From positions 859,021-923,020 of the forward strand of contig NZ_BMLX01000002.1 of assembly GCF_014645535.1 (NCBI RefSeq): a DNA stretch of 64,000 nt, in the 5' to 3' direction. Every line of letters starts with the position of its first letter. The first letter of the stretch is position 1. The notes below the pieces were generated by a model. That model did not search any database and had not been told where the DNA came from. It worked only from the letters and a program-made list of their open reading frames with translations. This document shows positions 1 through 64,000 of the stretch, piece after piece. The stretch comes from Silvimonas iriomotensis (GTDB lineage Bacteria > Pseudomonadota > Gammaproteobacteria > Burkholderiales > Chitinibacteraceae). The translations under genes were made by a program, and so were the position numbers.

Positions 1-278
1 CCTTTCGCGCAGAATCCACCCGGGCCGGCGCGCCTGATGCGGTGCGTGCGCTGGTGGCCGACATGATCGCCACCAGCCCGGAATTTGCCAGCATGTGGCA
101 TCGCAATGAAGTCCGCACGCATGGCGAAGGCACCAAGCACATCATGCATCCGGTGGTGGGGCTGCTGACGCTGGATTACTCCGCTTTTGCCGTTGATGGC
201 CAGCCTGATCTGAGCATGGTGGTCTACAACCCCGCCACGCCCGAGGATGTCGAACGCGTGCGGGTTCTGATCGGGTAA
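1..278 (+). CDS. XRE-family regulator, C-terminal MmyB-like ligand-binding domain (5' truncated by window)
   Basis: An open frame enters from the left edge (codons in phase with base 3) and ends at the TAA at 276-278, so the start lies outside the window. The visible part, about 91 residues, has the pattern of the C-terminal third of MmyB-type domains: a stretch on whether residues sit in 'SPEFASMWHRNEV', then 'HPVVGLLTLDY', then a closing 'VVYNPATPEDVERVRVL'. In that family an N-terminal XRE helix-turn-helix binds DNA and this PAS-like domain senses a small ligand. Only the sensor part is seen, so the DNA-binding half is inferred. Such regulators usually control an adjacent oxidoreductase, which here would lie upstream of the window. 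Confidence 0.75.
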   Translation, partial: FRAESTRAGAPDAVRALVADMIATSPEFASMWHRNEVRTHGEGTKHIMHPVVGLLTLDYSAFAVDGQPDLSMVVYNPATPEDVERVRVLIG

Positions 279-417
279 ACCAGCGCCCTGGCCCGCCGTT
301 ATAGCTACAGCGCTGTCCCGCTGCCGCAACGGGCCCACTGCAAAGTGATTGAATCCCCGCGCGGTTTTGGGCACAGTGCCCATGCGTGCTCTTCAACCAA
401 AATAACGAACCCAAACC

Positions 418-792
418 ATGCTGCCTCTTTTGCTTGCTGCCAGCTTGTTCTCTCTGGATGGAACCAACCAGATCGATCTGGATACCATCCAGCGGACCGG
501 TAATGTCATCACCGTGCGGATGGTCACGTCAGGCATCAAGTCTGACAAAGACCCGCGCATTGCCAACGTGTTAAGCGATATCGAACTCGATTGCGCCGCC
601 CACAAGGCCCGGATTTACGCGACCTATTTCTTTGACGACAAATTCAAGCTGTTGTCGAAAAACCCGCCCCACGACAGCACCGCCGCACCGTATTCTGACG
701 ACAGCGTATTTGCGCTGATTGAAGACCGCGTCTGCGACAGCCGCAAGCCGGCACCACAAGCCTCTGCTGTGGCACCAGCCGCCACCAAATAA
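418..792 (+). CDS. Small putative exported protein, surface-adhesin E-like
   Basis: A 124-residue protein with a short hydrophobic N-terminus (LPLLLAASLFSL) that could be a weak signal peptide. The body alternates beta-like segments and has two cysteines, in 'IELDCAAH' and 'EDRVCDS', spaced as in the surface-adhesin protein E domain family of Neisseriales and other betaproteobacteria (C...yd..gk...s....vC). The tail is rich in Ala and Pro. No Shine-Dalgarno is evident before ATG 418, so the start is uncertain. It stands alone and is closed by a strong terminator. The family assignment is by pattern only and the function is unknown. Confidence 0.6.
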   Translation: MLPLLLAASLFSLDGTNQIDLDTIQRTGNVITVRMVTSGIKSDKDPRIANVLSDIELDCAAHKARIYATYFFDDKFKLLSKNPPHDSTAAPYSDDSVFALIEDRVCDSRKPAPQASAVAPAATK

Positions 793-825
793 GCCGTTGC
801 GGAGCCATCCGCATTGCGCTACCCC

Positions 826-848
826 AAAGGCCGTTCGCGGCCTTTTTT
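826..848. terminator. Rho-independent terminator, probably bidirectional
   Basis: AAAGGCCG, loop TTCG, CGGCCTTTTTT. The A-run before and T-run after the stem let it serve both the + gene ending at 792 and the - strand tetR ending at 856. Confidence 0.9.
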
Positions 849-855
849 GCGCGCG

Positions 856-1551
856 TTAGCGGGTGGTGGGGTCTGTCTGGCGGATGGATGAAGCCACCAG
901 TTGCACTGCCGCCTCAGCCATTTGCGCCAGCATGGCGGCCGGCTCACCGGCCCGCGCCCGCAGCGCCAGCGAATTCATGACCCCGCACAACAACCGCGCC
1001 AGCACGGCGGGTTCCACCGTGGCGACCAGCTCCCCGGAGGTCACGGCAGCGCGCAAACGCGCTTCCAGCAACGCATCCAGTTCATGCAGGCCATCGGCAA
1101 ACATCGCCCGCACGGCCAGATCATGCACGGCCTCGGTGGCGGCAGTCCCGATCAGATAACAACCCCGCGCCCCGAGTGGGCCGGCGGTATAGATGGCAAT
1201 GGCTTTGGCATAAACCGCCCGCAATGACTCAGCCAGTGGCTGCCCGGGCGCCAGCGCTTCACGCATGGCATCGCGGCCCAGTTCCCGATAGCGCGCCAGC
1301 GTTTCCAGGTACAGCGTGTGTTTGTCGCCAAACGCGCTGTACAGGCTGGGCTTGTTCATGCCCGTGGCCAGGGTCAGATCATCCAGCGAGGTACCGTTAT
1401 AACCGGCATCCCAGAAGGCATCACGCGCTTGGGCCAGCGCTTGCCCGGCATCGTAGGCTTTGGGGCGGCCACGAGTGCGAGGCTGGCTATGGGTGGCGTC
1501 TTGCAACGGCGTTGGCGTTGCTGGCGCGGAGTCAGATGATTTTCGTACCAT
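856..1551 (-). CDS. TetR/AcrR-family repressor
   Basis: A 231-residue protein. After a 30-residue polar tail comes a typical TetR helix-turn-helix at residues about 33-80, with 'GTSLDDLTLATGMNKPSL' and 'YSAFGDKHTLY'. The C-terminal helical domain ends near residue 225 and fits the TetR_C families found beside small detoxification enzymes. It is transcribed divergently from the glutathione transferase at 1637. The shared 85-bp gap holds two similar 12-bp inverted repeats, one of which overlaps this gene's own start codon. The expected role is a self-repressing switch that also silences the GST until a reactive electrophile binds. The ligand cannot be read from sequence. Confidence 0.9.
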   Translation of the reverse strand: MVRKSSDSAPATPTPLQDATHSQPRTRGRPKAYDAGQALAQARDAFWDAGYNGTSLDDLTLATGMNKPSLYSAFGDKHTLYLETLARYRELGRDAMREALAPGQPLAESLRAVYAKAIAIYTAGPLGARGCYLIGTAATEAVHDLAVRAMFADGLHELDALLEARLRAAVTSGELVATVEPAVLARLLCGVMNSLALRARAGEPAAMLAQMAEAAVQLVASSIRQTDPTTR

Positions 1552-1610
1552 TTGGTAAATTAATTTCTTGACGGGACATGATCACCGGCATAATTTATTA
1601 CCATGTAGTA
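1546..1610. promoter_or_regulatory. Pair of candidate TetR operators, TACCAnnTRGTA
   Basis: TACCATTTGGTA at 1546-1557 is a perfect 5-2-5 inverted repeat that covers the tetR start codon (CAT at 1549-1551). TACCATGTAGTA at 1599-1610 fits the same pattern with one mismatch between arms and lies 27 bp before the GST start. Both flank an AT-rich stretch that should hold the promoters. Confidence 0.55.
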
Positions 1611-1636
1611 CAAAAATCAACAGCAAGGAGCATCCC

Positions 1637-2272
1637 ATGCAGGTTTACTTTGCGCCGCTGGCCTGTTCGGCCGCGACCCGCATTGCCCTTTACGAGGCGG
1701 GCGCCACCGCTGATTTTGTCTATGTCGATATCCACACCCGGCCCGGAGAGCGTCTGCTGGCAGATGGCTCTGATTACCGGGCGATCAACCCGATGGGACA
1801 AGTGCCCGCCATCCGCACTTCAAGCGGTGAAGTGATTACCGAAAACCCGGTGGTCTTGCAGTACGTGGCAGACCTGCATCCGCACGCGCAACTGGCCCCG
1901 GCGGGCGGCATGGAACGCTATCGTTTGCAGCAATGGCTTAATTTCATTGCCACAGAACTGCACAAGGGGACGTATATCCCGCTGCTGGACCGGCGCAGCC
2001 CGGACGGGGCCAAGGCATTTGCCCGGCAGAAGCTGGCATTGCGCTTTGGCTACCTGAGCCAGCAACTGGCGGCGCGCCCGTTTTTGCTGGGTTATTTTTC
2101 GGTGGCCGATGCCTACCTGATTACGGTGCTGAACTGGTCGCCCTACGCCGGGATTGATCTGGCCCAATGGCCGCAGATAGAGGCCTATGCGCAAGCGCTC
2201 AAACAGCGGCCGGCGGTCGCCCGCGCCCTGGCGGAAGAAACCGCGGCTTATGCCAGAGAAATGAACCACTGA
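1637..2272 (+). CDS. Glutathione S-transferase, beta class (GstA-like)
   Basis: ATG 1637 is chosen because AAGGAG lies 7 bases upstream and the protein then begins directly with the thioredoxin-fold strand 'MQVYFAPLACSAATRIAL'. It has 211 residues, normal for bacterial beta-class GSTs. 'NPMGQVPAI' carries the cis-proline, and 'VITENPVVLQYVAD' carries the acid/polar pair that contacts the gamma-glutamyl group. The C-terminal helical domain includes 'GYFSVADAYLITVLNW', the N-capping motif region. The cysteine near residue 9 is typical of the beta class. The enzyme conjugates or reduces electrophiles in the cytosol and is probably induced through the divergent TetR. Confidence 0.9.
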   Translation: MQVYFAPLACSAATRIALYEAGATADFVYVDIHTRPGERLLADGSDYRAINPMGQVPAIRTSSGEVITENPVVLQYVADLHPHAQLAPAGGMERYRLQQWLNFIATELHKGTYIPLLDRRSPDGAKAFARQKLALRFGYLSQQLAARPFLLGYFSVADAYLITVLNWSPYAGIDLAQWPQIEAYAQALKQRPAVARALAEETAAYAREMNH

Positions 2273-2292
2273 GCCGGCGGGCGGATGTCGCC

Positions 2293-3144
2293 TCAGCCCT
2301 TGGTCGCGCCAAAGGTCAGCCCGGCCACAAAGTGCCGCTGCATGGCAAAGAACATCATGACCGAGGGCAAGGCCGCCAGGATCGACCCCGCGCTGACCAG
2401 ATTCCACGCCGTGACCCACTGCCCGCGCAAGGCCGCGACGCCAACGGTCAGCGGCGCGGCGTCATCGCCCTGGGTCAGGCACAACGCCCAGAAGTAATCG
2501 TTCCAGACAAAGGTGAAGACCAGGATGGACAGCGCCGCCAGCGCGGGGCGGATCAACGGCAGGATGATGCGCCAGAAAATCGCCCATTCCCCCGCGCCTT
2601 CAATGCGGCCGGCTTCGATCAACTCGTAGGGCAGTTGCTTGATGAAGTTGCGCAAGAACAGCGTGCAAAAGCCGGTCTGGAACGCGATATGGAACAACAT
2701 CAGCGCCCACAGCGTGTTGTACAGACCCATCTGCAAAAACAGATCGCGCACCGGGATCATCAGGATCTGGATGGGCACAAAGTTGCCACCGACAAAAGTG
2801 GCAAACAGCGCCAGATTGCCGCGGAACTGATACACCGCCAGCGAGAACCCGGCCATGGCGGCCAGCGCAATTGCGCCAATCACCGCCGGCACCGTGATCA
2901 TCACGCTGTTGAAAAAGTAATGCAGCATGGGCGAGGTGGTCAGTGCTTCGTGGTAGTTGGCGAACAGCGCAAAGTGCTTCGGCCAGCCCCAGTAATTGCC
3001 TTCGGTGAGTTCTTCAGTAGAACGGATCGACGTCACCATCACCGCAATCAGCGGCAACAGCCAGACCAGCAAAGCCAGCGGCAGGGTGAGTTTGTACAGA
3101 CGCCGGTTAACGGGCTTCCAGTGATCAATAGGCATGGGAAACAT
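2293..3144 (-). CDS. Sugar ABC transporter permease, MalG/LacG type
   Basis: A 283-residue protein of six predicted membrane segments, starting with 'LTLPLALLVWLLPLIAVMV'. The EAA-loop that docks on the ATPase is visible as 'ELIEAGRIEGAGEWAIFWRI' followed by 'LPLIRPAL'. It ends in the short cytosolic tail typical of MalG-type subunits. It lies 20 bp after the MalF-type partner and is the last gene of the operon, 20 bp from the convergent GST gene. With that partner it should form the membrane pore for a beta-galactoside or galacto-oligosaccharide importer. The substrate is inferred from the linked GH42 enzyme. Confidence 0.92.
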   Translation of the reverse strand: MFPMPIDHWKPVNRRLYKLTLPLALLVWLLPLIAVMVTSIRSTEELTEGNYWGWPKHFALFANYHEALTTSPMLHYFFNSVMITVPAVIGAIALAAMAGFSLAVYQFRGNLALFATFVGGNFVPIQILMIPVRDLFLQMGLYNTLWALMLFHIAFQTGFCTLFLRNFIKQLPYELIEAGRIEGAGEWAIFWRIILPLIRPALAALSILVFTFVWNDYFWALCLTQGDDAAPLTVGVAALRGQWVTAWNLVSAGSILAALPSVMMFFAMQRHFVAGLTFGATKG

Positions 3145-3164
3145 GGCGGTCTCTCTGGTCCTGG

Positions 3165-4094
3165 TTAATGCTCGTTACGCAGCAAGCGCCGCAGATGCCA
3201 GGCGATATACACCAGCATGATGGCGAACAGCACCACGGCAATGGCGGCGGAATAGCCATAGCGGTAGTACTTGATGGCCTGGTCGTACATGTAATACGCC
3301 AGCACGGTGGAGCTTTCGAACGGCCCGCCGCTGCTCATGACCGAGATCAGGTCAAAGCTTCTGAGCGCGCCAATGATGGTGACGACCATGGCCATGAAAG
3401 TGGTCGGCCGCAATTGCGGCAGCACCACGTGCCACAGCAACGCCCAGCCACGGGCGCCTTCCATGCGGGCGGCTTCGATCTGGTCTGCGTTCAAGCCGGT
3501 CAGCCCGGTCAGATACAGGATCATGCAGTAGGCGGTTTGCGGCCACAGCGCGGCAAACACAATGCCAAAGGTGACGTAATGCGCGTCGCCCAGTACCGGA
3601 ATCCCATGGCCCAGGATCAAGGCCAGCAAGCCAAAGGTGGGGTCATAGAACCAGCTGAAAATCAGCCCCACCACCACGCCAGACAAGACAAATGGCGCAA
3701 AGAACAGTGATTTGACCAGCCGGATACCGGCCACGGCCTGGTTCAGATACAGCGCAATCGCCAGCCCCATGGGCGGGGCCAGCAAGAACAGCAGCAGCCA
3801 CAGCAGGTTGTTCTTGAGCGCGGTGTAAAAGGTGGGCGCGTGAAACAACTCGATATAGTTGGCCAGCCCGACAAAGGTTTTGTCGGTCATGCCATCCCAG
3901 CTGTAAAAGCTCAGCGAGATACTTTTGAGAATCGGGTACAGCACAAACAGGGCGACCATGACGCACGCCGGCGCCAGAAAAAGCCACGCCGCCCGCCGCT
4001 GCCGCCGCGCGCTGGGCGAGAGCCGCTTGCCTGCCGCTTTTGCCGCAGGCGCCATCGGCTGGTGCAGCGGGGTATCCGGTACTGAATCGATCAC
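3165..4094 (-). CDS. Sugar ABC transporter permease, MalF/LacF type
   Basis: I choose the GTG at 4094, because AGGAG lies 8 bases upstream. The in-frame ATG at 4118 has no ribosome site. The product is about 309 residues with a 40-residue basic cytosolic N-terminus and six membrane segments, starting at 'AAWLFLAPACVMVALFVLY'. The EAA-loop reads 'QIEAARMEGARGWALLWHV' then 'LPQLRPTT'. This is the usual partner of the MalG-type subunit downstream and follows the binding-protein gene by 72 bp. It is part of the CUT1 carbohydrate importer. Confidence 0.92.
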   Translation of the reverse strand: MIDSVPDTPLHQPMAPAAKAAGKRLSPSARRQRRAAWLFLAPACVMVALFVLYPILKSISLSFYSWDGMTDKTFVGLANYIELFHAPTFYTALKNNLLWLLLFLLAPPMGLAIALYLNQAVAGIRLVKSLFFAPFVLSGVVVGLIFSWFYDPTFGLLALILGHGIPVLGDAHYVTFGIVFAALWPQTAYCMILYLTGLTGLNADQIEAARMEGARGWALLWHVVLPQLRPTTFMAMVVTIIGALRSFDLISVMSSGGPFESSTVLAYYMYDQAIKYYRYGYSAAIAVVLFAIMLVYIAWHLRRLLRNEH

Positions 4095-4166
4095 GCGATC
4101 ATCTCCTGGCAATGCCATACAGAGCGCTGGCCGCCCGCCAGCCGTGGCCTGCGGGCGGCGCCGTGC

Positions 4167-5411
4167 TTACTTCTTGTAGATGCGCTTGCGGGTGGTTTCC
4201 AGCTGCGCCAGGATGCTGTCGATCTGGCTGGGGTCAGACAGGAACTGCTGCATGCCCTTCATGCCTTCGTCGGCCATTTCCTTGGTCATGTCACGATCAT
4301 AGAACTGGGCGATACCGCCGCGGGTTTGCGACAGGATCTGAAAGCCGATCTTCGAGATCGGATCTTCCGGTTCTTCTGCCTTGCTGTTGGCCGGCAAAGA
4401 ACCCAGCCCCTTGGCCAGGCGGCCGCTGATCTCGGGCGTACCCACAAAGGCCAGGAAGGTATGCGCATCGGCCTTGTTTTTGGCTTTGGCCGGAATATGC
4501 AAAGACTCGACCGGGCCGTCTTCTGCCGTCGGTACCTTGCTGTCGATGATCGGGAACTGGAAATAACCCATGTTCGGTTTGACGTTGGCCGGGAAACCGG
4601 CAGAGATGAACGTCCCCATCAGCATCATGGCGGCCTTGCCCTGGAACAGGAACGGTTGGGCGGCATCCAGATCGTAAGAGAGCGCGTTGTCGATGAAATA
4701 CTTGTCATCGATCAGGCCCTTCCACGTGGTGTAGACCTTCTTCACGCGGGCATCGGTGTACGGCACTTCACCGGCCATCAGTTTCTGGTGGAAGGCGTTC
4801 CCGTTCAGGCGCAGATCCAGGTAGTCAAACCAGCCCGCCAGCGTCCAGGCGTCACGCCCGCCCACGGCGATCGGGGCAATGCCGGCGGCCTTGAGCTTTT
4901 TGCAGGCATCAATGAACTGATCCCAGGTCTTGGGTTCGGCGCTGATGCCGACTTTCTGGAACAGATCCTTGCGGTAGAACATGCCCCAGGAGTAATACAC
5001 CGTCGGCATGGCGTATTGCTTGCCATTCCAGGAGGACGCTTCTTTGGTCGAGGCATAGGTCTCGTTCCAGCCGTTCTTTGCCCAGTCGCCAGAAAGGTCT
5101 TCCAGCAGACCGCGGCGGGCGTAGTACGCCATGCGCTCGCCGTCATGCCAGTTCACCACATCCGGCGCCACTGAAGAAAGCCAGCCTGGCAATTGCACCT
5201 TGTAGGCTTCTTCATCCACAAAGGCGACTTTCATCTCGATATCCGGATGCGCCTTTTTGAAATCATCAAACACCGATTGCCAGACTGCGCGCTGGCTGGC
5301 GCCCTTGAAGGCCACGTTGATGGCCAGCGTACCGGCCTGCGCCATGGCGCCATAACACAGGCCGGCGGCGGCCAGTGTCAAACCCAGAATGCGAGTGCGT
5401 ACCTTGCTCAT
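4167..5411 (-). CDS. Extracellular sugar-binding protein, CUT1 family
   Basis: A 414-residue protein with a clean Sec signal peptide (basic MSKVRTR, hydrophobic core, cut near AMAQA-G at residue 26). The mature part follows the family-1 solute-binding fold, with 'WQSVFDDFKKAHPDIEM' near the N-terminus, 'GRDAWTLAGWFDYL' in the sugar-binding cleft and many tryptophans for stacking on sugars. AAGGAG precedes the ATG. A 74-bp gap separates it from the GH42 gene upstream, enough for an extra promoter that would raise this subunit, as is common for binding proteins. It captures the sugar in the periplasm and delivers it to the two permeases downstream. Confidence 0.92.
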   Translation of the reverse strand: MSKVRTRILGLTLAAAGLCYGAMAQAGTLAINVAFKGASQRAVWQSVFDDFKKAHPDIEMKVAFVDEEAYKVQLPGWLSSVAPDVVNWHDGERMAYYARRGLLEDLSGDWAKNGWNETYASTKEASSWNGKQYAMPTVYYSWGMFYRKDLFQKVGISAEPKTWDQFIDACKKLKAAGIAPIAVGGRDAWTLAGWFDYLDLRLNGNAFHQKLMAGEVPYTDARVKKVYTTWKGLIDDKYFIDNALSYDLDAAQPFLFQGKAAMMLMGTFISAGFPANVKPNMGYFQFPIIDSKVPTAEDGPVESLHIPAKAKNKADAHTFLAFVGTPEISGRLAKGLGSLPANSKAEEPEDPISKIGFQILSQTRGGIAQFYDRDMTKEMADEGMKGMQQFLSDPSQIDSILAQLETTRKRIYKK

Positions 5412-5485
5412 TGTTGTCTCCTTGCTGCTGCAACGTTGTATGTGCCTGCTTTGACGAGATCAAAAACCGAACCCTGCTTGCCACT

Positions 5486-7483
5486 TCACTGCACTTGACC
5501 GGGCTGGCGGTAGATCGCCACCCCTTGTGGTTCGACGCGCGCTGAACCGACCACAAACGCGCCCGCATCGACACCCGGGATGTCATGCGCGGCCTCACCG
5601 TAATTGAAGACGTAAACCAGCTCGCCACGCCGGCTGATGCGGATGGTTTCTTCCAGCGCCTGCGGCTGCAGGCCAGCGGCTTGCGCCACATTGGCCAGAA
5701 TGGCGCGGGTGCCGGCTTCGCTGAAAATGCTGGCGAGGTAATGCACCTTGCCGTGCCGCAAAATCGCCGGCGCGCCATCGGTGAACGTCCCCAGGATATC
5801 GACCGCCGGCGTCGCCTCGATCAGGTCACGCCAGTGATGCGCCTGCAGCCGCGGCAAACCCAGAGCCGGCGCATCGACCGCTTCGGTCACGTTGGGGCGC
5901 AGCGATTCGACACGCCACACGCGCAGCGGCAGGATGCTGGCCAGCGGGCCTGGCGGCAGTTGATCCGGAATCTGCACGCTGACCGTTTTGGAGCCGGTGC
6001 GCGGGCCCAGCACCACATGCGCACCGCTCTGTGCCAGCCGTTGCGCCAGGTCATCTGGCACCACCGGCAGCGGTGGCACGACGATCAGGCTGTAGCCATC
6101 CAGCTTTGCGCTGGCCGGCACGATATCGACATCAAACCCCAGGCTGCGCAGCGCGCTGTAGTAGCCAAAGGCAAAACGGGCGTACTGGAAATCCGCGCCT
6201 TGCGGGTGGATCTCGAACAGCCATTTGGCTTCGTAATCATGAATCAGCGCCACGCGCGCGTTCACCGCGCCATCGGCACCGCTGGCCAGCACCTGGCGGA
6301 TTTCATCTGCCGCACGCGCCGCCTCGGCCGCGCCGATATCCGGTTTGTTGTCTGGCGTGTTCAAACCGGCGTGCATTTGTTCTTGCGCAAACGGTGCTTG
6401 CCGCCAGCGGAAATACGAGACGCAACCGGCACCGTGGGCCAGCGCCTCCCATGTCCACAACCGCACCATGCCCGGCAGCGGCGCGGGGTTCCACGGGGCC
6501 CAGTTCACCGGGCCGGGTTGTTGCTCCATCACCCAGAACGGCAAGCGCGACATGCCGCGATACAGATCGTGGTTATAGCTGGCGAAATCCGGATGACCCG
6601 TGCGCAGCCAGCGCGCTTTGACCTCCGGCGCAAACCACATTTCTTCCAGTGCGCCCAGCGGGTAGCTATCCCAGCTGGCCGCATCCAGATCGGCTGCGAC
6701 TTTGTAATGGTCAAACTCGTTGAACATCTGCATGAAGTTATGCACCACCGGCCGGCCGGGCGAGTGCGCGCGGACAATGCCGACCTGCATGCGGTTGTAG
6801 CGCGCCACTTCATCCGAGGCAAAACGCCGGTAATCCAGGCGGTGCGCCGGGTGGCCTTCGGTCACCGCGTCGACCGGCGGGTCAATCTCGTCAAAACTGC
6901 GGTATTCCATGCTCCAGAACACCGTGCCCCAGGCTTCGTTCAGCGTTTTGATATCGCCATAACGTGCCTGCAGCCACTGCCGGAAACGTCTGCTGGCCGC
7001 GTTCGAGTAACTCACCACCGTGTGATGGCAGCCGTATTCGTTATCCACCTGCCAGAACCGGACCGCCGGGTGCTGACCATAGCGTTGGGCGATCTCGGTA
7101 CAGATGCGTTGCGAGGCCTCAAACCACGACGGGGAGGAAAAGTCGTAATGCCGGCGCGAGCCAAAGCGGCGCGGGCGGCCTTCAGCGTTGATGGCCAGAA
7201 TGTCCGGGTACTGGTCGATCAGCCATTTCGGCGGCGTGGCGGTTGGCGTGCACATCACCACTTTCAGCCCGGCCGCCCCGAGTACATCAATGGCGCGATC
7301 CAGCCAGCCCCAGTCAAACCGGCCCGGTTCAGGTTCGATCCGGCTCCAGGCAAATTCAGCAATCCGCACCTGATCAATACCCAGCTCACGCATGCGGCGG
7401 GCGTCGTCCGCCCACATGCTCTCTGGCCAGTGTTCCGGGTAATAGCACACGCCAAGGCGCATGGCAGCGTCGTTGTGGGTCAC
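5486..7483 (-). CDS. Beta-galactosidase, glycoside hydrolase family 42
   Basis: The start is GTG 7483. GGAG lies 8-9 bases upstream and the codon overlaps the preceding ATPase stop as GTGA, which suggests translational coupling. The first ATG at 7462 lacks a site. The product is about 665 residues, the normal size for GH42. 'LGVCYYPEHWPE' opens the barrel. The acid/base glutamate is in 'WQVDNEYGC' (about residue 149) and the nucleophile in 'WVMEQQPGPVNW' (about residue 320). The C-terminal third matches the trimerisation and beta domains. There is no signal peptide, so it cleaves imported beta-galactosides in the cytosol. It is unusual in sitting between the ATPase and binding-protein genes of its own transporter. 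Confidence 0.95.
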   Translation of the reverse strand: MTHNDAAMRLGVCYYPEHWPESMWADDARRMRELGIDQVRIAEFAWSRIEPEPGRFDWGWLDRAIDVLGAAGLKVVMCTPTATPPKWLIDQYPDILAINAEGRPRRFGSRRHYDFSSPSWFEASQRICTEIAQRYGQHPAVRFWQVDNEYGCHHTVVSYSNAASRRFRQWLQARYGDIKTLNEAWGTVFWSMEYRSFDEIDPPVDAVTEGHPAHRLDYRRFASDEVARYNRMQVGIVRAHSPGRPVVHNFMQMFNEFDHYKVAADLDAASWDSYPLGALEEMWFAPEVKARWLRTGHPDFASYNHDLYRGMSRLPFWVMEQQPGPVNWAPWNPAPLPGMVRLWTWEALAHGAGCVSYFRWRQAPFAQEQMHAGLNTPDNKPDIGAAEAARAADEIRQVLASGADGAVNARVALIHDYEAKWLFEIHPQGADFQYARFAFGYYSALRSLGFDVDIVPASAKLDGYSLIVVPPLPVVPDDLAQRLAQSGAHVVLGPRTGSKTVSVQIPDQLPPGPLASILPLRVWRVESLRPNVTEAVDAPALGLPRLQAHHWRDLIEATPAVDILGTFTDGAPAILRHGKVHYLASIFSEAGTRAILANVAQAAGLQPQALEETIRISRRGELVYVFNYGEAAHDIPGVDAGAFVVGSARVEPQGVAIYRQPGQVQ

Positions 7484-8619
7484 GGCAGGGTCTCCAGATG
7501 GGGCACGGCAAAACCGTCTTCGGTAAACAGATGGCACAGCGCGGCGGGCGCGCGGACCTTGAGCGTATCGCCCACGCTGGCGACGGCATCGCCCGGCGCT
7601 TTGGCAATCAGCGCGGGCTCGCCGGCGGCGTTCAGGTGCAGATAACTGAGTTCGCCCAGCGCTTCGATCAGCGTGATCGTGCGGCGCAGGGTTTGCGTCT
7701 CGCCACTGGCGTCTGTGGTGGTTTCCAGGTGCTCGGGCCGGATACCCAGAGTGACGGCCTGCCCCAGCGCCAGCTTTGCGCCAGACACGGCAACCTGAAG
7801 CGTTTCGCCCGAGCCATCCAGCGTGATCACGACGCCGTCATCACGCAGCGCCGCGACTTTGGCATTGAGAAAATTCATGCGCGGCGAGCCGATAAAACCC
7901 GCCACAAAACGGCTGACCGGGCGGTGATACAGCGTCAGCGGCGCGCCCACCTGGGCAATGCTGCCGTGCTGTTCCATGTCCTTGCCGGTATGCAGCAGCA
8001 CAATCTTGTCGGCCAGCGTCATGGCTTCGATCTGGTCATGCGTCACGTACACCACGCTGGCGGCGGCAAACTGCTTGTGCAAGCGGGCGATCTCGATCCG
8101 GGTTTGCCCGCGCAAGGTCGCGTCCAGATTGGAGAGCGGCTCATCAAACAAGAACACGCCGGGTTCACGCACAATGGCGCGGCCAATGGCCACGCGCTGG
8201 CGTTGCCCGCCGGAAAGCGCCTTGGGATAGCGCTTCAGCAGGTTTTCCAGCTGCAAGATGCGGGCGGCTTCACCGACTTTTTTGTTGATGACATCGACCG
8301 GGGTTTTGGCCAGCTTCAGACCAAACGCCATGTTCTCGAACACAGTCATATGCGGGAACAGCGCGTAGCTCTGGAACACCATGGCCACGCCGCGTTCGGC
8401 CGACGAGACCTCGTTCATCAGGCGGCCACCAATGCGCAGCTCGCCCTCAGTCAGGTCTTCCAGACCGGCAATCATGCGCAGCAAGGTAGACTTGCCGCAG
8501 CCGGACGGCCCCAGAAACACGCAGAACTCGTTGTCGCCAATGTCCAGATCCACATTGCGGATCACCTGCTGGTGATCGCCATAGCTTTTCTGGGCCCCTC
8601 TCAACGAAATGCTTGCCAT
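7480..8619 (-). CDS. Carbohydrate ABC transporter ATPase, MalK/UgpC type
   Basis: The start at ATG 8619 gives 'MASISLRGAQKSYG', the normal MalK N-terminus, and about 379 residues. Walker A is GPSGCGKST (about residues 37-45), the ABC signature is LSGGQRQRVAIGRA, and Walker B is FLFDEPLSNLD. The C-terminal OB-fold regulatory domain (TOBE) includes 'LGIRPEHLE'. It powers the importer formed by the two permeases of this operon. It is the first gene after the LacI operator at 8651 and is coupled by a GTGA overlap to the beta-galactosidase. Such ATPases are often shared by several CUT1 importers. Confidence 0.95.
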   Translation of the reverse strand: MASISLRGAQKSYGDHQQVIRNVDLDIGDNEFCVFLGPSGCGKSTLLRMIAGLEDLTEGELRIGGRLMNEVSSAERGVAMVFQSYALFPHMTVFENMAFGLKLAKTPVDVINKKVGEAARILQLENLLKRYPKALSGGQRQRVAIGRAIVREPGVFLFDEPLSNLDATLRGQTRIEIARLHKQFAAASVVYVTHDQIEAMTLADKIVLLHTGKDMEQHGSIAQVGAPLTLYHRPVSRFVAGFIGSPRMNFLNAKVAALRDDGVVITLDGSGETLQVAVSGAKLALGQAVTLGIRPEHLETTTDASGETQTLRRTITLIEALGELSYLHLNAAGEPALIAKAPGDAVASVGDTLKVRAPAALCHLFTEDGFAVPHLETLP

Positions 8620-8650
8620 CAACCTGGCTCCGTGGTGTGATCGCGCCATA

Positions 8651-8668
8651 TGATTAAGCGCTTAATCA
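8651..8668. promoter_or_regulatory. LacI-family operator, perfect 18-bp palindrome
   Basis: TGATTAAGCGCTTAATCA reads the same on both strands and has the central CG typical of LacI/GalR operators. It lies 32 bp upstream of the ATPase start, where a bound repressor would block the operon promoter. Confidence 0.8.
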
Positions 8669-8733
8669 TGCATTTCAAAAAAAAGCCGCCAGCCACATCA
8701 ACACAGCACTGGCAGAGACTGCCGGGATGTAGT

Positions 8734-8749
8734 TAGCGATTAATTGCTA
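8734..8749. promoter_or_regulatory. Second, weaker LacI-type operator candidate
   Basis: TAGCGATTAATTGCTA matches its own reverse complement at 14 of 16 positions and shares the GATTAA core with the 8651 site. The centres lie about 82 bp apart, close to eight helical turns, so a repressor dimer pair could loop between them. It may also serve autoregulation of lacI. Confidence 0.4.
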
Positions 8750-8918
8750 CGGACTATATCAGCAGATTTTTGCCGATTGCAATACAGTGGCATGCTATTG
8801 CGGCGTACTTTTCATGCTGCCATGCAGCGTAAAATACATAGAAATCAGCATCATTGCGGGATACACGCAAATCGCCAGCATGATGGCGACGAAAGACAAA
8901 AAAGGTAATCAGAAAGAC

Positions 8919-9938
8919 ATGACTACACTTTCAGAGGTCGCCCATCGCGCGGGTGTTACCCCCGCCACCGTCTCCAACGTGTTGCGTAACCGGGGCCGTG
9001 TGAGCAAGGAAACGCGCGAGCGGGTCATGGAAGCCATCACTGCGCTGGGCTACCGCCCCAACCTGAACGCGCGCGCCCTGGCAGAAGGCCGCGGGCCAAC
9101 GCTGGCGCTGATGGTTTCCAGCATTGCCAACCCGTTCTATCCAGAGTTTGCGCTGGCCGTGGAACAAGCCGCGCGCGAGCATGGCAGCTTCATGCTGTTG
9201 TGTAACACCAATGACGATGCGGCAACGGCCTACGCCTACCTCAACCAGTTGTCCGGCTCGCTCTCTGAAGGCGTGCTGGTGATGAACTGCAACCTGGATT
9301 TCGGCACCTTGCGCCAAAGCCGCGCGCCGGTGGTGCTGTGCATGTGGGAAAAACCGGAAGAACCGCCCGGCCTGCCTTGTGTGGCGGTCAATTTCCGTCT
9401 GGCCGGGCAACTGGCGGCAGAGCACTTGCTGCGGCTGGGACACCGGCAGATTGGCGTGATTATCGGTAACGGCAAAGGCGGTGTGCACACCACACGGATG
9501 CAGGGTTTTATCGATACCGTGCGCGCTGCCGGCGTGGATTTGCCCGACAGTCACTGCCGCAACGGGCTTGATACCGTTCAGGGCGGCTACGACGCCGCCC
9601 GCGCCCTTTTGCTGGATCAACCGGGTCTGACCGCCATTTTTGCCACCAACGACCTGCCCGCCATTGGCGCCATGCACGCCGCAACCGATCTGAACCTGAA
9701 CGTGCCGGACGACTTGTCGGTGATTGGCATTACCGATATCCAGATGGCGCAGGAAACCCGCCCCGCGCTTTCTACCGTGGCGATCCCCACGCAAGAAGCG
9801 GCTGAAATGGCAGTCGATCTGTTGCGCAAACTGATCAAGCACCCGGCCCTGCCAGACACCCCGGATGAAATGCGCGTGACGTCAGAACCTTTGCTCAAAC
9901 CCAGGGCAAGCACCGCGCCCCCGAAACACAAGCTCTGA
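8919..9938 (+). CDS. LacI/GalR-family transcriptional repressor
   Basis: Starting at ATG 8919 the protein opens with the classic headpiece 'MTTLSEVAHRAGVTPATVSN' and has 339 residues. In-frame ATGs at 8880 and 8883 would add about a dozen residues and have no better ribosome site. The hinge helix is 'RPNLNARALAEGR'. The periplasmic-binding-like sensor domain runs from 'TLALMVSSIANPFYPEF' to the C-terminus. It is divergent from the ATPase-GH42-transporter operon, with two operator candidates between. The likely inducer is galactose or a galactoside, inferred from the linked GH42 enzyme. Confidence 0.92.
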   Translation: MTTLSEVAHRAGVTPATVSNVLRNRGRVSKETRERVMEAITALGYRPNLNARALAEGRGPTLALMVSSIANPFYPEFALAVEQAAREHGSFMLLCNTNDDAATAYAYLNQLSGSLSEGVLVMNCNLDFGTLRQSRAPVVLCMWEKPEEPPGLPCVAVNFRLAGQLAAEHLLRLGHRQIGVIIGNGKGGVHTTRMQGFIDTVRAAGVDLPDSHCRNGLDTVQGGYDAARALLLDQPGLTAIFATNDLPAIGAMHAATDLNLNVPDDLSVIGITDIQMAQETRPALSTVAIPTQEAAEMAVDLLRKLIKHPALPDTPDEMRVTSEPLLKPRASTAPPKHKL

Positions 9939-10146
9939 GTAGTCAGACGGTTGCCCGCAATGGCAGCGGCTGATCTTGCTGCCCAGGATGTTTTGCCGCG
10001 AGAACGCCCGGTCAACAGCCCGGTCTTTGACTGTCGGCCCGTTTCAGAATGGCCTACAGCGCTGCATGCAAGTGACTGATAGTGTTGACTTTGTTGTCAG
10101 CGCACAGTGAATCCTGTGACCTTTATGGTTAAACAGGAGAAACATC

Positions 10147-12334
<2,188 letters not shown>

Positions 12335-12356
12335 GTTGTTGCTCCTTTTGAATCGA

Positions 12357-13562
12357 TCAAGTACGTACCGGCCGGGCAACAAGGCTCAGCCGGGGTAGCA
12401 GTGCCACCACCAGACAGCCCACGCCAGCCAGGCCCACGATCAGCCCCATTGGCCAGGGCGTGCCGTCGGCAAACCAGCCCAGCATGGCGGCGGTGAACAC
12501 GCCGCTGCCGTAATGCACCGCCCCGATCAGCGACGATGCCGCGCCGGCCTGGCGTTCAAACAATGACAGCGCACCGGCCACCGAATTGGCGACGATAAAA
12601 CCACTGGGCGCCATGAAGAAAAACACCGGCACGGCCAGCCCGGCCACATCGCCAAAGCCCGTTTTTGCCGTGAAGATCAGCACCACGCCGGCCACCGCCA
12701 CCATGACCGCGCCGAGCTGGAACAAGCGCTCGCTGCCCATGCGGGCAATCAGCCGGGTATTAAGGAAATTCACGGCCATCAGACCGACGATATTCACGCT
12801 GAACAACAAGCCGAATACGGTGGGGGACACATGGTAGTAATCGACATACGCAAACGGCGTGCCGGCAATGAAGGCATAACAGCCACCGTAGTAAAAACCA
12901 CCGGCCAGCGCATAGGTCAGCAAGCGCGGATCGCGGATGAGCTGCAGATATTCGGCCAGCGTGTGGCGCAAGGGTGCGCGGTTACGGCGGGTTGGCGGCA
13001 AGGTTTCCGGCAGCAGTTTCAAGGCGAACAACGCCAGCACGCCGCAAGCAGCCAGTACGCCAAAAATGGCACGCCATGACCAGAATTTGAGAATCTGTCC
13101 GCCCAGCAAGGGCCCGGCCAGCGGGGCCACCGCCATCATCAGGATCAGCAGCGACAATATCTGCGCCGAGCGTTCCCACGCATACAGATCACGCACCATG
13201 GCCCGTGCCAGCACCGGGCCGGCGCATGCGCCCAGTGCCTGTACCGCACGCCAGAACAGCAACTGGTTGATATCCGCCGCCACCGCGCAGCCCACCGAGC
13301 CCACGGCAAACAGCAGCAAACCCGCCGCAATGGGGCCGCGCCGGCCAATACGATCGCTGATCGGGCCCCACAACAACTGGCCCAGACTAAACCCGGTCAG
13401 GAAGGTAGAGATCGTCAACGCGACCCGGCCCATGTCGGTGTGCAGATCATGGACCAGCGTGGGCAAAGCCGGCAGGTACATATCTGTGGCGATCGAGGAA
13501 AACGACATCAGCGCGCTGAGGATGATCATCAGGCGCAGGCCATGGTCGCGAGGGGTGTTCAT
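12357..13562 (-). CDS. Bcr/CflA-type multidrug MFS exporter
   Basis: The chosen start is ATG 13562 ('MNTPRDHGLRLMIIL'), giving 401 residues and twelve predicted membrane segments, the normal Bcr/CflA size. The diagnostic motif 'ATDMYLPALPTL' follows the first segment, and motif A is 'LLWGPISDRIGRRG'. No good ribosome site lies before this ATG. Instead a 14-codon leader with a strong site ends in an ATGA overlap with it (see the 13559 entry). Bcr/CflA proteins are drug/proton antiporters of the inner membrane. This is the first gene of the MFS-SDR-AKR operon opposite the LysR gene. Confidence 0.9.
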   Translation of the reverse strand: MNTPRDHGLRLMIILSALMSFSSIATDMYLPALPTLVHDLHTDMGRVALTISTFLTGFSLGQLLWGPISDRIGRRGPIAAGLLLFAVGSVGCAVAADINQLLFWRAVQALGACAGPVLARAMVRDLYAWERSAQILSLLILMMAVAPLAGPLLGGQILKFWSWRAIFGVLAACGVLALFALKLLPETLPPTRRNRAPLRHTLAEYLQLIRDPRLLTYALAGGFYYGGCYAFIAGTPFAYVDYYHVSPTVFGLLFSVNIVGLMAVNFLNTRLIARMGSERLFQLGAVMVAVAGVVLIFTAKTGFGDVAGLAVPVFFFMAPSGFIVANSVAGALSLFERQAGAASSLIGAVHYGSGVFTAAMLGWFADGTPWPMGLIVGLAGVGCLVVALLPRLSLVARPVRT

Positions 13563-13603
13563 GGGCGGCTGAACGCCAAAATGGTGGGCGATCTCTGTTG
13601 CAT
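13559..13603 (-). CDS. Candidate 14-residue leader peptide coupled to the MFS gene
   Basis: On the - strand, CCGGAGAAAACC precedes an ATG at 13603. The frame encodes MQQRSPTILAFSRP and stops at the TGA whose bases overlap the ATG of the MFS gene as ATGA. The ribosome site (GGAG, 6-base spacing) is much better than that of the MFS gene itself. Translation of the leader could therefore deliver ribosomes to the exporter start. Whether it senses a drug by ribosome stalling, as leader peptides of some resistance genes do, is speculation. Confidence 0.45.
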   Translation of the reverse strand: MQQRSPTILAFSRP

Positions 13604-13667
13604 GGTTTTCTCCGGCAAGTGACAGGTCTGCGATGGAGAAAAGTGTATGACGCAGTGATATGCTGAA

Positions 13668-13684
13668 CAATCCAGCCTGGATTG
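13668..13684. promoter_or_regulatory. LysR-type binding-site candidate
   Basis: CAATCCAGCCTGGATTG has perfect 7-bp arms around GCC and contains the T-N11-A pattern of LysR recognition sites. It lies in the divergent gap, 26 bp before the lysR start. Confidence 0.55.
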
Positions 13685-13710
13685 CATCTCTTAGTGAAGG
13701 ATTTTCATCA

Positions 13711-14616
13711 ATGCAGAAAACCGGCGTCTCTGAACTGGCCGCGTTTATGGCCATTGCCGAACAGGGGAGTTTTCGCGCAGCCGCGCGCACGCTGGATGTG
13801 TCGCCCTCGGCCCTCAGCCATGCCATGCGCGTACTGGAAGAACGCCTGGGCGCGCGCTTGCTCAACCGCACCACGCGCTCTGTAGCGCTGACCGAGGCGG
13901 GCGAGAAACTGCTGAACCGCATCCGCCCCGCCCTGACGGATATTGATGAGGCGCTGCAAGAAGTGACCAACGCGCGCGAGCGGCCGTCCGGCGCATTGCG
14001 GATCAACTGCTCTGAATCTGCCGCCACGCCACTCATACAACATGTGTTGCCGGATTTTCTGGCGCGCTATCCGGATATCCATATCGAGTTCGTGGTGGAC
14101 TCAAGAATGGTGGATATCGTCGCCGCCGGTTACGACGCTGGCATCCGCATTGAAGAAGCGGTGCCCAAAGACATGATTGCGGTGAAGTTTGGCCCGGACA
14201 TCCGCTTTGCAGCAGTGGCCTCGCCCGAGTATCTGGCCCGCCACGCGCCCCCGCAGGTGCCGCTGGATCTACTCAAGCACAGCTGCATCCGGTTCCGCTT
14301 TGAGAGCGGCGCGCTCTACCGCTGGGACTTGCGCTGGCGCGGGCGGCCCGTCAACCTGGACGTTAACGGCCCGATCACGGTCGGCAGTATGCGGCTGGCC
14401 ATCGAAGCCGCGCTGCAAGGCATCGGCATTGCCTGGATCAACGAAACGCAGATCGAAACACATCTGGCCAGCGGCCGGCTGGTGCGCCTGCTGGGGGAAT
14501 GGAGCCCGTCTTTTCCCGGCCTGTGTCTTTACTACCCGGCCAATCGCCACCCGCCCGCCGCCTTGCGCTTGTTTGCGCAAGCGGTGCGCGACTGGGCAGC
14601 GGCCACGCGGGCTTAG
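13711..14616 (+). CDS. LysR-family transcriptional regulator
   Basis: ATG 13711 gives 'MQKTGVSELAAFMAIAEQGS' and 301 residues. The winged helix covers residues 1-65 ('SFRAAARTLDVSPSALSHAM', 'LLNRTTRSVALTEAGE'). The substrate-binding domain follows from about residue 95 ('GALRINCSESAATPLIQHVL'). This subtype, with 'DAGIRIEEAVPKDM', is common beside MFS exporters and SDRs. It is divergent from the MFS-SDR-AKR operon, with a palindrome between. Its TAG stop overlaps the TAA stop of the convergent MFS gene by two bases. Confidence 0.92.
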   Translation: MQKTGVSELAAFMAIAEQGSFRAAARTLDVSPSALSHAMRVLEERLGARLLNRTTRSVALTEAGEKLLNRIRPALTDIDEALQEVTNARERPSGALRINCSESAATPLIQHVLPDFLARYPDIHIEFVVDSRMVDIVAAGYDAGIRIEEAVPKDMIAVKFGPDIRFAAVASPEYLARHAPPQVPLDLLKHSCIRFRFESGALYRWDLRWRGRPVNLDVNGPITVGSMRLAIEAALQGIGIAWINETQIETHLASGRLVRLLGEWSPSFPGLCLYYPANRHPPAALRLFAQAVRDWAAATRA

Positions 14617-16049
14617 TGAGAGATTTGTTCCAGCGCCAGACCGTTGGTTTTTGGTCCCATCAGGCCGATCACCGCCATCACCACCAGCATGGCCGCCGCG
14701 ATAAAGACAAACACGCCCGGCGTGCCAAAGCCCTTGAGCACGGCGGCGATGATAAAGCTGGAGAAAATGGCAGAGAACCTGCTCCAGGAATACACAAACC
14801 CGACCGCCCGCGCGCGGATGGCCGTGGGGAAGAGTTCAGCCTGATACGCATGAAAACTGTAGGACATGATGTTGCTGGCCAGGGTAATCAGAATACCCAG
14901 CGTCACCAGCATGATGGCGTCCGTGCTGTGCGCAAAACCCAGGCCGCAGAGCATGATCACAGCCGCCATCACCACAATGGCCGTTTTGCGTTCGATCCGG
15001 TCGCCAATATACAAACCAATCAGCGGGCCAACCGGCGCGGCAATGGCAATCAGGCTGGAGTACATCAGGCTGGTGGTAATGGTGATGCCTTGCTTGATCA
15101 GCAGCGTCGGCACCCAGTTGGCAAAGCCAAAAAACCCCACGGTCTGAAAAATGTTGAAGATCACCAGCATGATGGTGCGTTTGCGATACGGCGGCATCCA
15201 CAGATCGGCAAAGCGGCCTTTGGCGGTATCGGCCTCGGTCAGATCAGGCGCGGCCGGTTGCGGCAGCGGGCGGCCCAGTTCAGCGGCGACTTTGGCCTCC
15301 AGCGCAGCCACAATCTGTTCGGCCTCAGCCAGGCGCCCCTGGCGCGCCAGCCAGCGCGGGCTTTCCGGCAGGGCGCGGCGAATCCACCACACGCCAATGG
15401 CGGCCTGGGCACCGATCAGCACCACCCAGCGCCAGCCATCCAGACCGAACGGTTTGTGCGGCACCAGCAAATACGCCAGAAACGCCGCAAATGGCACAGC
15501 CAGAAAACCGACGGCTTGCTCGCAGGCAAAGGCGCGGCCACGGATTTCCCGCGGGACAAGTTCCGAGATATACGCCCCGATGGTCACCATTTCCACGCCG
15601 ATGCCGATCCCGGCCAGGAAGCGCCACACGTTCAGTCCCAGCGCGGTGTCCTGGAATGCCATGACCATGTTCGCCACCGAATACCACAGCAGCGACCAGG
15701 TAAAGATGGCGCGACGACCGTAACGGTCGGCCAGAAAACCGCAGACGCTGGTCCCGACAAACAGACCGGCAAACAGCGCTGCAATAAAACTGGCCACGCC
15801 GGTGGTGCCAAACAAACCTTGCGTGGTCGCGGTCAGAATGCCGCCTTTCACCAGGCCCGGCGCGATATAGCCGGTGTACAAGAGGTCGTACAACTCAAAG
15901 AAAAAGCCCAGGCTCAACAGCGCCACCAGAATCCAGACCGTGCGCGTGGCAGGCAGGCGATCAAGGCGGGCGGAGATCAGGGCTGCATCAAGCCGGGCTT
16001 GTGTGCCGGCATGGGCGGATTGGGTGCTGGAGTCGGGCTGGGCGGCCAT
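14613..16049 (-). CDS. MFS transporter, sugar-porter/aromatic-acid symporter type
   Basis: ATG 16049 is preceded by AGGAAGAG and gives 478 residues with twelve membrane segments. A 40-residue soluble N-terminus precedes 'WILVALLSLGFFFELYDLLY'; the acidic residues in this first helix are typical of the sugar-porter/AAHS branch. Motif A is 'CGFLADRYGRRAIF', and 'RWLARQGRLAEAEQIV' starts the long central loop with the PESPRW signature just before it. The cargo is unknown: organic acids, nicotinate and aromatic acids are all carried by this branch. It has no linked catabolic gene, and its terminus overlaps that of the convergent lysR. Confidence 0.85.
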   Translation of the reverse strand: MAAQPDSSTQSAHAGTQARLDAALISARLDRLPATRTVWILVALLSLGFFFELYDLLYTGYIAPGLVKGGILTATTQGLFGTTGVASFIAALFAGLFVGTSVCGFLADRYGRRAIFTWSLLWYSVANMVMAFQDTALGLNVWRFLAGIGIGVEMVTIGAYISELVPREIRGRAFACEQAVGFLAVPFAAFLAYLLVPHKPFGLDGWRWVVLIGAQAAIGVWWIRRALPESPRWLARQGRLAEAEQIVAALEAKVAAELGRPLPQPAAPDLTEADTAKGRFADLWMPPYRKRTIMLVIFNIFQTVGFFGFANWVPTLLIKQGITITTSLMYSSLIAIAAPVGPLIGLYIGDRIERKTAIVVMAAVIMLCGLGFAHSTDAIMLVTLGILITLASNIMSYSFHAYQAELFPTAIRARAVGFVYSWSRFSAIFSSFIIAAVLKGFGTPGVFVFIAAAMLVVMAVIGLMGPKTNGLALEQISH

Positions 16050-16170
16050 TGCTATCTCTTCCTGGATTTTGAAAACCGGTCTGAAGCCGGTCTGCATGCG
16101 GCAAAGCGGCTAGCGTACCCGGAAATCGCACCGTCCGGGCAACTGCCACCAGAGATCTCCCCCCCTGCCC

Positions 16171-17382
16171 TCAACCGCCCCCTGCGGTAGCCAGGTGGGT
16201 GTTATGGCCCAGGCGCAAGCCCAGCACCAGCGGCACCGCAATGGCATACAACACCACCACCGACAACCAGATTGCGCCGGGCCAGTGCGCGCGCACGCCA
16301 AAATAGAGTGTGGAGAACACCAGCGGGGCGATGATGGACGCCAGGCTCACCACCGAGGCCAGCACGCCCTGGAATTGCCCTTGCTGGCTTTCATCCACCT
16401 GGCGGGTCGCCATGGCTTGCAGCGCGGGCGCGCCAATGCCGCCCAGGGCAAACACCGGCATGATCGCAAACACCAGCCAGCCCTGCCGGGTAAATGCCAT
16501 CACCACCAGCGCCACACAGACCCCGGCCATGCCGGCCAGTACCGCGCCACGCTCGCCAAGCAGTTTGACGGCGGGCCCCGGCAAAAACGCCTGCGCCAGC
16601 GTCTGGCACACACCGAAGGTGCCCAGCGACAAGCCCACCCACAGCCCGTTCCACTGGAAGGCATCATTGCCCCACAAGGCCCAGCAGGTGCCGTAGACCT
16701 CGCCCGTGCCGCTGAAGATGAAAAAGATCAGCATTACCGGCAGCAAGGGTTTCATGGAGAACGCCCAGCGCAAGGGGCGCAGCGGGTTGAGTGCGGCCAG
16801 ATTGACTGGCGCGCGCACTGGCGTGCGTGATTCCGGCAAGACCAGCAGCGCCAGCAAGAAGTTGGCCGCATTGAGAATGGCCGCCGCCATAAATGGCAAA
16901 CGCAGGTTGACATCGCCCAGGATACCGCCCAGCACCGGGCCGATGATGAAGCCGGCGCCAAACACCGCGTTGAATAGCCCAAAGCGCCGCGCGCGCTGGT
17001 CTTCTGGCGTGATGTCGGTGATATAGGCCATCGCCACCGCCATATTGGCGCTGGTCAGGCCGGCAATGGCGCGCCCCAGGAACAGCAGCCACAACTGGCT
17101 GGAAAACGCCATCAACAGGTAATTGATGGCCGCGCCGGCCAGCGATATTAACAGCACCGGCCGCCGCCCCAGGCGGTCGCTCAAGGCGCCTAGTACCGGG
17201 GCAAAGATGAACTGCATCAAGGCATACAGCGCCGTCATGATGCCGATCCAGAAGGCGATATTGCCGGCATGGGTAACCTGGGCCAGCAAGCGCGGCAGGA
17301 TGGGAAAGATCAGCCCGATGCCAACGGCATCCAGACCAATCGCACAGAAGATCACGATCAGTGACTTGTCGGGATATTTCAT
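16171..17382 (-). CDS. TetA-like MFS exporter
   Basis: ATG 17382 gives 'MKYPDKSLIVIFCAIGLDAV' and 403 residues with twelve membrane segments. The first helix 'GLDAVGIGLIFPILPRLL', loop 2-3 motif 'GALSDRLGRRPVLLIS' and 'GPVLGGILGD' of motif C are those of the TetA/DHA1 drug-proton antiporters. Many TetA-like exporters do not carry tetracycline, so resistance is not claimed. It is divergent from a TetR regulator across a 21-bp palindrome, the classic tetA/tetR layout. The true cargo is likely the ligand of that repressor. Confidence 0.88.
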   Translation of the reverse strand: MKYPDKSLIVIFCAIGLDAVGIGLIFPILPRLLAQVTHAGNIAFWIGIMTALYALMQFIFAPVLGALSDRLGRRPVLLISLAGAAINYLLMAFSSQLWLLFLGRAIAGLTSANMAVAMAYITDITPEDQRARRFGLFNAVFGAGFIIGPVLGGILGDVNLRLPFMAAAILNAANFLLALLVLPESRTPVRAPVNLAALNPLRPLRWAFSMKPLLPVMLIFFIFSGTGEVYGTCWALWGNDAFQWNGLWVGLSLGTFGVCQTLAQAFLPGPAVKLLGERGAVLAGMAGVCVALVVMAFTRQGWLVFAIMPVFALGGIGAPALQAMATRQVDESQQGQFQGVLASVVSLASIIAPLVFSTLYFGVRAHWPGAIWLSVVVLYAIAVPLVLGLRLGHNTHLATAGGG

Positions 17383-17394
17383 AGATTCAATATA

Positions 17395-17415
17395 ATTTTG
17401 TACTGAGTACAAAAT
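17395..17415. promoter_or_regulatory. TetR operator, perfect 21-bp palindrome
   Basis: The core TTTTGTACTGAGTACAAAA (17396-17414) is a perfect 9-1-9 inverted repeat, and the next base pair outward also matches. It lies 12 bp upstream of the exporter start and 22 bp before the tetR ATG at 17438, so one site can repress both genes. Confidence 0.85.
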
Positions 17416-17437
17416 AGCATGTGCTATGATCGCCGGC

Positions 17438-18076
17438 ATGTCAATGCCATCTGATCTTCGGACCCGTAAACGCCTCGCCACGCGGCAAAGTATCTCCAAT
17501 GCGGCCACGCGCCTGTTTCTGGAGCATGGCTTTGACCGGGTGACGGTTGATGAGATTGCCGCCGCCGCAGACGTCGGCCGCATGACGGTGTTCAACTACT
17601 TCCCGCGCAAAGAAGACATGTTCTTTGACCGTGATGAAGAAGCGCACGAGGTACTGCGCGAGGCCCTGCGCCAGCGCGCGCCCGGCGTATCAGCCATCGA
17701 AACCCTGCGCTTGCTGGCACACCGCCTGATTGCCATGCGCAGCCCGTTTGTGGCGTTCTCGGCCGACAGCAAAGGCTTTATCGAAACCGTAGAAAGCAGC
17801 GAGACGCTCAAAGCGCGAGCGCGGGCCATGCGTGATGAACTGGGGCAGACGGTCGCCACCGGACTGGCCCACAGCGCCGGGCAAGACCCGACCGATCCTG
17901 CAGCGCAACTGGCTGCGGCGTTGCTGGTTGCCACCTGGACCACGGCTTTTCTGCACGCGCATCGGCTATTTCAGGCGCAGCGCGATACAGCGGCGGCCAA
18001 TACGGCTTTTCTGGCCCTGATTGACCAGGGCACGCTGGGCGTGAACGCCGCGCTGGCGGGTTCGCCCTACGTTTGA
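17438..18076 (+). CDS. TetR-family repressor of the TetA-like exporter
   Basis: Three in-frame ATGs (17426, 17438, 17444) lack a clear ribosome site. I use 17438, giving 'MSMPSDLRTRKRLATRQSIS' and about 212 residues. The helix-turn-helix contains 'GFDRVTVDEIAAAADVGRMT' and 'VFNYFPRKEDMF', a strong TetR signature. The C-terminal domain is helical and unassigned. It is divergent from the exporter at 16171-17382. The perfect palindrome between them makes mutual control very likely. Confidence 0.9.
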   Translation: MSMPSDLRTRKRLATRQSISNAATRLFLEHGFDRVTVDEIAAAADVGRMTVFNYFPRKEDMFFDRDEEAHEVLREALRQRAPGVSAIETLRLLAHRLIAMRSPFVAFSADSKGFIETVESSETLKARARAMRDELGQTVATGLAHSAGQDPTDPAAQLAAALLVATWTTAFLHAHRLFQAQRDTAAANTAFLALIDQGTLGVNAALAGSPYV

Positions 18077-18231
18077 CTGCGCTTCACGCAGCCTCGCCCG
18101 TGCCTTGATCGATCATTCCTGCTGACTCACCGCGGAAATATGCAATCTTTCGCTGTTTTTTGACATTCAAACCGGTTTGATATCCATGAACGGCGGTTTA
18201 GACTCATTCTTCCCTTGTCTGGAGAATGGTC

Positions 18232-19008
18232 GTGAATACCCGCCTGGATCTGCTGCAGCGTCTGCAAGAAATTGGTCAATCACTTGAACACAGCGGCGAA
18301 GCACTGGCGCTGTTTGGTCTGGGCTCCGCCGGGATCGAGCGCGAGCGGATGGATCAGTGGTCTGACCTGGATTTCTTCGCCATTGCCAAAGACGGCAAGA
18401 AGGCCCGGCTGATCGACCTCCTGGACTGGTTATCAAACATCCGCCCGCTGGCCTTTGCCTACCGCAATACCATCGACGGCCACAAAGTCATGTTCGACGA
18501 CGGCATCTTTTGCGAATTTGCCGTGTTTGAACTGGATGAACTGCCGCGCATTTTCTACTCGCCCGGGCAAATGGTCTGGGCGGCACCGGGCGTGCCCGAC
18601 ACCATTTGCCAGCCCATAGCGCAGCCGCCCGCCGCCAGAACAGAAAGCTGGCTGATCGGTGAAATCCTCGGCAACGTGTATGTGGGCCTGGGCCGCTATG
18701 CGCGCGGTGAACGGTTGTCCGGCTTTCGCCTTGTGCAGGTAGACGCCGTCAACCGCGTGCTGGAACTGACGGCGCTGGCCGCCGCACCAGCCGCGCCGAC
18801 TGACCGCTTTGCGCCAGAGCGCCGCTTCGAGTTCCGTTATCCGGATCAAGCCGTGGCGCCCTTCATGCCCGGTTACACGGCAACGCCGCAGGCCGCGCTG
18901 CATGTGCTGGACTGGCTCAAGGCACGTTATCCAGTCAATGAAGCCATGGATCAGGCCATCCGCCAGATCGCCGCAGAGATTTTGTCCAGAACCCAAGCGA
19001 CAGCGTGA
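18232..19008 (+). CDS. Nucleotidyltransferase-fold protein, LinB/ANT-like
   Basis: GTG 18232 is chosen since GGAG lies 7 bases upstream; the ATG at 18226 is too close to it. The product has 258 residues. 'FGLGSAGIERERM' then 'DQWSDLDFFAIA' gives the GS-x(n)-DxD signature of DNA polymerase beta-type nucleotidyltransferases (about residues 31-47), and a third acidic residue may be in 'GIFCEFAVFELDEL'. The C-terminal half is helical, as in lincosamide and aminoglycoside nucleotidyltransferases. It could adenylylate a small molecule, but drug resistance is only one option. It is monocistronic and convergent with the FAD monooxygenase. Confidence 0.6.
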   Translation: MNTRLDLLQRLQEIGQSLEHSGEALALFGLGSAGIERERMDQWSDLDFFAIAKDGKKARLIDLLDWLSNIRPLAFAYRNTIDGHKVMFDDGIFCEFAVFELDELPRIFYSPGQMVWAAPGVPDTICQPIAQPPAARTESWLIGEILGNVYVGLGRYARGERLSGFRLVQVDAVNRVLELTALAAAPAAPTDRFAPERRFEFRYPDQAVAPFMPGYTATPQAALHVLDWLKARYPVNEAMDQAIRQIAAEILSRTQATA

Positions 19009-19039
19009 GAAACACACGCGGCTAGCCGCGACGCCACGG

Positions 19040-20179
19040 TCAGGCGGACGCCGGCACCGCGCTGAACATCTCGACCAGGCTGTGCGGCGCCCGCGCGCCG
19101 TAGCAGATCTCCTGCAAGGCTTTGGCATCGGCGGCTGCGGCGGCGCTACGCACAAACATCTGTTGCTCAAAACTGAGCAGCGCCGCCTCGATATCTGCTG
19201 GCTGCGCGGCAATGGCCTTGCCCAGTTCGGCACCATCCAGCAAAGCCAGATTGGCGCCCTCGCCCGACGGCGCCATCAAATGGGCGGCGTCTCCCAGCAG
19301 TGTCACGCCGGGGATGCGCGGCCACTGGTGTTCATCCGGCAGTTCATGCACCAGCCGCACGACCGGTGCCTTGTCACTGGCGGTAATCATGGTCGTCAGC
19401 GCCGGGTGCCAGCCGGCAAACTCGGCAGCAAGGCAAGAGAGCGCATCAGCCTGCGTGGCCTCATCAATCCGGCTGAACCAGTCTTGCGGCTTGCGCAGCA
19501 CCACATACGCGTGCAGTACGCCGTCCGGCTCCCGGTGCGTCAGAATGCCCTTGCCGGGCGTCACCGCAAACAACGCGCCACCGCCGGCAAGCTGCGCCGT
19601 GGCGGGGTAACGCTGGTCACAGTCAGACAACCAGGTCTCGACCAGCGCCAGCCCGGCATACACAGGCTGCGCGTCAGACAGCAATGGCCGCACCCGGGAC
19701 CACGCCCCGTCTGCGCCCACCAGCACATCGCTGACCATGGTCTCGTCATTGGCAAAGCTGACCTCGTGCCGGCCCTGGCCTAGCGCCTGCACATGGCTTA
19801 GCTTGTAGCCCCAGCGGACCGTATCGGGCGGCAGCGATCCCAGCAAAATCCGGCGCAGCTCGCCCCGGCGCACTTCCGGGCGGCCACCGGTGCCGTCATC
19901 GTCGTCCTCAAACAACACCGTGCCGTCGGTCGCCAGCACGCGGGACGCCTGCCCGCCGTGATGGATCAGTTGCACAAATTCCTCATACAGACCGGCGTCC
20001 TTGAGTGCCAGTTGTCCGTTGAAATCGTGGATATCCAGCAAGCCGCCCTGGGTGCGCGCCATGGGCGAGGTTTCGGCCTCATAGACCGTGGCGGCAATGC
20101 CGTGGATATGGAGCACGCGGGCCAGCATCAACCCGCCCAGCCCCGCCCCGATAATGACAATCGATGTATTCATGTTCAT
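19040..20179 (-). CDS. FAD-dependent monooxygenase, TetX-like
   Basis: ATG 20179 gives 'MNMNTSIVIIGAGLGGLMLA' and about 379 residues, the normal length of class A flavin monooxygenases. The N-terminal GxGxxG and a downstream glutamate in 'VYEAET' bind FAD. 'GDAAHLMAPSGEGANLAL' is the second FAD motif in the form found in Tet(X) and related enzymes, and 'RGELRRILLGSLP' is the conserved arginine region. It would hydroxylate an aromatic or polyketide with NADPH and oxygen. It is divergent from a TetR repressor with twin operators, so it is probably induced by its own substrate. Tetracycline activity is not implied. Confidence 0.85.
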   Translation of the reverse strand: MNMNTSIVIIGAGLGGLMLARVLHIHGIAATVYEAETSPMARTQGGLLDIHDFNGQLALKDAGLYEEFVQLIHHGGQASRVLATDGTVLFEDDDDGTGGRPEVRRGELRRILLGSLPPDTVRWGYKLSHVQALGQGRHEVSFANDETMVSDVLVGADGAWSRVRPLLSDAQPVYAGLALVETWLSDCDQRYPATAQLAGGGALFAVTPGKGILTHREPDGVLHAYVVLRKPQDWFSRIDEATQADALSCLAAEFAGWHPALTTMITASDKAPVVRLVHELPDEHQWPRIPGVTLLGDAAHLMAPSGEGANLALLDGAELGKAIAAQPADIEAALLSFEQQMFVRSAAAAADAKALQEICYGARAPHSLVEMFSAVPASA

Positions 20180-20229
20180 TGCAGTTCCGTGATCGTTAAA
20201 ACGCCCCGCCGGTGGCACATGACCATCAC

Positions 20230-20268
20230 TGGAACGTCGTTCCATGATAGTATTGGAACATTGTTCCA
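20230..20268. promoter_or_regulatory. Twin TetR operators, TGGAACnTnGTTCCA
   Basis: TGGAACGTCGTTCCA (20230-20244) and TGGAACATTGTTCCA (20254-20268) are both perfect 7-1-7 palindromes of the same consensus. Their centres are 24 bp apart. They fill the gap between the monooxygenase and the tetR start. Confidence 0.85.
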
Positions 20269-20286
20269 CTTGTGTCAAGACATCCC

Positions 20287-20967
20287 ATGCCCAGAAAAGC
20301 GCAAAGCACGGAAAGACGCGAAGACGCCTTGTCGCGCGACCGGATCATTGAAGCCGCCATCGCCTTGCTTGATCGCGATGGCGAAGCCGGCCTGACCTTT
20401 CGCGCGCTGGCACAAGCGCTGGCCACCGGCGCGGGCGCCATTTACTGGCATATCGCCAACAAGAGCGATCTGCTGACCGCCGCGTGCGACGCCATCATGA
20501 CCCGCACCCTGAGCGAAGCCACGCAGGCGGCAAGCACGCCGCAAGCGCGCATTCGCGCCATCGCGCTGGCCTTGTTTGATGCCATGGATCAGCACCCCTG
20601 GGTGGGGTCTGCGTTAACCCAGGCACCCGGGCAATTGCCCAGCGTGCGCATGCTGGAACACCTCGGCCAGCAAGTGCGCGCCTTGGGTGTGGCCGCTGAA
20701 ACCCAGTGGATCGTCACCTGCACCCTGCAGAACTACATCACAGGTGTGGGCGAGCAAAACGCCGTCAACTCGCAATTTGCCCAGCACCAAGGGCTGCCGC
20801 GGGAGGGGTTTCTGGACGACATGGCCAGGACCTGGTCCGCGCTGGACCAGGAAGAATTCCCCTTCACGCGCAGCATGGCCCCTGCCCTGCGCGCCCATGA
20901 CGACCAGGCGGATTTTCTGGCGGGCATTGATCTGATCCTGGCCGGCGTACACAGACCGCAGCGCTAA
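20287..20967 (+). CDS. TetR-family repressor of the TetX-like monooxygenase
   Basis: ATG 20287 gives 'MPRKAQSTERREDALSRDRI' and 226 residues. The helix-turn-helix is 'AGLTFRALAQALATGAGAIY' followed by 'WHIANKSDLLTAACD', the classical TetR recognition helix form with Y-W-H. The C-terminal part fits the TetR_C ligand domains. A weak ribosome site precedes the ATG; a GTG 15 bases upstream is an alternative. It is divergent from the FAD monooxygenase across two identical-consensus palindromes. Confidence 0.9.
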   Translation: MPRKAQSTERREDALSRDRIIEAAIALLDRDGEAGLTFRALAQALATGAGAIYWHIANKSDLLTAACDAIMTRTLSEATQAASTPQARIRAIALALFDAMDQHPWVGSALTQAPGQLPSVRMLEHLGQQVRALGVAAETQWIVTCTLQNYITGVGEQNAVNSQFAQHQGLPREGFLDDMARTWSALDQEEFPFTRSMAPALRAHDDQADFLAGIDLILAGVHRPQR

Positions 20968-21266
20968 ATACGCAGCACCGGCCACCGCTGCGCAGCCCAG
21001 GCAGGAGCCCCGGCCCCTTCGCGCCCAAATATTCCATTTGCATAACGCACCTTTTATTCAAAAAAAAGCATTCGGGTGCAAGACCAACCGGCGCTGACCC
21101 CGGAATACTCAATCCCGGTTTTGATTGAACTTGCACGCGTCAGCCAGCGCAACCAGGTGCTGGTCCGCGCCCCTGCGGGCACGCAGGCCGGATCACCCCA
21201 CTGCTGCGGGGCGCCTGCAACTCACCGTCCGGGTGCAGAACAACCATTGTCAGCCAAGGGATTGCC
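20968..21266. other. Intergenic region without a gene
   Basis: No credible reading frame in 299 bases. An AT-rich patch near 21031-21070 could hold a promoter for the downstream response regulator, whose leader would be long. Two related stretches, GGGTGCAAGACCAACC near 21076 and GGGTGCAGAACAACC near 21231, resemble each other and are each followed by a CTGACC/TCAGCC-like tail. They may be a degenerate direct repeat. Confidence 0.5.
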
Positions 21267-21899
21267 ATGATCGACTCTATGCCATTGCATGTTGCCGTAG
21301 CGCACCGCAACCCGTTGATTGCCTGCGGCATCGAAAGACTTCTCGCTTTCGCAAAAGACATCACCGTATCGATACACCAGCCAGACTGGGTCGAGTCACG
21401 CCGCTTTACCGGTATTGATGTCCTGATCGGGGATTACGACACCGCTTGCCAGTTCATGCAGCGATTGCGCGGTAACTCGCGTTATCCGGAACATGCCCCA
21501 CGGGTGTTGCTGTTAACCGTGCGCGACAGCGAGCGGGAAATGCGCACCGCGTTTGATCTTGGCATTCACGGCTATCTGCTGATCGATTGCGATGCCGGCG
21601 CCCTGGAAGACTGCATCCGCAGGCTGGCAGCGGGCCAGCGTTATCTGAGTGACACGCTGTCGCAGCGGCTGGTGGACTCTCTCTCCCGCGAGTCACTGAC
21701 TGCGCGGGAGCAAGATGTGCTGACGCTGCTGGCCAACGGTAATTGCAACCGGGAGATCGCCAGCTCGCTGGGCATTTCTGTCGGCACCACCAAAACGCAC
21801 GTCGCCTCCATTCTGGGCAAACTGCAAGCCAGTTCGCGTACCCGCGCCGCTGCCATTGCCAGAGATCGCGGGCTGATTACGGTGAACCCGGGGCCCTGA
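21267..21899 (+). CDS. NarL/FixJ-type regulator with a degenerate receiver domain
   Basis: ATG 21267 has AAGGG 6 bases upstream; 210 residues. Residues 6-120 have receiver-domain length and pattern, with a candidate phosphoacceptor Asp56 in 'VLIGDYD' and the switch Thr in 'LLLTV'. The acidic pair near residue 12 is replaced ('VAHRN'), and the conserved lysine in 'GYLLK' is Ile106 ('GYLLID'). Normal phosphotransfer is therefore doubtful. The C-terminal LuxR domain (about 143-205) is intact: 'LTAREQDVLTLLANGNCNRE', 'GTTKTHVASILGKL'. No histidine kinase lies nearby. It probably works without phosphorylation or through another signal. Confidence 0.85.
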   Translation: MIDSMPLHVAVAHRNPLIACGIERLLAFAKDITVSIHQPDWVESRRFTGIDVLIGDYDTACQFMQRLRGNSRYPEHAPRVLLLTVRDSEREMRTAFDLGIHGYLLIDCDAGALEDCIRRLAAGQRYLSDTLSQRLVDSLSRESLTAREQDVLTLLANGNCNREIASSLGISVGTTKTHVASILGKLQASSRTRAAAIARDRGLITVNPGP

Positions 21900-22086
21900 C
21901 GGGGTGTTAGCAAAGTGGGCGACCGGCAGAGGTCATCGCCTTGCCCTCCCACGTCATGACGCGTCTTTTTCAGCACGGATAGCGGGCCCCTGCTGACGCC
22001 CATCCTGATGAAATTACAGGCAAAGTTGCGGGCCAACGGGGCTTCGGTTACGATCCAGGCCCCTTTCCCGTGCAGCCGTCACCGTT

Positions 22087-23250
22087 ATGTCCTCTTTGCC
22101 CTCTGCGCCCGCTGGCGCAACCCGCTACGCGGAACTTGAAAGCCTGCGCGGGCTGGCGGCATTGCTGGTGGTGCTGTTTCATGTTCCTGGCTGGAATAGC
22201 GCATTGCATGATGTTGCAATCATCCGCAACGGCGCGCTGATGGTGCAGTTGTTTTTCGTCTTGTCCGGCTTTGTGATTTACACCGCCTATGGCCAGAAGC
22301 TGGAGTCCGGCAGCGCCGTGTTGCGTTTCCAGTTGTTGCGGCTGGGGCGGCTGTACCCGGTGCATCTGCTGATGCTGGCGATCTTTCTGGCGGTAGAGTT
22401 TCTCAAGTCGCCCTTGCTGAAAATGGGCTACAACCTGGGTGATCCGTTTGTCTCCAACACCTGGCATGCCTTTTTCCAGCAACTGCTGCTGATCCAGGCC
22501 ATCGGCCCGCATAACGCCGGGTTCACCTTTAACGGCCCGGCGTGGTCGATCAGTGTGGAGTTCTATACCTACCTGCTGTTTGCCGGCGTGGTGTGCCTGT
22601 TACCGCGGATCAAGCTGTGGGTTTGCGCCGTGCTGGCACTGGGCGCGATGTACATGATGTGGGCACAACTGGGGGCGGATTACGTCAACCTGGTGTGGTG
22701 CGTGGCCGGGTTCTTCCTTGGCTGTCTGATTGCCGCGCTGGTGCAGGCGCGCTCGTTGGTGCTGCCCGCTTTTACACCGTGGCTGGCCTTTGGCTTGTTG
22801 CTGGCGTTTTTGCAGTTCAACCACAGCGTGCGTAACGATGTGGCGATCTTCCCGCTGGCCGGTTTGCTGATTCTGGGTATTGTCTGCGGCCGGCCGGGGC
22901 TGTTCCAGCGCGTGTTGCGTGCGCCGGCGCTGCAATGGCTGGGCCAGCATTCTTATGCCATCTACATGGTGCACGCCTTTGTGCTGTACCTGCTGTTTCT
23001 GGCTTTGTTCTATGGTCTGCCGGATCGTATTCCGGATGACTCCAACCTGCCACAGCTGCAACTGGTCGAAGCCGCAGGCGTTTATCTGGTCTTTCTGGCG
23101 GTCACCCTGGCTCTGGCAAGTGCTTTGCATCGTTATGTTGAAACCCCATGGCGCACCCGCAGCCGGCGCTGGATTCAGCAAGGCGTCGGCGCCTGGTGGA
23201 TCTGGGGTGCGATGGCCCTGTTGTGCGGCATGCAATACCTGAGCCGGTAA
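22087..23250 (+). CDS. Acyltransferase family 3 membrane protein (OafA/YrhL type)
   Basis: A 387-residue integral membrane protein with about ten predicted segments. The family opening 'LESLRGLAALLVVLFHV' carries the conserved R and the catalytic His, and 'FFVLSGFVIY' and 'FNGPAWSISVEFYTYLLF' are further family signatures. It moves an acyl group, usually acetyl or succinyl, to a sugar or other extracytoplasmic acceptor. The acceptor is unknown; no polysaccharide genes are adjacent. The next gene, a large regulator, starts 109 bp downstream on the same strand, so co-transcription is possible. Confidence 0.9.
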   Translation: MSSLPSAPAGATRYAELESLRGLAALLVVLFHVPGWNSALHDVAIIRNGALMVQLFFVLSGFVIYTAYGQKLESGSAVLRFQLLRLGRLYPVHLLMLAIFLAVEFLKSPLLKMGYNLGDPFVSNTWHAFFQQLLLIQAIGPHNAGFTFNGPAWSISVEFYTYLLFAGVVCLLPRIKLWVCAVLALGAMYMMWAQLGADYVNLVWCVAGFFLGCLIAALVQARSLVLPAFTPWLAFGLLLAFLQFNHSVRNDVAIFPLAGLLILGIVCGRPGLFQRVLRAPALQWLGQHSYAIYMVHAFVLYLLFLALFYGLPDRIPDDSNLPQLQLVEAAGVYLVFLAVTLALASALHRYVETPWRTRSRRWIQQGVGAWWIWGAMALLCGMQYLSR

Positions 23251-23359
23251 CTGCATTTTGTGCTCGAAACCCGCATGCCAAATGGGTACTCTTGCGCTGA
23301 ACCCGGCAACGCCGGTTTCGCCCTCCACCTTCATTCACCAGACACCCCACTGAACCTTC

Positions 23360-26227
23360 ATGGCCAGATCGCACATGCGCCCGATTTCTCCGTTTGATCC
23401 AGGTGCATGCCTCTGTTTTGGCTCATTCAAGTTGTTCCCTGCCGAGCGCTTGTTAACACGCCAGGGCGTACCGGTAGAGCTGGGTGGCCGGGCGCTGGAC
23501 GTGCTGCTGGCCCTCGTCGCCCAGGCCGGTTCAGTGGTCGAAAAAGACGCGCTCATCGCCGCCGCATGGCCCGGCATGGTGGTAACCGAAGGCAGCCTGC
23601 GGCTCCAGATCACCCTGATCCGCAAAGCGCTGGGCGACGGGGTTGATGGTGCCCGGTATATCTCTAATGTGATGGGGCGCGGGTACAGCTTTGTTGCCGA
23701 GTTATCAACCCAGGGCGAGTTGCTGGCGCCGGATGAACACATTGGGGCGCAGCGGCTGGACGTGAGCCTGCCCGGGCAAGTGACCGAACTCTACGGGCGC
23801 GGCCAGGACGTTGCCGCGATCTCGCAACGGCTGGCGGCCAGCCGGTTTCTCACGATTGTCGGGGCCGGCGGTGTCGGCAAGACCAGTGTCGCGATCAAGG
23901 TCGGCCATGACAGCCGCGAACGGCTGGGCGATGCGATTGCCTTCGTCGACTTCGCCGCGCTGAGCGATCCGGCCCTGGTGCCCACTGCCGTGGCCGCCGC
24001 GCTGCGCCTGTCGGTGCGTTCTGCCGACCCGCTGCCCAGCTTGCTGGCCTGGCTGCGGGACAAGCGCCTGCTACTGATTCTGGATAATTGCGAGCACGTG
24101 ATCGATGCCGCTGCGGGGCTGGCCAGTGGCATTGCGCAAGCCACGACAGATGTACACATCCTGGCCACAAGCCGCGAACCCTTGCATGTGCCCGGCGAGC
24201 AGGTTTTCCGGCTGGAGCCACTGGCCACGCCGCCTGATCAACCTGGCGTGACCGCCGATGCCATCCTGGCTTACCCGGCCACGCGGCTCTTTGTAGAGCG
24301 GGCCGGCGCCAGTGGTGCGACGCTGGATGTGAGCGATGCCGACGCGCCCGTGGTCGCAGATATCTGCCGCAAGCTGGACGGTCTGGCGCTGGCGATTGAA
24401 CTGGCTGCGCGGCGTGTGGCCACCTACGGGCTTCAGCAAACAGCTGCGCTGTTGAACGAGCGCCTGACGCTGGCATGGCGCGGTCAGCGGGGCGCCTTGC
24501 CACGCCACCAGACGCTGCGCGCCACGCTTGACTGGAGCTACGACCTGCTGGACGACCGGGAAAAGCGCGTGCTCTGCCAGCTTCCCGTCTTTGTCGGGGA
24601 TTTCACGCTGGCGGCCGCGCGGCAAGTGGTGCCCGCGGGCGCGCTCTCAGAAGAAGACGTGGTCGACACACTGGCCTGTCTGGCAGAGAAATCCCTGCTT
24701 GCGGTGCATCTGACCGGCTCGCTGATCCAGTACCGCCTGCTGGAAAGCACGCGCGACTATCTGTTGTCCAAATCAGACCAACAGATCGACGGCCTGGCGC
24801 GACGGCACGCACGTTACGTCCTACGCCATCTGGAAGACCTCTGCGCCGCGCCTGCGGCCAGCAGCGCCAGCGCGCCGGCCGATATCGCCAATGTGCGCGC
24901 CGCGCTGGAGTGGAGTTTCGGCCCGGATGGCGAGATTGATCTCGCCGTCGCCGTGGCCGCCGCAGCCACCCCCATGCTGCTGGCGACGTCCCTGCTGATC
25001 GAATGCCGCCAGTGGGCCGAGCGGGCACTCCGTGTCCTGAATCCGGTGGTACACGGCCTGCGCGCCGAAATGCAGTTATTCGCCGCGCTGGGCTTGTCCT
25101 TGATGTTTACCCGCGGCAATACCGACGATGTGCGCGTAGCGCTGGCCAAAAGTCTGGAGCTGGCCCAGGCGCTGGGCGATGCGCCCAGTCAGGTCCAGTT
25201 GCTGGGGGCGCTGCAGATTTTTGACGAGCGCGTCGGCAATTTCAAAGCGTCACTCAGTGAAGCCGAACGCAGCATGAGCGTCGCGACCGCCAGTGCTGAT
25301 CCGGCCACCATCGCCACGGCGAATGCCATCATGGGCCTGTGCCAGCATCTGATCGGCGATCAGATCGCAGCGCGCACCTTGCTGGAAGCCGCCCTCGCCG
25401 CGCCAATGCAACCCCGCCGCACAAGCTCGATCTACATCGGCTTTGATCACCGCAATCGGGCCGGCATTGCCCTGGCGCGCACGCTCTGGCTGCGGGGCCA
25501 CGCAAATCTGGCCATGCAGACGGCACAGCGCACCGTGGAAGACGCCGGCAAACTGGATCACCCGGTCACGCTGTGCATTGCGTTGATCTGGGCGGTGTCG
25601 GTTTACGTCTGGGCGGGCGATTTTGCGCGGGCCGAGGCCGATATCGATCGCTTTATCGCCTGCGCCCAGGCCCATTCGCTCGGGCCGTATCTGGCTGTCG
25701 GCCGGGGCGTGAAAGGCGAGCTGGCTATCCGCACAGGCGTCGACATCGAGCAAGGCATTGCGGCCATTCGCAGTTGCCTGGTTGAACTGCATGAGTCGCG
25801 CTACGAGTTGCTGAACACCGGGTTCAACCTGGCCCTGGCCGAGGGCCTTGGGGCTGCCGGCCGGACCGGCGAAGCGCTCGCTCTGCTGGAACACACCATT
25901 GCAGAGGTCAACGCGAACGGCGACCTTTACTACCTGCCCGAACTATTGCGGATCAAGGCGCGTACCTTGCAGCAGACCGAAGGTGATCATGTCCTGGCCG
26001 CGCAGGCCTGCCTGGCTGAAGCACTGGCACTCAGCCAGCGCCAGGGCGCGCTGTCCTGGACGCTGCGCGCAGCCACCGACCTTGCCCGCCTGTGGGCGCC
26101 CGCCAGACGCCAGCAAGCGCGTGACCTGCTGGCCAGCACCCTTGGCCATTTCGAAGAAGGTTTTGAGACGGCCGATCTGCTCGCAGCCAGTTTACTGCTG
26201 CAACAACTGGACTCACCCCGGGATTGA
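23360..26227 (+). CDS. Winged-helix STAND ATPase regulator with TPR-like C-terminus
   Basis: A 955-residue protein. Residues about 18-114 are an OmpR/PhoB-type winged helix ('GRALDVLLALVAQAGSVVEK', 'ISNVMGRGYSFVAEL'). An NB-ARC-like NTPase follows, with Walker A GAGGVGKT at 168-175, Walker B 'LLLILDN' near 237-243, sensor 'ILATSREPLHVPGE' and 'DGLALAIELAA'. The rest is helical, TPR/MalT-like. A second winged-helix region follows the NTPase ('ATLDWSYDLLDDREKRVLCQ'). This is the layout of bacterial STAND transcription factors, which assemble on ligand and ATP binding. The ligand and targets are unknown; the upstream acyltransferase is the only close gene. Confidence 0.88.
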   Translation: MARSHMRPISPFDPGACLCFGSFKLFPAERLLTRQGVPVELGGRALDVLLALVAQAGSVVEKDALIAAAWPGMVVTEGSLRLQITLIRKALGDGVDGARYISNVMGRGYSFVAELSTQGELLAPDEHIGAQRLDVSLPGQVTELYGRGQDVAAISQRLAASRFLTIVGAGGVGKTSVAIKVGHDSRERLGDAIAFVDFAALSDPALVPTAVAAALRLSVRSADPLPSLLAWLRDKRLLLILDNCEHVIDAAAGLASGIAQATTDVHILATSREPLHVPGEQVFRLEPLATPPDQPGVTADAILAYPATRLFVERAGASGATLDVSDADAPVVADICRKLDGLALAIELAARRVATYGLQQTAALLNERLTLAWRGQRGALPRHQTLRATLDWSYDLLDDREKRVLCQLPVFVGDFTLAAARQVVPAGALSEEDVVDTLACLAEKSLLAVHLTGSLIQYRLLESTRDYLLSKSDQQIDGLARRHARYVLRHLEDLCAAPAASSASAPADIANVRAALEWSFGPDGEIDLAVAVAAAATPMLLATSLLIECRQWAERALRVLNPVVHGLRAEMQLFAALGLSLMFTRGNTDDVRVALAKSLELAQALGDAPSQVQLLGALQIFDERVGNFKASLSEAERSMSVATASADPATIATANAIMGLCQHLIGDQIAARTLLEAALAAPMQPRRTSSIYIGFDHRNRAGIALARTLWLRGHANLAMQTAQRTVEDAGKLDHPVTLCIALIWAVSVYVWAGDFARAEADIDRFIACAQAHSLGPYLAVGRGVKGELAIRTGVDIEQGIAAIRSCLVELHESRYELLNTGFNLALAEGLGAAGRTGEALALLEHTIAEVNANGDLYYLPELLRIKARTLQQTEGDHVLAAQACLAEALALSQRQGALSWTLRAATDLARLWAPARRQQARDLLASTLGHFEEGFETADLLAASLLLQQLDSPRD

Positions 26228-26386
26228 GCGCACCGGCGGCCGCACCGCGCTAACACTTCATCACAACGCATAACGTGCGCGTCACGCGTTCCATCCATAC
26301 GATTCCATATGCATAAATCGCGCGGTACGGCCTGGCCCTGGTCAGGCTACCGCGATGACCTGTCACTGCATCAAGGAGTCGGCCCC

Positions 26387-26800
26387 ATGGAACAGCACAA
26401 AGCCATTTACACCGCAAAGGTCCAGACCATCGGGAGCAGCAACGGCACCGCCCGCAGCGTCGACGGCCGTTTCAAAGACTTGCTGGCACCGCCGGACGCA
26501 GAGGCGCCGGACACCAGGCCAGAACAACTTTTTGCTGCCGGCTGGTCGGCCTGTTTCGAAGGGGCGATGCAACTGGCGGCCCGCAAGATGAACGTATTGC
26601 TGCCGCCAGGCTTTGCCATCAACACCGAAATCGACCTGCAAGACGCAACGGACGGCTATTTTCTGGGCGCACGCCTGAAGGTGAGCCTGCCTGAACTGGA
26701 GCGCAATGTGGCGCAGGCGATCATTGATGCCGCACACCAGACTTGCCTGTATGCCAGTGCCACGCGCAGCAATATCCACGTGGCCCTCAGCTTCTCCTGA
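26387..26800 (+). CDS. Ohr/OsmC-family peroxidase
   Basis: ATG 26387 is preceded by AAGGAG and gives 137 residues, the Ohr length. Cys56 in 'AAGWSACFEGAM' and Cys120 in 'AHQTCLYASATR' are the peroxidatic and resolving thiols. Glu46 before 'QLFAAGWSACF' and arginines near 23-28 complete the active site. Ohr proteins reduce organic hydroperoxides using lipoylated partners. The usual OhrR repressor is MarR-like, and a marR gene lies 170 bp downstream, but that one is joined to an exporter. Regulation of this gene by it is possible but unproven. Confidence 0.88.
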   Translation: MEQHKAIYTAKVQTIGSSNGTARSVDGRFKDLLAPPDAEAPDTRPEQLFAAGWSACFEGAMQLAARKMNVLLPPGFAINTEIDLQDATDGYFLGARLKVSLPELERNVAQAIIDAAHQTCLYASATRSNIHVALSFS

Positions 26801-26905
26801 ACAACATCCCACGCAAGCGCGCCCTGCTGCAGGCGCGGGGACGCGTGCGCTCTGGCTTGAGGCGCTCATCGCCGTCACAGATCAGCGTTTGTTCCCGGCT
26901 TGAAA

Positions 26906-26960
26906 TGACAATTGACTTTGTCATGAGTTGATAAATACAATTGTTGCATAAGTCAACTCA
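26906..26960 (+). promoter_or_regulatory. Promoter with overlapping MarR operators
   Basis: TTGACT (26912-26917), 18 bp, TACAAT (26936-26941) is a good sigma-70 promoter. Inverted repeats overlie it: TGACA/TGTCA (26906-26923), ACAATTGT (26937-26944) and long-range TGAGTTGA/TCAACTCA (26924-26931 and 26953-26960). This suits autorepression by the MarR protein. Confidence 0.65.
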
Positions 26961-26969
26961 GAGACAAGC

Positions 26970-27401
26970 ATGCTTCCCTATCTCGGCCACAAACTGGCGC
27001 ATGTCGTGAACCTCAAGCGGCGAAAGCTGGACATTTATCTGCAAAGCGCCGGCATTACCCGGCCGCAATGCCAGGTGCTGTTGATGCTGCACGTGCATGG
27101 CGACGGCACGCAGAAAAACCTGCTTGGCCAACTGGATATGGACCCGGCCCAACTGGCCCGCACGCTGGATGCGCTGGAAAAAGACGGCTACGTGACCCGC
27201 CGACCCTGGCAGGAAAACCGCCGCTGTATGTTTGTCCAGATGACCGAGCTTTGCCGCAATGAACGCATGCCCGGCCTGCTGGCCGCCATGAACAGCGTGG
27301 AACAGCAAATGTTTCTGGGTTTCAGCGAAGAAGAACACGCCCGGATGCACGCCATGCTGGACAAGATGAACACCAATCTGCAGCCCGACGAGGAGCAATA
27401 A
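26970..27401 (+). CDS. MarR-family repressor
   Basis: A 143-residue protein with the winged helix 'GDGTQKNLLGQLDMDPAQLA' and 'RTLDALEKDGYVTRRPWQEN', the recognition helix and wing of MarR. The N-terminal and C-terminal helices form the dimer. The ATG at 26970 has only a weak ribosome site. Its stop is 3 bp before the start of the Bcr/CflA exporter, so the two form an operon. A sigma-70 promoter covered by inverted repeats lies just upstream. The inducer is probably a drug or phenolic acid exported by the partner. Confidence 0.9.
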   Translation: MLPYLGHKLAHVVNLKRRKLDIYLQSAGITRPQCQVLLMLHVHGDGTQKNLLGQLDMDPAQLARTLDALEKDGYVTRRPWQENRRCMFVQMTELCRNERMPGLLAAMNSVEQQMFLGFSEEEHARMHAMLDKMNTNLQPDEEQ

Positions 27402-27404
27402 TCA

Positions 27405-28628
27405 ATGACAGATAACACGCTCTCCCTGACCCCCTGGCAGCAGAAACGCATGCTGGCTGTACTGTTGCTGCTGATGCCGCTGTTCGGCATGGCGGTTGAC
27501 CTGATCGCCCCGTCGCTGCCGGCCATGGCCTCTGAACTGGGCCAGTCCGACAGCGCCGTCAAGAACCTGATCAGCCTGTATCTGCTGGGCTACGCGCTGG
27601 GCAATTTCTCGTCCGGCTTTCTGACAGACGCCTGGGGCCGCCGCAAATTGCTGCTGGGTGGCATGGCCGGTTTTGTGGTGATCAGCCTGTTGCCCTTGTG
27701 CTTGCCGTCGCTGCCGGTACTGCTGGCTACCCGCCTGATTCAGGGTCTGATGGTCGGCACGGTTTCGGTAGTGGCGCGCTCCATCTTTCCGGATGTGCTC
27801 GAAGCGCATGAACTCGTGAAAATCGGCGTGCTCTCCGGCAGCATGTTCGGCCTTGGCCCGATCATCGGCCCGGTGCTGGGCGGTTATCTGCAGGTGTACG
27901 CTGGCTGGCAGGCATGCTTTGTGTTCTTCGCCGTCTCTATGGCGTTGATGTGGTTGCTGGTGGTCTTTCTGGTGCCGGAAACCCATTTCCGCCGTCACCC
28001 GCTGTCCGTGCACACCATTCGCCGCAATCTGGGCGAAGTGATCCGCCATCGCCAGTTCATGGGCATGGTGGTGCTGATGGGCGCCATTTATTCGATGAGC
28101 ATTGCCTTCAACACCGTCGGCCCGTTCATTATCCAGAGCGCCTGGCATTACTCCCCGATCACCTTTGGCCACATCGCCTTCGGTCTGGGCTGCGTGTTCA
28201 TGCTGGCAACTTTTGTCTGCCGTGCCGTGGTCAAACGGTTCCCGGTGGCCCGCGTGCAGCAAGTCATGACCAGCCTGCTGCTGACCGTGGTGCTGATCGC
28301 GCTGGGCCTGGCTCAGATCTGGCCGGAAAGCCTGCCCCTGCTGTGCGGCATCAGCGCCCTGATGTTCTTCGGCCAGGGCATGTTGTTCCCGATGTCCATG
28401 GGCCGCGGCTTGTCGCTGTTCCGGCACATCGCCGGCACCGCCACTGCGCTGATGTTCCTGATCAACATCCTGATCACCAGCGTGACCTCGTTCCTGCTCA
28501 GTTTGTTGTCGGTACACAGCGCACCGGCCTTGCTGGTGGTGTACCTGATCCTGGCGCTGATCTGTTTCTTTGCCAACCGGCTGCTGATCCAGCCAGCGGA
28601 ACAAGCCGAAGTCCGGCAGGCGGCGTGA
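27405..28628 (+). CDS. Bcr/CflA-type multidrug MFS exporter
   Basis: A 407-residue protein with twelve membrane segments. GAGGAG precedes ATG 27405. 'MAVDLIAPSLPAMASELG' takes the place of the usual 'TDMYLPALP' after helix 1, motif A is 'SGFLTDAWGRRKLLLGG', and 'GPIIGPVLGGYLQ' is motif C. The C-terminal six helices are complete. It is cotranscribed with marR, 3 bp apart. It exports an unknown compound by proton antiport. It is the second Bcr/CflA carrier of the window and is not close in sequence to the one at 12357. Confidence 0.88.
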   Translation: MTDNTLSLTPWQQKRMLAVLLLLMPLFGMAVDLIAPSLPAMASELGQSDSAVKNLISLYLLGYALGNFSSGFLTDAWGRRKLLLGGMAGFVVISLLPLCLPSLPVLLATRLIQGLMVGTVSVVARSIFPDVLEAHELVKIGVLSGSMFGLGPIIGPVLGGYLQVYAGWQACFVFFAVSMALMWLLVVFLVPETHFRRHPLSVHTIRRNLGEVIRHRQFMGMVVLMGAIYSMSIAFNTVGPFIIQSAWHYSPITFGHIAFGLGCVFMLATFVCRAVVKRFPVARVQQVMTSLLLTVVLIALGLAQIWPESLPLLCGISALMFFGQGMLFPMSMGRGLSLFRHIAGTATALMFLINILITSVTSFLLSLLSVHSAPALLVVYLILALICFFANRLLIQPAEQAEVRQAA

Positions 28629-28639
28629 TGAGCTGCAGG

Positions 28640-28668
28640 TGAGCCCCGGCGGGTATGCACGGGGCTCA
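28640..28668 (+). terminator. Hairpin after the MarR-MFS operon
   Basis: TGAGCCCCG and CGGGGCTCA are perfect 9-bp arms around an 11-base loop, 12 bp after the exporter stop. There is no T-run, so it may be a weak terminator or an RNA-protecting hairpin. Confidence 0.5.
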
Positions 28669-28775
28669 TCCTGCCGTCGCAGCGGGTTGAGGAATGACAT
28701 ACGGCTGGCCGCATCCGCCAGGTTAAACAAAGTCCAGTTGCGGGCAGAACCACACCTCTTGCCTGCAACCCACTA

Positions 28776-29921
28776 TCACCACACTACGTCGTTATCCACC
28801 GCATACAAACGGCATTGGGTATTGGGGCTGTTACGCTGGCAGGCCCCCAACGCTTTGCCCAGCGCCGCGTCGCCGTGGCCCTCACCCCAATGGCCGTCGC
28901 CGCTGATGGCCAGGGCCCGTGGTTGCGGCAGCGCCAGATAGCGCTTCGCCACTTCGCTGCTCTTGTCTCCCATGCCCGGCAGGGCGCTGTCTGCGGTCAC
29001 TGGCGCTGTCGATGTTGCAGCCGGACGGGCAATCAAACCAGTCCGGGTAAAGCCCTGAGCGGCTAGCCAGCGCTCGACAATCGGCGTCCACAAATCAGAG
29101 CCCTGCACAAACAGAAAATGGCCGTTGTTGCCGAAGGCGGGTTGCAGCTGGTAATCCACCCTGGCGCCGCCGGCGGCAAAATCCGTGGCCCATTGCTGGC
29201 TGTAGCGCGGGCCAAAAAACTGATCGTTTTGCGTGTAAATCCATAACATCGGCAGCTGCGTTACCTTGCCCCATTGGGTGTACAGCGCATCCAGAGCGCC
29301 CGGGTTAGCCGGCACGCCAGGGTGGCTATCCGGATCGCCGCCGCTGCCACCGGCAAAGTTGATCGCCGCCACGACACCTGGCGGGTTATGCGACGCGGTA
29401 GATACCGTGGTCAGGCCACCCATGGACTGACCCACCAGCACAATGCGTTTGGGGTCTACGCCAGGCAGGGCGCGGGCAAAGTCGATGGCTGCCAAGGTCT
29501 CGATCGTGGAATTACCCACCCCGATGGCGGGGTCTGAAGACGACCCGTGGCCCGAGTCTTCTGCATCAAATGCCGCGCCAGAGACACCGTAACCAATGCG
29601 GGTGGGCACGACCACCACAAAGCCCTTGCGCGCAAAGTAGCGGCTGGCGACCTCATAGCGAAAACGCCCTTCTGCGGCCCGTTCTGCCGGCGTGGTTGCA
29701 CGGCCGTGGCTGATGATGACCACAGGGAATGGCCCGGCGCCCGCCGGCCGAAACGTGGTGATCACCATGTCGTGCGTTTGCGTACCACCATGCAGCCCGG
29801 TGAGCGTGACCGGAATCTGGCTGATCTGTTCTTGCAGGTCGGTGGCCAGTTTGACGTCTTCACCCCGCGCAAGCAGCGCGCTAAACATGAACACAACACT
29901 GGCAAACATGGCACGGCGCAT
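28776..29921 (-). CDS. Secreted alpha/beta hydrolase, dienelactone-hydrolase-like
   Basis: ATG 29921 (or 29909) gives about 381 residues with a signal peptide (MRRAMFASVVFMFSALLARG). The fold is alpha/beta hydrolase: 'VVIISHGRATT' forms the oxyanion region, the nucleophile elbow is 'GQSMGG', an acidic residue is in 'IYTQNDQFFGP' and the His in 'GNNGHFLF'. The last 100 residues carry an extra domain, 'AVTADSALPGMGDKSSEVAK' to 'RNSPNTQCRLYAVDNDVVW', that looks like a small repeat-type sensor tail also found alone in other exported proteins. It acts in the periplasm or outside on an ester. It is monocistronic and divergent from puuB by 320 bp. Confidence 0.85.
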   Translation of the reverse strand: MRRAMFASVVFMFSALLARGEDVKLATDLQEQISQIPVTLTGLHGGTQTHDMVITTFRPAGAGPFPVVIISHGRATTPAERAAEGRFRYEVASRYFARKGFVVVVPTRIGYGVSGAAFDAEDSGHGSSSDPAIGVGNSTIETLAAIDFARALPGVDPKRIVLVGQSMGGLTTVSTASHNPPGVVAAINFAGGSGGDPDSHPGVPANPGALDALYTQWGKVTQLPMLWIYTQNDQFFGPRYSQQWATDFAAGGARVDYQLQPAFGNNGHFLFVQGSDLWTPIVERWLAAQGFTRTGLIARPAATSTAPVTADSALPGMGDKSSEVAKRYLALPQPRALAISGDGHWGEGHGDAALGKALGACQRNSPNTQCRLYAVDNDVVW

Positions 29922-30206
29922 GGCGGGGCGTATCCTGGGGGTGAACAACAGTGAAGAGAACCGCAACCGGCGCCAAGTTAGCAAAGGCGGTAAATGGGGG
30001 CAAGAACCGGCTTCTGGCGGCGCATTGGTGCTGGATATCGTCAGAACATCAGCCACCGCGTTGCGCCGGTAACAGACCGTGTTTTCCAGGCCGGTTATGC
30101 AGCGGCGACCGTGAAACCCCAGCTGTTGCGGCATCCCCACATAAAAGACGCCCTGAACGAGTCCCCGGCGACAGCGTTGTCCGTCGTCTTCGCCTCATGC
30201 TACCTT

Positions 30207-30232
30207 GTGAAAAAATAACGCCATTTTTTCAC
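30207..30232. promoter_or_regulatory. AT-rich inverted repeat before puuB
   Basis: GTGAAAAAAT (30207-30216) and ATTTTTTCAC (30223-30232) are perfect 10-bp arms around AACGCC, ending 9 bp before the puuB ATG and abutting its GGAGG. It is a candidate operator for the PuuR-like regulator encoded downstream, or an RNA hairpin that affects ribosome access. Confidence 0.55.
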
Positions 30233-30241
30233 GGAGGCAGT

Positions 30242-31531
30242 ATGTTCGCTCAATCGACGACGCACATCGGTTCCTGGTATGCCGCCGCCAGCCCGGAACT
30301 AACCCAGCCGCGCGCCCCGTTGGCCGGTGATCTGGATTGCGATGTCCTGATCGTCGGGGCCGGCTTCAGCGGGCTGCACACCGCGCTGCGGCTGGTCAGT
30401 GCCGGGCGCAAGGTGTGCGTGATCGAAGCCAGCCGCATTGCCTGGGCCGCATCCGGCCGCAATGGTGGCCAGGCGATTCCGGGGTGGTCCAGCGATCTGG
30501 CGCCGCTAGAGGCCGATCTGGGCCACGAAGGTGCGCTGCGGCTGTGGCAAAGCATGCTGCAGGCCGCGCAAGAACTGCGCGAACTGCCCTTGCGCCACGG
30601 TTTTGATTGCGAGTATCGGGTGGGGCATTTGTGGACCGCTGTACTGCCGCGCCGCGTGAGTATCCTGCAACACTGGCTGGAAGAAGCGCCTGCCCGTTGG
30701 GGCTATCAGGGGCTTGAGTTCGTGCCGCGCGCCCGGTTGCCTGAATGGATCGCCAGCGAGCGCTACCAGGCGGGCTTGTACGACCCCAACGCCGCCCATC
30801 TCAACCCGCTTAAACTGGCCTATGGTCTGGCCGCTGCCATTGAAACGGCCGGCGGACTCATTCATGAGCAGACCCGCGCCTTATCCTGGAAAGAGGACGG
30901 CAGCGGGTACCGGGTGCAGACCGCGAGCGGTGAAATTCGCTGTGCCGCGCTGGTGCTGGCCTGCAATGCGTATATTGATCAGCTTGATCCTGGCCTCTCG
31001 CAACGCTTGCTGCCGGTCGGCACTTACCAGGTCGCCACCGCGCCACTGGGTGAAGCCCTCGCCCGCGCCTTGTTGCCGCGCAATTGCTGCGTCACCGATA
31101 ACCAGTTCATTCTGGATTACTTCCGCCTCACGCCTGATCACCGCCTGCTGTTTGGCGGCGGCTGCACTTATCTGGGCGGCATGCCCTCAGACATCCGCGC
31201 CGCCACTCGCCCGCATATTGAAAAGGTCTTCCCGCAACTCAAGGGCGTCGAGATCGACTACGCCTGGGGCGGCCACATTGATATCAGCATGCGCCGCACC
31301 CCGGATGTGGGCCGCAAGGGCAACCGTTACTGGCTGCAAGGCTATTCCGGCCACGGCGTACTACCCACGCTCGCCGCCGCCACCGCCGTCAGCAACGCCT
31401 TGCTGGGGGATACCGAACTACTGGACCTCTACCAGCGCATCCGCAACCCTGGCTTTCCCGGCGGCCCCTTGCTGGCCGCACCGCTGGAAGCCGTCGGCAA
31501 AGCGTACTACCGTGTGCGGGACTTGTTCTGA
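30242..31531 (+). CDS. puuB: Gamma-glutamylputrescine oxidase-like FAD oxidoreductase (PuuB)
   Basis: ATG 30242 has GGAGG 6 bases upstream; 429 residues, the normal PuuB length. 'VLIVGAGFSGLHTALRL' is the FAD-binding start of the DAO family, 'AWAASGRNGGQAIPGW' is the PuuB-type second motif, and 'GYSGHGVLPTLAAATAVSNA' the C-terminal FAD contact. PuuB oxidises gamma-glutamylputrescine to the aldehyde, releasing ammonia and peroxide. A related amine cannot be excluded, because puuA and puuD are absent here. A PuuR-like regulator follows by 20 bp and an inverted repeat precedes the gene. A PuuC-like dehydrogenase lies 10 kb away. Confidence 0.85.
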   Translation: MFAQSTTHIGSWYAAASPELTQPRAPLAGDLDCDVLIVGAGFSGLHTALRLVSAGRKVCVIEASRIAWAASGRNGGQAIPGWSSDLAPLEADLGHEGALRLWQSMLQAAQELRELPLRHGFDCEYRVGHLWTAVLPRRVSILQHWLEEAPARWGYQGLEFVPRARLPEWIASERYQAGLYDPNAAHLNPLKLAYGLAAAIETAGGLIHEQTRALSWKEDGSGYRVQTASGEIRCAALVLACNAYIDQLDPGLSQRLLPVGTYQVATAPLGEALARALLPRNCCVTDNQFILDYFRLTPDHRLLFGGGCTYLGGMPSDIRAATRPHIEKVFPQLKGVEIDYAWGGHIDISMRRTPDVGRKGNRYWLQGYSGHGVLPTLAAATAVSNALLGDTELLDLYQRIRNPGFPGGPLLAAPLEAVGKAYYRVRDLF

Positions 31532-31551
31532 CGCAAAAGGCAATCTCATTC

Positions 31552-32106
31552 ATGGCTGATCAAGATACAAAAGTAGCCGGTGTCGCCGGCCTGGTGCGCG
31601 AACTGCGCAAACGCAAAGGCATGACACTGCAACAACTGGCCGAGGGCATCGGGCGCTCGGTCGGCTTTGTGTCCCAGCTGGAGCGCGGGATCTCGCACCT
31701 GGCCGTCGACGACCTGGTGGCGATCAGCCAGGTCCTTGGTGTTGCCGCCACCTATTTTTTCAGCGACCACGGCCAGCCGGCATCGCCCTGGCTGACCCGG
31801 CCAGGCGAACGACGCGCCATGACGTACGCCAACGGCGTGGCCGACGAACTTATCTCCCCTCGGCTGGGCGGCCCGTTTTTCATGCTGGAGACACGCCTCG
31901 AACCCGGCGCCCACAGCGGCGAGCGCGACCTGCTCGATAGCTCGGAACAAGGCGGCTACGTGCTTGAAGGAGAACTGACCCTGTGGCTGGAAGAAACCGA
32001 ACACCGCCTGCGCCCCGGCGACGGTTTCCAGATCCCCGCCCACGTACCCTGCCGCTACGCCAACCAGGCGCAAACCCCGGTACGGCTACTTTGGGTCTAT
32101 GCGTGA
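31552..32106 (+). CDS. XRE-cupin regulator, PuuR-like
   Basis: A 184-residue protein. Residues about 12-66 are an XRE helix-turn-helix ('LRKRKGMTLQQLAEGIGRSV', 'GFVSQLERGISHLAVDDLVA'). The C-terminal cupin barrel (about 115-184) includes 'GGYVLEGELTLWLEETEHRL' and 'RPGDGFQIPAHVPCRYAN'. This is the architecture of PuuR, which represses putrescine-utilisation genes. It follows puuB by 20 bp on the same strand, so it probably controls that operon through the inverted repeat at 30207. It could also act on the amine genes at 41 kb; no copy of the repeat was noticed there. Confidence 0.85.
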   Translation: MADQDTKVAGVAGLVRELRKRKGMTLQQLAEGIGRSVGFVSQLERGISHLAVDDLVAISQVLGVAATYFFSDHGQPASPWLTRPGERRAMTYANGVADELISPRLGGPFFMLETRLEPGAHSGERDLLDSSEQGGYVLEGELTLWLEETEHRLRPGDGFQIPAHVPCRYANQAQTPVRLLWVYA

Positions 32107-32779
32107 GTGGCGTGCACGCAGAGATGGTGTTGTGGCAGGAGTGGCAAGCGGCACGCTCTGAAGGGGAAGTCGCCTTTGACCCCTGGCCAGCAGCCCAGGA
32201 CTTCCCCGGATAAACCGCCCCCAAAAGCGTTGAGTCTTCCGGGTTTTGAGTTTTCACAATGGAGGTCTGCTGGTCGGCCGAAGCTGCCGTTTCCCGTTGG
32301 CTGAACATCGGTCTGCCAAGCGTTGAAAAGCGGCTTCACACTGCCGGCATGCCCGAGGTACAGCGCCATCAAACCGCAACCATTTTGCAGAGCCCGGAAG
32401 CCTCTGGCTGGATCGGACCTGCCTTTAAAAATTTCATGGATTGAAAGAATTTGAAATGCTCTCGCAGTAACATCTCAAACACCGTCTTCTGGCCTATCTG
32501 CAAGTGTTTCTGATGATTATTAATAAGATATTGCTTATATATAGGCAAACTCTGGTTTTGTTTCATCCGTAAATACTGTCAGAAATGAGTTTAAATCAAG
32601 CTGAAAAATCGCTGCAAAAATGACACACGTATGTTTTCTTACGATTAATTATGGGGCTGATCGGGTAGACTTTGCTGCGCCGCAGAGATGAGCAATCAAC
32701 ACGGCACCAGACACACACTGACAGAAATCAGATAAACCGGCCTCGAGACCGGATCACTCCCCTTTAAAGAAAAGCACTC
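32107..32779. other. Long intergenic region, partly AT-rich
   Basis: No credible gene in 673 bases. 32219-32250 is a copy of a sequence that also lies beside tRNA-Leu at 61.5 kb. 32264-32290 carries a degenerate intergenic motif seen at three other places in the window. From about 32440 to 32690 the DNA becomes strikingly AT-rich for this genome and probably holds the promoter of the lipoprotein gene at 32780. Its composition suggests foreign or regulatory DNA. Confidence 0.6.
32219..32250 (+). repeat. Imperfect direct-repeat copy of the tRNA-Leu terminator region
   Basis: The 32 bases start CCCCAAAAGCGTTGA and end GGGTTTTGAG. They match 61507-61539 at 30 of 33 aligned positions, with two substitutions and one gap, in the same orientation. 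The copy has a weaker stem than the one at 61.5 kb. An exact 10-mer of the tRNA 3' end (TGCCCGAGGT) lies at 32350-32359. Confidence 0.6.
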
Positions 32780-33940
32780 ATGAAAACCGCGTTTCATCTC
32801 ATCCCCATTTTGCTGGCGGTCGCGCTGACTGCATGCAACAACGGCGATGATTCTGCCGGCAGCGTTTCCGCGCCGGCCACCTCGACTACGCCGACTCCGA
32901 CACCAGCGCCGGTCGCTGCTACCTATACCGTCGGTGGCACGGTTTCTGGTTTGAACAGCAGTGGCGTGACCCTGAAAAACAGCAATGGCGACACGCTGAC
33001 TGTCAGTGCCAATGGCAGCTTTACTTTTGCCAACCCGGTGAGCGCAGGCGGCAGCTACGGCGTGACTGTTAGCAGTCAGCCCGCCGACGTAATCTGCAAA
33101 GTGAATAAAGGGACTGGCAGCAATATCAGCGCAAACGTGACCAGCGTAGTCGTGAGGTGTGTTGCTGCGGTTACCGAACTGGCTGCGTCCACCGCATTTG
33201 GCCAACCCATGCTCTTATCTATCGATGCGGCAGGTAATGTCTACGTGCCTGATTACAGCTCTTCCGGCAAGATTTACCAGATCGGACTGGGTGCCAGCAC
33301 AGCAACCCAGATTGGTACTGGTACAACTTACGGTGGGCCGACTGGCACAGCGGTTGATGCCGCAGGTAACGTTTACGTGGCTGATCATGACGATGGCAAG
33401 TTGTATGTGATCGCGCCGGGGGCAAGCACTGCAACAGTCGTGCCGGGCAGTACTACATTGGTCAGCCCGACGGGTGTGGCTGTAGATGCAGCAGGCAATC
33501 TGTATGTGACCGACTACACCGCGAACAAAGTCTACGAGATCGCAGCGGGTGCAACGACCCCGACCCAACTGGCAATGGGTACCAGTTTCCACTCTCCTCT
33601 TGGCATTGCGGTCGATGCTGCGGGCAATGTTTATGTAGCCGATAGCGGCGATAGCAAGGTTTACCAGATTGCGCCAGGCGCGACATCCGCAACGCAATTG
33701 GCCAGTGGGACGACATTCCACGGCGTACGGAGTGTGGCTATTGATTCGCAGGGCAATGTGTATGTGGCTTCCGGGGACCTGATTTACAAGATTGCCCCTG
33801 GTGCAACGACTGCAACAGTTTTGAACACCTACACGGTGATATTAACCACGGGCCTGTGGTCCGTCGCAGTGGATAGCTTTGACAATGTGTACGCCACGGA
33901 CCTGACTATGCGCAAGGTTTACCGGTTTGCCTATCCGTAA
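32780..33940 (+). CDS. Lipoprotein with six NHL/SMP-30-type propeller repeats
   Basis: A 386-residue protein with a lipoprotein signal ending in 'LAVALTAC', so lipidation at Cys20 is expected. A Ser/Thr/Pro linker follows, then a small beta domain ('YTVGGTVSGLNSSGVTLKNS') like those in other betaproteobacterial surface lipoproteins. From about residue 130 come six copies of a repeat near 40 residues long, with the core 'VDAAGNVYVAD' and 'KVYQIAPGA'. This is a six-bladed propeller of the NHL/SGL class. The blades are very alike, including at DNA level, suggesting recent duplication. A strong terminator follows. The function is probably binding at the cell surface or a lactonase-like activity; there is no proof. 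Confidence 0.85.
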   Translation: MKTAFHLIPILLAVALTACNNGDDSAGSVSAPATSTTPTPTPAPVAATYTVGGTVSGLNSSGVTLKNSNGDTLTVSANGSFTFANPVSAGGSYGVTVSSQPADVICKVNKGTGSNISANVTSVVVRCVAAVTELAASTAFGQPMLLSIDAAGNVYVPDYSSSGKIYQIGLGASTATQIGTGTTYGGPTGTAVDAAGNVYVADHDDGKLYVIAPGASTATVVPGSTTLVSPTGVAVDAAGNLYVTDYTANKVYEIAAGATTPTQLAMGTSFHSPLGIAVDAAGNVYVADSGDSKVYQIAPGATSATQLASGTTFHGVRSVAIDSQGNVYVASGDLIYKIAPGATTATVLNTYTVILTTGLWSVAVDSFDNVYATDLTMRKVYRFAYP

Positions 33941-33961
33941 CGCGTGAGCACGCCAGCCTTG

Positions 33962-33990
33962 AAAAGCCCCGGTCTTGCCGGGGCTTTTTT
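33962..33990 (+). terminator. Rho-independent terminator of the lipoprotein gene
   Basis: AAGCCCCGG, short loop, CCGGGGCTTTTTT, about 22 bp after the stop codon. The stem is strong and followed by six T residues. Confidence 0.93.
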
Positions 33991-34784
33991 AACGTACCTT
34001 ATTGGCTTTGGGCCCTGGCAAGCTGTTGGAAACAACGGCAAAGCCGCGCAGGATTTTGTGGCCTGCCACGACATTGCCCCGAGGGAAAACCGCAAGCTTG
34101 ATCGTTTACGTTTGGGGAAGGCGCTGATGTGTGAGGCGAGGTTGCAATAAAAACAAAACGGCTCTTTGGGGTCGCTTTGTCTTGATCGTGCGTGGCCCTG
34201 AACATGGCCTGGGCAGCCATTCCCCCTGAGGTTGTGATACCCCGCTCGCGTCTGCCCACAACACGGCCATATCAGGCAAAAAAAGGCGTTTACACTCAAG
34301 ACCCGGAATTCGGGGCAGCACTTATGATCATGCAATATCAACTACTTGCTTGTGGGCGGACAAAGGCGCACCAGCATGCTGACCTGGAACGAGCAACGCA
34401 GGGTGGTGCTGCAGTTGCGTGAGAGAAGCAAAGAGAGTTGTTTCTGGATGGCCGCTGTGTACATCGCGGTTGATATGCCGAGCGCACAACCAGCGTTGTT
34501 AACCAACTTGAACTGCCTTGGGCAAACCTGATCAGTCCATTTGATTGTCTGATATTCACCGTTCCACACATTGCATTGAACGAAATCGCGGATGAATCCC
34601 GGGTCAGGCGGGTGGATCATCTTTTCCTCCCGACGTCCTTTCGTCGAGGCCGCTTTGCAGCCGAAGCGCACCTTCGCCTTGGCAATCGCCTTGCCTGCAG
34701 CGGTCACTGGGCTGTTCGCCTGAACTGCGCTGCCAGAGCCCTGCACAACGCATCCGGGTAGATCGCGGTCGGCCCGCGCGGCGC
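33991..34784. other. Gene-poor stretch, possibly decayed DNA
   Basis: About 790 bases with several short open frames on both strands but no recognisable product. The only one with a good ribosome site is 34342-34620 on the - strand, listed separately. Composition is mixed and codon use in the frames is poor, which suggests remnants of lost genes. Confidence 0.5.
34342..34620 (-). CDS. Hypothetical 92-residue protein, doubtful
   Basis: The - strand ATG at 34620 has GGGAGG 5 bases upstream, an excellent ribosome site. The frame encodes 92 residues. The first half ('FVQCNVWNGEYQTIKWTD') looks protein-like, while the second half is rich in Cys, Ser and Leu and does not. There is no signal peptide or known domain. 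It may be a fragment whose 3' part is frameshifted. It lies in a gene-poor stretch, 164 bp after the cupin gene on the same strand. Confidence 0.25.
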   Translation of the reverse strand: MIHPPDPGFIRDFVQCNVWNGEYQTIKWTDQVCPRQFKLVNNAGCALGISTAMYTAAIQKQLSLLLSRNCSTTLRCSFQVSMLVRLCPPTSK

Positions 34785-35219
34785 TCAAGAGGCCAGTTCG
34801 ATCCCGTAGCGTTTCATCACAGACTTGATCATCTCCATATCCGGTGGGCCGCCTGCACCCAGCACGTCGGCCACCTCGCGGAAATATTCAGGCCCGATGT
34901 TGGCAGGCGAAAACACCACGAGCACGCGCGCGGGAACATCGCCAGGATTAGAGAAATGATGAACGCTGCCGCGCGGCGAGAAGCCATAATCGCCCTTGTT
35001 GAGGACGCTGACGCAATCGTCGACCCGACAGGTTAGCGATCCTTCCAGGATGTGCACTGTCTCGTCGACGTCGACGTGGCGATGAGGAGGCGGGACTTTG
35101 GCGAGCGGCTGGACAATCATTTCCGCCATCGCCATATGACCTGCGGTGTCCCGACCATCGACCAGGAACCTCATCGACAACGAGCCAATGGTAATCAATT
35201 CATGACCTGTCGAATTCAT
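34785..35219 (-). CDS. Single-domain cupin protein
   Basis: A 144-residue protein with the two cupin motifs: 'PPPHRHVDVDETVHILEGSL' (metal ligands H, H, E) and 'GDYGFSPRGSVHHFSNPGDV' (His). AAGGAG precedes the ATG. The final 35 residues ('MIKSVMKRYGIEL') form a helical tail typical of cupins described as quercetinase- or oxygenase-like. It could be a metal-dependent oxygenase or isomerase acting on a small aromatic. It is divergent from the MarR gene at 35260, and their starts flank a perfect palindrome, so it is probably the MarR target. Confidence 0.85.
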   Translation of the reverse strand: MNSTGHELITIGSLSMRFLVDGRDTAGHMAMAEMIVQPLAKVPPPHRHVDVDETVHILEGSLTCRVDDCVSVLNKGDYGFSPRGSVHHFSNPGDVPARVLVVFSPANIGPEYFREVADVLGAGGPPDMEMIKSVMKRYGIELAS

Positions 35220-35241
35220 CGCGCAACTCCTTCGAAATGAA

Positions 35242-35256
35242 GTAAAGTGACTTTAC
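35242..35256. promoter_or_regulatory. MarR operator, perfect 15-bp palindrome
   Basis: GTAAAGTGACTTTAC is a 7-1-7 perfect inverted repeat in the 40-bp gap between cupin and marR. It ends 3 bp before the marR ATG, so its binding would block both transcripts. Confidence 0.8.
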
Positions 35257-35259
35257 CAC

Positions 35260-35727
35260 ATGCCTACCCACCGTCAATCCCTTTCCGACCGGAGATTCTC
35301 CGGCGATCCAGACCCCAATGACCCACTCATCGGGGCGCGGCTGCGCTATTGCCTCGGCCACGTGGAACAGCGCCTGGTGCAGGCATTGGCCTCGGCCGGC
35401 CTGGCTGACATCCAGACGGCCCACTTCAAAGTGTTCCGCTTTCCACCTCCGGAGAACGAGCGCCCCATTGACCTGGCACAGCGCGCTGGCATGTCCAAGC
35501 AGGCAATGAACTATCTGCTGCAGCAACTTGAAGAACTGGGTTATGTGCAAAGGGTTGCGGTGGAGGGATCACCTGCGCGTCTTGTTTCCCTGACCGAGAA
35601 AGGCTGGAAAGTGGCCGAAATCCAGCGCGCCACGGTGCACCAGATCGAACGCGAATGGGAGCAGCGGATCGGCACAGAGCGCTTTCAGATGTTTTACGCC
35701 GTCCTCAAAGAACTGACGGACGGTTGA
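35260..35727 (+). CDS. MarR-family regulator
   Basis: A 155-residue protein. The winged helix is 'PIDLAQRAGMSKQAMNYLLQ' plus 'QLEELGYVQRVAVEGSPARL', and the C-terminal helix carries 'HQIEREWEQRIGTERFQMFY'. The ATG at 35260 has no ribosome site and follows the operator by 3 bp, so the mRNA may be leaderless or nearly so. It is divergent from a cupin protein that it very likely represses. The inducer is unknown. Confidence 0.88.
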   Translation: MPTHRQSLSDRRFSGDPDPNDPLIGARLRYCLGHVEQRLVQALASAGLADIQTAHFKVFRFPPPENERPIDLAQRAGMSKQAMNYLLQQLEELGYVQRVAVEGSPARLVSLTEKGWKVAEIQRATVHQIEREWEQRIGTERFQMFYAVLKELTDG

Positions 35728-36073
35728 GATGAGTTGGGGGCACTCAGGCAGACGCGACGCGTGATGGGGCCGCTGTGTTGGATATTCAGGTGCCACGTCA
35801 CCAATCCGGAAACAGACATTCGGCCACCGTTTCTTCATGGACGATCGCGATCACGCCAGCATATTGTCAGGGCTGGCAGCCTTGGCCGACGAACTGCCCA
35901 TAGTTGGCCTGACCTGGCGGCAAATCGGCCGAAGCGGAAGTTGGCGCATGCGGCAGCGCAAGTCCGCTTTGCACTGGAAAGCGTCCATCACCTGAATCGA
36001 AAACCTACGCATCCATGGACACTGAATCGCTGCCCTAGTCAAACTTGGGAGAACATCGCAGGTGGCACGCCCT
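35728..36073. other. Intergenic region with one doubtful small frame
   Basis: About 346 bases between the marR and lysR stop codons. One + strand frame (35837-35995) of 52 residues is listed separately; nothing else is visible. No terminator hairpin was recognised for either convergent gene. Confidence 0.4.
35837..35995 (+). CDS. Doubtful 52-residue reading frame
   Basis: ATG 35837 to TGA 35995. The sequence begins 'MDDRDHASILSGLAALADEL' and continues 'PIVGLTWRQIGRSGSW', a natural-looking start that becomes basic and unstructured. There is no ribosome site. It may be the 5' remnant of a lost gene. Confidence 0.2.
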   Translation: MDDRDHASILSGLAALADELPIVGLTWRQIGRSGSWRMRQRKSALHWKASIT

Positions 36074-37003
36074 TCATGGGCTTGCCGCCGCTTCAGTCCC
36101 GCTGACTCCGGATGTTCCCGCCAGTGCCGCAACAAGGCGGTCATGTACCAGCCTTATACGTGCGGGCACAGGGCCTTTCTGGGGGCGATATACGTAGATA
36201 TCCCATGGTTCCGGTTCCAGTTCGGCCAATACGGGAACCAGCTCACCCGATGCCATATAGGGCTCAGCCAGAAAAGAAGGCATTTGGGCAAATGCGAGCC
36301 CGGCGAGGACGGCGCGACACTCCGCTTCGCCATCATTGACGGTGAATCGTGGTCGGGCGGGATTGCATTGTATTCCGCCCTTGAATAACCAGGGCCAGGC
36401 GCGGCCGGTACTGGCATCAAGAAAAGCGGTGGTGGGTAGCGTATCAAGCTGCCCGATATCCTGCGGCGCCCCGACCTGACGGATCAGATCGGGGGTGCCC
36501 ACCACATGGAAGCGCTGACTCGTCACCCTGCGGGCAACAAAGCGGTTGTCCCGCATGAAGCCAAAGCGGACCCCGATGTCGATTTTTTCGTCCACCACAT
36601 CAGAGTGCTGATCGCTCAGATGCAAATCGAAGGTGATGCGTGGATGCTCGACAGCGAGCGCGGTCAGGACATCCAGCAACCGCAATCGCCCCAGACCCAC
36701 CGGTGCGGCAACCCGCACGAGACCGCTTGATTCGAAATCTGCCTCAGCCTTGTCACGCAAGAATAGCTCGTCAAGGGCTCCCACACTCACCCGGGCTTGT
36801 CCTGCCAGGGTTTCTCCAAAGCTGGTGATGCGCATATTGCGTGTATTGCGATGAAACAGGAGTTCGCCCTGCAGCTGTTCAAGCTCTTTGATCGCACGCG
36901 TCACAGCCTGTGGTGAGATGCCGAGGCGTGCTGCAGCTTCCTTGAAGCTACTCGCTTCAGCGGTGGCAATGAAAATACGCAGCATTTCCAGACGGTTAAG
37001 CAC
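36074..37003 (-). CDS. LysR-family regulator
   Basis: A 309-residue protein starting 'MLNRLEMLRIFIATAEASSF'. The helix-turn-helix runs 'KEAAARLGISPQAVTRAIKE' and the wing is 'LFHRNTRNMRITSFGE'. The effector domain from about residue 92 contains 'DIGVRFGFMRDNRFVARRVT'. It belongs to the CrgA-like subgroup that controls oxidoreductases. It is divergent from an SDR-MDR-MDR operon starting at 37156. The 152-bp gap is AT-rich and has a direct repeat (37033-37073). The inducer is unknown. Confidence 0.9.
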   Translation of the reverse strand: MLNRLEMLRIFIATAEASSFKEAAARLGISPQAVTRAIKELEQLQGELLFHRNTRNMRITSFGETLAGQARVSVGALDELFLRDKAEADFESSGLVRVAAPVGLGRLRLLDVLTALAVEHPRITFDLHLSDQHSDVVDEKIDIGVRFGFMRDNRFVARRVTSQRFHVVGTPDLIRQVGAPQDIGQLDTLPTTAFLDASTGRAWPWLFKGGIQCNPARPRFTVNDGEAECRAVLAGLAFAQMPSFLAEPYMASGELVPVLAELEPEPWDIYVYRPQKGPVPARIRLVHDRLVAALAGTSGVSGTEAAASP

Positions 37004-37032
37004 GGTGCGTTCCTGCAGGTTGATCCTAATTA

Positions 37033-37073
37033 TTCCATTTTAGTTGTTTTTGAAATCCAAACACTTCCATTTT
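37033..37073. promoter_or_regulatory. Direct repeat TTCCATTTT in a LysR divergent gap
   Basis: Exact copies at 37033-37041 and 37065-37073, 32 bp apart, about three helical turns. The sites lie on the lysR-proximal side, as activation sites often do. Confidence 0.35.
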
Positions 37074-37155
37074 CTGTGCTTATCGGCTCACTCATACTGT
37101 CACGCATCCAAAGCATTCGTTTTTCATTTAACCGTGTACAGCAAGGAGCAAAATC

Positions 37156-37893
37156 ATGAGTATCGCGGGCAAAGTTATTGTTATTACTGGCGCAAGCAGT
37201 GGTCTGGGTGAAGCAACGGCACGTCACCTGAGCGGCCTTGGTGCCTCGGTTGTACTTGCCGCTCGGCGTGTAGAGAAACTGCAAGCCATCGCCGAGGACA
37301 TCCGCGCCAAGGGTGGCAAGGTTGAAGTCGTGAAAACCGACGTCACCGCCGTCGACGATGTCAAAGCCCTGATCAGCAAGTCCCTGAGCGTTTTTGGCCG
37401 CATCGATGTTCTGGTCAATAACGCAGGTCTGATGGCAATCGCGCCACTGTCAGAACTGAAAGTGGACGAATGGGAAAGCATGATCGACATCAACATCAAG
37501 GGTGTCCTCTACGGCATCGCTGCGGCTTTGCCGGTCTTCCAGCAGCAAGGCAGCGGGCATTTCATCAACATCTCCTCCGTTGCCGGCATCAAGGTGTTTA
37601 GCCCCGGTGGCACTGTATACAGCGGCACCAAGTTTGCAGTGCGCGCCATTTCGGAAGGTCTGCGGCATGAAGTGGGTGGCGCAATCCGGACCACCACCAT
37701 TGAACCGGGTGCAATCGACACCGAGCTCAAACTGGGTAGCTCGCACGAGCAAAGTTCGGCCTTCGTCAAAGACTTCTACAAGATTGCCATTCCAGCTGAC
37801 TCGGTTGCTCGCGCCATTGCGTATGCCATCGAACAGCCCGCCGATGTAGATATCAACGAGATCGTTCTGCGTCCCACAGTGCAGGAATTCTGA
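37156..37893 (+). CDS. Short-chain dehydrogenase/reductase
   Basis: A 245-residue classical SDR. AAGGAG precedes ATG 37156. 'VIVITGASSGLGEATARHL' is the NAD(P) motif, 'LVNNAGLMAIAPL' follows, the catalytic Ser is in 'INISSVAG' and Tyr/Lys in 'YSGTK'. A basic residue pair after strand 2 ('AARRVEKL') favours NADP(H). It is the first gene of a three-gene operon with two medium-chain reductases and is divergent from LysR. Clusters like this often answer quinones or reactive carbonyls. The substrate is not known. Confidence 0.92.
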   Translation: MSIAGKVIVITGASSGLGEATARHLSGLGASVVLAARRVEKLQAIAEDIRAKGGKVEVVKTDVTAVDDVKALISKSLSVFGRIDVLVNNAGLMAIAPLSELKVDEWESMIDINIKGVLYGIAAALPVFQQQGSGHFINISSVAGIKVFSPGGTVYSGTKFAVRAISEGLRHEVGGAIRTTTIEPGAIDTELKLGSSHEQSSAFVKDFYKIAIPADSVARAIAYAIEQPADVDINEIVLRPTVQEF

Positions 37894-37947
37894 TTGTATT
37901 TTTCAGCCTCTGGTTTGGCGCCGGAGGCCGCTTTTCTGGACATAACC

Positions 37948-38952
37948 ATGACTACCAAAACATCCATGCGTGCACTTATTCTCGACAATTACGAAGGTGC
38001 ACCTTTCCGTGACACACAGATTGATCTTGCCGCGCCTGGCCAAGGCGAAGTGCAGGTCAAAATCCATGCAAGCGGCGTGAATCCGATCGACTACAAGATC
38101 AGGACCGGTCAGGCACCCTATGCCATGCCGGTTTTGCCAGCTGTGTTGGGTACTGACCTGGCCGGTGAAATCGTTGCAATCGGCGCTGGCGTTGTCGAAT
38201 TCGCCGTCGGCGACCAGGTCTACGGCCTGACCGGGGGCGTGCGAGGCCTGCAGGGCTCTCTGGCTGAATATGCCAATGTCGATGCTGCATTGATCGCCCT
38301 GAAGCCGAAGAACATTTCCATGCGTGAAGCAGCAGCCATTCCGCTGGTCGCCCTTACTGCATGGGAAGGCCTGGTGGATCGTGCCAATATCCAGCCAGGT
38401 CAGACCGTTCTGGTACAAGGCGGCGCAGGTGGCGTCGGCCATATGGCTGTCCAGATAGCAAAAGCACTCGGCGCAAAGGTGTTTGCGACGACTAGCACCG
38501 ACAAGCTGCCGCTGGTCAAAGAACTGGGCGCGACGGCCATTGACTACACCAAGACCCCTCTAGAGCAGTACTTGCAGGAATATACCCAGGGTCAGGGTTT
38601 TGACATCATTTACGACACTGTGGGTGGTCCTACGCTGGAAGCATCGCTGGGCGCTACCCGCCACTATGGCCGGGTAGTGAGCTGCGCTGCCTTCGGACCG
38701 CATAACCTGGCCTCATCGTCCCTGCGCTCGACAGACGTCAGTGGTGTCTTCGTGTTGCACCCGATGCTCAGTGGCGAGCGCCGTGCGCATCACGGCGAGA
38801 TTCTCCGTCGCGTCACCGCGCTGGTGGAAGCCGGTCAGGTTCGCGCAGTGCTCGATTCACGCAGGTTCACACTTGATAAAGCCATGGCCGCACATGATGC
38901 CGTCGAACAAGGTGCCAATATCAAGGTTGTGATCGACGTTATTGAGTCCTGA
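37948..38952 (+). CDS. Medium-chain reductase, quinone-oxidoreductase-like
   Basis: ATG 37948 gives 'MTTKTSMRALILDNYEGAPF' and 334 residues. 'GVNPIDYKIRTGQAPYAMPV' and 'PAVLGTDLAGEIVAIGAGV' are the substrate-side motifs of zinc-free QOR/MDR proteins, and 'VLVQGGAGGVGHMAVQIAKA' binds the cofactor. The cysteines and histidines of zinc-dependent alcohol dehydrogenases are absent. It would reduce quinones or enones with NADPH in the cytosol. It lies 54 bp after the SDR and 55 bp before a second MDR in the same operon. Confidence 0.9.
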   Translation: MTTKTSMRALILDNYEGAPFRDTQIDLAAPGQGEVQVKIHASGVNPIDYKIRTGQAPYAMPVLPAVLGTDLAGEIVAIGAGVVEFAVGDQVYGLTGGVRGLQGSLAEYANVDAALIALKPKNISMREAAAIPLVALTAWEGLVDRANIQPGQTVLVQGGAGGVGHMAVQIAKALGAKVFATTSTDKLPLVKELGATAIDYTKTPLEQYLQEYTQGQGFDIIYDTVGGPTLEASLGATRHYGRVVSCAAFGPHNLASSSLRSTDVSGVFVLHPMLSGERRAHHGEILRRVTALVEAGQVRAVLDSRRFTLDKAMAAHDAVEQGANIKVVIDVIES

Positions 38953-39007
38953 TTGCTGTTTGCGATGGCGTCCGCGTCGCGTGGCGCCATCGGCAGGAGG
39001 TATCGCG

Positions 39008-40027
39008 ATGAGCATAAGTATTGATAACCAAAGGCAAACCGTGCGGGTTGTGCGTTTTCATCAACTGGGCGGTCCCGAAGTCCTGCAAATTGAAACCCTG
39101 CCGCGACAGACCCTCGCATCAACCGATGTGCGGATTGCCGTGAAAGCGCTTGCGCTGAATCGCGCCGACGCCATGTTCCGGCGTGGCCAGTACATTGAGC
39201 AGGCAGTTCTACCCTCGACCGTAGGCTACGAGGCTGCTGGGGTCGTGATTGGAGTTGGCCCAGAGGTTAACGACTTGCGGATTGGGGATCCTGTGTGTGT
39301 TGTTCCCCAGCTTGGCGCTTCCCGCTATGGCTACTATGCAGACGAGCTGGTGGTGCCGCAGCAATATCTGGCCCTCAAGCCGGCCGGTTTGTCATTTGCA
39401 GAAGCTGCTTCAGCCTGGATGCAATACCTGACGCCCTATGGCGCACTGGTTGAAACGGCAGCTTTGAGTCCGGGTGATACGGTACTGATTACAGCAGCGT
39501 CAAGCAGTGTTGGGCTCGGAGCGATACAGATCGCCAGAATGCTCGGAGCTACGCCCATCGGCACGACACTGACAAGCACCAAGAAGGCTGCAGTGATTGC
39601 CGGCGGTGCCGAGCATGTTATTGCCACACAAGAAGAACCCCTACTGGCGCGCATAAGAGAAATGACCGGTGACAAGGGATTACAGGTTGCTTTTGATGCG
39701 GTAGGTGGCCCGCAACTCGCCGACATTGCCGAGGCCATGAGCCCGTTTGGCATGCTGATTGTTCATGGTGCGCTCAGCCCGGAGCCGACGCTGTATCCGC
39801 TCAAAACAGCATTGCGCAAAAGCCTGACTGTGCGCGGATATGTCTTCAGTGAAGTGGTCAATGACCCCGAGTGCCTTGCCCGCGCAACCCGTTTTATCCT
39901 CGACGGACTTGCCCGGGGGGCGCTCAAGCCAGCGATAGACCGCAGTTTTTCATTTGAGGATATTGTCGATGCGCATCGGTATCTCGAGTCCAATCAACAG
40001 ATCGGCAAAATAGTCGTGACGTTGTAG
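39008..40027 (+). CDS. Medium-chain reductase, zinc-free alcohol-dehydrogenase-like
   Basis: ATG 39008 has CAGGAGG 8 bases upstream; 339 residues. 'GPEVLQIETLPRQTL' opens the catalytic domain, 'LPSTVGYEAAGVVIGVGPEV' and 'AGLSFAEAASAWMQYLTPYG' follow, and 'DTVLITAASSSVGLGAIQIA' is the nucleotide motif. Residues at the catalytic zinc site are not conserved, so it groups with QOR-like MDRs. It is the third gene of the LysR-linked SDR-MDR-MDR operon and is not a close copy of its neighbour. Confidence 0.9.
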   Translation: MSISIDNQRQTVRVVRFHQLGGPEVLQIETLPRQTLASTDVRIAVKALALNRADAMFRRGQYIEQAVLPSTVGYEAAGVVIGVGPEVNDLRIGDPVCVVPQLGASRYGYYADELVVPQQYLALKPAGLSFAEAASAWMQYLTPYGALVETAALSPGDTVLITAASSSVGLGAIQIARMLGATPIGTTLTSTKKAAVIAGGAEHVIATQEEPLLARIREMTGDKGLQVAFDAVGGPQLADIAEAMSPFGMLIVHGALSPEPTLYPLKTALRKSLTVRGYVFSEVVNDPECLARATRFILDGLARGALKPAIDRSFSFEDIVDAHRYLESNQQIGKIVVTL

Positions 40028-40206
40028 CGCTCACTTCTTGAAGGAATGGCGGCCGGCTATAAAACACCATACTCCACTCATGGTACGGTCATTTTTGGGA
40101 GATCAGGAGAGCGATGCTGACAATTTTACGGACTTCAAGTCAGGCGCTGTTGCTGGGCAGCGCGTCCGCTTTGGATCGAAAACGGACGGCGAAGCCATGA
40201 AGTAAG

Positions 40207-40233
40207 AACGTCCGCTTCGGCCGATAAGCACCC
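40207..40233 (+). repeat. Degenerate intergenic motif, copy 2
   Basis: ACGTCCGCTTCGGCCGATAA then GCACCC. It resembles the stretches near 32264, 53725 and 54303 (core GTCYGCT...GGCCGAWAAGC). It lies in the 274-bp gap between convergent genes; no gene is seen in that gap. Confidence 0.4.
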
Positions 40234-40301
40234 AGCCACAATTAGCCCCCAACCTCACCACTGCCGCCAGCACCAACACCCCCTCCCCTCGGCCAGGCCT
40301 T

Positions 40302-41078
40302 TTATTCCAGCCCCACAAACAGCAAAAACAGCCCTGCCTGGCTGGTGACTGCCAGCTTGCCATACAGGTTACGCCGGTGGACTTTGGCGGTTTCCTGCGA
40401 GATGCCCAGGTGTCGGGCTACGCCTTTGGTGGAGTGCCCGGCCAGGATCAGCAAGGCGACTTGTACTTCCCGTTCGGTCAGGTGCGGGTCGCCGCGCTGG
40501 CGCAGGGCTTCTTCCAGCCGGTGGTGGCGATCTTGTCCGCTGGGTTCCTCCGGCGCTGCTACCAGCCGCGCGCCGTGGCGCATCAGCGGCAAGATCCAGG
40601 GGGTGTACAAGACGGCGGCGCCCATTTCGTCTGCGCTGAACCGGCGCTTGCTGCCCAGCGCCAGCGACAGCGTGCCCACGCCGGGCAGGGGCAACAGGAA
40701 CTGCAGTTCGTCTTCCACTACATTGCGTGAGAAATAGCGTTTGAAGTATTCGGTTTCCCGAAAACTGTCCGGTGCGACTTCGTCCAGCCGGTAGGCGCCG
40801 GGCGCAATGGCGCCGAGGCCAAAACCATAAAACGGATCAAGCAGATACAGCCCGCGCATGTAGTCGTCAAACAGGTTGCCTTCGGCATAGTTGACGGCGC
40901 TGTCTGCCAGCACCAGTGGCGGCTGGGCGGCGCGGAACAGCACGGCTACCCAGGTATCAAACTCCACTACTTCCCGCAAAAAACCGGCCAGCGCCGGCCA
41001 GAAAGCGGCCTCGCCCTGACTGTTGATCAATCGCCCCAAACGCTGGTGGAACGCCAGTTCTGCTACATCCAGCAGCAT
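40302..41078 (-). CDS. LuxR-type transcriptional regulator
   Basis: A 258-residue protein. The N-terminal ~180 residues form an unassigned sensor domain ('VVEFDTWVAVLFRAAQPPLV') that resembles GAF/PAS-like domains of regulators of amine and amino-acid catabolism rather than acyl-homoserine-lactone binding domains. The C-terminal LuxR helix-turn-helix is 'HLTEREVQVALLILAGHSTK' with 'ETAKVHRRNLYGKLAV'. It is divergent from the PuuC-like dehydrogenase at 41237 across a perfect 14-bp palindrome. It is the likely activator of the amine cluster. Confidence 0.85.
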   Translation of the reverse strand: MLLDVAELAFHQRLGRLINSQGEAAFWPALAGFLREVVEFDTWVAVLFRAAQPPLVLADSAVNYAEGNLFDDYMRGLYLLDPFYGFGLGAIAPGAYRLDEVAPDSFRETEYFKRYFSRNVVEDELQFLLPLPGVGTLSLALGSKRRFSADEMGAAVLYTPWILPLMRHGARLVAAPEEPSGQDRHHRLEEALRQRGDPHLTEREVQVALLILAGHSTKGVARHLGISQETAKVHRRNLYGKLAVTSQAGLFLLFVGLE

Positions 41079-41095
41079 GCCTGCTACCCCCGACA

Positions 41096-41109
41096 GGTTA
41101 GTTCTAACC
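41096..41109. promoter_or_regulatory. Palindrome for the LuxR-type regulator
   Basis: GGTTAGTTCTAACC is a perfect 6-2-6 inverted repeat, 17 bp upstream of the luxR-type start and 127 bp before the dehydrogenase start, so it is well placed for autoregulation and activation. Confidence 0.55.
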
Positions 41110-41236
41110 CCGGACTTCTAACGTCTCAGCGTTATGTCCGTCTCTCCAGATGCTCACTAGTATCGCCTTAAATCGTGCAGTGCAGCTAACGCCGCGCTGT
41201 CGCTGTGCCGCCCCGGCACACCTTCTGGAGAAACGG

Positions 41237-42736
41237 ATGCAAACCCAGGATCAAGCCATGTGGGAAGAACGCGCCCGCACTGTGCAACCGCGCCGGCTGG
41301 CGTATATCGGCGGGCGTTTTGTCGAGGCCGCCGATGGCCGCACCTTTGAGGCGATCAGCCCGCTGTCGGGCAAGGCGCTGGCGAACGTGGCGCGCTGTGC
41401 TGCGGCAGATGCAGACCGGGCCGTGGCCGCCGCCCGCAGCAGCTTTGACGCCGGCACGTGGTCACGCTGCGCGCCGCGTGAGCGCAAGAAAGTGCTGCAA
41501 CGGCTGGCGCAACTGGTGCTGGAACATCGCGAAGAACTGGCGCTGCTCGATTGCCTGGATATGGGCAAACCGATCAGCGATGCACTCAATATTGATGTGC
41601 CCGGCACGGCGGCAGTGCTGGACTGGTACGCCGAAGCCACCGACAAGCTGTACGACCAGGTGGCGCCCACCGGCCAGGATGCCCTGGCACTGGTCACGCG
41701 CGAGCCGGTGGGCGTGGTGGCCGCGGTGATCCCGTGGAATTTCCCGCTGGATATGGCGGCCTGGAAACTGGGGCCGGCGCTGGCGGCAGGTAATAGCGTC
41801 ATCCTCAAACCGGCGGAGCAATCGCCGTTGTCAGCCCTGCGGCTGGCGGAGCTGGCCACTCAGGCCGGCTTGCCGGATGGCGTGCTCAACGTGTTACCTG
41901 GCTTTGGTGAAGAAGTGGGCAAAGCCCTTGGCCTGCATCCGGATATCGACTGCGTGTCGTTTACCGGCTCGACCGAGGTGGGCAAGCTGTTCATGCGCTA
42001 CGCCAGCGAATCGAACATGAAAATGGTATGGCTGGAATGCGGTGGCAAAAGCCCGAACCTGGTGTTTGCCGATTGCGCCGATCTGGATGCCGCCGTGCGC
42101 AAAGCCGCCATGGGGATTTTCTTCAACCAGGGCCAGGTGTGTTCGGCCAGCTCCCGCCTGTTGCTGGAGCGCAGTATCCACGATCGCTTTGTCGACAAGC
42201 TGCTGACCGAGATCACCACCTTGCAACCGGGCAACCCGCTGGACCCGGCCACCCGCACCGGCGCGCTGGTCGATGCCCGCCAGACTGATCGCGTCATGCA
42301 TTACATCAAGCTGGGCCAGGATGAAGGCGCCACGCTGGTGGCCGGCGGCCAGCGCCTGCGCGTGGGCGAGAGCGACTGTTATATCGGCCCCACCATCTTC
42401 ACCGGCGTAACCCCAAACATGACCATCGCCCGCGAAGAAATCTTCGGGCCAGTGTTGTCCATTCTCAGTTTTGATAGCGAAGCCGAGGCCATTGCCATGG
42501 CCAACGACAGCATTTACGGCCTGGCCGCTGCGGTGTGGACCGATGATCTGACTCGCGCCCACCGCGTGGCCCGCGCCCTGCGCGCCGGCACGGTATCGGT
42601 CAACACGGTCGATGCGCTGGACCCCGGCGTGCCGTTTGGCGGGGTCAAGCAATCAGGCTTTGGCCGCGATCTCTCGCCTCATGCGTTCGACAAATTCACC
42701 CAGCTCAAGACCACCTGGATTCAATTGCAGCGCTAA
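41237..42736 (+). CDS. puuC: Aldehyde dehydrogenase, PuuC-like
   Basis: ATG 41237 with GGAG upstream; 499 residues. The protein aligns well by eye with PuuC over its whole length: 'REPVGVVAAVIPWNFPL', 'GNSVILKPAEQSPLSA', 'FTGSTEVGK', catalytic Glu in 'LECGGKSPN' and catalytic Cys in 'FNQGQVCSASS'. PuuC oxidises gamma-glutamyl-aminobutyraldehyde and other omega-amino aldehydes with NAD(P). Here it is followed by an aminotransferase at 21 bp, not by puuA/puuD, so the aldehyde probably comes from transamination. It is the first gene of the cluster. Confidence 0.9.
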   Translation: MQTQDQAMWEERARTVQPRRLAYIGGRFVEAADGRTFEAISPLSGKALANVARCAAADADRAVAAARSSFDAGTWSRCAPRERKKVLQRLAQLVLEHREELALLDCLDMGKPISDALNIDVPGTAAVLDWYAEATDKLYDQVAPTGQDALALVTREPVGVVAAVIPWNFPLDMAAWKLGPALAAGNSVILKPAEQSPLSALRLAELATQAGLPDGVLNVLPGFGEEVGKALGLHPDIDCVSFTGSTEVGKLFMRYASESNMKMVWLECGGKSPNLVFADCADLDAAVRKAAMGIFFNQGQVCSASSRLLLERSIHDRFVDKLLTEITTLQPGNPLDPATRTGALVDARQTDRVMHYIKLGQDEGATLVAGGQRLRVGESDCYIGPTIFTGVTPNMTIAREEIFGPVLSILSFDSEAEAIAMANDSIYGLAAAVWTDDLTRAHRVARALRAGTVSVNTVDALDPGVPFGGVKQSGFGRDLSPHAFDKFTQLKTTWIQLQR

Positions 42737-42757
42737 AGCGCGCCCAAGGAGATTGTC

Positions 42758-44125
42758 ATGTCCACGTCTACCCAGCGCTATCAAGCCATTGATGCCGCCC
42801 ACCACATCCACGCATTTGTTGACCAGAAGGCGCTGAATCAGGAAGGCCCGCGCGTCATGGTCAAAGGCGAAGGCGTGTATCTGTGGGATAGCGAAGGCAA
42901 GCAATACCTGGATGGCATGTCTGGCCTGTGGTGTACCAATATCGGCTACGGCCGCCGTGATCTGATCAGCGCCGCCAGCCAGCAAATGGCACAGCTGAGC
43001 TACTACAACATGTTCTTTCACACCACGCACCCTGCGGTGAATGAACTCTCGGAAAAACTGTTTGATCTGCTGCCCGGCCATTACAGCCACGTGGTCTACA
43101 CCAACTCGGGCTCTGAGGCCAACGAAGTGCTGATCCGCACCGTGCGCCGGTACTGGGATGTCATGGGCCAGCCAGAGAAGAAAATCTTCATTGGCCGCCA
43201 CAACGGTTATCACGGCTCCACCGTCGGCAGCGCTTCGCTGGGCGGTATGGCGTTCATGCACGAGATGGGCGGCTTGCCCATCCCCGGCGTTGAACATATT
43301 GGCGAGCCCTATTGGTATGCCCACGGCGGCGAGCTGAGCCCGGCGGCATTCGGCCTCAAATGCGCGCAGGAACTGGAGGCCCGCATTCTGGCGCTGGGCG
43401 CCGACAAAGTGGCAGCATTTGTGGCCGAGCCCTTCCAGGGCGCCGGCGGCATGATTTTTCCGCCGGAAAGTTACTGGCCGGAAATCCAGCGCATTTGCCG
43501 CAAATACGACGTCTTGCTGTGTGCCGATGAAGTGATTGGCGGCTTTGGCCGTACCGGCGAATGGTTTGCGCATCAGCACTTTGGCTTTGAGCCAGACACC
43601 CTGAGCATTGCCAAAGGGCTGACCTCTGGCTACGTGCCCATGGGCGGTCTGGTGCTGTCAAAGCGCATGGCCGATGCCCTGGTCGAACGCGGCGGCGTCT
43701 TTGCCCATGGCCTGACTTACTCTGGCCACCCGGTGGCGGCGGCCGTGGCACTGGCCAACCTCAATGCGCTGGATCAGGAAGGCATTGTCACACGCACCAG
43801 AAACGACACCGGCCCCTACCTGCAAAAGTCGCTGCGTGAAGTCTTTGACCGGCACCCGCTGGTGGGCGAAATCCAGGGCACCGGCATGGTGGCCGCCTTG
43901 CAGTTCTGTGAGGACAAAGCCAGCCGCACACGCTTTGCCAACGAGGCCGACATCACCTGGCGCTGCCGCACCCATGGCTTTGAAGAAGGCGTGATCATCC
44001 GCTCCACCGCAGGCCGCATGATCATGGCGCCGGCCCTGGTGATCAGCCATGCGCAGATTGACGAGCTGATCGACAAAACCCGCCGCGCCGTGGATCGCAC
44101 CGCGGCAGAACTGGGCCTGCTCTGA
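42758..44125 (+). CDS. spuC: Class III omega-aminotransferase, SpuC-like
   Basis: A 455-residue PLP enzyme very close in pattern to Pseudomonas SpuC (putrescine-pyruvate aminotransferase). 'GLWCTNIGYGRRDLI' and 'YTNSGSEANEVLIRTVRRYW' bind PLP phosphate, 'ADEVIGGFGRTGEWF' holds the PLP Asp, and the Schiff-base Lys is in 'SIAKGLTSGYVPMGG'. It would convert a terminal amine to an aldehyde for the dehydrogenase just upstream. AAGGAG precedes the ATG. The natural amine is unproven; beta-alanine-type and aromatic amines are known for relatives. Confidence 0.88.
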   Translation: MSTSTQRYQAIDAAHHIHAFVDQKALNQEGPRVMVKGEGVYLWDSEGKQYLDGMSGLWCTNIGYGRRDLISAASQQMAQLSYYNMFFHTTHPAVNELSEKLFDLLPGHYSHVVYTNSGSEANEVLIRTVRRYWDVMGQPEKKIFIGRHNGYHGSTVGSASLGGMAFMHEMGGLPIPGVEHIGEPYWYAHGGELSPAAFGLKCAQELEARILALGADKVAAFVAEPFQGAGGMIFPPESYWPEIQRICRKYDVLLCADEVIGGFGRTGEWFAHQHFGFEPDTLSIAKGLTSGYVPMGGLVLSKRMADALVERGGVFAHGLTYSGHPVAAAVALANLNALDQEGIVTRTRNDTGPYLQKSLREVFDRHPLVGEIQGTGMVAALQFCEDKASRTRFANEADITWRCRTHGFEEGVIIRSTAGRMIMAPALVISHAQIDELIDKTRRAVDRTAAELGLL

Positions 44126-44145
44126 CCCGGACCGGAGACAACACG

Positions 44146-45447
44146 ATGGAAACAATCGATACCCTTGTCATTGGTGCCGGTCAGGCCGGTGTGGCCATGA
44201 GCGAACACCTGAGCCGCCAGGGCGTGCCGCACCTGGTGCTGGAACGCCACCGCATTGCCGAGCGCTGGCGTACTGAACGCTGGGATTCGCTGGTGGCCAA
44301 CGGCCCGGCGTGGCACGACCGTTTTCCCGGGCTAGAGTTTGACGACATCAGCCCCGACGGCTTCGCCCCCAAAGAGCGCGTGGCCGCCTACTTTGAAGCG
44401 TATGCGCGCAAATTCAACGCCCCCATCCGCACGGGAGTGGAGGTCACACAAGTGGTGCGCAACCACGGCAAGCCGGGCTTTACGGTGAACACCTCAGCCG
44501 GGGTGATAGAGGCGCAGCGGGTGGTGGTGGCGACCGGCCCGTTCCAGCGCCCGGTGATCCCGCCAGTGGTGCCGCAAGACGCTGCCGTGCTGCAGCTTCA
44601 CTCGGCCCAGTACCGCAATCCGGCGCAATTGCCGCCAGGCGCGGTGTTGGTGGTGGGCTCGGGTTCGTCTGGCGTGCAGATTGCCGATGAACTGCAGCGC
44701 GCTGGCCGCCAGGTGTATTTGTCGGTGGGCCCGCACGACCGGCCACCGCGCGGGTATCGCGGGCGGGATTTTTGCTGGTGGCTGGGCGTGCTGGGCGAGT
44801 GGGATGCCCCCGCCATGAAGCCGGGCGCAGAACATGTAACCATTGCCGTGAGCGGCGCGCGCGGCGGCGAGACCATTGATTTTCGGCGTCTGGCGCACCA
44901 GGGCATGGTGCTGGTGGGCATGACCCAATCCTTTGCCGACGGGGTGATCCGTTTTCAGCCTGATCTGGCCCGGAACATTGCCCGCGGTGATGCCAACTAT
45001 CTGGCGCTGCTGGATGCCGCTGACGCGTATGCCGCGCGCAACGGCCTGGATTTGCCGCCAGAGCCCGCCGCCCGCCAGGTGCTGGCTGATCCGGCTTGTT
45101 TGACCGAACCCCTGGCCGAACTGGATCTGACCGCCGCCGGCGTGACGGCCATTGTCTGGGCCACCGGGTTTACCACCGATTACAGCTGGCTGCAGGTGAA
45201 CGCGCTGGATGACAAAGGCAAACCGCGTCATCACCGCGGGGTATCCAGCGAACCTGGCATCTATTTTGTCGGCCTGCCCTGGCTGTCTCGCCGCGGCTCC
45301 AGCTTTATCTGGGGTGTGTGGCACGACGCCAGCTATGTGGCCGATCACATCGCCATACAGCGCCAGTATTTTGCCCAGGGCGATCCCGGTCGCCGCCAGC
45401 AGGCCGACTTCCATCATCCGGTAGCAGAAGCTGCCATTCAGAACTGA
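44146..45447 (+). CDS. Flavin-dependent monooxygenase (class B FMO type)
   Basis: A 433-residue protein, 20 bp after the aminotransferase. FAD site 'LVIGAGQAGVAMSEHLSRQG' and NADPH site 'AVLVVGSGSSGVQIADEL' flank the FMO fingerprint region 'LQLHSAQYRNP' (FxGxxxHxxxY-like). 'IVWATGFTTDYSW' near the C-terminus is the ATG motif of N-hydroxylating and FMO enzymes. Such enzymes oxidise nitrogen or sulfur, or insert oxygen next to a carbonyl. In this operon it could N-oxygenate or cleave the amine carbon skeleton. This type is often linked with RidA and DUF1028 genes. Confidence 0.85.
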   Translation: METIDTLVIGAGQAGVAMSEHLSRQGVPHLVLERHRIAERWRTERWDSLVANGPAWHDRFPGLEFDDISPDGFAPKERVAAYFEAYARKFNAPIRTGVEVTQVVRNHGKPGFTVNTSAGVIEAQRVVVATGPFQRPVIPPVVPQDAAVLQLHSAQYRNPAQLPPGAVLVVGSGSSGVQIADELQRAGRQVYLSVGPHDRPPRGYRGRDFCWWLGVLGEWDAPAMKPGAEHVTIAVSGARGGETIDFRRLAHQGMVLVGMTQSFADGVIRFQPDLARNIARGDANYLALLDAADAYAARNGLDLPPEPAARQVLADPACLTEPLAELDLTAAGVTAIVWATGFTTDYSWLQVNALDDKGKPRHHRGVSSEPGIYFVGLPWLSRRGSSFIWGVWHDASYVADHIAIQRQYFAQGDPGRRQQADFHHPVAEAAIQN

Positions 45448-45456
45448 GACTTGTCC

Positions 45457-45882
45457 ATGACCACCCATACCCGCATCCGCAAGTTCAATACCCGCGACAC
45501 CTATCCGGAACAGAATCTGGACAACGATCTGTGCCAGGCCGTCGTGGCCGGCAATATGGTGTTTTTGCGCGGGCAGATTGGCCAGGACCTGGAAACCCGC
45601 GAATCCGTCGGGATTGGTGACGTGGCCGCGCAAACCGAAAAAGCCATGGCCAACGTCAAAATGCTGCTGGAAGAAGCCGGCAGCTGCCTGGACGATGTCT
45701 GCAAAGTGGTCATCTATATTGTTGACCCGCGCTACCGCGAAGCCGTCTACCGGATTGTCGGCAAATACCTCAAAGGCGTGTACCCGGTTTCGACCGGGCT
45801 GGTGGTGTCGGCGCTGGCCCGGCCCGAGTGGCTGGTCGAGATCGATATCACCGCCGTGATTTCGCAGGAGCGTCAGGCATGA
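45457..45882 (+). CDS. RidA/YjgF-family deaminase
   Basis: ATG 45457 gives 141 residues. The trimeric RidA fold pattern is present: 'VVAGNMVFLRGQIGQDLETR', 'DVCKVVIYIVDPRYRE', 'GLVVSALARPEWLVEIDITA', with the catalytic Arg (ALARPE) and Glu (VEIDIT) retained. It hydrolyses reactive imines or enamines released by PLP or flavin enzymes, both encoded just upstream. The stop codon overlaps the next ATG as ATGA, so the two are translationally coupled. It resembles RutC more than house-keeping RidA, but subfamily is uncertain. Confidence 0.88.
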   Translation: MTTHTRIRKFNTRDTYPEQNLDNDLCQAVVAGNMVFLRGQIGQDLETRESVGIGDVAAQTEKAMANVKMLLEEAGSCLDDVCKVVIYIVDPRYREAVYRIVGKYLKGVYPVSTGLVVSALARPEWLVEIDITAVISQERQA

Positions 45883-46553
45883 CGTTTTCGATAGCCGCCC
45901 GTTGCCGGGACAGCGGCATGGTTGGCGTGGCGCTGGCGTCATCCAGCATTTGCGTGGCCAGCCGCTGCGCCAATGTGCGTGCGCGCATCGGCGCGGTACT
46001 CAGTCAGAATGTCACCAACCCCATGCTGGGCCAGCACGCGCTGGACCTGATGGCCATGGGGCTGGATAGTGAACAGATCGCCCAGCGGCTGGGCGTGTTT
46101 GATCCGCATATGGCCTGGCGTCAGGTGGTGCTGGTGCCTTTTCGGGGCACGCCGCTGGTGTTTACCGGCGACAAAGCGTTGGGGGTGTATGGCTCGGCCA
46201 CCGGCCAGCATTGCGCCGCAGCGGGCAACTTGCTGAACACGCCCGACCTGCCCCAGGCCATGGTCGATGCCTTTGAGCGCAGCCGTGGCACCCTGCCAGA
46301 CCGGCTGCTGGCGGCCTTGCAGGCTGCGGTCGACATGGGCGGTGAAGCCGGCCCCATCCACGCCAGCGGCATCAAGGTGGCCGACATGACCGGCTGGCCG
46401 GTGGTGGATTTGCGCGTGGACTGGAGCGACGGCCAGCCCGTGGCCGAACTGGCCGGATTGTGGCAACGTTATCAACCCCAGATGCAGGCCTATATTACCC
46501 GCGCCGTATCACCCGAGGCCGCGCCCAGCTATGGCGTGCCGGGCAACTTGTAG
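45879..46553 (+). CDS. DUF1028 (Ntn-hydrolase-like) protein
   Basis: A 224-residue protein, starting at the ATG of an ATGA overlap with RidA. 'MTFSIAARCRDSGMVGVALA', 'IGAVLSQNVTNPMLGQHALD' and 'GSATGQHCAAAGNLLN' are the signature of DUF1028, which folds like Ntn hydrolases. A second residue Thr/Ser could be the nucleophile if the Met is removed, but processing has not been shown. The family lacks an assigned reaction; its links with ArgE-like deacylases, RidA and FMOs suggest it cleaves an amide or cyclic imide. It is the least understood gene in the cluster. Confidence 0.85.
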   Translation: MTFSIAARCRDSGMVGVALASSSICVASRCANVRARIGAVLSQNVTNPMLGQHALDLMAMGLDSEQIAQRLGVFDPHMAWRQVVLVPFRGTPLVFTGDKALGVYGSATGQHCAAAGNLLNTPDLPQAMVDAFERSRGTLPDRLLAALQAAVDMGGEAGPIHASGIKVADMTGWPVVDLRVDWSDGQPVAELAGLWQRYQPQMQAYITRAVSPEAAPSYGVPGNL

Positions 46554-46565
46554 CAAGGATCGACC

Positions 46566-47720
46566 ATGAATTCCCTGGCGCTGCTGCACAAACTGGTGGG
46601 CTTTGATACCACCAGCCGTTTATCCAATCTGGCGCTGATCGGCTTTGTGCAGGATTATCTGGCCGGCTTTGGCATTACCAGCCAGTTGGTGGAGGATGCC
46701 ACCGGCACCAAAGCCAACCTGTACGCCACCATCGGCCCCACCGACCGCGGCGGCATCATGCTGGCCGGCCACACCGACGTGGTGCCGGTAGACGGCCAGC
46801 ACTGGCAGTCCGAGCCGTTCACGCTGGATATCCGCGACGGCCGCGCCTATGGCCGGGGCAGCGCAGACATGAAGGGGTTTATTGCCGCGGTGCTGGCCGC
46901 CGTGCCGGCACTGGCCGGTGCCAACCTGAGCATGCCGGTGCACATTGCCCTGACTTACGATGAAGAAATCGGCTGTATTGGCGTGCGCCGCCTGCTGGAT
47001 GTCCTGGGTGGCTTGCCGGTGCTGCCGGTGATGGGCATCGTGGGTGAACCCACAACCCTGCGCGTGATTGCCGCCCACAAGGGTAAAACGGCGTTTCGCG
47101 TCAGCGTGCGCGGCCATGAAGGGCACTCCAGCAACCCGCTGGCGGGCGTCAACGCCGTGGAATACGCCGCCGAACTGATCACCTTTATCCGCAAACTGGC
47201 ACGCGAACGCCAGCAAAACGGCCCGTTCGATCCGCTGTATGAAGTGCCGTACACCACGCTGCACGTCGGCACGGTACGCGGCGGCACCGCGCTGAACATC
47301 ATCCCGGCTGAATGCGTGTTCGACTTTGAAATCCGCCACTTGCCGGAAGACCCGCCCGATGCACTGATCGCCGCTATCCGCCAGTTTGCAGCCCAGACGC
47401 TGGAACCCGCCATGCAGGCCGTGGCGGCTGACACCGGCATCAGCTTCACCGAACGCAGCACCTACCCTGGCTTGTGCACCCCGCCCGATGCCGCCGTGGT
47501 GCGTTTTGTGCAAGGTTTGCTGGGCGACGACACCGCGCCTGGCAAGATTGCCTTTGGCACGGAAGGCGGCCTGTTTGCCGAACGCTGCGGAATTCCTACC
47601 GTGGTCTGCGGCCCCGGCGACATTGCCCAGGCGCACCAGCCTGATGAATGGCTGGCGCTGGATCAACTCGCCGCGTGCGATGCCATGCTGGCCAATCTGG
47701 TCCAGCAACTGACACAGTGA
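46566..47720 (+). CDS. M20-family deacylase, ArgE-like
   Basis: A 384-residue metallohydrolase, 12 bp after the DUF1028 gene. Zinc ligands are in 'LAGHTDVVPVDGQHW', 'GRGSADMKG' and 'HQPDEW' and the catalytic Glu in 'LTYDEEIGC'; the dimerisation lid starts at 'GKTAFRVSVRGHEGHSSNP'. This matches acetylornithine deacetylase ArgE, but being in a catabolic operon it probably removes an acyl group from an N-acylated intermediate. Arginine synthesis cannot be excluded. Confidence 0.88.
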   Translation: MNSLALLHKLVGFDTTSRLSNLALIGFVQDYLAGFGITSQLVEDATGTKANLYATIGPTDRGGIMLAGHTDVVPVDGQHWQSEPFTLDIRDGRAYGRGSADMKGFIAAVLAAVPALAGANLSMPVHIALTYDEEIGCIGVRRLLDVLGGLPVLPVMGIVGEPTTLRVIAAHKGKTAFRVSVRGHEGHSSNPLAGVNAVEYAAELITFIRKLARERQQNGPFDPLYEVPYTTLHVGTVRGGTALNIIPAECVFDFEIRHLPEDPPDALIAAIRQFAAQTLEPAMQAVAADTGISFTERSTYPGLCTPPDAAVVRFVQGLLGDDTAPGKIAFGTEGGLFAERCGIPTVVCGPGDIAQAHQPDEWLALDQLAACDAMLANLVQQLTQ

Positions 47721-47774
47721 ATGCGCTGACTTTGGCAAAGCGCTCGGGGTAGATTGCGCGCCGGCCGAGAGCGT

Positions 47775-47790
47775 GTTCATGACAATGAAC
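47775..47790. promoter_or_regulatory. Inverted repeat GTTCAT-N4-ATGAAC
   Basis: Perfect 6-bp arms around GACA in the 241-bp gap between the deacylase and the LysR gene. It may be a control site; no other feature is seen there. Confidence 0.4.
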
Positions 47791-47961
47791 GCCATGCCGG
47801 CATGTTGCGATACTGGTTATTCCGGTAACACGGCTTGCATCTCATCGGTGTCTGTCAGGTATCTTGTCCGTGTGCCAAAGGTGCGCCGCACAAGATGATC
47901 CGGCGCCCTGGCCATGCTTCCATCCAGGGCCTGCGGCTGCCCATAGATTCGGGTCAATACC

Positions 47962-48951
47962 ATGGTGATCAGCGATATCGATCTGCGTTTGTTGCGCGTG
48001 TTCCGGGCGGTGGTCGAGGCCGGCGGTTTTTCCAATGCCCAGGCTCTGCTCAATATCAGCCAGTCGACCATCAGCACGCAGATGTCGCAGCTGGAAACCC
48101 GCTTGGGTTTTACGCTGTGCCATCGCGGGCGCAGTGGTTTCCGGCTGACCGAACAGGGCGATCTGATGTACCGCCAGGTGGTGCAGTTGTTCCAGTCGTT
48201 CCAGCAATTTCACCAGCAAGCCGAAGAGCTGAAAGGAGGGCTGAGCGGGCATCTGCGCATTGGTATCATCGACAGCATCATTACCGACCCGGCCTGTCCG
48301 GTGAGCCGTGCACTGGCAGAATTTGCGCGCAAACCCAACAACGCGGTACGCGTATCGCTGCAGGTCATGTCGCCACAAGAACTGGAAACCCAGCTGCTTG
48401 ATAGCCGCATCGATGTGGCGTTCGGCATTTTCTGCAGCCCGCTTTCCGGGCTGACCTACCAACCGCTTTACCGCGAGCGCGATCTCCTGGTCTGCCATCG
48501 CACCCATCCCATCGCCCGGATGCCGCACGGCCCGGCGCTGGCCGCCGAAATCAGCCGCGCGCGCAAGGTGATCCGGACATTTCTGGGCACGCAAGAGCTG
48601 GTGCCGCTGGATACCGATGCCGACACCATCTTTGCCACGGTCACCCATGTCGAGGCCGCGGCGTTGCTGATTCGCAGCGGTGCCTATATCGGCTTTCTGC
48701 CAGAGCACTATGCCCGGCACTGGATAGACCGTGGCGACATGGTGGCGTTATTACCGGGGCAATGCACGCGCTACTCTGATTTCTCTCTGGTCACGCGCAC
48801 CTATCAGCCCGCGCCATCCCGTTCATTAAGCGGCTTTCTGCAGTGCGTGGAGATCGTGCTCAATGAAATGCGCGCCGAGGCCACTGACACCCTGAACGAT
48901 GCGCCACGCACTCACTTCACTGCCAGCGATGTCAACATTGAAGCTCTGTAA
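47962..48951 (+). CDS. LysR-family regulator
   Basis: A 329-residue protein. 'DLRLLRVFRAVVEAGGFSNA' and 'QALLNISQSTISTQMSQLET' are the helix-turn-helix, and 'GFRLTEQGDLMYRQVVQLFQ' the wing and linker. The effector domain begins near residue 92 ('GHLRIGIIDSIITDP'). It sits inside the amine cluster in the same direction as its neighbours, between the ArgE-like gene and the orphan binding protein, so it may split the cluster into two units. It lacks the usual divergent partner. Confidence 0.9.
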   Translation: MVISDIDLRLLRVFRAVVEAGGFSNAQALLNISQSTISTQMSQLETRLGFTLCHRGRSGFRLTEQGDLMYRQVVQLFQSFQQFHQQAEELKGGLSGHLRIGIIDSIITDPACPVSRALAEFARKPNNAVRVSLQVMSPQELETQLLDSRIDVAFGIFCSPLSGLTYQPLYRERDLLVCHRTHPIARMPHGPALAAEISRARKVIRTFLGTQELVPLDTDADTIFATVTHVEAAALLIRSGAYIGFLPEHYARHWIDRGDMVALLPGQCTRYSDFSLVTRTYQPAPSRSLSGFLQCVEIVLNEMRAEATDTLNDAPRTHFTASDVNIEAL

Positions 48952-49045
48952 TTGAACGCATCAGCAGCGCCTCATAGGATGAGCTCACAAGTTTCCACCC
49001 GCGCGACGATGGTCCTGCGGCACCGTAAATACTTTGGAGCGAATC

Positions 49046-50035
49046 ATGCGAGATATGAGCAAAAAGCGGTCTGTGCTGCCCCGGCGGAAGTCTCTGTTTG
49101 CCGCCTTGCTGCTGACGGCCGGGCTGTTCAGCCCGTCGGTACACGCCTCTGAAAAACTGAAGATCGGTTACAACAACTGGGTTGGTTCTGCCGGCGTGTT
49201 TGTCGCGCAGGAAAAAGGCTTTTTCAAGCAGGCCGGGCTGGATGTCGAGTTCGTACCGTTCAAAGGCCCCAGCGACGCCATTCCACCGCTGGTGGCCGGC
49301 CATATCGACGTCGCCCTGACGACGGCCGATAACGTGGTGCTGGTCAACGCCAGAAGTGGCTCCGATCTCAAGATCATTTTTGCGACCGATACCTCCAACG
49401 GTGCAGATGCCGTGGTCTCGAAGAAAAACCTCACCAGCCTGGCCGATCTGAAAGGCAAAACCGTGGCCGTGACGCAGAACGAAGTGAACGAACTGCTGTT
49501 GCTCAAGGGCATGGAAAAAGCTGGCATGAAGCCCGGCGACATCAAAAGCGTGAACATGGACCCCGACAGCGCAGGCGCAGCGTTCATTGCCGGCCAGGTC
49601 GACGCTGCCGTCACGTGGGAGCCCTGGATTTCGCAAGCAGTGGCCGGGGGCGGCAAAGTGGTGTTTTCCAGCGCGCAGGTGCCCAATCTGATCCTGGACG
49701 TGGTGACGGTGAGCCCCGCCACCATCAAAAACAAATCCAGAGCGATTGCCGCGTTCCTGGCTGCGGTAGACAAAGGCACGGCCTATGTCAGATCCAACCC
49801 GGATGAAGCCTTGCCCCTGGTGGCCAAACGGCTTGAGGTCAAGCCGGACGAAGTCAAAGGCATGCTGGTGGGTGTGCGGCTCTATGACATGGCTGGCAAC
49901 GCCAGACTGCTGCACGACAAGGTGGCCGCGCAGACGCTGGACAATATCTCGGCGTTCTACAGCAGCCACAAGACCATCCCCAAAACCCTCAAGGGCAGCG
50001 ACATGGTGGACGGCTCTTTCATCCCGGCGCATTGA
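49046..50035 (+). CDS. NMT1/SsuA-type ABC substrate-binding protein, orphan
   Basis: ATG 49046 has GGAG 6 bases upstream; 329 residues with a signal peptide (MRDMSKKRS..LFAALLLTAGLF..HAS) cut near residue 33. 'LKIGYNNWVGSAGVFVAQEK' and 'VAGHIDVALTTADNVVLVNA' are the family-opening motifs of NitT/TauT binding proteins; 'WEPW' near the middle is common in aromatic and amidine binders. No permease or ATPase is nearby, although this class normally sits with both. It probably uses a transporter elsewhere. It precedes the isochorismatase-like gene by 10 bp. Confidence 0.85.
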   Translation: MRDMSKKRSVLPRRKSLFAALLLTAGLFSPSVHASEKLKIGYNNWVGSAGVFVAQEKGFFKQAGLDVEFVPFKGPSDAIPPLVAGHIDVALTTADNVVLVNARSGSDLKIIFATDTSNGADAVVSKKNLTSLADLKGKTVAVTQNEVNELLLLKGMEKAGMKPGDIKSVNMDPDSAGAAFIAGQVDAAVTWEPWISQAVAGGGKVVFSSAQVPNLILDVVTVSPATIKNKSRAIAAFLAAVDKGTAYVRSNPDEALPLVAKRLEVKPDEVKGMLVGVRLYDMAGNARLLHDKVAAQTLDNISAFYSSHKTIPKTLKGSDMVDGSFIPAH

Positions 50036-50045
50036 GAGAACGACG

Positions 50046-50759
50046 ATGATTGCGGTCTCTTGCCATCATGATCGGCAGTTTGATTTTGCCCCGCAGCACA
50101 CGGCGTTGATCGTGATTGATATGCAGCGCGACTTCCTGGCACCGGAAGGTGCCAGCGGGGTCAGCGGCTTTGATCTGGCCCCGCTGCGCACCATCATTCC
50201 CCGCCTGCAAAACGTGCTGGCTGCGGCACGGCGGCACGGTGTACGGGTGTTTCATACCCGCGAAGGACATCGCACCGACCTGGCCGACCTGTGCGCAACA
50301 AAGCAGCAACGCACATTGCAGGCAGGCGCAGAAATCGGCGCGCGCGGACCGCTCGGGCGCTTCATGGTCCGTGGGGAGTTCGGCCACGACTTTATCGACG
50401 AACTGCAACCTGTCCCCGGCGAGCCGATTATCGACAAGCCCGGATACGGCGCCTTTTACGCCACGGATCTGGAACACATGCTGCGCAACATGGGCATCAC
50501 CCATGTGCTGCTGGCCGGCGTGACGACCCAGTGCTGCGTCCACTCAACCCTGCGTGAGGCCGTCGACCGCGGCTTTTTCTGCCTGACGCTGGCGGATTGC
50601 TGCGCGAGTTTCGAACCCGCCCTGCACGACGCCACACTGCAGATCATCGCCAGCGAAGCGCACCTGTTCGGCTGGATCACCGAGGGCGAACAAGTCGTTG
50701 CGGCGCTCGCTAACCCGGCCCTCGAAACCGCCCCAGGTGTCATCGGAGCATGCGCATGA
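50046..50759 (+). CDS. Isochorismatase-fold amidohydrolase (RutB/biuret hydrolase type)
   Basis: A 237-residue cysteine hydrolase. The catalytic Asp is in 'ALIVIDMQRDFL', the Lys in 'IIDKPGYGAFYATDLE', and the Cys in 'LAGVTTQCCVHSTLREAVDR', with the conserved cis-peptide before it. The family splits C-N bonds in small amides, e.g. biuret, N-carbamoylsarcosine and ureidoacrylate. It lies 10 bp after an NMT1-type binding protein, a known pairing in biuret and cyanuric acid pathways. The stop is overlapped by the next ATG (ATGA). With RidA and a flavin monooxygenase in the cluster it recalls the Rut pathway, although RutA itself is absent. Confidence 0.87.
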   Translation: MIAVSCHHDRQFDFAPQHTALIVIDMQRDFLAPEGASGVSGFDLAPLRTIIPRLQNVLAAARRHGVRVFHTREGHRTDLADLCATKQQRTLQAGAEIGARGPLGRFMVRGEFGHDFIDELQPVPGEPIIDKPGYGAFYATDLEHMLRNMGITHVLLAGVTTQCCVHSTLREAVDRGFFCLTLADCCASFEPALHDATLQIIASEAHLFGWITEGEQVVAALANPALETAPGVIGACA

Positions 50760-51607
50760 ATGTGCCAACTGAAACCGCGGCAAAGCCACAGCCCTGGGGC
50801 AGCGGGCGCCCCTACCCCATCGCAGCACGCTGGTACGAACGGCTGACCCTGGAGAACGGCGTGACCCGCTTCTGGGAGCCGCACGTGCACCCACTGGAAC
50901 AAGCCAATTTCTGGCATATCTGCGGCAGAGACCGGGATTTGCTGATTGATAGCGGCATGGGCATCGTACCGCTGCGCCCCAGCTTTCCAGACCTGTTCGG
51001 CAGCAAAGAAGTGATTGCGCTGGCCACCCACACGCATATTGACCACATCGGCGCGGTGCACGAATTCGAGCAGCGCTGGGTGCACGAGGCAGAGGCGCGG
51101 CAAATGGCGCATCCATCCGGGGTGACCACACTGGTCTGCGCCGATATCCACCCGCAACTGGCAGCACTGTTCGTCGCAGCCGGGTACCCGCCCTTCGACG
51201 AACTGCTTATCGATGCAATGCCCCACGCCGGATACGACCCGCGCCAATACCGTTTGCGCGGCGCAGAACCGACTCATCTGGTCAGGGACAAAGACATCAT
51301 TGATCTGGGCGACCGGCGTTTCGAGATCATCCAGCTACCCGGCCACTCCCCCGGCAGCATCTGCGTCTGGGAAGCCGCGACAGCCACACTCTACTCCGGC
51401 GACCTCATCTACGACGGCCCCCTGGTGTACGAAGGCCCAGGCATGGATCTGGATATCTACGCGCAGTCTCTACGCCGGCTAAAGGCCATGCCGATCCAGA
51501 CCGTCCACGCCGGACACGACCCCAGCTTCGGGCGTGAAAGACTGGTCGAGATCATTGATACCTACCTGCGCCGATGGGGCATGAGCGACCAGGTTCAGCC
51601 TGCGTAG
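50756..51607 (+). CDS. Metallo-beta-lactamase-fold hydrolase
   Basis: A 283-residue protein, coupled to the previous gene by ATGA; GGAG precedes the ATG. The zinc site is 'ATHTHIDHIGAVHEF' (HxHxDH) with the third His in 'LPGHSPGSICVW' and Asp in 'YSGDLIYDG'. There is a final His in 'HAGHDPSF'. No signal peptide, so it acts in the cytosol. Relatives cleave lactones, thioesters or other esters. In the operon it could hydrolyse the product of the amidohydrolase or of the monooxygenase. Confidence 0.87.
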   Translation: MNVPTETAAKPQPWGSGRPYPIAARWYERLTLENGVTRFWEPHVHPLEQANFWHICGRDRDLLIDSGMGIVPLRPSFPDLFGSKEVIALATHTHIDHIGAVHEFEQRWVHEAEARQMAHPSGVTTLVCADIHPQLAALFVAAGYPPFDELLIDAMPHAGYDPRQYRLRGAEPTHLVRDKDIIDLGDRRFEIIQLPGHSPGSICVWEAATATLYSGDLIYDGPLVYEGPGMDLDIYAQSLRRLKAMPIQTVHAGHDPSFGRERLVEIIDTYLRRWGMSDQVQPA

Positions 51608-52009
51608 GCGGGGTGTCTGCCCAGGGTAAAGCGGGATACAGAGCAGATTTACCGACTGGGCCCCATACAGAATGGCAAACAGCAGCACCAACAAAAGCCC
51701 GCACCTGCGGGCCTTTGCTTTGACCAACACCGTGGCTGGCTTATTACGCAGTGGCGCAGACATCATATGCAGGCTACAGACCCAGTCGTGGCCTGAGTCA
51801 GCGAATTGTCTCCGGACTGTCGACGCAAACCACGACTGGATTTGTCAGCCGCCGCCCGTAAAGGTCTCCCTCAAACGCGTCTGAAGCAGACATATTCCTG
51901 GCACGGCTTGACCAACGCGTTGCCACACGGCGCAAGCCGATCAGCCCAGGCGCTGACCTCACCTCGCCCCTGAAGCGTGATCACGGGGATTCCGGCATCG
52001 TCCATTTAA
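51608..52009. other. Intergenic region after the amine cluster
   Basis: About 400 bases without a credible gene. A hairpin at 51697-51720 probably ends the upstream operon. The rest shows only short, unsupported frames, and leads into the ArsR promoter and operator. Confidence 0.5.
51697..51720 (+). terminator. Probable terminator of the amine cluster
   Basis: GCCCGCA, CC, TGCGGGC with CTTTGCTTT after it. The stem is perfect but the T-run is broken by C and G, so strength is moderate. Confidence 0.6.
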
Positions 52010-52062
52010 ATAGTTTTCCATGTAGAAAACCATTTGCTATAGTTTTCTACATGGAAAACTAT
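52010..52062. promoter_or_regulatory. ArsR operator: perfect 21-bp inverted repeat covering promoter and start codon
   Basis: The arm at 52010-52030 is the exact reverse complement of 52042-52062, with 11 bases between. Each arm contains the near-palindrome GTTTTC-N6-GAAAAC. A promoter TTTCCA (52015-52020), 17 bp, TATAGT (52038-52043) lies inside. The initiation point should fall at or within a few bases of the ATG at 52051, itself inside the right arm. So repressor binding covers -35, -10 and start, and the mRNA is probably leaderless. Confidence 0.8.
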
Positions 52063-52395
52063 TCAATCGCGCTCAACGGCGTATTTCACGCATTGGCCGA
52101 CCCCACAAGGCGCTCGGTGATTGCGAGGCTAGGTAGAGGCCCGGCGTCGATCAAGGAGCTTGCAGCGCCTTTCGGGCTTGGGCTGCCGTCGTTTTTGAAG
52201 CACATCAAAGTGCTGGAAAACAGCGGCCTGATTGCGTCAGAGAAGGTAGGGCGAGTGCGGACCTGCAAACTCCAACGTGGCAATTTGGCCGCTGCTGAAA
52301 AGTGGTTTGATGAGCAACGCGTCGCTTGGGAAAGCCGCTATGAAAATCTGGATCAGTTGTTAACTCACCTGAAAGGCGAACAAGATGAAAGCTGA
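52051..52395 (+). CDS. ArsR-family repressor, ArsR-SRPBCC type
   Basis: A 114-residue protein. 'VFHALADPTRRSVIARLGRG' and 'SIKELAAPFGLGLPSFLKHI' plus 'KVLENSGLIASEKVGRVRTC' form the winged helix. The metal-binding cysteines of arsenic sensors are missing, as in most members that pair with an SRPBCC protein. It overlaps the SRPBCC gene by 11 bases (ATG 52385 before the stop at 52395), so the two are coupled. No ribosome site precedes the ATG, and the promoter suggests a leaderless transcript. It should repress its own three-gene operon. Confidence 0.9.
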   Translation: MENYSIALNGVFHALADPTRRSVIARLGRGPASIKELAAPFGLGLPSFLKHIKVLENSGLIASEKVGRVRTCKLQRGNLAAAEKWFDEQRVAWESRYENLDQLLTHLKGEQDES

Positions 52396-52885
52396 GCTTC
52401 AATTTGATTTCCTCGTTAACAAAGAAAAAAACACCATCACCATCAAAAGAGCGTTTGCGGCCAAACGACAGCTGGTTTGGGACTGCTACACCAAAAGTGA
52501 GCTGCTCGACCGCTGGTTTGCACCCAAGCCTTTAATCACGAAAACCAGCTTTATGGATTTTCGTGAAGGCGGACATTGGCTCTATGCCATGGTGGAACCC
52601 GGTGGCCAGGAATACTGGGGCCGCATGGACTACCAAACGATTCGGCCCATCGACCACTACACTTCGCTTGATGGTTTTTGCGATAACACCGGCGCGCTCA
52701 ATCCGGCGCTGCCCAGATCTCAATGGAGCGTCACCTTCTCGGACGCCGAGACGCATACGCTGGTCGAGACGGTCGTTTCCTACGCGTCGGCCGAAGCTCT
52801 CCAGCAAGTCATCCAGATGGGGCTGAAAGAAGGTCTGGCCTCGACACTGGAACGTCTGGACGAACTGCTTTTAACCCTCAACTGA
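52385..52885 (+). CDS. SRPBCC/AHSA1-domain protein
   Basis: A 166-residue single-domain protein with the START-like pattern 'NTITIKRAFAAKRQLVWDCY' at the start, 'SELLDRWFAPKPLITKTSFM' and 'GGHWLYAMVEPGGQEYWGRM'. It should bind a hydrophobic ligand in the cytosol. Its gene overlaps arsR by 11 bases and is 19 bp before the DUF1801 gene. ArsR-AHSA1 pairs are widespread, usually with other DUF1801-like or DinB-like partners, but their role is not settled. Confidence 0.88.
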   Translation: MKAELQFDFLVNKEKNTITIKRAFAAKRQLVWDCYTKSELLDRWFAPKPLITKTSFMDFREGGHWLYAMVEPGGQEYWGRMDYQTIRPIDHYTSLDGFCDNTGALNPALPRSQWSVTFSDAETHTLVETVVSYASAEALQQVIQMGLKEGLASTLERLDELLLTLN

Positions 52886-52904
52886 ACATTGAGAGCATGA
52901 TCTG

Positions 52905-53522
52905 ATGCCTACGCCAAAACACAATCCCAAGGTAGATGCCTACGCAGAACAGGCCGAAGACTTTGCCAAGCCCATCTTCACCCATCTGCGAAACCTGATT
53001 CATACGGTGTGCCCGGAGGTCGTTGAAGAGGTCAAATGGGGAATCCCGCATTTCGACTACAAAGGCGACATGATGTGTATCTTCGCCGCCTACAAGAAGC
53101 ATTGCTCCTTCACGTTTTACAAAGACGCGCTGATGAGCGACCCACGGCTCAAGGCCAATGATGCCCTCCCCGCTGCCAGGCGTTTCATGGGCAAGCTGAC
53201 CAGGGTGACCGACCTGCCTCCAGAAGATGAGCTGACCGCCTGGATCAAGGAAGCGATGGGACTCAATGAGCAAGGCCTGAAGCTGCCGGCACGCGAAGCC
53301 AAAACGCCCAAAGAAGTTGGCGTGCCAGCGGCATTTGCCGAAAAGCTCCAGGCCAACCCGGAGATCATCAAGATTTTCGAGAGCAAGTCGGCGTCGTTTC
53401 AAAAGGAATACAACGTCTGGATTGGCGAAGCAAAAACAGATGCCACGCGTGAAAAGCGCATCGAAGAAGCGCTAGCCTGGATCGCGGAGGGCAAGGGGCG
53501 TTTCTGGAAGTACGCCAAATAG
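52905..53522 (+). CDS. DUF1801 / YdeI-like protein
   Basis: A 205-residue protein with an N-terminal DUF1801 domain ('HLRNLIHTVCPEVVEEVKWG' and 'GIPHFDYKGDMMCIFAAYKK', about residues 15-110) and a C-terminal OmdA-like tail ('GVPAAFAEKLQANPEIIKIF', 'EALAWIAEGKGRFWKYAK'), as in YdeI-type proteins. YdeI homologues have been linked to antimicrobial-peptide stress, but no reaction is known. It ends the ArsR operon. Confidence 0.85.
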   Translation: MPTPKHNPKVDAYAEQAEDFAKPIFTHLRNLIHTVCPEVVEEVKWGIPHFDYKGDMMCIFAAYKKHCSFTFYKDALMSDPRLKANDALPAARRFMGKLTRVTDLPPEDELTAWIKEAMGLNEQGLKLPAREAKTPKEVGVPAAFAEKLQANPEIIKIFESKSASFQKEYNVWIGEAKTDATREKRIEEALAWIAEGKGRFWKYAK

Positions 53523-53948
53523 CGGCGAACCATTCAAGGCGGCAACAGGTCGCGGCGTCCAGCCTTGGCTATGTCATCACAGGCAGCAAAGTCACTGTGA
53601 TTGAACGCGAGCAGTTGCGTTTGATTGCGCTTCAAGACTGACTGGATTCAAGCGATTTCACGCGTTCAGATAGCTTATCAAGTTCGCTTTGCAATGCGCA
53701 CTTCACTCGTCAATTTGTCAGGGAGTGTCCGGCAGCTTTTCGGCCGAAGCAGTCTTACACACGCGCAGCTCTGAGTGTCTGCTCTGAGTTGGGTATCCGA
53801 CTTTTACATGGGGCCTGGGTGGAGCATTCGTCCCGAGGGCCATGAACAGGCTGCAGCGTGCAGGCGGAAGTTTGCCACTGAACACGGGGCGGTCCAGTTG
53901 GGATATCTTTAGTAATCACCTGGGCAAAACAGAGACTGGTCAACTGTC
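53523..53948. other. Intergenic region
   Basis: About 425 bases with no credible gene. A copy of the degenerate motif (53725-53754) reads TGTCCGGCAGCTTTTCGGCC then GAAGCAGTC, similar to those near 32264, 40207 and 54303. Confidence 0.5.
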
Positions 53949-54227
53949 ATGCAGCTTGAAGAATTTACCAAGGGTTGGGAGCCGGTTCATGTCGGACTAG
54001 AGGGGGCGGCACTCTCCATTGCCGGTATCAATCCATGGTTACACGCACTTACTTGGCATATGGTTCAGGAGCTACACATCGTTGTTCCTCATCCCTCATA
54101 CCCACAACAGCGTCATAGGGCTTGGGTCTACGAGGTTTCCACGGGTAATAAAACGATCCGCTTTGCCGCCACGGAGCTTTCCAACGGTGTGTGGGGGTTT
54201 TATGTTCCGAGCCAAGCCGCTGTATGA
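53949..54227 (+). CDS. Conserved hypothetical protein, 92 residues
   Basis: The sequence, e.g. 'WEPVHVGLEGAALSIAGINP' then 'ALTWHMVQELHIVVPHPSYP' and 'FAATELSNGVWGFYVPS', has the feel of a compact globular protein and is reminiscent of small hypothetical proteins of betaproteobacteria. There is no signal peptide, known domain or ribosome site. It is monocistronic, flanked by gene-free stretches with degenerate repeats. Its function is unknown; an immunity-type protein is one possibility given its size and setting. Confidence 0.6.
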   Translation: MQLEEFTKGWEPVHVGLEGAALSIAGINPWLHALTWHMVQELHIVVPHPSYPQQRHRAWVYEVSTGNKTIRFAATELSNGVWGFYVPSQAAV

Positions 54228-54573
54228 ATTGATCCTGCTTTTGTAGACGCGCTCAGGCGCCGCTTTGGTACGCAAAGCAGCCAGCGCTACCGTAGGCTCT
54301 TAAGGTCCGCTCAGGCCGATAAGCAGCCGTACCGCTGCCAGGCTGGCTGCAAATCGGCAAGCCTGTGTAAAACACAAATACGCAGAGCAGCGAACCACTG
54401 CGTGTCTTTATCTGGCCTGATACCCAGGCCGTCCCGCTGCTTGAGGGCGGTGTGGTCCGCCTTCCAGTTGATAGTTTTATAGCGGGCGGGGGCAGGTTTG
54501 CTTATGGCTGCCCTGTGCCACGCTGGCGGCTACGCGTCAGGGTCGCCTGGTTTATACAGCAACGCCGCGCGTA
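54228..54573. other. Intergenic region with degenerate repeat
   Basis: About 346 bases. 54303-54330 carries another copy of the motif (AGGTCCGCTCAGGCCGATAA then GCAGCCGT). No gene, terminator or promoter is convincing. Confidence 0.5.
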
Positions 54574-56277
54574 TCAACCCAGCGGCGGCGTTCGTGGCGG
54601 GACCAGACGTTTGCTGCCGGTTGCCTCGTAGGCAGCGGCGAAGCGCAGCAGGTTGTTGTCGTCATAGGCACGACCGGCAAAGGTCAGGCCCACCGGCATG
54701 CCAATGTCAGCCATCACCCCCATCGGCACGGTCACCGTAGGCACGCCCAGGTGGCGGATGGCCAGGTTGCCGTTGGCGACCCAGACGCCGTTGCTCCAGG
54801 CGATGTCGGCCGAGGCCGGGTTGACGTCTGCGTCTGCCGGGCCGACGTCGGCCACGGTGGGGAACAGCACGGCGTCGAGTTTGAGCTCGTCCATCCAGTC
54901 TTCCAGATCCAGCTTGCGGGTCTTCTCCAGGCCGCGCAGCCCGTCCTGCAGGCTCCCAATCTGGTCCCAGCTCTTCAGGCCGCGCCTGGCCATGTTGACG
55001 TACTCGTGCATGCCGGCGGCCAGGTCGTCCTCGCGGTTCGGCAGCGTGCCCGGGTCGTGCGGGAAGATCAGCGGTCCGTTGACGTCGGCAAGTTTGTTCA
55101 GTTTCGGGTCGCCGTTGGCGCGCAGGAAGTCGTCGAAGGCCCAGCCGGACAACGCCCACAACTCATCTTTGAGGAATTCCGGCGAGACGATGCCGCGGTT
55201 GAACAAGGTCGGCGCGCCAGGGCGGTCACCTTCACAGTTGGAGACCAGCGGAAAATCCACTTCCAGCACTTTTGCGCCGGCCGCTTCCAGTGCGCGACGT
55301 GCGGCTTCCCAAAGGTCGATCACCGAAGCGCGGGTGTTGATGCGCTGGCCAGTCGGGCCGCCAATGCCAGGCTTTTCGCTGGTGCCGGCCAGTTCATCCT
55401 TGTTGATGTACATGCGTGGCACCCCGAGGCGCTTACCCTTGAGTGTGTCGGCTTGGGCCGCGAGGTCACGGTAAGAGGCCGGGCGTACCGCCGAGGCCTT
55501 GGGAATGTCCACCCATGGCTGCAGGCGCCACAGGTCGCCGCGGTTGTCCGGGTCGTCTGCGACCACGACTTCAAGCACTTCGAACAGATCGGCCATGGTA
55601 CGGGCGTACGGCACCACGACGTCCATGGTGGGCGTCAATGGCCAGTTGCCGCGCACCGAAATCACGCCGCGCGAAGGGGTGTAGGCGCACAGGCCGTTGT
55701 TCGACGCCGGGCCCCGGCCACTGGACCACGTCTCTTCAGCCAGGCCGAAGGCGCAGAAGCTGGCGGCTGTGGCCGTGCCAGCCCCGTTGGAGGAGCCGGA
55801 GGCGAACGGCGTGGTAAGGTATCTGGCACTGTATGGGCTTTCGGCGCGACCGTAGACACCGCGCTGCATGCCGCCATTGGCCATCGGCGGCATGTTGGTC
55901 TTGCCCATGCAGATGGCACCGGCGGCGCGCAGGCGCTCGATGGTGAACGCATCGCGCCAGGCGACCAGATCCTTGAAGGCCGGGCTGCCGGATGCGGCGG
56001 TAAGACCCTTCACCAGGTAGCTGTCTTTGGCGGTATAGGGAATGCCGTCCAGCGGGCTGAGTATCTCGCCACGGGCACGGCGGGCGTCGGAAGCCTCGGC
56101 TTCCTTGAGCGCGTCGGGGTTGGGCACCACCACCGCATTCAGTCGGGTCTCCGTCTCGGGACCGTCGTAGGCATCGATCCGTGCGAAATAGGCTTTGACC
56201 AGTTCGACCGACGTCGCCCGGCCGGATTCGAGTGCTTCTCGCAGCTCGGCAATGGAAACCTCGGTAACCTCGATCAT
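54574..56277 (-). CDS. Amidase-signature-family hydrolase
   Basis: A 567-residue protein, CAGGAG before the ATG. The catalytic Lys is in 'IPYTAKDSYLVKGL'; the cis-Ser motif is 'GSSNGAG', and the nucleophilic Ser in 'AEETWSSGRGPASNNGL', a variant of the family motif with an unusual WSSGR in place of the common GGS. This variant is found in a defined amidase clade with normal spacing, so it is probably active. It has no signal peptide and hydrolyses an unknown amide. It is monocistronic, 404 bp from GlxA. Its codon choice looks more GC-biased than its neighbours, which suggests recent transfer. Confidence 0.88.
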   Translation of the reverse strand: MIEVTEVSIAELREALESGRATSVELVKAYFARIDAYDGPETETRLNAVVVPNPDALKEAEASDARRARGEILSPLDGIPYTAKDSYLVKGLTAASGSPAFKDLVAWRDAFTIERLRAAGAICMGKTNMPPMANGGMQRGVYGRAESPYSARYLTTPFASGSSNGAGTATAASFCAFGLAEETWSSGRGPASNNGLCAYTPSRGVISVRGNWPLTPTMDVVVPYARTMADLFEVLEVVVADDPDNRGDLWRLQPWVDIPKASAVRPASYRDLAAQADTLKGKRLGVPRMYINKDELAGTSEKPGIGGPTGQRINTRASVIDLWEAARRALEAAGAKVLEVDFPLVSNCEGDRPGAPTLFNRGIVSPEFLKDELWALSGWAFDDFLRANGDPKLNKLADVNGPLIFPHDPGTLPNREDDLAAGMHEYVNMARRGLKSWDQIGSLQDGLRGLEKTRKLDLEDWMDELKLDAVLFPTVADVGPADADVNPASADIAWSNGVWVANGNLAIRHLGVPTVTVPMGVMADIGMPVGLTFAGRAYDDNNLLRFAAAYEATGSKRLVPPRTPPLG

Positions 56278-56681
56278 CTTGTTATCTCCTGCAGGCAGGT
56301 GAAGGTTTTATTAGCCTGCAAACCCTGGCGGCGAACGAATCGTGTGGCGGTGCGATGTTGCATCAATCAGCCGGCATCCGGCGTAACGCCATGCCTCGCA
56401 CCGGATTATGCAACACGCATCGTCAGCGGGGTATCCAGCACCGTGAACCGGTTCAGCATTGCTGAGCACACCTGCAGTCAGGCCCGCTGACGTTCAAAAT
56501 CCCGTGTACTCCACCGGTCTTCCAGCAATTTGAAGCAATGACGTATTGGCGCCATTCCACAGGGATTCCACCCATTTTTCATCGGGACGGGATTTCTGGG
56601 GAGGATCACGCCAGGCCATGTTTACGCGACTGGCGAAATGACGGACAACTTTAAACGCCCCCCCCTGCAAGAGAACCTTGC
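56278..56681. other. Intergenic region
   Basis: About 400 bases between the amidase start and the GlxA stop, both on the - strand. A 63-residue - strand frame at 56494-56685 starts 'MSKVLLQGGAFKVVRHF', overlaps the GlxA stop and resembles no family I know. It may be a remnant. No terminator is visible. Confidence 0.4.
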
Positions 56682-57674
56682 TCACAGCGAGATCGAAGCG
56701 CCTCCAGACGCCCGTTGTATCGACTGCGGCGGCTGCCCAAAGGCGCGCAGGAATGACTGTCGCATTCGCTCGCGATCGCCAAAGCCGGTCTCGCGGGCAA
56801 TCACCTCGATAGGATGTCGGGTCGTTTCCATCATCAGCCGGGCAGCCTCTACCCGGAGGCGCTCGACCGCTTTGGCGGGAGACTGGCCGGTTTCTTCCCG
56901 GAATACCCGGCTGAACTGGCGTGGGCTGAGCCGTGCAATGTCAGCCAGCGTCTCCACGGACAGGTCGCCGCCAAGGTTCTCTTTTGCATAAGCCAGAGCC
57001 ATCTGGACCCGGTCAGACTTTGCATCCAGCTCCAGCAATGCCGAAAACTGGGACTGCCCGCCACCACGGCGCTGGTACACCACCAGCTTGCGCGCGATCA
57101 TGCGCGCCATCTCCAGCCCGAAGTCGTTTTCCACAATGGCGAGCGCAAGATCGACCCCGGCGGTCATGCCGGCGGAAGTCCAGAACTGTCCGTCATTCAC
57201 AAAGATGCGGTCTTCATCGAGCAACACGGCGGGATACTGCTTTTTGAAGTTCTGCGCGTGAAACCAGTGGGTAGTCGCACGCTTGCCATCCAGCAAGCCC
57301 GCAGCGGCCAGCACAAACGCCCCGGTACAAATGGCCGCAACGCGCCGGCTCTGGTTGGGTGCATTGCGGACGTAGTCCAGCAAGCTATCTGGGGGAAGAT
57401 CGCAGTTGTTGTCGCCCGCCACGATCAGCGTGTCGTAGTTAGCGTCCCGCAGCCGGTCCGTATTGATGGAAAAGCTCTGGGAGGTCATGACAGGCCCGCC
57501 TGCTTCAGACACCACGCGGAACTGATAAACCCGCTCCCCGCGCGACAGATTGGCGTACTCGAAGACGCTCGCGACGGCCAGTGCAAGTGACTGAAAGCCT
57601 GGGTAAACCACAAGTCCGACGGAGTGCATGGTTGTGCCGCCACATATGTCTCGATTCATTGAATATATCATCAT
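56682..57674 (-). CDS. GlxA-family regulator (DJ-1/PfpI-like plus AraC)
   Basis: A 330-residue protein (an ATG at 57629 is an alternative start). The N-terminal DJ-1/PfpI-like domain (about residues 16-185) has 'YDTLIVAGDNNCDLPPDSLL' and 'VAAICTGAFVLAAAGLLDGK' with the Cys at the nucleophile elbow. The AraC domain follows with 'DLSVETLADIARLSPRQFSR' and 'FREETGQSPAKAVERLRVEA', then a second helix-turn-helix 'PIEVIARETGFGDRERMRQS'. It is divergent from an SDR, which is the likely target. The ligand is unknown. Confidence 0.9.
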   Translation of the reverse strand: MMIYSMNRDICGGTTMHSVGLVVYPGFQSLALAVASVFEYANLSRGERVYQFRVVSEAGGPVMTSQSFSINTDRLRDANYDTLIVAGDNNCDLPPDSLLDYVRNAPNQSRRVAAICTGAFVLAAAGLLDGKRATTHWFHAQNFKKQYPAVLLDEDRIFVNDGQFWTSAGMTAGVDLALAIVENDFGLEMARMIARKLVVYQRRGGGQSQFSALLELDAKSDRVQMALAYAKENLGGDLSVETLADIARLSPRQFSRVFREETGQSPAKAVERLRVEAARLMMETTRHPIEVIARETGFGDRERMRQSFLRAFGQPPQSIQRASGGASISL

Positions 57675-57911
57675 GAAGACAAACCTGCCGGCGCTTTTGT
57701 CTCCTTGCTGCTACTCCATAATTTGATAGGATTTCCAGTATTCACAACGATTTAATCTGGATCACGAGGCCCCTATCAGACCCAAAAGACAAGAACCGCC
57801 AATGTCCTTAAACATTGCATATACGTCATTGAAGATATCCCATGACGTTGCCAGAATTGCCCTCAGTTCCTGACATCCCGTCGGGTAAACATCACAAGAG
57901 GGAAACCCGTC

Positions 57912-58727
57912 ATGACCAACCCAACGACATCTACCAAAGGCACCGCGCTCATCACTGGCGCATCCACCGGCATCGGCGCCGTGTATGCAGATCGCCTGAG
58001 CAAACAGGGCTATGACCTCATCCTGGTCGCCCGCAATGCAGCGCGCCTGAATGCGCTGGCATCACGCCTGGCCGCCGAAACGGGGCGCTCAATCCGGACC
58101 ATGGCTGCCGATCTCAACGACAAAGCCGCGCTGGCGCAGGTTGAGAGCGTGCTGCGTGAGGACCAAAGCATCACCATGCTGGTCAACAACGCAGGTGTCG
58201 GCTCGGTGGCCTCGGTCCTCAACGGCAACGTCGACGAGATGGAGTCGATGATCCATCTGAACATTACGGCGCTGACGCGCCTGGCCTACGCGGTCGCGCC
58301 GGCGTTTGCCGCCCGGGGCGCCGGCACCATCATCAACATCAGCTCTGTGGTCGGGATCGCGGTTGAACTCCTGAACGGGGTGTACAGCGCCTCTAAATCT
58401 TATGTATTGAGCTTTGGTCATGCGCTGCAGCGTGATCTTGCGGATAAAGGTGTGCGCATCCAGACCGTGCTGCCGGCGGCGACCGCCACTAAATTCTGGG
58501 ATGTGGCGGGCTACGCCAAACAAAAAGAAGCCGCCAGTACCATGACCGCCGAAGACCTGGTGGACGCTGCCTTGGCTGGCCTTGATCAGGGCGAACTGGT
58601 GACGATCCCGACACTGCACGACGGTGACGACTGGGCACGCTGGGAAGCGGATCGCCGCACTCTGGCGCCAAAATTCGCCAACGCCATACCCGCTCCGCGC
58701 TATGGCATTGCAAGCAGCAAAGCCTGA
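57912..58727 (+). CDS. Short-chain dehydrogenase/reductase
   Basis: A 271-residue SDR with GAGGGAAA upstream of ATG 57912. 'TALITGASTGIGAVYADRLS' is the coenzyme motif, 'LVNNAGVGSVASVL' follows, the catalytic Ser is in 'IINISSVVG' and Tyr/Lys in 'YSASKSYV'. It resembles the SDR subgroup that reduces ketones in detoxification. It is monocistronic and ends in a strong terminator. A GlxA/AraC regulator is read divergently 237 bp away. Confidence 0.92.
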   Translation: MTNPTTSTKGTALITGASTGIGAVYADRLSKQGYDLILVARNAARLNALASRLAAETGRSIRTMAADLNDKAALAQVESVLREDQSITMLVNNAGVGSVASVLNGNVDEMESMIHLNITALTRLAYAVAPAFAARGAGTIINISSVVGIAVELLNGVYSASKSYVLSFGHALQRDLADKGVRIQTVLPAATATKFWDVAGYAKQKEAASTMTAEDLVDAALAGLDQGELVTIPTLHDGDDWARWEADRRTLAPKFANAIPAPRYGIASSKA

Positions 58728-58760
58728 GCCTGCTGCAATTCACGCAGGCCCGCAGCATAG

Positions 58761-58785
58761 AAAAAGCCCTCATTCGAGGGCTTTT
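58761..58785. terminator. Bidirectional Rho-independent terminator
   Basis: AAAAAGCCCTC, loop ATTC, GAGGGCTTTTT. It serves the SDR and, from the other side, the hypothetical gene ending at 58894. Confidence 0.93.
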
Positions 58786-58893
58786 TCATTTCATCGCCCT
58801 CCGCCAACTACTCCGGGCATCTACTACAGCAAGCGTACAAGCCGAATCCCAAGCCCTTGCCGCGAAACCAGCGCTCAAGTGATGCCCAACGAT

Positions 58894-59400
58894 TCAGCAA
58901 AACACGACTGCGCCATTGGCCGCCCCATATTCAAAGGCTTTTTTCCACTCCAGGTAGAGTGCATACCAGTCATCGGTTGGACACCAGTATCTGGCTTTGT
59001 GTTCAAAGGCCGCAAAGTCTGCTGCCAGTTTTCTGGAGATCGCAGTACCAATCACGCCTTCGGCATCACTGAAATGAATCAACTCCCAGAAAGGTCCGCT
59101 GGTCGCATTCCAGGCCCCCTGGGCATGGCTCGGCGCCTGACTCTGCCCTCCCGGCGCGGCTACTGCCGGGTAACCGGCAATCCTGGCCAATTGCTCTCGC
59201 CACCAGTTGTACCAGCTATAACTTCCCGCCCGGAACTCAACACTATCCTGCGCTTCGTAAAGTGAACTCTCGTCAATATCATCCGCCCGCCCGGCAAAAT
59301 CCGGGTTTTTATAGAAGGCGATCAGCTCATCACCGTCATCATCATCGCTCCGCTTCTTGACCGCGTGCAGCGCTTTGTAAGCAAAAATATCCAGGCCCAT
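58894..59400 (-). CDS. Conserved hypothetical protein, 168 residues
   Basis: The protein opens 'MGLDIFAYKALHAV' and contains 'SVEFRAGSYSWYNWWREQLA', 'NATSGPFWELIHFSDAEGVI' and 'WYALYLEWKKAFEYGA'. Tryptophan and tyrosine are plentiful. It resembles a family of small cytosolic proteins of unknown function, some in phage or accessory regions. No signal peptide, domain or partner gene is visible. It is divergent from nothing and lies 110 bp from the TAXI gene on the same strand. Confidence 0.65.
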   Translation of the reverse strand: MGLDIFAYKALHAVKKRSDDDDGDELIAFYKNPDFAGRADDIDESSLYEAQDSVEFRAGSYSWYNWWREQLARIAGYPAVAAPGGQSQAPSHAQGAWNATSGPFWELIHFSDAEGVIGTAISRKLAADFAAFEHKARYWCPTDDWYALYLEWKKAFEYGAANGAVVFC

Positions 59401-59510
59401 CGTGCCTTCCCTGGTGTGTAGATTAAGTACATCAACGCGGTTACTGCGCGGTCTCGACTTTAGTCTGGAGGTACTAGACCAGCGTTTGTTCGGCGGACCA
59501 GAGTATGCGC

Positions 59511-60854
59511 TCAGAAGTGCTGCGAATGTTCGCCAGTCAGACGTGCCCGGACAAAACCAACATGTTCACGCAACACGTAAAAGCCATCGGCATACGCCAG
59601 CGGCATTTTGATACGGTTGATATTCTCTTCAATATGGTCCAGTTCCTTGATCAGTTCTTCGCGTTTTTCTGGCGCGACTGACCCCAGCGCTTCTCGCTCG
59701 ATGGCAATCAGCAAGCCATACCAGCGGTATATTCGCGAGCGTACCCGCCAGCGGTAAATCGCAGGCAACAGCCGCAGCGTCGGAAAAACCAGCACCGCCA
59801 ACGGGATGAGCAGCACTAGCGTGCGGTCAAGCAAGCTGGCGGCCCAGAATGGCAAATTCCGGTACAACAGGTTTTTGCCCGAATGGTAATAACGCGCCGC
59901 GTCTTCGCTGATGCGGTATTCATGTTCGATCGGGCTGGGGAATTCACCACTGTGTTGCAGCAAGCTGCCAGGGCCATGTACTTCTTGCGCGGCCTCGATC
60001 AACAAGTCTGAAATGGCCGGATGCAGATTGGGCCGTGCGACCAACTCGACCATGGGGCTGATCAAATGTACGGTAGCGGGCGGCTGATTGCGGCCCAGAT
60101 CAAGCACACCGGGTGGCAGATCAATCTGGTTCAAATACGGAAACAAGCGCGTATAGGCCGCTGCTTGCTCAAAACTCATGGCCTTCACCCCCGGAATTTG
60201 CAGTAGCCGCAGCATGAGCCCGCGTGTAGCAGAGTCACCATTGAAAAACGCGGCGTCGAGCTTGCCAATGGCGACCTGCCGCGCCGCCTCTTGACCGTCG
60301 AAAGGCAGCAGCGTGGTACCGTCGCCGGGTTCTATGCCATTCGCCTTCAGCAAATTCAGCGCGATAACCCGGGTGCCGCCACCTTCACGGCCGATGGCAA
60401 TGCGCTTGTCTCGCAACTGCGCCAGCCGGGTGACTTCCGGGCCACGATACAGCACCACAATCGGCGCATAAAACACGCTACCCAATGACATCAACGATGA
60501 AGTATCCAGCCCTTGCGCAACGCCGCCCTGGACCAGCGCCAGATCCACGTGTTGGTGCGGGTCAAGCAGCCGGTGCAGGTTTTGCAGGGAGCCATCTGAG
60601 GGCAGTACTTTAAGGGTGATGCCATTGCGCGCCAGAATCTTTTTATATTCTTCGGCAGCGGGTAAAAACGAGCCGTCAGGCGGGCCAGCGCTGATAACAA
60701 TGGTTTTGGGAGGTGCGGGTTCAAACAGCCACACCACCAGTACGATGGTCAGCATGCCCAAAAAAACGATCGCGCCCCAAAACCAGGCATGATCCCGCCA
60801 GACCGAGTAGGCGTGCGTTATATGCAAATCACGCGGTGAGTGGCGGCGAATCAT
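59511..60854 (-). CDS. TAXI-type TRAP binding protein with membrane anchors, orphan
   Basis: ATG 60854 gives 'MIRRHSPRDLHITH' and about 447 residues; an upstream ATG at 60914 is an alternative. A transmembrane helix ('WGAIVFLGMLTIVLVVWLF') replaces the cleaved signal. The TAXI fold follows: 'ISAGPPDGSFLPAAEEYKKI', 'LVQGGVAQG', 'IAIGREGGGTRVIALNLLKA'. A second segment ('LDRTLVLLIPLAVLVFPTL') and a charged cytosolic tail with a coiled-coil pattern close the protein. No TRAP permease (DctQM) is nearby, so it may be a sensor or use a remote permease. Confidence 0.82.
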   Translation of the reverse strand: MIRRHSPRDLHITHAYSVWRDHAWFWGAIVFLGMLTIVLVVWLFEPAPPKTIVISAGPPDGSFLPAAEEYKKILARNGITLKVLPSDGSLQNLHRLLDPHQHVDLALVQGGVAQGLDTSSLMSLGSVFYAPIVVLYRGPEVTRLAQLRDKRIAIGREGGGTRVIALNLLKANGIEPGDGTTLLPFDGQEAARQVAIGKLDAAFFNGDSATRGLMLRLLQIPGVKAMSFEQAAAYTRLFPYLNQIDLPPGVLDLGRNQPPATVHLISPMVELVARPNLHPAISDLLIEAAQEVHGPGSLLQHSGEFPSPIEHEYRISEDAARYYHSGKNLLYRNLPFWAASLLDRTLVLLIPLAVLVFPTLRLLPAIYRWRVRSRIYRWYGLLIAIEREALGSVAPEKREELIKELDHIEENINRIKMPLAYADGFYVLREHVGFVRARLTGEHSQHF

Positions 60855-61161
60855 CCGTGGAAATTCCAGGGGGCGACTCTGCAATTCTAGACTGGCCACC
60901 AGGAATAAGAGCACTGTTGAACGCGCATGCGAGGTTAAGGACGAGCCTCAGCGTGTTGCAGTGCCACCACCGGGAAACTAATACGGCGCTCTCGACTGGC
61001 CACGAAATGAAATGCGGACTCAGTCGAGGAAAGGATGCCGAGTTGTAAGTTGTCCAGCTGCCCTGTCGCAACGGTGTCAAACAACAGAGCAAAACTATGG
61101 CTGCGCTTTAAAAAGGAAGCCGTATCCCCCGGATGTGTTTTTAGCAATGTGTCGGCCAGAT
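60855..61161. other. Intergenic region, possible island remnant
   Basis: About 300 bases, partly in line with the decayed integrase. Short frames on both strands have no recognisable product. The truncated integrase frame ends at 61162. Confidence 0.4.
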
Positions 61162-61407
61162 TCAGGAAATGGCGTGCCGAAGCAGCTCCTCGGCTGAAGC
61201 CGATGACAAAGTCAGCGTGGGATAGTCACCAAATGCGGTCAATCCAGGCTTTCCGCTGGGTTTGGTGTACTTGAAACGCCAAGAACGGGTGCCGTTTTTC
61301 TTGACCAGAAGGTGCAAACCACCCCCGTCAAACAGAGAAAAATCCTTGTCTCGCGGGCGGGCGTTACGGCAGTCGGCGTCAGTCAGGGGCTTGGTTATAC
61401 GCGGCAT
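61162..61407 (-). pseudogene. Truncated P4-type site-specific integrase (N-terminal fragment)
   Basis: The - strand ATG at 61407 opens 'MPRITKPLTDADCRNARPRD' and continues 'DFSLFDGGGLHLLVKKNGTR', 'SWRFKYTKPSGKPGLTAFGD' and 'YPTLTLSSA', the N-terminal DUF4102/arm-binding domain of P4-like integrases. The frame then departs from the family after about 70 residues and stops at 82, against about 400 in intact members. The tyrosine-recombinase catalytic domain is gone. It reads in the same direction as, and lies just beyond the 3' end of, the tRNA-Leu gene, the classic position for an integrase of an element inserted in that tRNA. Confidence 0.85.
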
Positions 61408-61500
61408 AGGTATACGATTCTTTATCGAACCGAAGATATACCTAAGCGTATACCAATGAGTGTTGGATTTCCATGGTCGCTGTTGGACAGCGCTGGAAAC

Positions 61501-61539
61501 AAAAAACCCCAAAAGCGTTGATTCTTCTGGGGTTTTGAG
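61501..61539 (-). terminator. Terminator of tRNA-Leu (repeat copy 1)
   Basis: Read on the - strand, CTCAAAACCCCAGAAGAATC leads into a hairpin AAAACCCCA...TGGGGTTTT with TTTTTT after it. The same element, in weaker form, is repeated at 32219-32250. Confidence 0.8.
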
Positions 61540-61568
61540 CCTTCCTTGGACTTCCTTGGAAGGGAATC

Positions 61569-61653
61569 TGGTGCCCGAGGTCGGAATCGAACCGACACTC
61601 CTTTCGGAACCGGATTTTGAGTCCGGCGCGTCTACCAGTTCCACCACTCGGGC
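61569..61653 (-). tRNA. tRNA-Leu (anticodon CAA)
   Basis: Read on the - strand: acceptor GCCCGAG pairs with CTCGGGC, followed by discriminator A and an encoded CCA (61569-61571). The D arm contains GGTAGACGC and the anticodon loop CTCAAAA (anticodon CAA, reading UUG). A long variable arm (class II) and the T loop GGTTCGATTCC complete it. It is the leuX-type tRNA, a known integration site for P4-like elements, which fits the integrase fragment next to it. Confidence 0.96.
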
Positions 61654-61700
61654 AGGAGGCGGGATTATCAACCAGATGGTGTCCGGCTGGCAAGTGCTTG

Positions 61701-62570
61701 TTACGTTTGCATGTCTTTCTTGAGTTCCAGCGCGCGTTCGTACAGGGCGTTGCGGGGGGCGCCGGTGATGTTCTGGGCCAGGGCAACCGCTTGTTTTAGC
61801 GGCAGTTCTGCCAGCAGGGGTTGCAATACGTGGTCGTGGGCATTGGTTTCGTCTGGCGCGGCGGGTGGGGCGGCGTCGATGACGATGACGAATTCGCCGC
61901 GTTGCTGGTTGCTGTCGGCCTCGGCCCAGGGCAACAGTTCGCCCAGCGGGGCGCGGCGCAGGGTTTCGAAGGTTTTGGTCAGTTCGCGGGCGATAAGGGC
62001 GATGCGGTCGTGGCCAAAGCCGTCAGCCAGGTCTTTGAGGGTGTCGAGGATGCGGTGTGGTGCTTCGTAAAAGACCGTGGCGTACGGCAAGCCGGTGAGC
62101 GGGGCGATGGCGTCCTGGCGCTGGCGTGATTTAGGCGGTAAAAAACCATAAAACAGGGTGTGCGGGCAGGTAAAGCCGGCACCAGACAGTGCGGTGGTCA
62201 GGGCCGAGGCCCCGGGCACGGGCACGACGCGCAGGCCCGCTGCATGCACCGCGGCAACGAGTTGTGCACCGGGGTCAGAGATCGCGGGGGTGCCGGCGTC
62301 TGAAACCTGGGCGATGGCTTCGCCCGCGTGCAGGCGCTGCACCAGTTTTTCTGCCATTGCGCGCTCGTTGTGTTCACGCAAGCTGATCATGGGCGTGGTG
62401 ATGCCAAAATACTTGAGTAGCTGGCCGGTAACGCGGGTATCTTCTGCCGCAATGACATCTACGCCACGCAGAATGTCGATGGCCCTGGGGGTCATGTCCT
62501 GCAGGTTTCCGATGGGCGTGGCCACCACATATAATGAAGACTTACTGACAAATAAAGGCTCTGTATGCAC
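61701..62570 (-). CDS. rsmI: 16S rRNA (cytidine1402-2'-O)-methyltransferase RsmI
   Basis: GTG 62570 is chosen because GGGAGAA lies about 9 bases upstream on the - strand, and no ATG precedes the conserved 'LYVVATPIGNLQDMTPRAID'. The product has 289 residues. Other signatures of the tetrapyrrole-methylase-fold family are 'AAEDTRVTGQLLKYF', 'VSDAGTPAISDPG', 'VPVPGASALTTALSGAGF' and 'FYEAPHRI'. RsmI methylates the 2'-O of C1402 in 16S rRNA, tuning the decoding site. It is divergent from lpoA, and the two coding regions overlap by 6 bases at their starts. Confidence 0.96.
   Translation of the reverse strand: MHTEPLFVSKSSLYVVATPIGNLQDMTPRAIDILRGVDVIAAEDTRVTGQLLKYFGITTPMISLREHNERAMAEKLVQRLHAGEAIAQVSDAGTPAISDPGAQLVAAVHAAGLRVVPVPGASALTTALSGAGFTCPHTLFYGFLPPKSRQRQDAIAPLTGLPYATVFYEAPHRILDTLKDLADGFGHDRIALIARELTKTFETLRRAPLGELLPWAEADSNQQRGEFVIVIDAAPPAAPDETNAHDHVLQPLLAELPLKQAVALAQNITGAPRNALYERALELKKDMQT
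62506..62535 (+). promoter_or_regulatory. Sigma-70 promoter of lpoA, inside rsmI
   Basis: TTTCCG (62506-62511), 18 bp, TATAAT (62530-62535, perfect) on the + strand, 29 bp before the lpoA ATG. It lies within the 5' part of rsmI on the opposite strand. Confidence 0.75.
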
Positions 62571-63797
62571 GCTCGGGTTCTCCCTGCGGTAATGCGCGGT
62601 GTCGCGGCCGTACTATACGGCTTGACCATGCTGGCGGCCAGTCCGCTGCATGCGGAGCCCGTGGTGCAGTTCCGGATCGCTTCTGCCCCCGCACAGTCCC
62701 CAAATGCCAGCCAGGTTGCTAGTGCGCCGGTGTCTGCACCGGCCAGCGCCAGCGCCTCCAGCCCGCAAGCCGCCCCCGCAAAGGGCGGCAATTTTATTGC
62801 CGTGCTGCTGCCGGCCAAAGCCAAGGCCTGGCGCCCGGCGGTAGAGGCGATCAAGGCCGGGCTGTTTGCCGCAGAGTCTGCGTTATCCGATGGCAATCAG
62901 CCGCCCTTGCGCATTTTTGATACGACCGATGCCGATGAAGACATCCTGGCGCAGTTTGAACGGACCAGCCAGATGGGTGCGGCGGCGGTGATCGGGCCGT
63001 TGACCAAAAGCGCGGTCAACAAACTGGCTGATAGCGGCGAGTTCTCGTTTCCCGTGCTGGCCCTGAACAGCTTTGATAGCGAGACTCCGCGCCAGCTGCA
63101 TCTGTATAGCTTCAGCTTGTCGGTCGAGGCCGAGGCGGCGCAGGTGGCGCAGCAGATCCGGGCAGATGGCTATGCGCACCCGATGGTGGTGTCGGTAGAC
63201 GGCGCCCTGCCCTTGCGCATGACGCAGGGTTTTACCGATGGCTGGCGGCAACAGGGGGTTGAGGGCGCGTCGGTGATCAAGCTGGGCACCAAAGATATGC
63301 CACAACTGAAGGCGCAGCTGGATCTGGCCGATATCGATGCGGTGTTTCTGGCGATGGATGAGCGCATGGCGCGGCGGGTGCGGCCGTTTATTGGTACCGG
63401 GCGGCCTATTTACGCCACCAGCCAGATCAACACCGGCAAGCAGGCCACCACGGCGCTGCTGGATCTGGCGGGCATTCATTATCTGGACATGCCCTGGCTG
63501 ATCAACCCGGATAATCCGGAATACAAGATTTATGAACATGCGCGTTCGCCGTCCAACGGTCTGGAGCGCCTGTTTGCCATGGGCGTGGATGCCTGGAAGA
63601 TCGCCGCTGCGCTGCTGGTCACACCGCCGGGGCAGATTGCCATTCCCGATGGCTTGAGCGGGCGCTTGCGCATGGACACTCACAATGTCATCCAGCGCGA
63701 ACTGATCCCCGGCACCTTGTCGGTCAGCATTCCCAATGCTGAAGCACCGGGTTATTCCGAAACGCCCTCTGCCTCTGCCCCCGCCTCTGCGCCATGA
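62565..63797 (+). CDS. lpoA: Penicillin-binding-protein activator, LpoA/YraM-like
   Basis: ATG 62565 with AAAGG 5-6 bases upstream; 410 residues. A signal peptide (residues 1-30) precedes an Ala/Ser/Pro-rich linker. The C-terminal domain has the periplasmic-binding-like fold of LpoA: '[20 protein letters not shown]', '[16 protein letters not shown]', 'LALNSFDSE', '[11 protein letters not shown]' and '[18 protein letters not shown]'. It lacks the N-terminal TPR half of the E. coli protein, as do many betaproteobacterial members. It stimulates peptidoglycan synthases (PBP1-type) from the outer-membrane side. No lipobox Cys was seen, so anchoring is uncertain. It overlaps yraN by ATGA. Confidence 0.9.
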
Positions 63798-64000
63798 GGC
63801 AGCAAGGGGATATCGCCGAGGCGCGCGCGGCGGATTTCCTCACTGCGCGCGGGCTTGTCATCCTGGCGCGCAACTGGCATTGCCGCTTTGGTGAGATCGA
63901 CTTGATTGCGCAAGATGGCGAAACGCTGGTATTTGTTGAAGTACGCCAGCGCCGCAACACGCGCTTTGGCGGGGCGGCTTTCAGCATCACCCCGGCCAAA
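63794..64000 (+). CDS. yraN: YraN/UPF0102 family protein (3' truncated by window)
   Basis: The ATG at 63794 overlaps the lpoA stop as ATGA. The 69 visible codons begin '[20 protein letters not shown]' and contain '[20 protein letters not shown]' and '[20 protein letters not shown]', the nuclease-like signature (E..D.I...V.VEV..R) of the UPF0102 family. The gene continues beyond the window. Its role in the cell is not settled; the position next to lpoA and rsmI is a conserved arrangement in beta- and gammaproteobacteria. Confidence 0.93.

Follow-up and report, generated by a model that had tools for sequence, protein, structure and literature searches.

Transcription functions are over-represented among leaderless mRNAs (PMC7563307), and in the TA-led class of leaderless genes, a TANNNT-type -10 box lying some 12 bp before the start codon takes the place of the Shine-Dalgarno sequence (PMC3160421). 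An autorepressor of the TetR family, AcuR of Rhodobacter sphaeroides, is encoded in a leaderless acuR-acuI-dddL operon, for which 5' RACE placed the transcription start exactly at the AUG (PMC3017554). Within the ArsR family, Rv2034 of Mycobacterium tuberculosis, from the operon Rv2034-Rv2036, is a dimeric autorepressor with a footprint from -30 to +3 relative to the gene (PMC3338718). Here we describe an arsR locus in a 64,000-nt stretch of the Silvimonas iriomotensis genome (hereafter the window) that very probably represents a leaderless ArsR–AHSA1 operon, in which the operator of the autorepressor includes the first codons of its own gene.

A probable ArsR-type repressor operon with two predicted operator sites

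The ArsR protein scores above the curated cut-offs of HTH_20 (43.2 bits; cut-off 27), HTH_5 (22.2; 22) and NF033788 (59.3; 55), and below those of the SdpR autorepressor model NF033789 (44.5 bits; cut-off 100) and the CmtR-type metal sensor model NF047906 (29.9 bits; cut-off 150). Its nearest solved homologue is PDB 3f6o (E=2e-46 with the family profile, residues 2-106 aligned), a probable ArsR-family regulator for which the accessible part of the record states neither a function nor a DNA complex. An AHSA1-like gene lies directly 3' of arsR, the arrangement that defines an ArsR-SRPBCC/AHSA1 operon, and its position suggests that it is probably co-transcribed with arsR; an AHSA1-like match is also found downstream in 72 of 112 relatives having a start-centred dyad. 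The DUF1801/OmdA gene that follows, probably the third gene of the operon, adjoins the arsR-AHSA1 pair in only 2 of the 112 relatives (the window and L034) and is therefore best viewed as a local addition. In the intergenic DNA before arsR, a 24-nt inverted repeat at 51776-51845 (79% complementary) is possibly the terminator of the upstream genes.

A preliminary description of this DNA had presented 52010-52030 and 52042-52062 as perfectly complementary inverted arms, each containing GTTTTC-N6-GAAAAC, and both statements hold. The inverted repeat can be extended to 28-nt arms (93% complementary), and the chance expectation of a perfect 21-bp inverted repeat with a spacer of 0-30 is 1.1e-6 in 64 kb of the same composition. 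The promoter elements had also been placed within the repeat. TTTCCA lies in arm 1, but a correction applies to TATAGT, which straddles the spacer and arm 2 and is not wholly within an arm. A pair of separate quasi-palindromes, each of 24 bp and with 29 bp between their axes, describes the feature better than a single long inverted repeat does (Table 1).

The axis of site 2 coincides with the boundary between base -1 and the A of ATG 52051, and its two pairs that are not self-complementary are -1/+1 and -3/+3. The site takes in the larger part of the -10, then the predicted transcription start and codons 1-4 of arsR, so that its right half reads ATG GAA AAC TAT. In inverted orientation, site 1 matches site 2 at 23 of 24 positions. 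The match includes the non-palindromic 6-bp core (6/6, compared with 2-5/6 in relatives); from this resemblance, site 1 of the window could be a recent duplication or gene conversion of site 2. Across the 4.59-Mb genome, the only exact match to ATAGTT-N12-AACTAT is site 2 at the arsR start codon, and allowing one mismatch adds only site 1 and one unrelated place. Because the exact match is single, ArsR probably controls this operon alone. The perfect GTTTTC-N6-GAAAAC present elsewhere in the genome (L142) is without the outer ATAGTT/AACTAT. A large regulon for ArsR was rejected, as the extended operator is found only at this locus.

Table 1. Features of the arsR locus in the window
Feature	Position	Strand	Details
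Predicted operator site 1, ATAGTTTTCCATGTAGAAAACCAT	52010..52033	no strand	Axis 52021|52022; overlaps -35; 9/12 self-complementary pairs
-35-like hexamer TTTCCA	52015..52020	+	17 bp from -10; at -36, like the commonest TTG of relatives
Extended -10, TGCTATAGT	52035..52043	+	Hexamer TATAGT 52038-52043 (-13..-8); TG 52035-52036; -10 begins at -13 in 91/114 relatives
Predicted operator site 2, ATAGTTTTCTACATGGAAAACTAT	52039..52062	no strand	Axis 52050|52051; 10/12 pairs
Predicted transcription start, leaderless mRNA	52050..52051	+	From -10/-35 spacing
arsR-type repressor gene, 114 aa	52051..52395	+	Pfam HTH_20 (E=3.8e-11), HTH_5; NCBIfam NF033788; PDB 3f6o
Codons 2-4 GAA AAC TAT (right half of site 2)	52054..52062	+	9/9 bases pair with 52039-52047; codon bias and co-variation in relatives
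AHSA1/SRPBCC-fold protein gene	52385..52885	+	Pfam PF08327 (E=7.7e-17); 11-nt overlap with arsR
DUF1801/OmdA (YdeI-like) protein gene	52905..53522	+	Pfam PF08818, PF13376

The dyad is centred on the start codon in many relatives

Searches of whole genomes and GTDB contigs yielded 192 non-redundant relatives, whose starts were picked solely by position in the protein profile. We defined a dyad score as the number of complementary pairs out of 12 and counted it at every axis from -90 to +39. The start-codon axis had a mean of 6.65 of 12 pairs versus 3.16 overall, with the next best axis at 4.42, and at least 7 of 12 pairs were present at the start codon in 114 of the 192 relatives (59%), compared with an average of 2.7% at axes outside ±14. 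The 59% figure is conservative, because in several relatives scored as dyad-free the start is clearly a neighbouring ATG or GTG (L138, L117 and L056 are examples). The axis remains on the start codon though the length of the N terminus varies by several residues, indicating that the dyad follows the start codon rather than the protein. Positions 9 and 10 of the dyad pair in just 52% and 44% of the best-scoring set.

Named carriers of the dyad belong to the Alpha-, Beta- and Gammaproteobacteria, Actinomycetes, Myxococcota, Bdellovibrionota and Melainabacteria, with Actinomycetota and others represented through one search only. In a plasmid collection, kept as a separate set, 10 of 12 matches have the start-codon dyad, one of them a cyanobacterium. 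An over-strict operator pattern matched one locus among 300 relatives, which reports on specificity, not prevalence.

Another dyad with the same motif is present upstream in 42 of 90 relatives, compared with 1% for shuffled DNA. It lies at several distances, about -29, -33 to -35, -40 and -50, and in the window it covers the -35. The distance classes of ~29, 34, 40 and 50 bp advance in roughly half-turn steps. On these spacings, cooperative binding on both faces at two dyads may be possible.

Other arrangements were also observed. In a related group (L095, L163, L166, L170 and L171), the starts read TTTATATAACC...GTTATGGAACA..GGTTATA, with the ATG within a palindrome whose register is unlike that of the main class, and by its sequence this palindrome is possibly a second solution to start-codon overlap. 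In a sister ArsR group (M..D.LS.TFAALADPTRR; L010, L013, L014, L027, L169 and similar), TTTAACC-N4-GGTTAAA dyads lie just 5' of the start codon, not across it.

Promoter position predicts a leaderless start

The -35 of the window agrees with the consensus at 4 of 6 bases. ATG 52051 is the earliest possible start of its ORF, with no ATG, GTG or TTG in the 21 codons before it, and it is preceded by no Shine-Dalgarno motif, as the preliminary description had stated. Among the 114 dyad-bearing relatives, 91 have their best -10 hexamer starting at -13, most have a -35 TTG at -37 to -34, and 6 have a four-base Shine-Dalgarno motif. With the -10 at -13, the -35 near -36 and Shine-Dalgarno motifs rare in relatives, the arsR mRNA is predicted to be leaderless. 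The spacing from the -10 and -35 predicts a start at -1/+1 across the family, from which we infer a transcript beginning at or next to the ATG, in agreement with the earlier proposal. The arsR gene also has the -10 of the TA-led class (PMC3160421), with TATAGT at -13 to -8 and no Shine-Dalgarno sequence.

Codons 2-4 are constrained and co-vary with the upstream arm

In the 114 dyad genes, GC3 of codons 2, 3 and 4 is 1, 86 and 0%, versus 75% in the rest of the gene, and Asn at codon 3 is encoded by AAC in 51 of 51 cases. This set was selected by the dyad, and the analysis was repeated on sets picked without a dyad criterion, giving 14, 95 and 8% in the 79 best-scoring relatives, picked regardless of dyads, and 3, 88 and 1% in relatives picked by the -10 box alone; the corresponding values in relatives without the dyad are 51, 68 and 46%. 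The base pattern of codon 2 is kept through changes of the encoded residue (Ala, Val, Leu, Pro, Asp, Glu, Thr).

In 53 of 90 relatives picked by the -10 box alone, bases -6 to -4 give codon 2 exactly when reverse-complemented, whereas the shuffled control gave a mean of 15.4 and a maximum of 31 in 5000. The independent-pair test on starred branches (treekit) was too weak for such short proteins, so we used best-tree pairs with a swap test, which asks whether the upstream arm of each member fits its own codon better than its partner's. Phylogenetically independent pairs gave ratios of 33:7 for codon 2 (p=4e-5), 25:5 for codon 3 (p=3e-4) and 30:14 for codon 4 (p=0.02), part of this signal coming from pairs with the architecture in one member only; the same pairs gave no signal at codons 5 and 6 (p=0.88, 0.23). 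Within the -10-selected class, the ratios were 8:2 for codon 2 (p=0.11) and 8:0 for codon 3 (p=0.008). The swap test and the shuffled control thus agree that the N-terminal codons co-vary with the upstream arm in orthologues, the comparison that the preliminary description had suggested. Its claim that the first codons of ArsR are constrained as operator DNA is likewise supported, in that codons 2 and 4 depart from the GC3 usual for these genes and the early codons co-vary with the arm.

Recognition-helix residues track operator bases

The protein columns most informative on operator class lie mainly in the helix-turn-helix, at residues 44-50, which we take from the family fold to be its recognition part. 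The best columns are residue 50 for base -4, residue 47 for -5, residue 44 for -6 and residue 49 for -7. When residue 50 is Q, +4 is C in 21 of 23 relatives, compared with 0 of 91 for other residues (Fisher 6e-21; this p ignores relatedness), and the upstream arm has G at -4 in 21 of 23 versus 2 of 91, with independent pairs being few (4:0:1, p=0.125). For residue 47, -5 is A in 51 of 53 relatives with A or G and in 0 of 60 with S or T, counts that ignore relatedness; independent pairs are 7:0 (p=0.016). The operator bases ±5 and ±4, which fall in codon 2, can be predicted from residues 47 and 50, respectively. In the window, K50 of ArsR is consistent with its ±4 bases, while the ±5 pair T/A is an exception found in the GAA class, mostly with G at residue 44.

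This correlation between helix and bases is the best evidence that ArsR would itself recognise the dyad across its start codon. The earlier suggestion of a repressor on each arm, covering the -35 and the -10/start, is consistent with the tracking of ±5/±4 by residues 47/50; physical binding and repression are inferred.

Proposed mechanism and alternatives

In the mechanism we propose, RNA polymerase would use the extended -10 with a weak -35 and start at the A of ATG 52051 or one base before, so that the mRNA would begin with AUG and be translated without a Shine-Dalgarno site. An ArsR-type dimer would bind site 2, where the dyad axis is the predicted start point and the right half is codons 1-4, as well as site 1 over the -35. 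Binding would block the polymerase and keep arsR, the AHSA1 gene and the DUF1801 gene off until a ligand frees the repressor. With an operator that lies in coding sequence, changes in the recognition helix and in codons 2-4 would have to go together.

The long inverted repeat could instead work as RNA, with transcripts reading through from upstream folding into a hairpin that hides the AUG, acting as a translational lock or attenuator and not as an operator. RNA of 52000-52085 does fold strongly (-34.7 kcal/mol, z=-9.5), and the two sites of the window match throughout their 6-bp core, more than in relatives, but relatives do not conserve the match in the core. In them each site is retained as a dyad in its own right, and a clear second dyad is present in only 42 of 90, at varied distance. 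Moreover, the left arm would be absent from a leaderless mRNA, and RNA pairing leaves the link to the recognition helix unexplained, making this reading very unlikely.

Less likely again is a normally led arsR with a promoter further upstream, in which the dyads would block elongation or act within the leader. The 443 nt of intergenic DNA upstream of arsR are compatible with such a promoter, whereas the family-wide -10 at -13, the -35 TTG at -37 to -34, the scarcity of Shine-Dalgarno-like motifs and the lack of an in-frame upstream start in the window argue against it. We give the least credence to general selection for weak mRNA structure near starts, by which early codons would end in A or T and the dyad would be incidental. 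AT-rich early codons are a common tendency and GC3 is mildly low at codon 5 too, but codon 3 behaves in the opposite way, with 86-95% G/C, relatives without the dyad lack the pattern at codons 2-4, and the codons co-vary with the upstream arm.

Returning to the leaderless start with a coding operator, the family data lead us to a broader proposal, which we consider likely: in a large multi-phylum ArsR subfamily, a single stretch of 24 bp would combine the roles of -10/start region, ribosome entry site and operator of the autorepressor, and its dyad axis would fall on both the transcription start and the start codon. The DNA specificity of the repressor would therefore be written in its own codon 2, of which bases 1 and 2 are predicted by residues 50 and 47. 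The same design in dozens of relatives from several phyla would make the locus more than a one-genome curiosity, providing a clear natural case, kept across these phyla, in which the DNA-binding specificity of a protein constrains its own coding sequence. It would also offer a readable specificity code, linking residue 47 to bases ±5 and residue 50 to bases ±4, and make the operator predictable from the first codons of a gene. A coding operator might provide an evolutionary reason to retain a leaderless start, and it calls for caution, as the N-terminal residues of such regulators may not mirror protein function.

Comparison with known systems

Autorepressors with leaderless mRNAs have precedents; a coding operator centred on the start and shared by a family appears undescribed, a provisional statement since our literature search covered open-access papers only. 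In that literature, we found no description of a start-codon-centred operator with coding constraint, nor of a leaderless ArsR-AHSA1/SRPBCC operon. The accessible part of a paper on Brucella ArsR6 does not give the operator position, and the term "leaderless" is absent from the Rv2034 paper (PMC3338718).

Lambda cI and Tn1721 tetR (cited in PMC3017554) and the C proteins of restriction-modification systems (PMC4824078) resemble arsR as leaderless, autoregulatory genes for DNA-binding proteins, but in the accessible portions of these sources their operators lie upstream of the gene and no start-codon-centred dyad is reported. AcuR, like ArsR, is an autorepressor encoded by the first gene of a leaderless operon, with an inverted-repeat operator that overlaps the promoter, an arrangement proposed to be widespread (PMC3017554). 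It belongs to another protein family, and its operator, TAATAGAC-N6-GTCTATTA, lies in the promoter 5' of the ATG, so its codons are not operator. Rv2034 shares with the window arsR an ArsR-type autorepressor, an SRPBCC-like (polyketide_cyc2) gene in the operon and a short palindrome at its own promoter. Rv2034 binds this palindrome, CCGTAAGT-N4-ACTTACGG, which differs in being placed just upstream of the start codon and not across it (PMC3338718).
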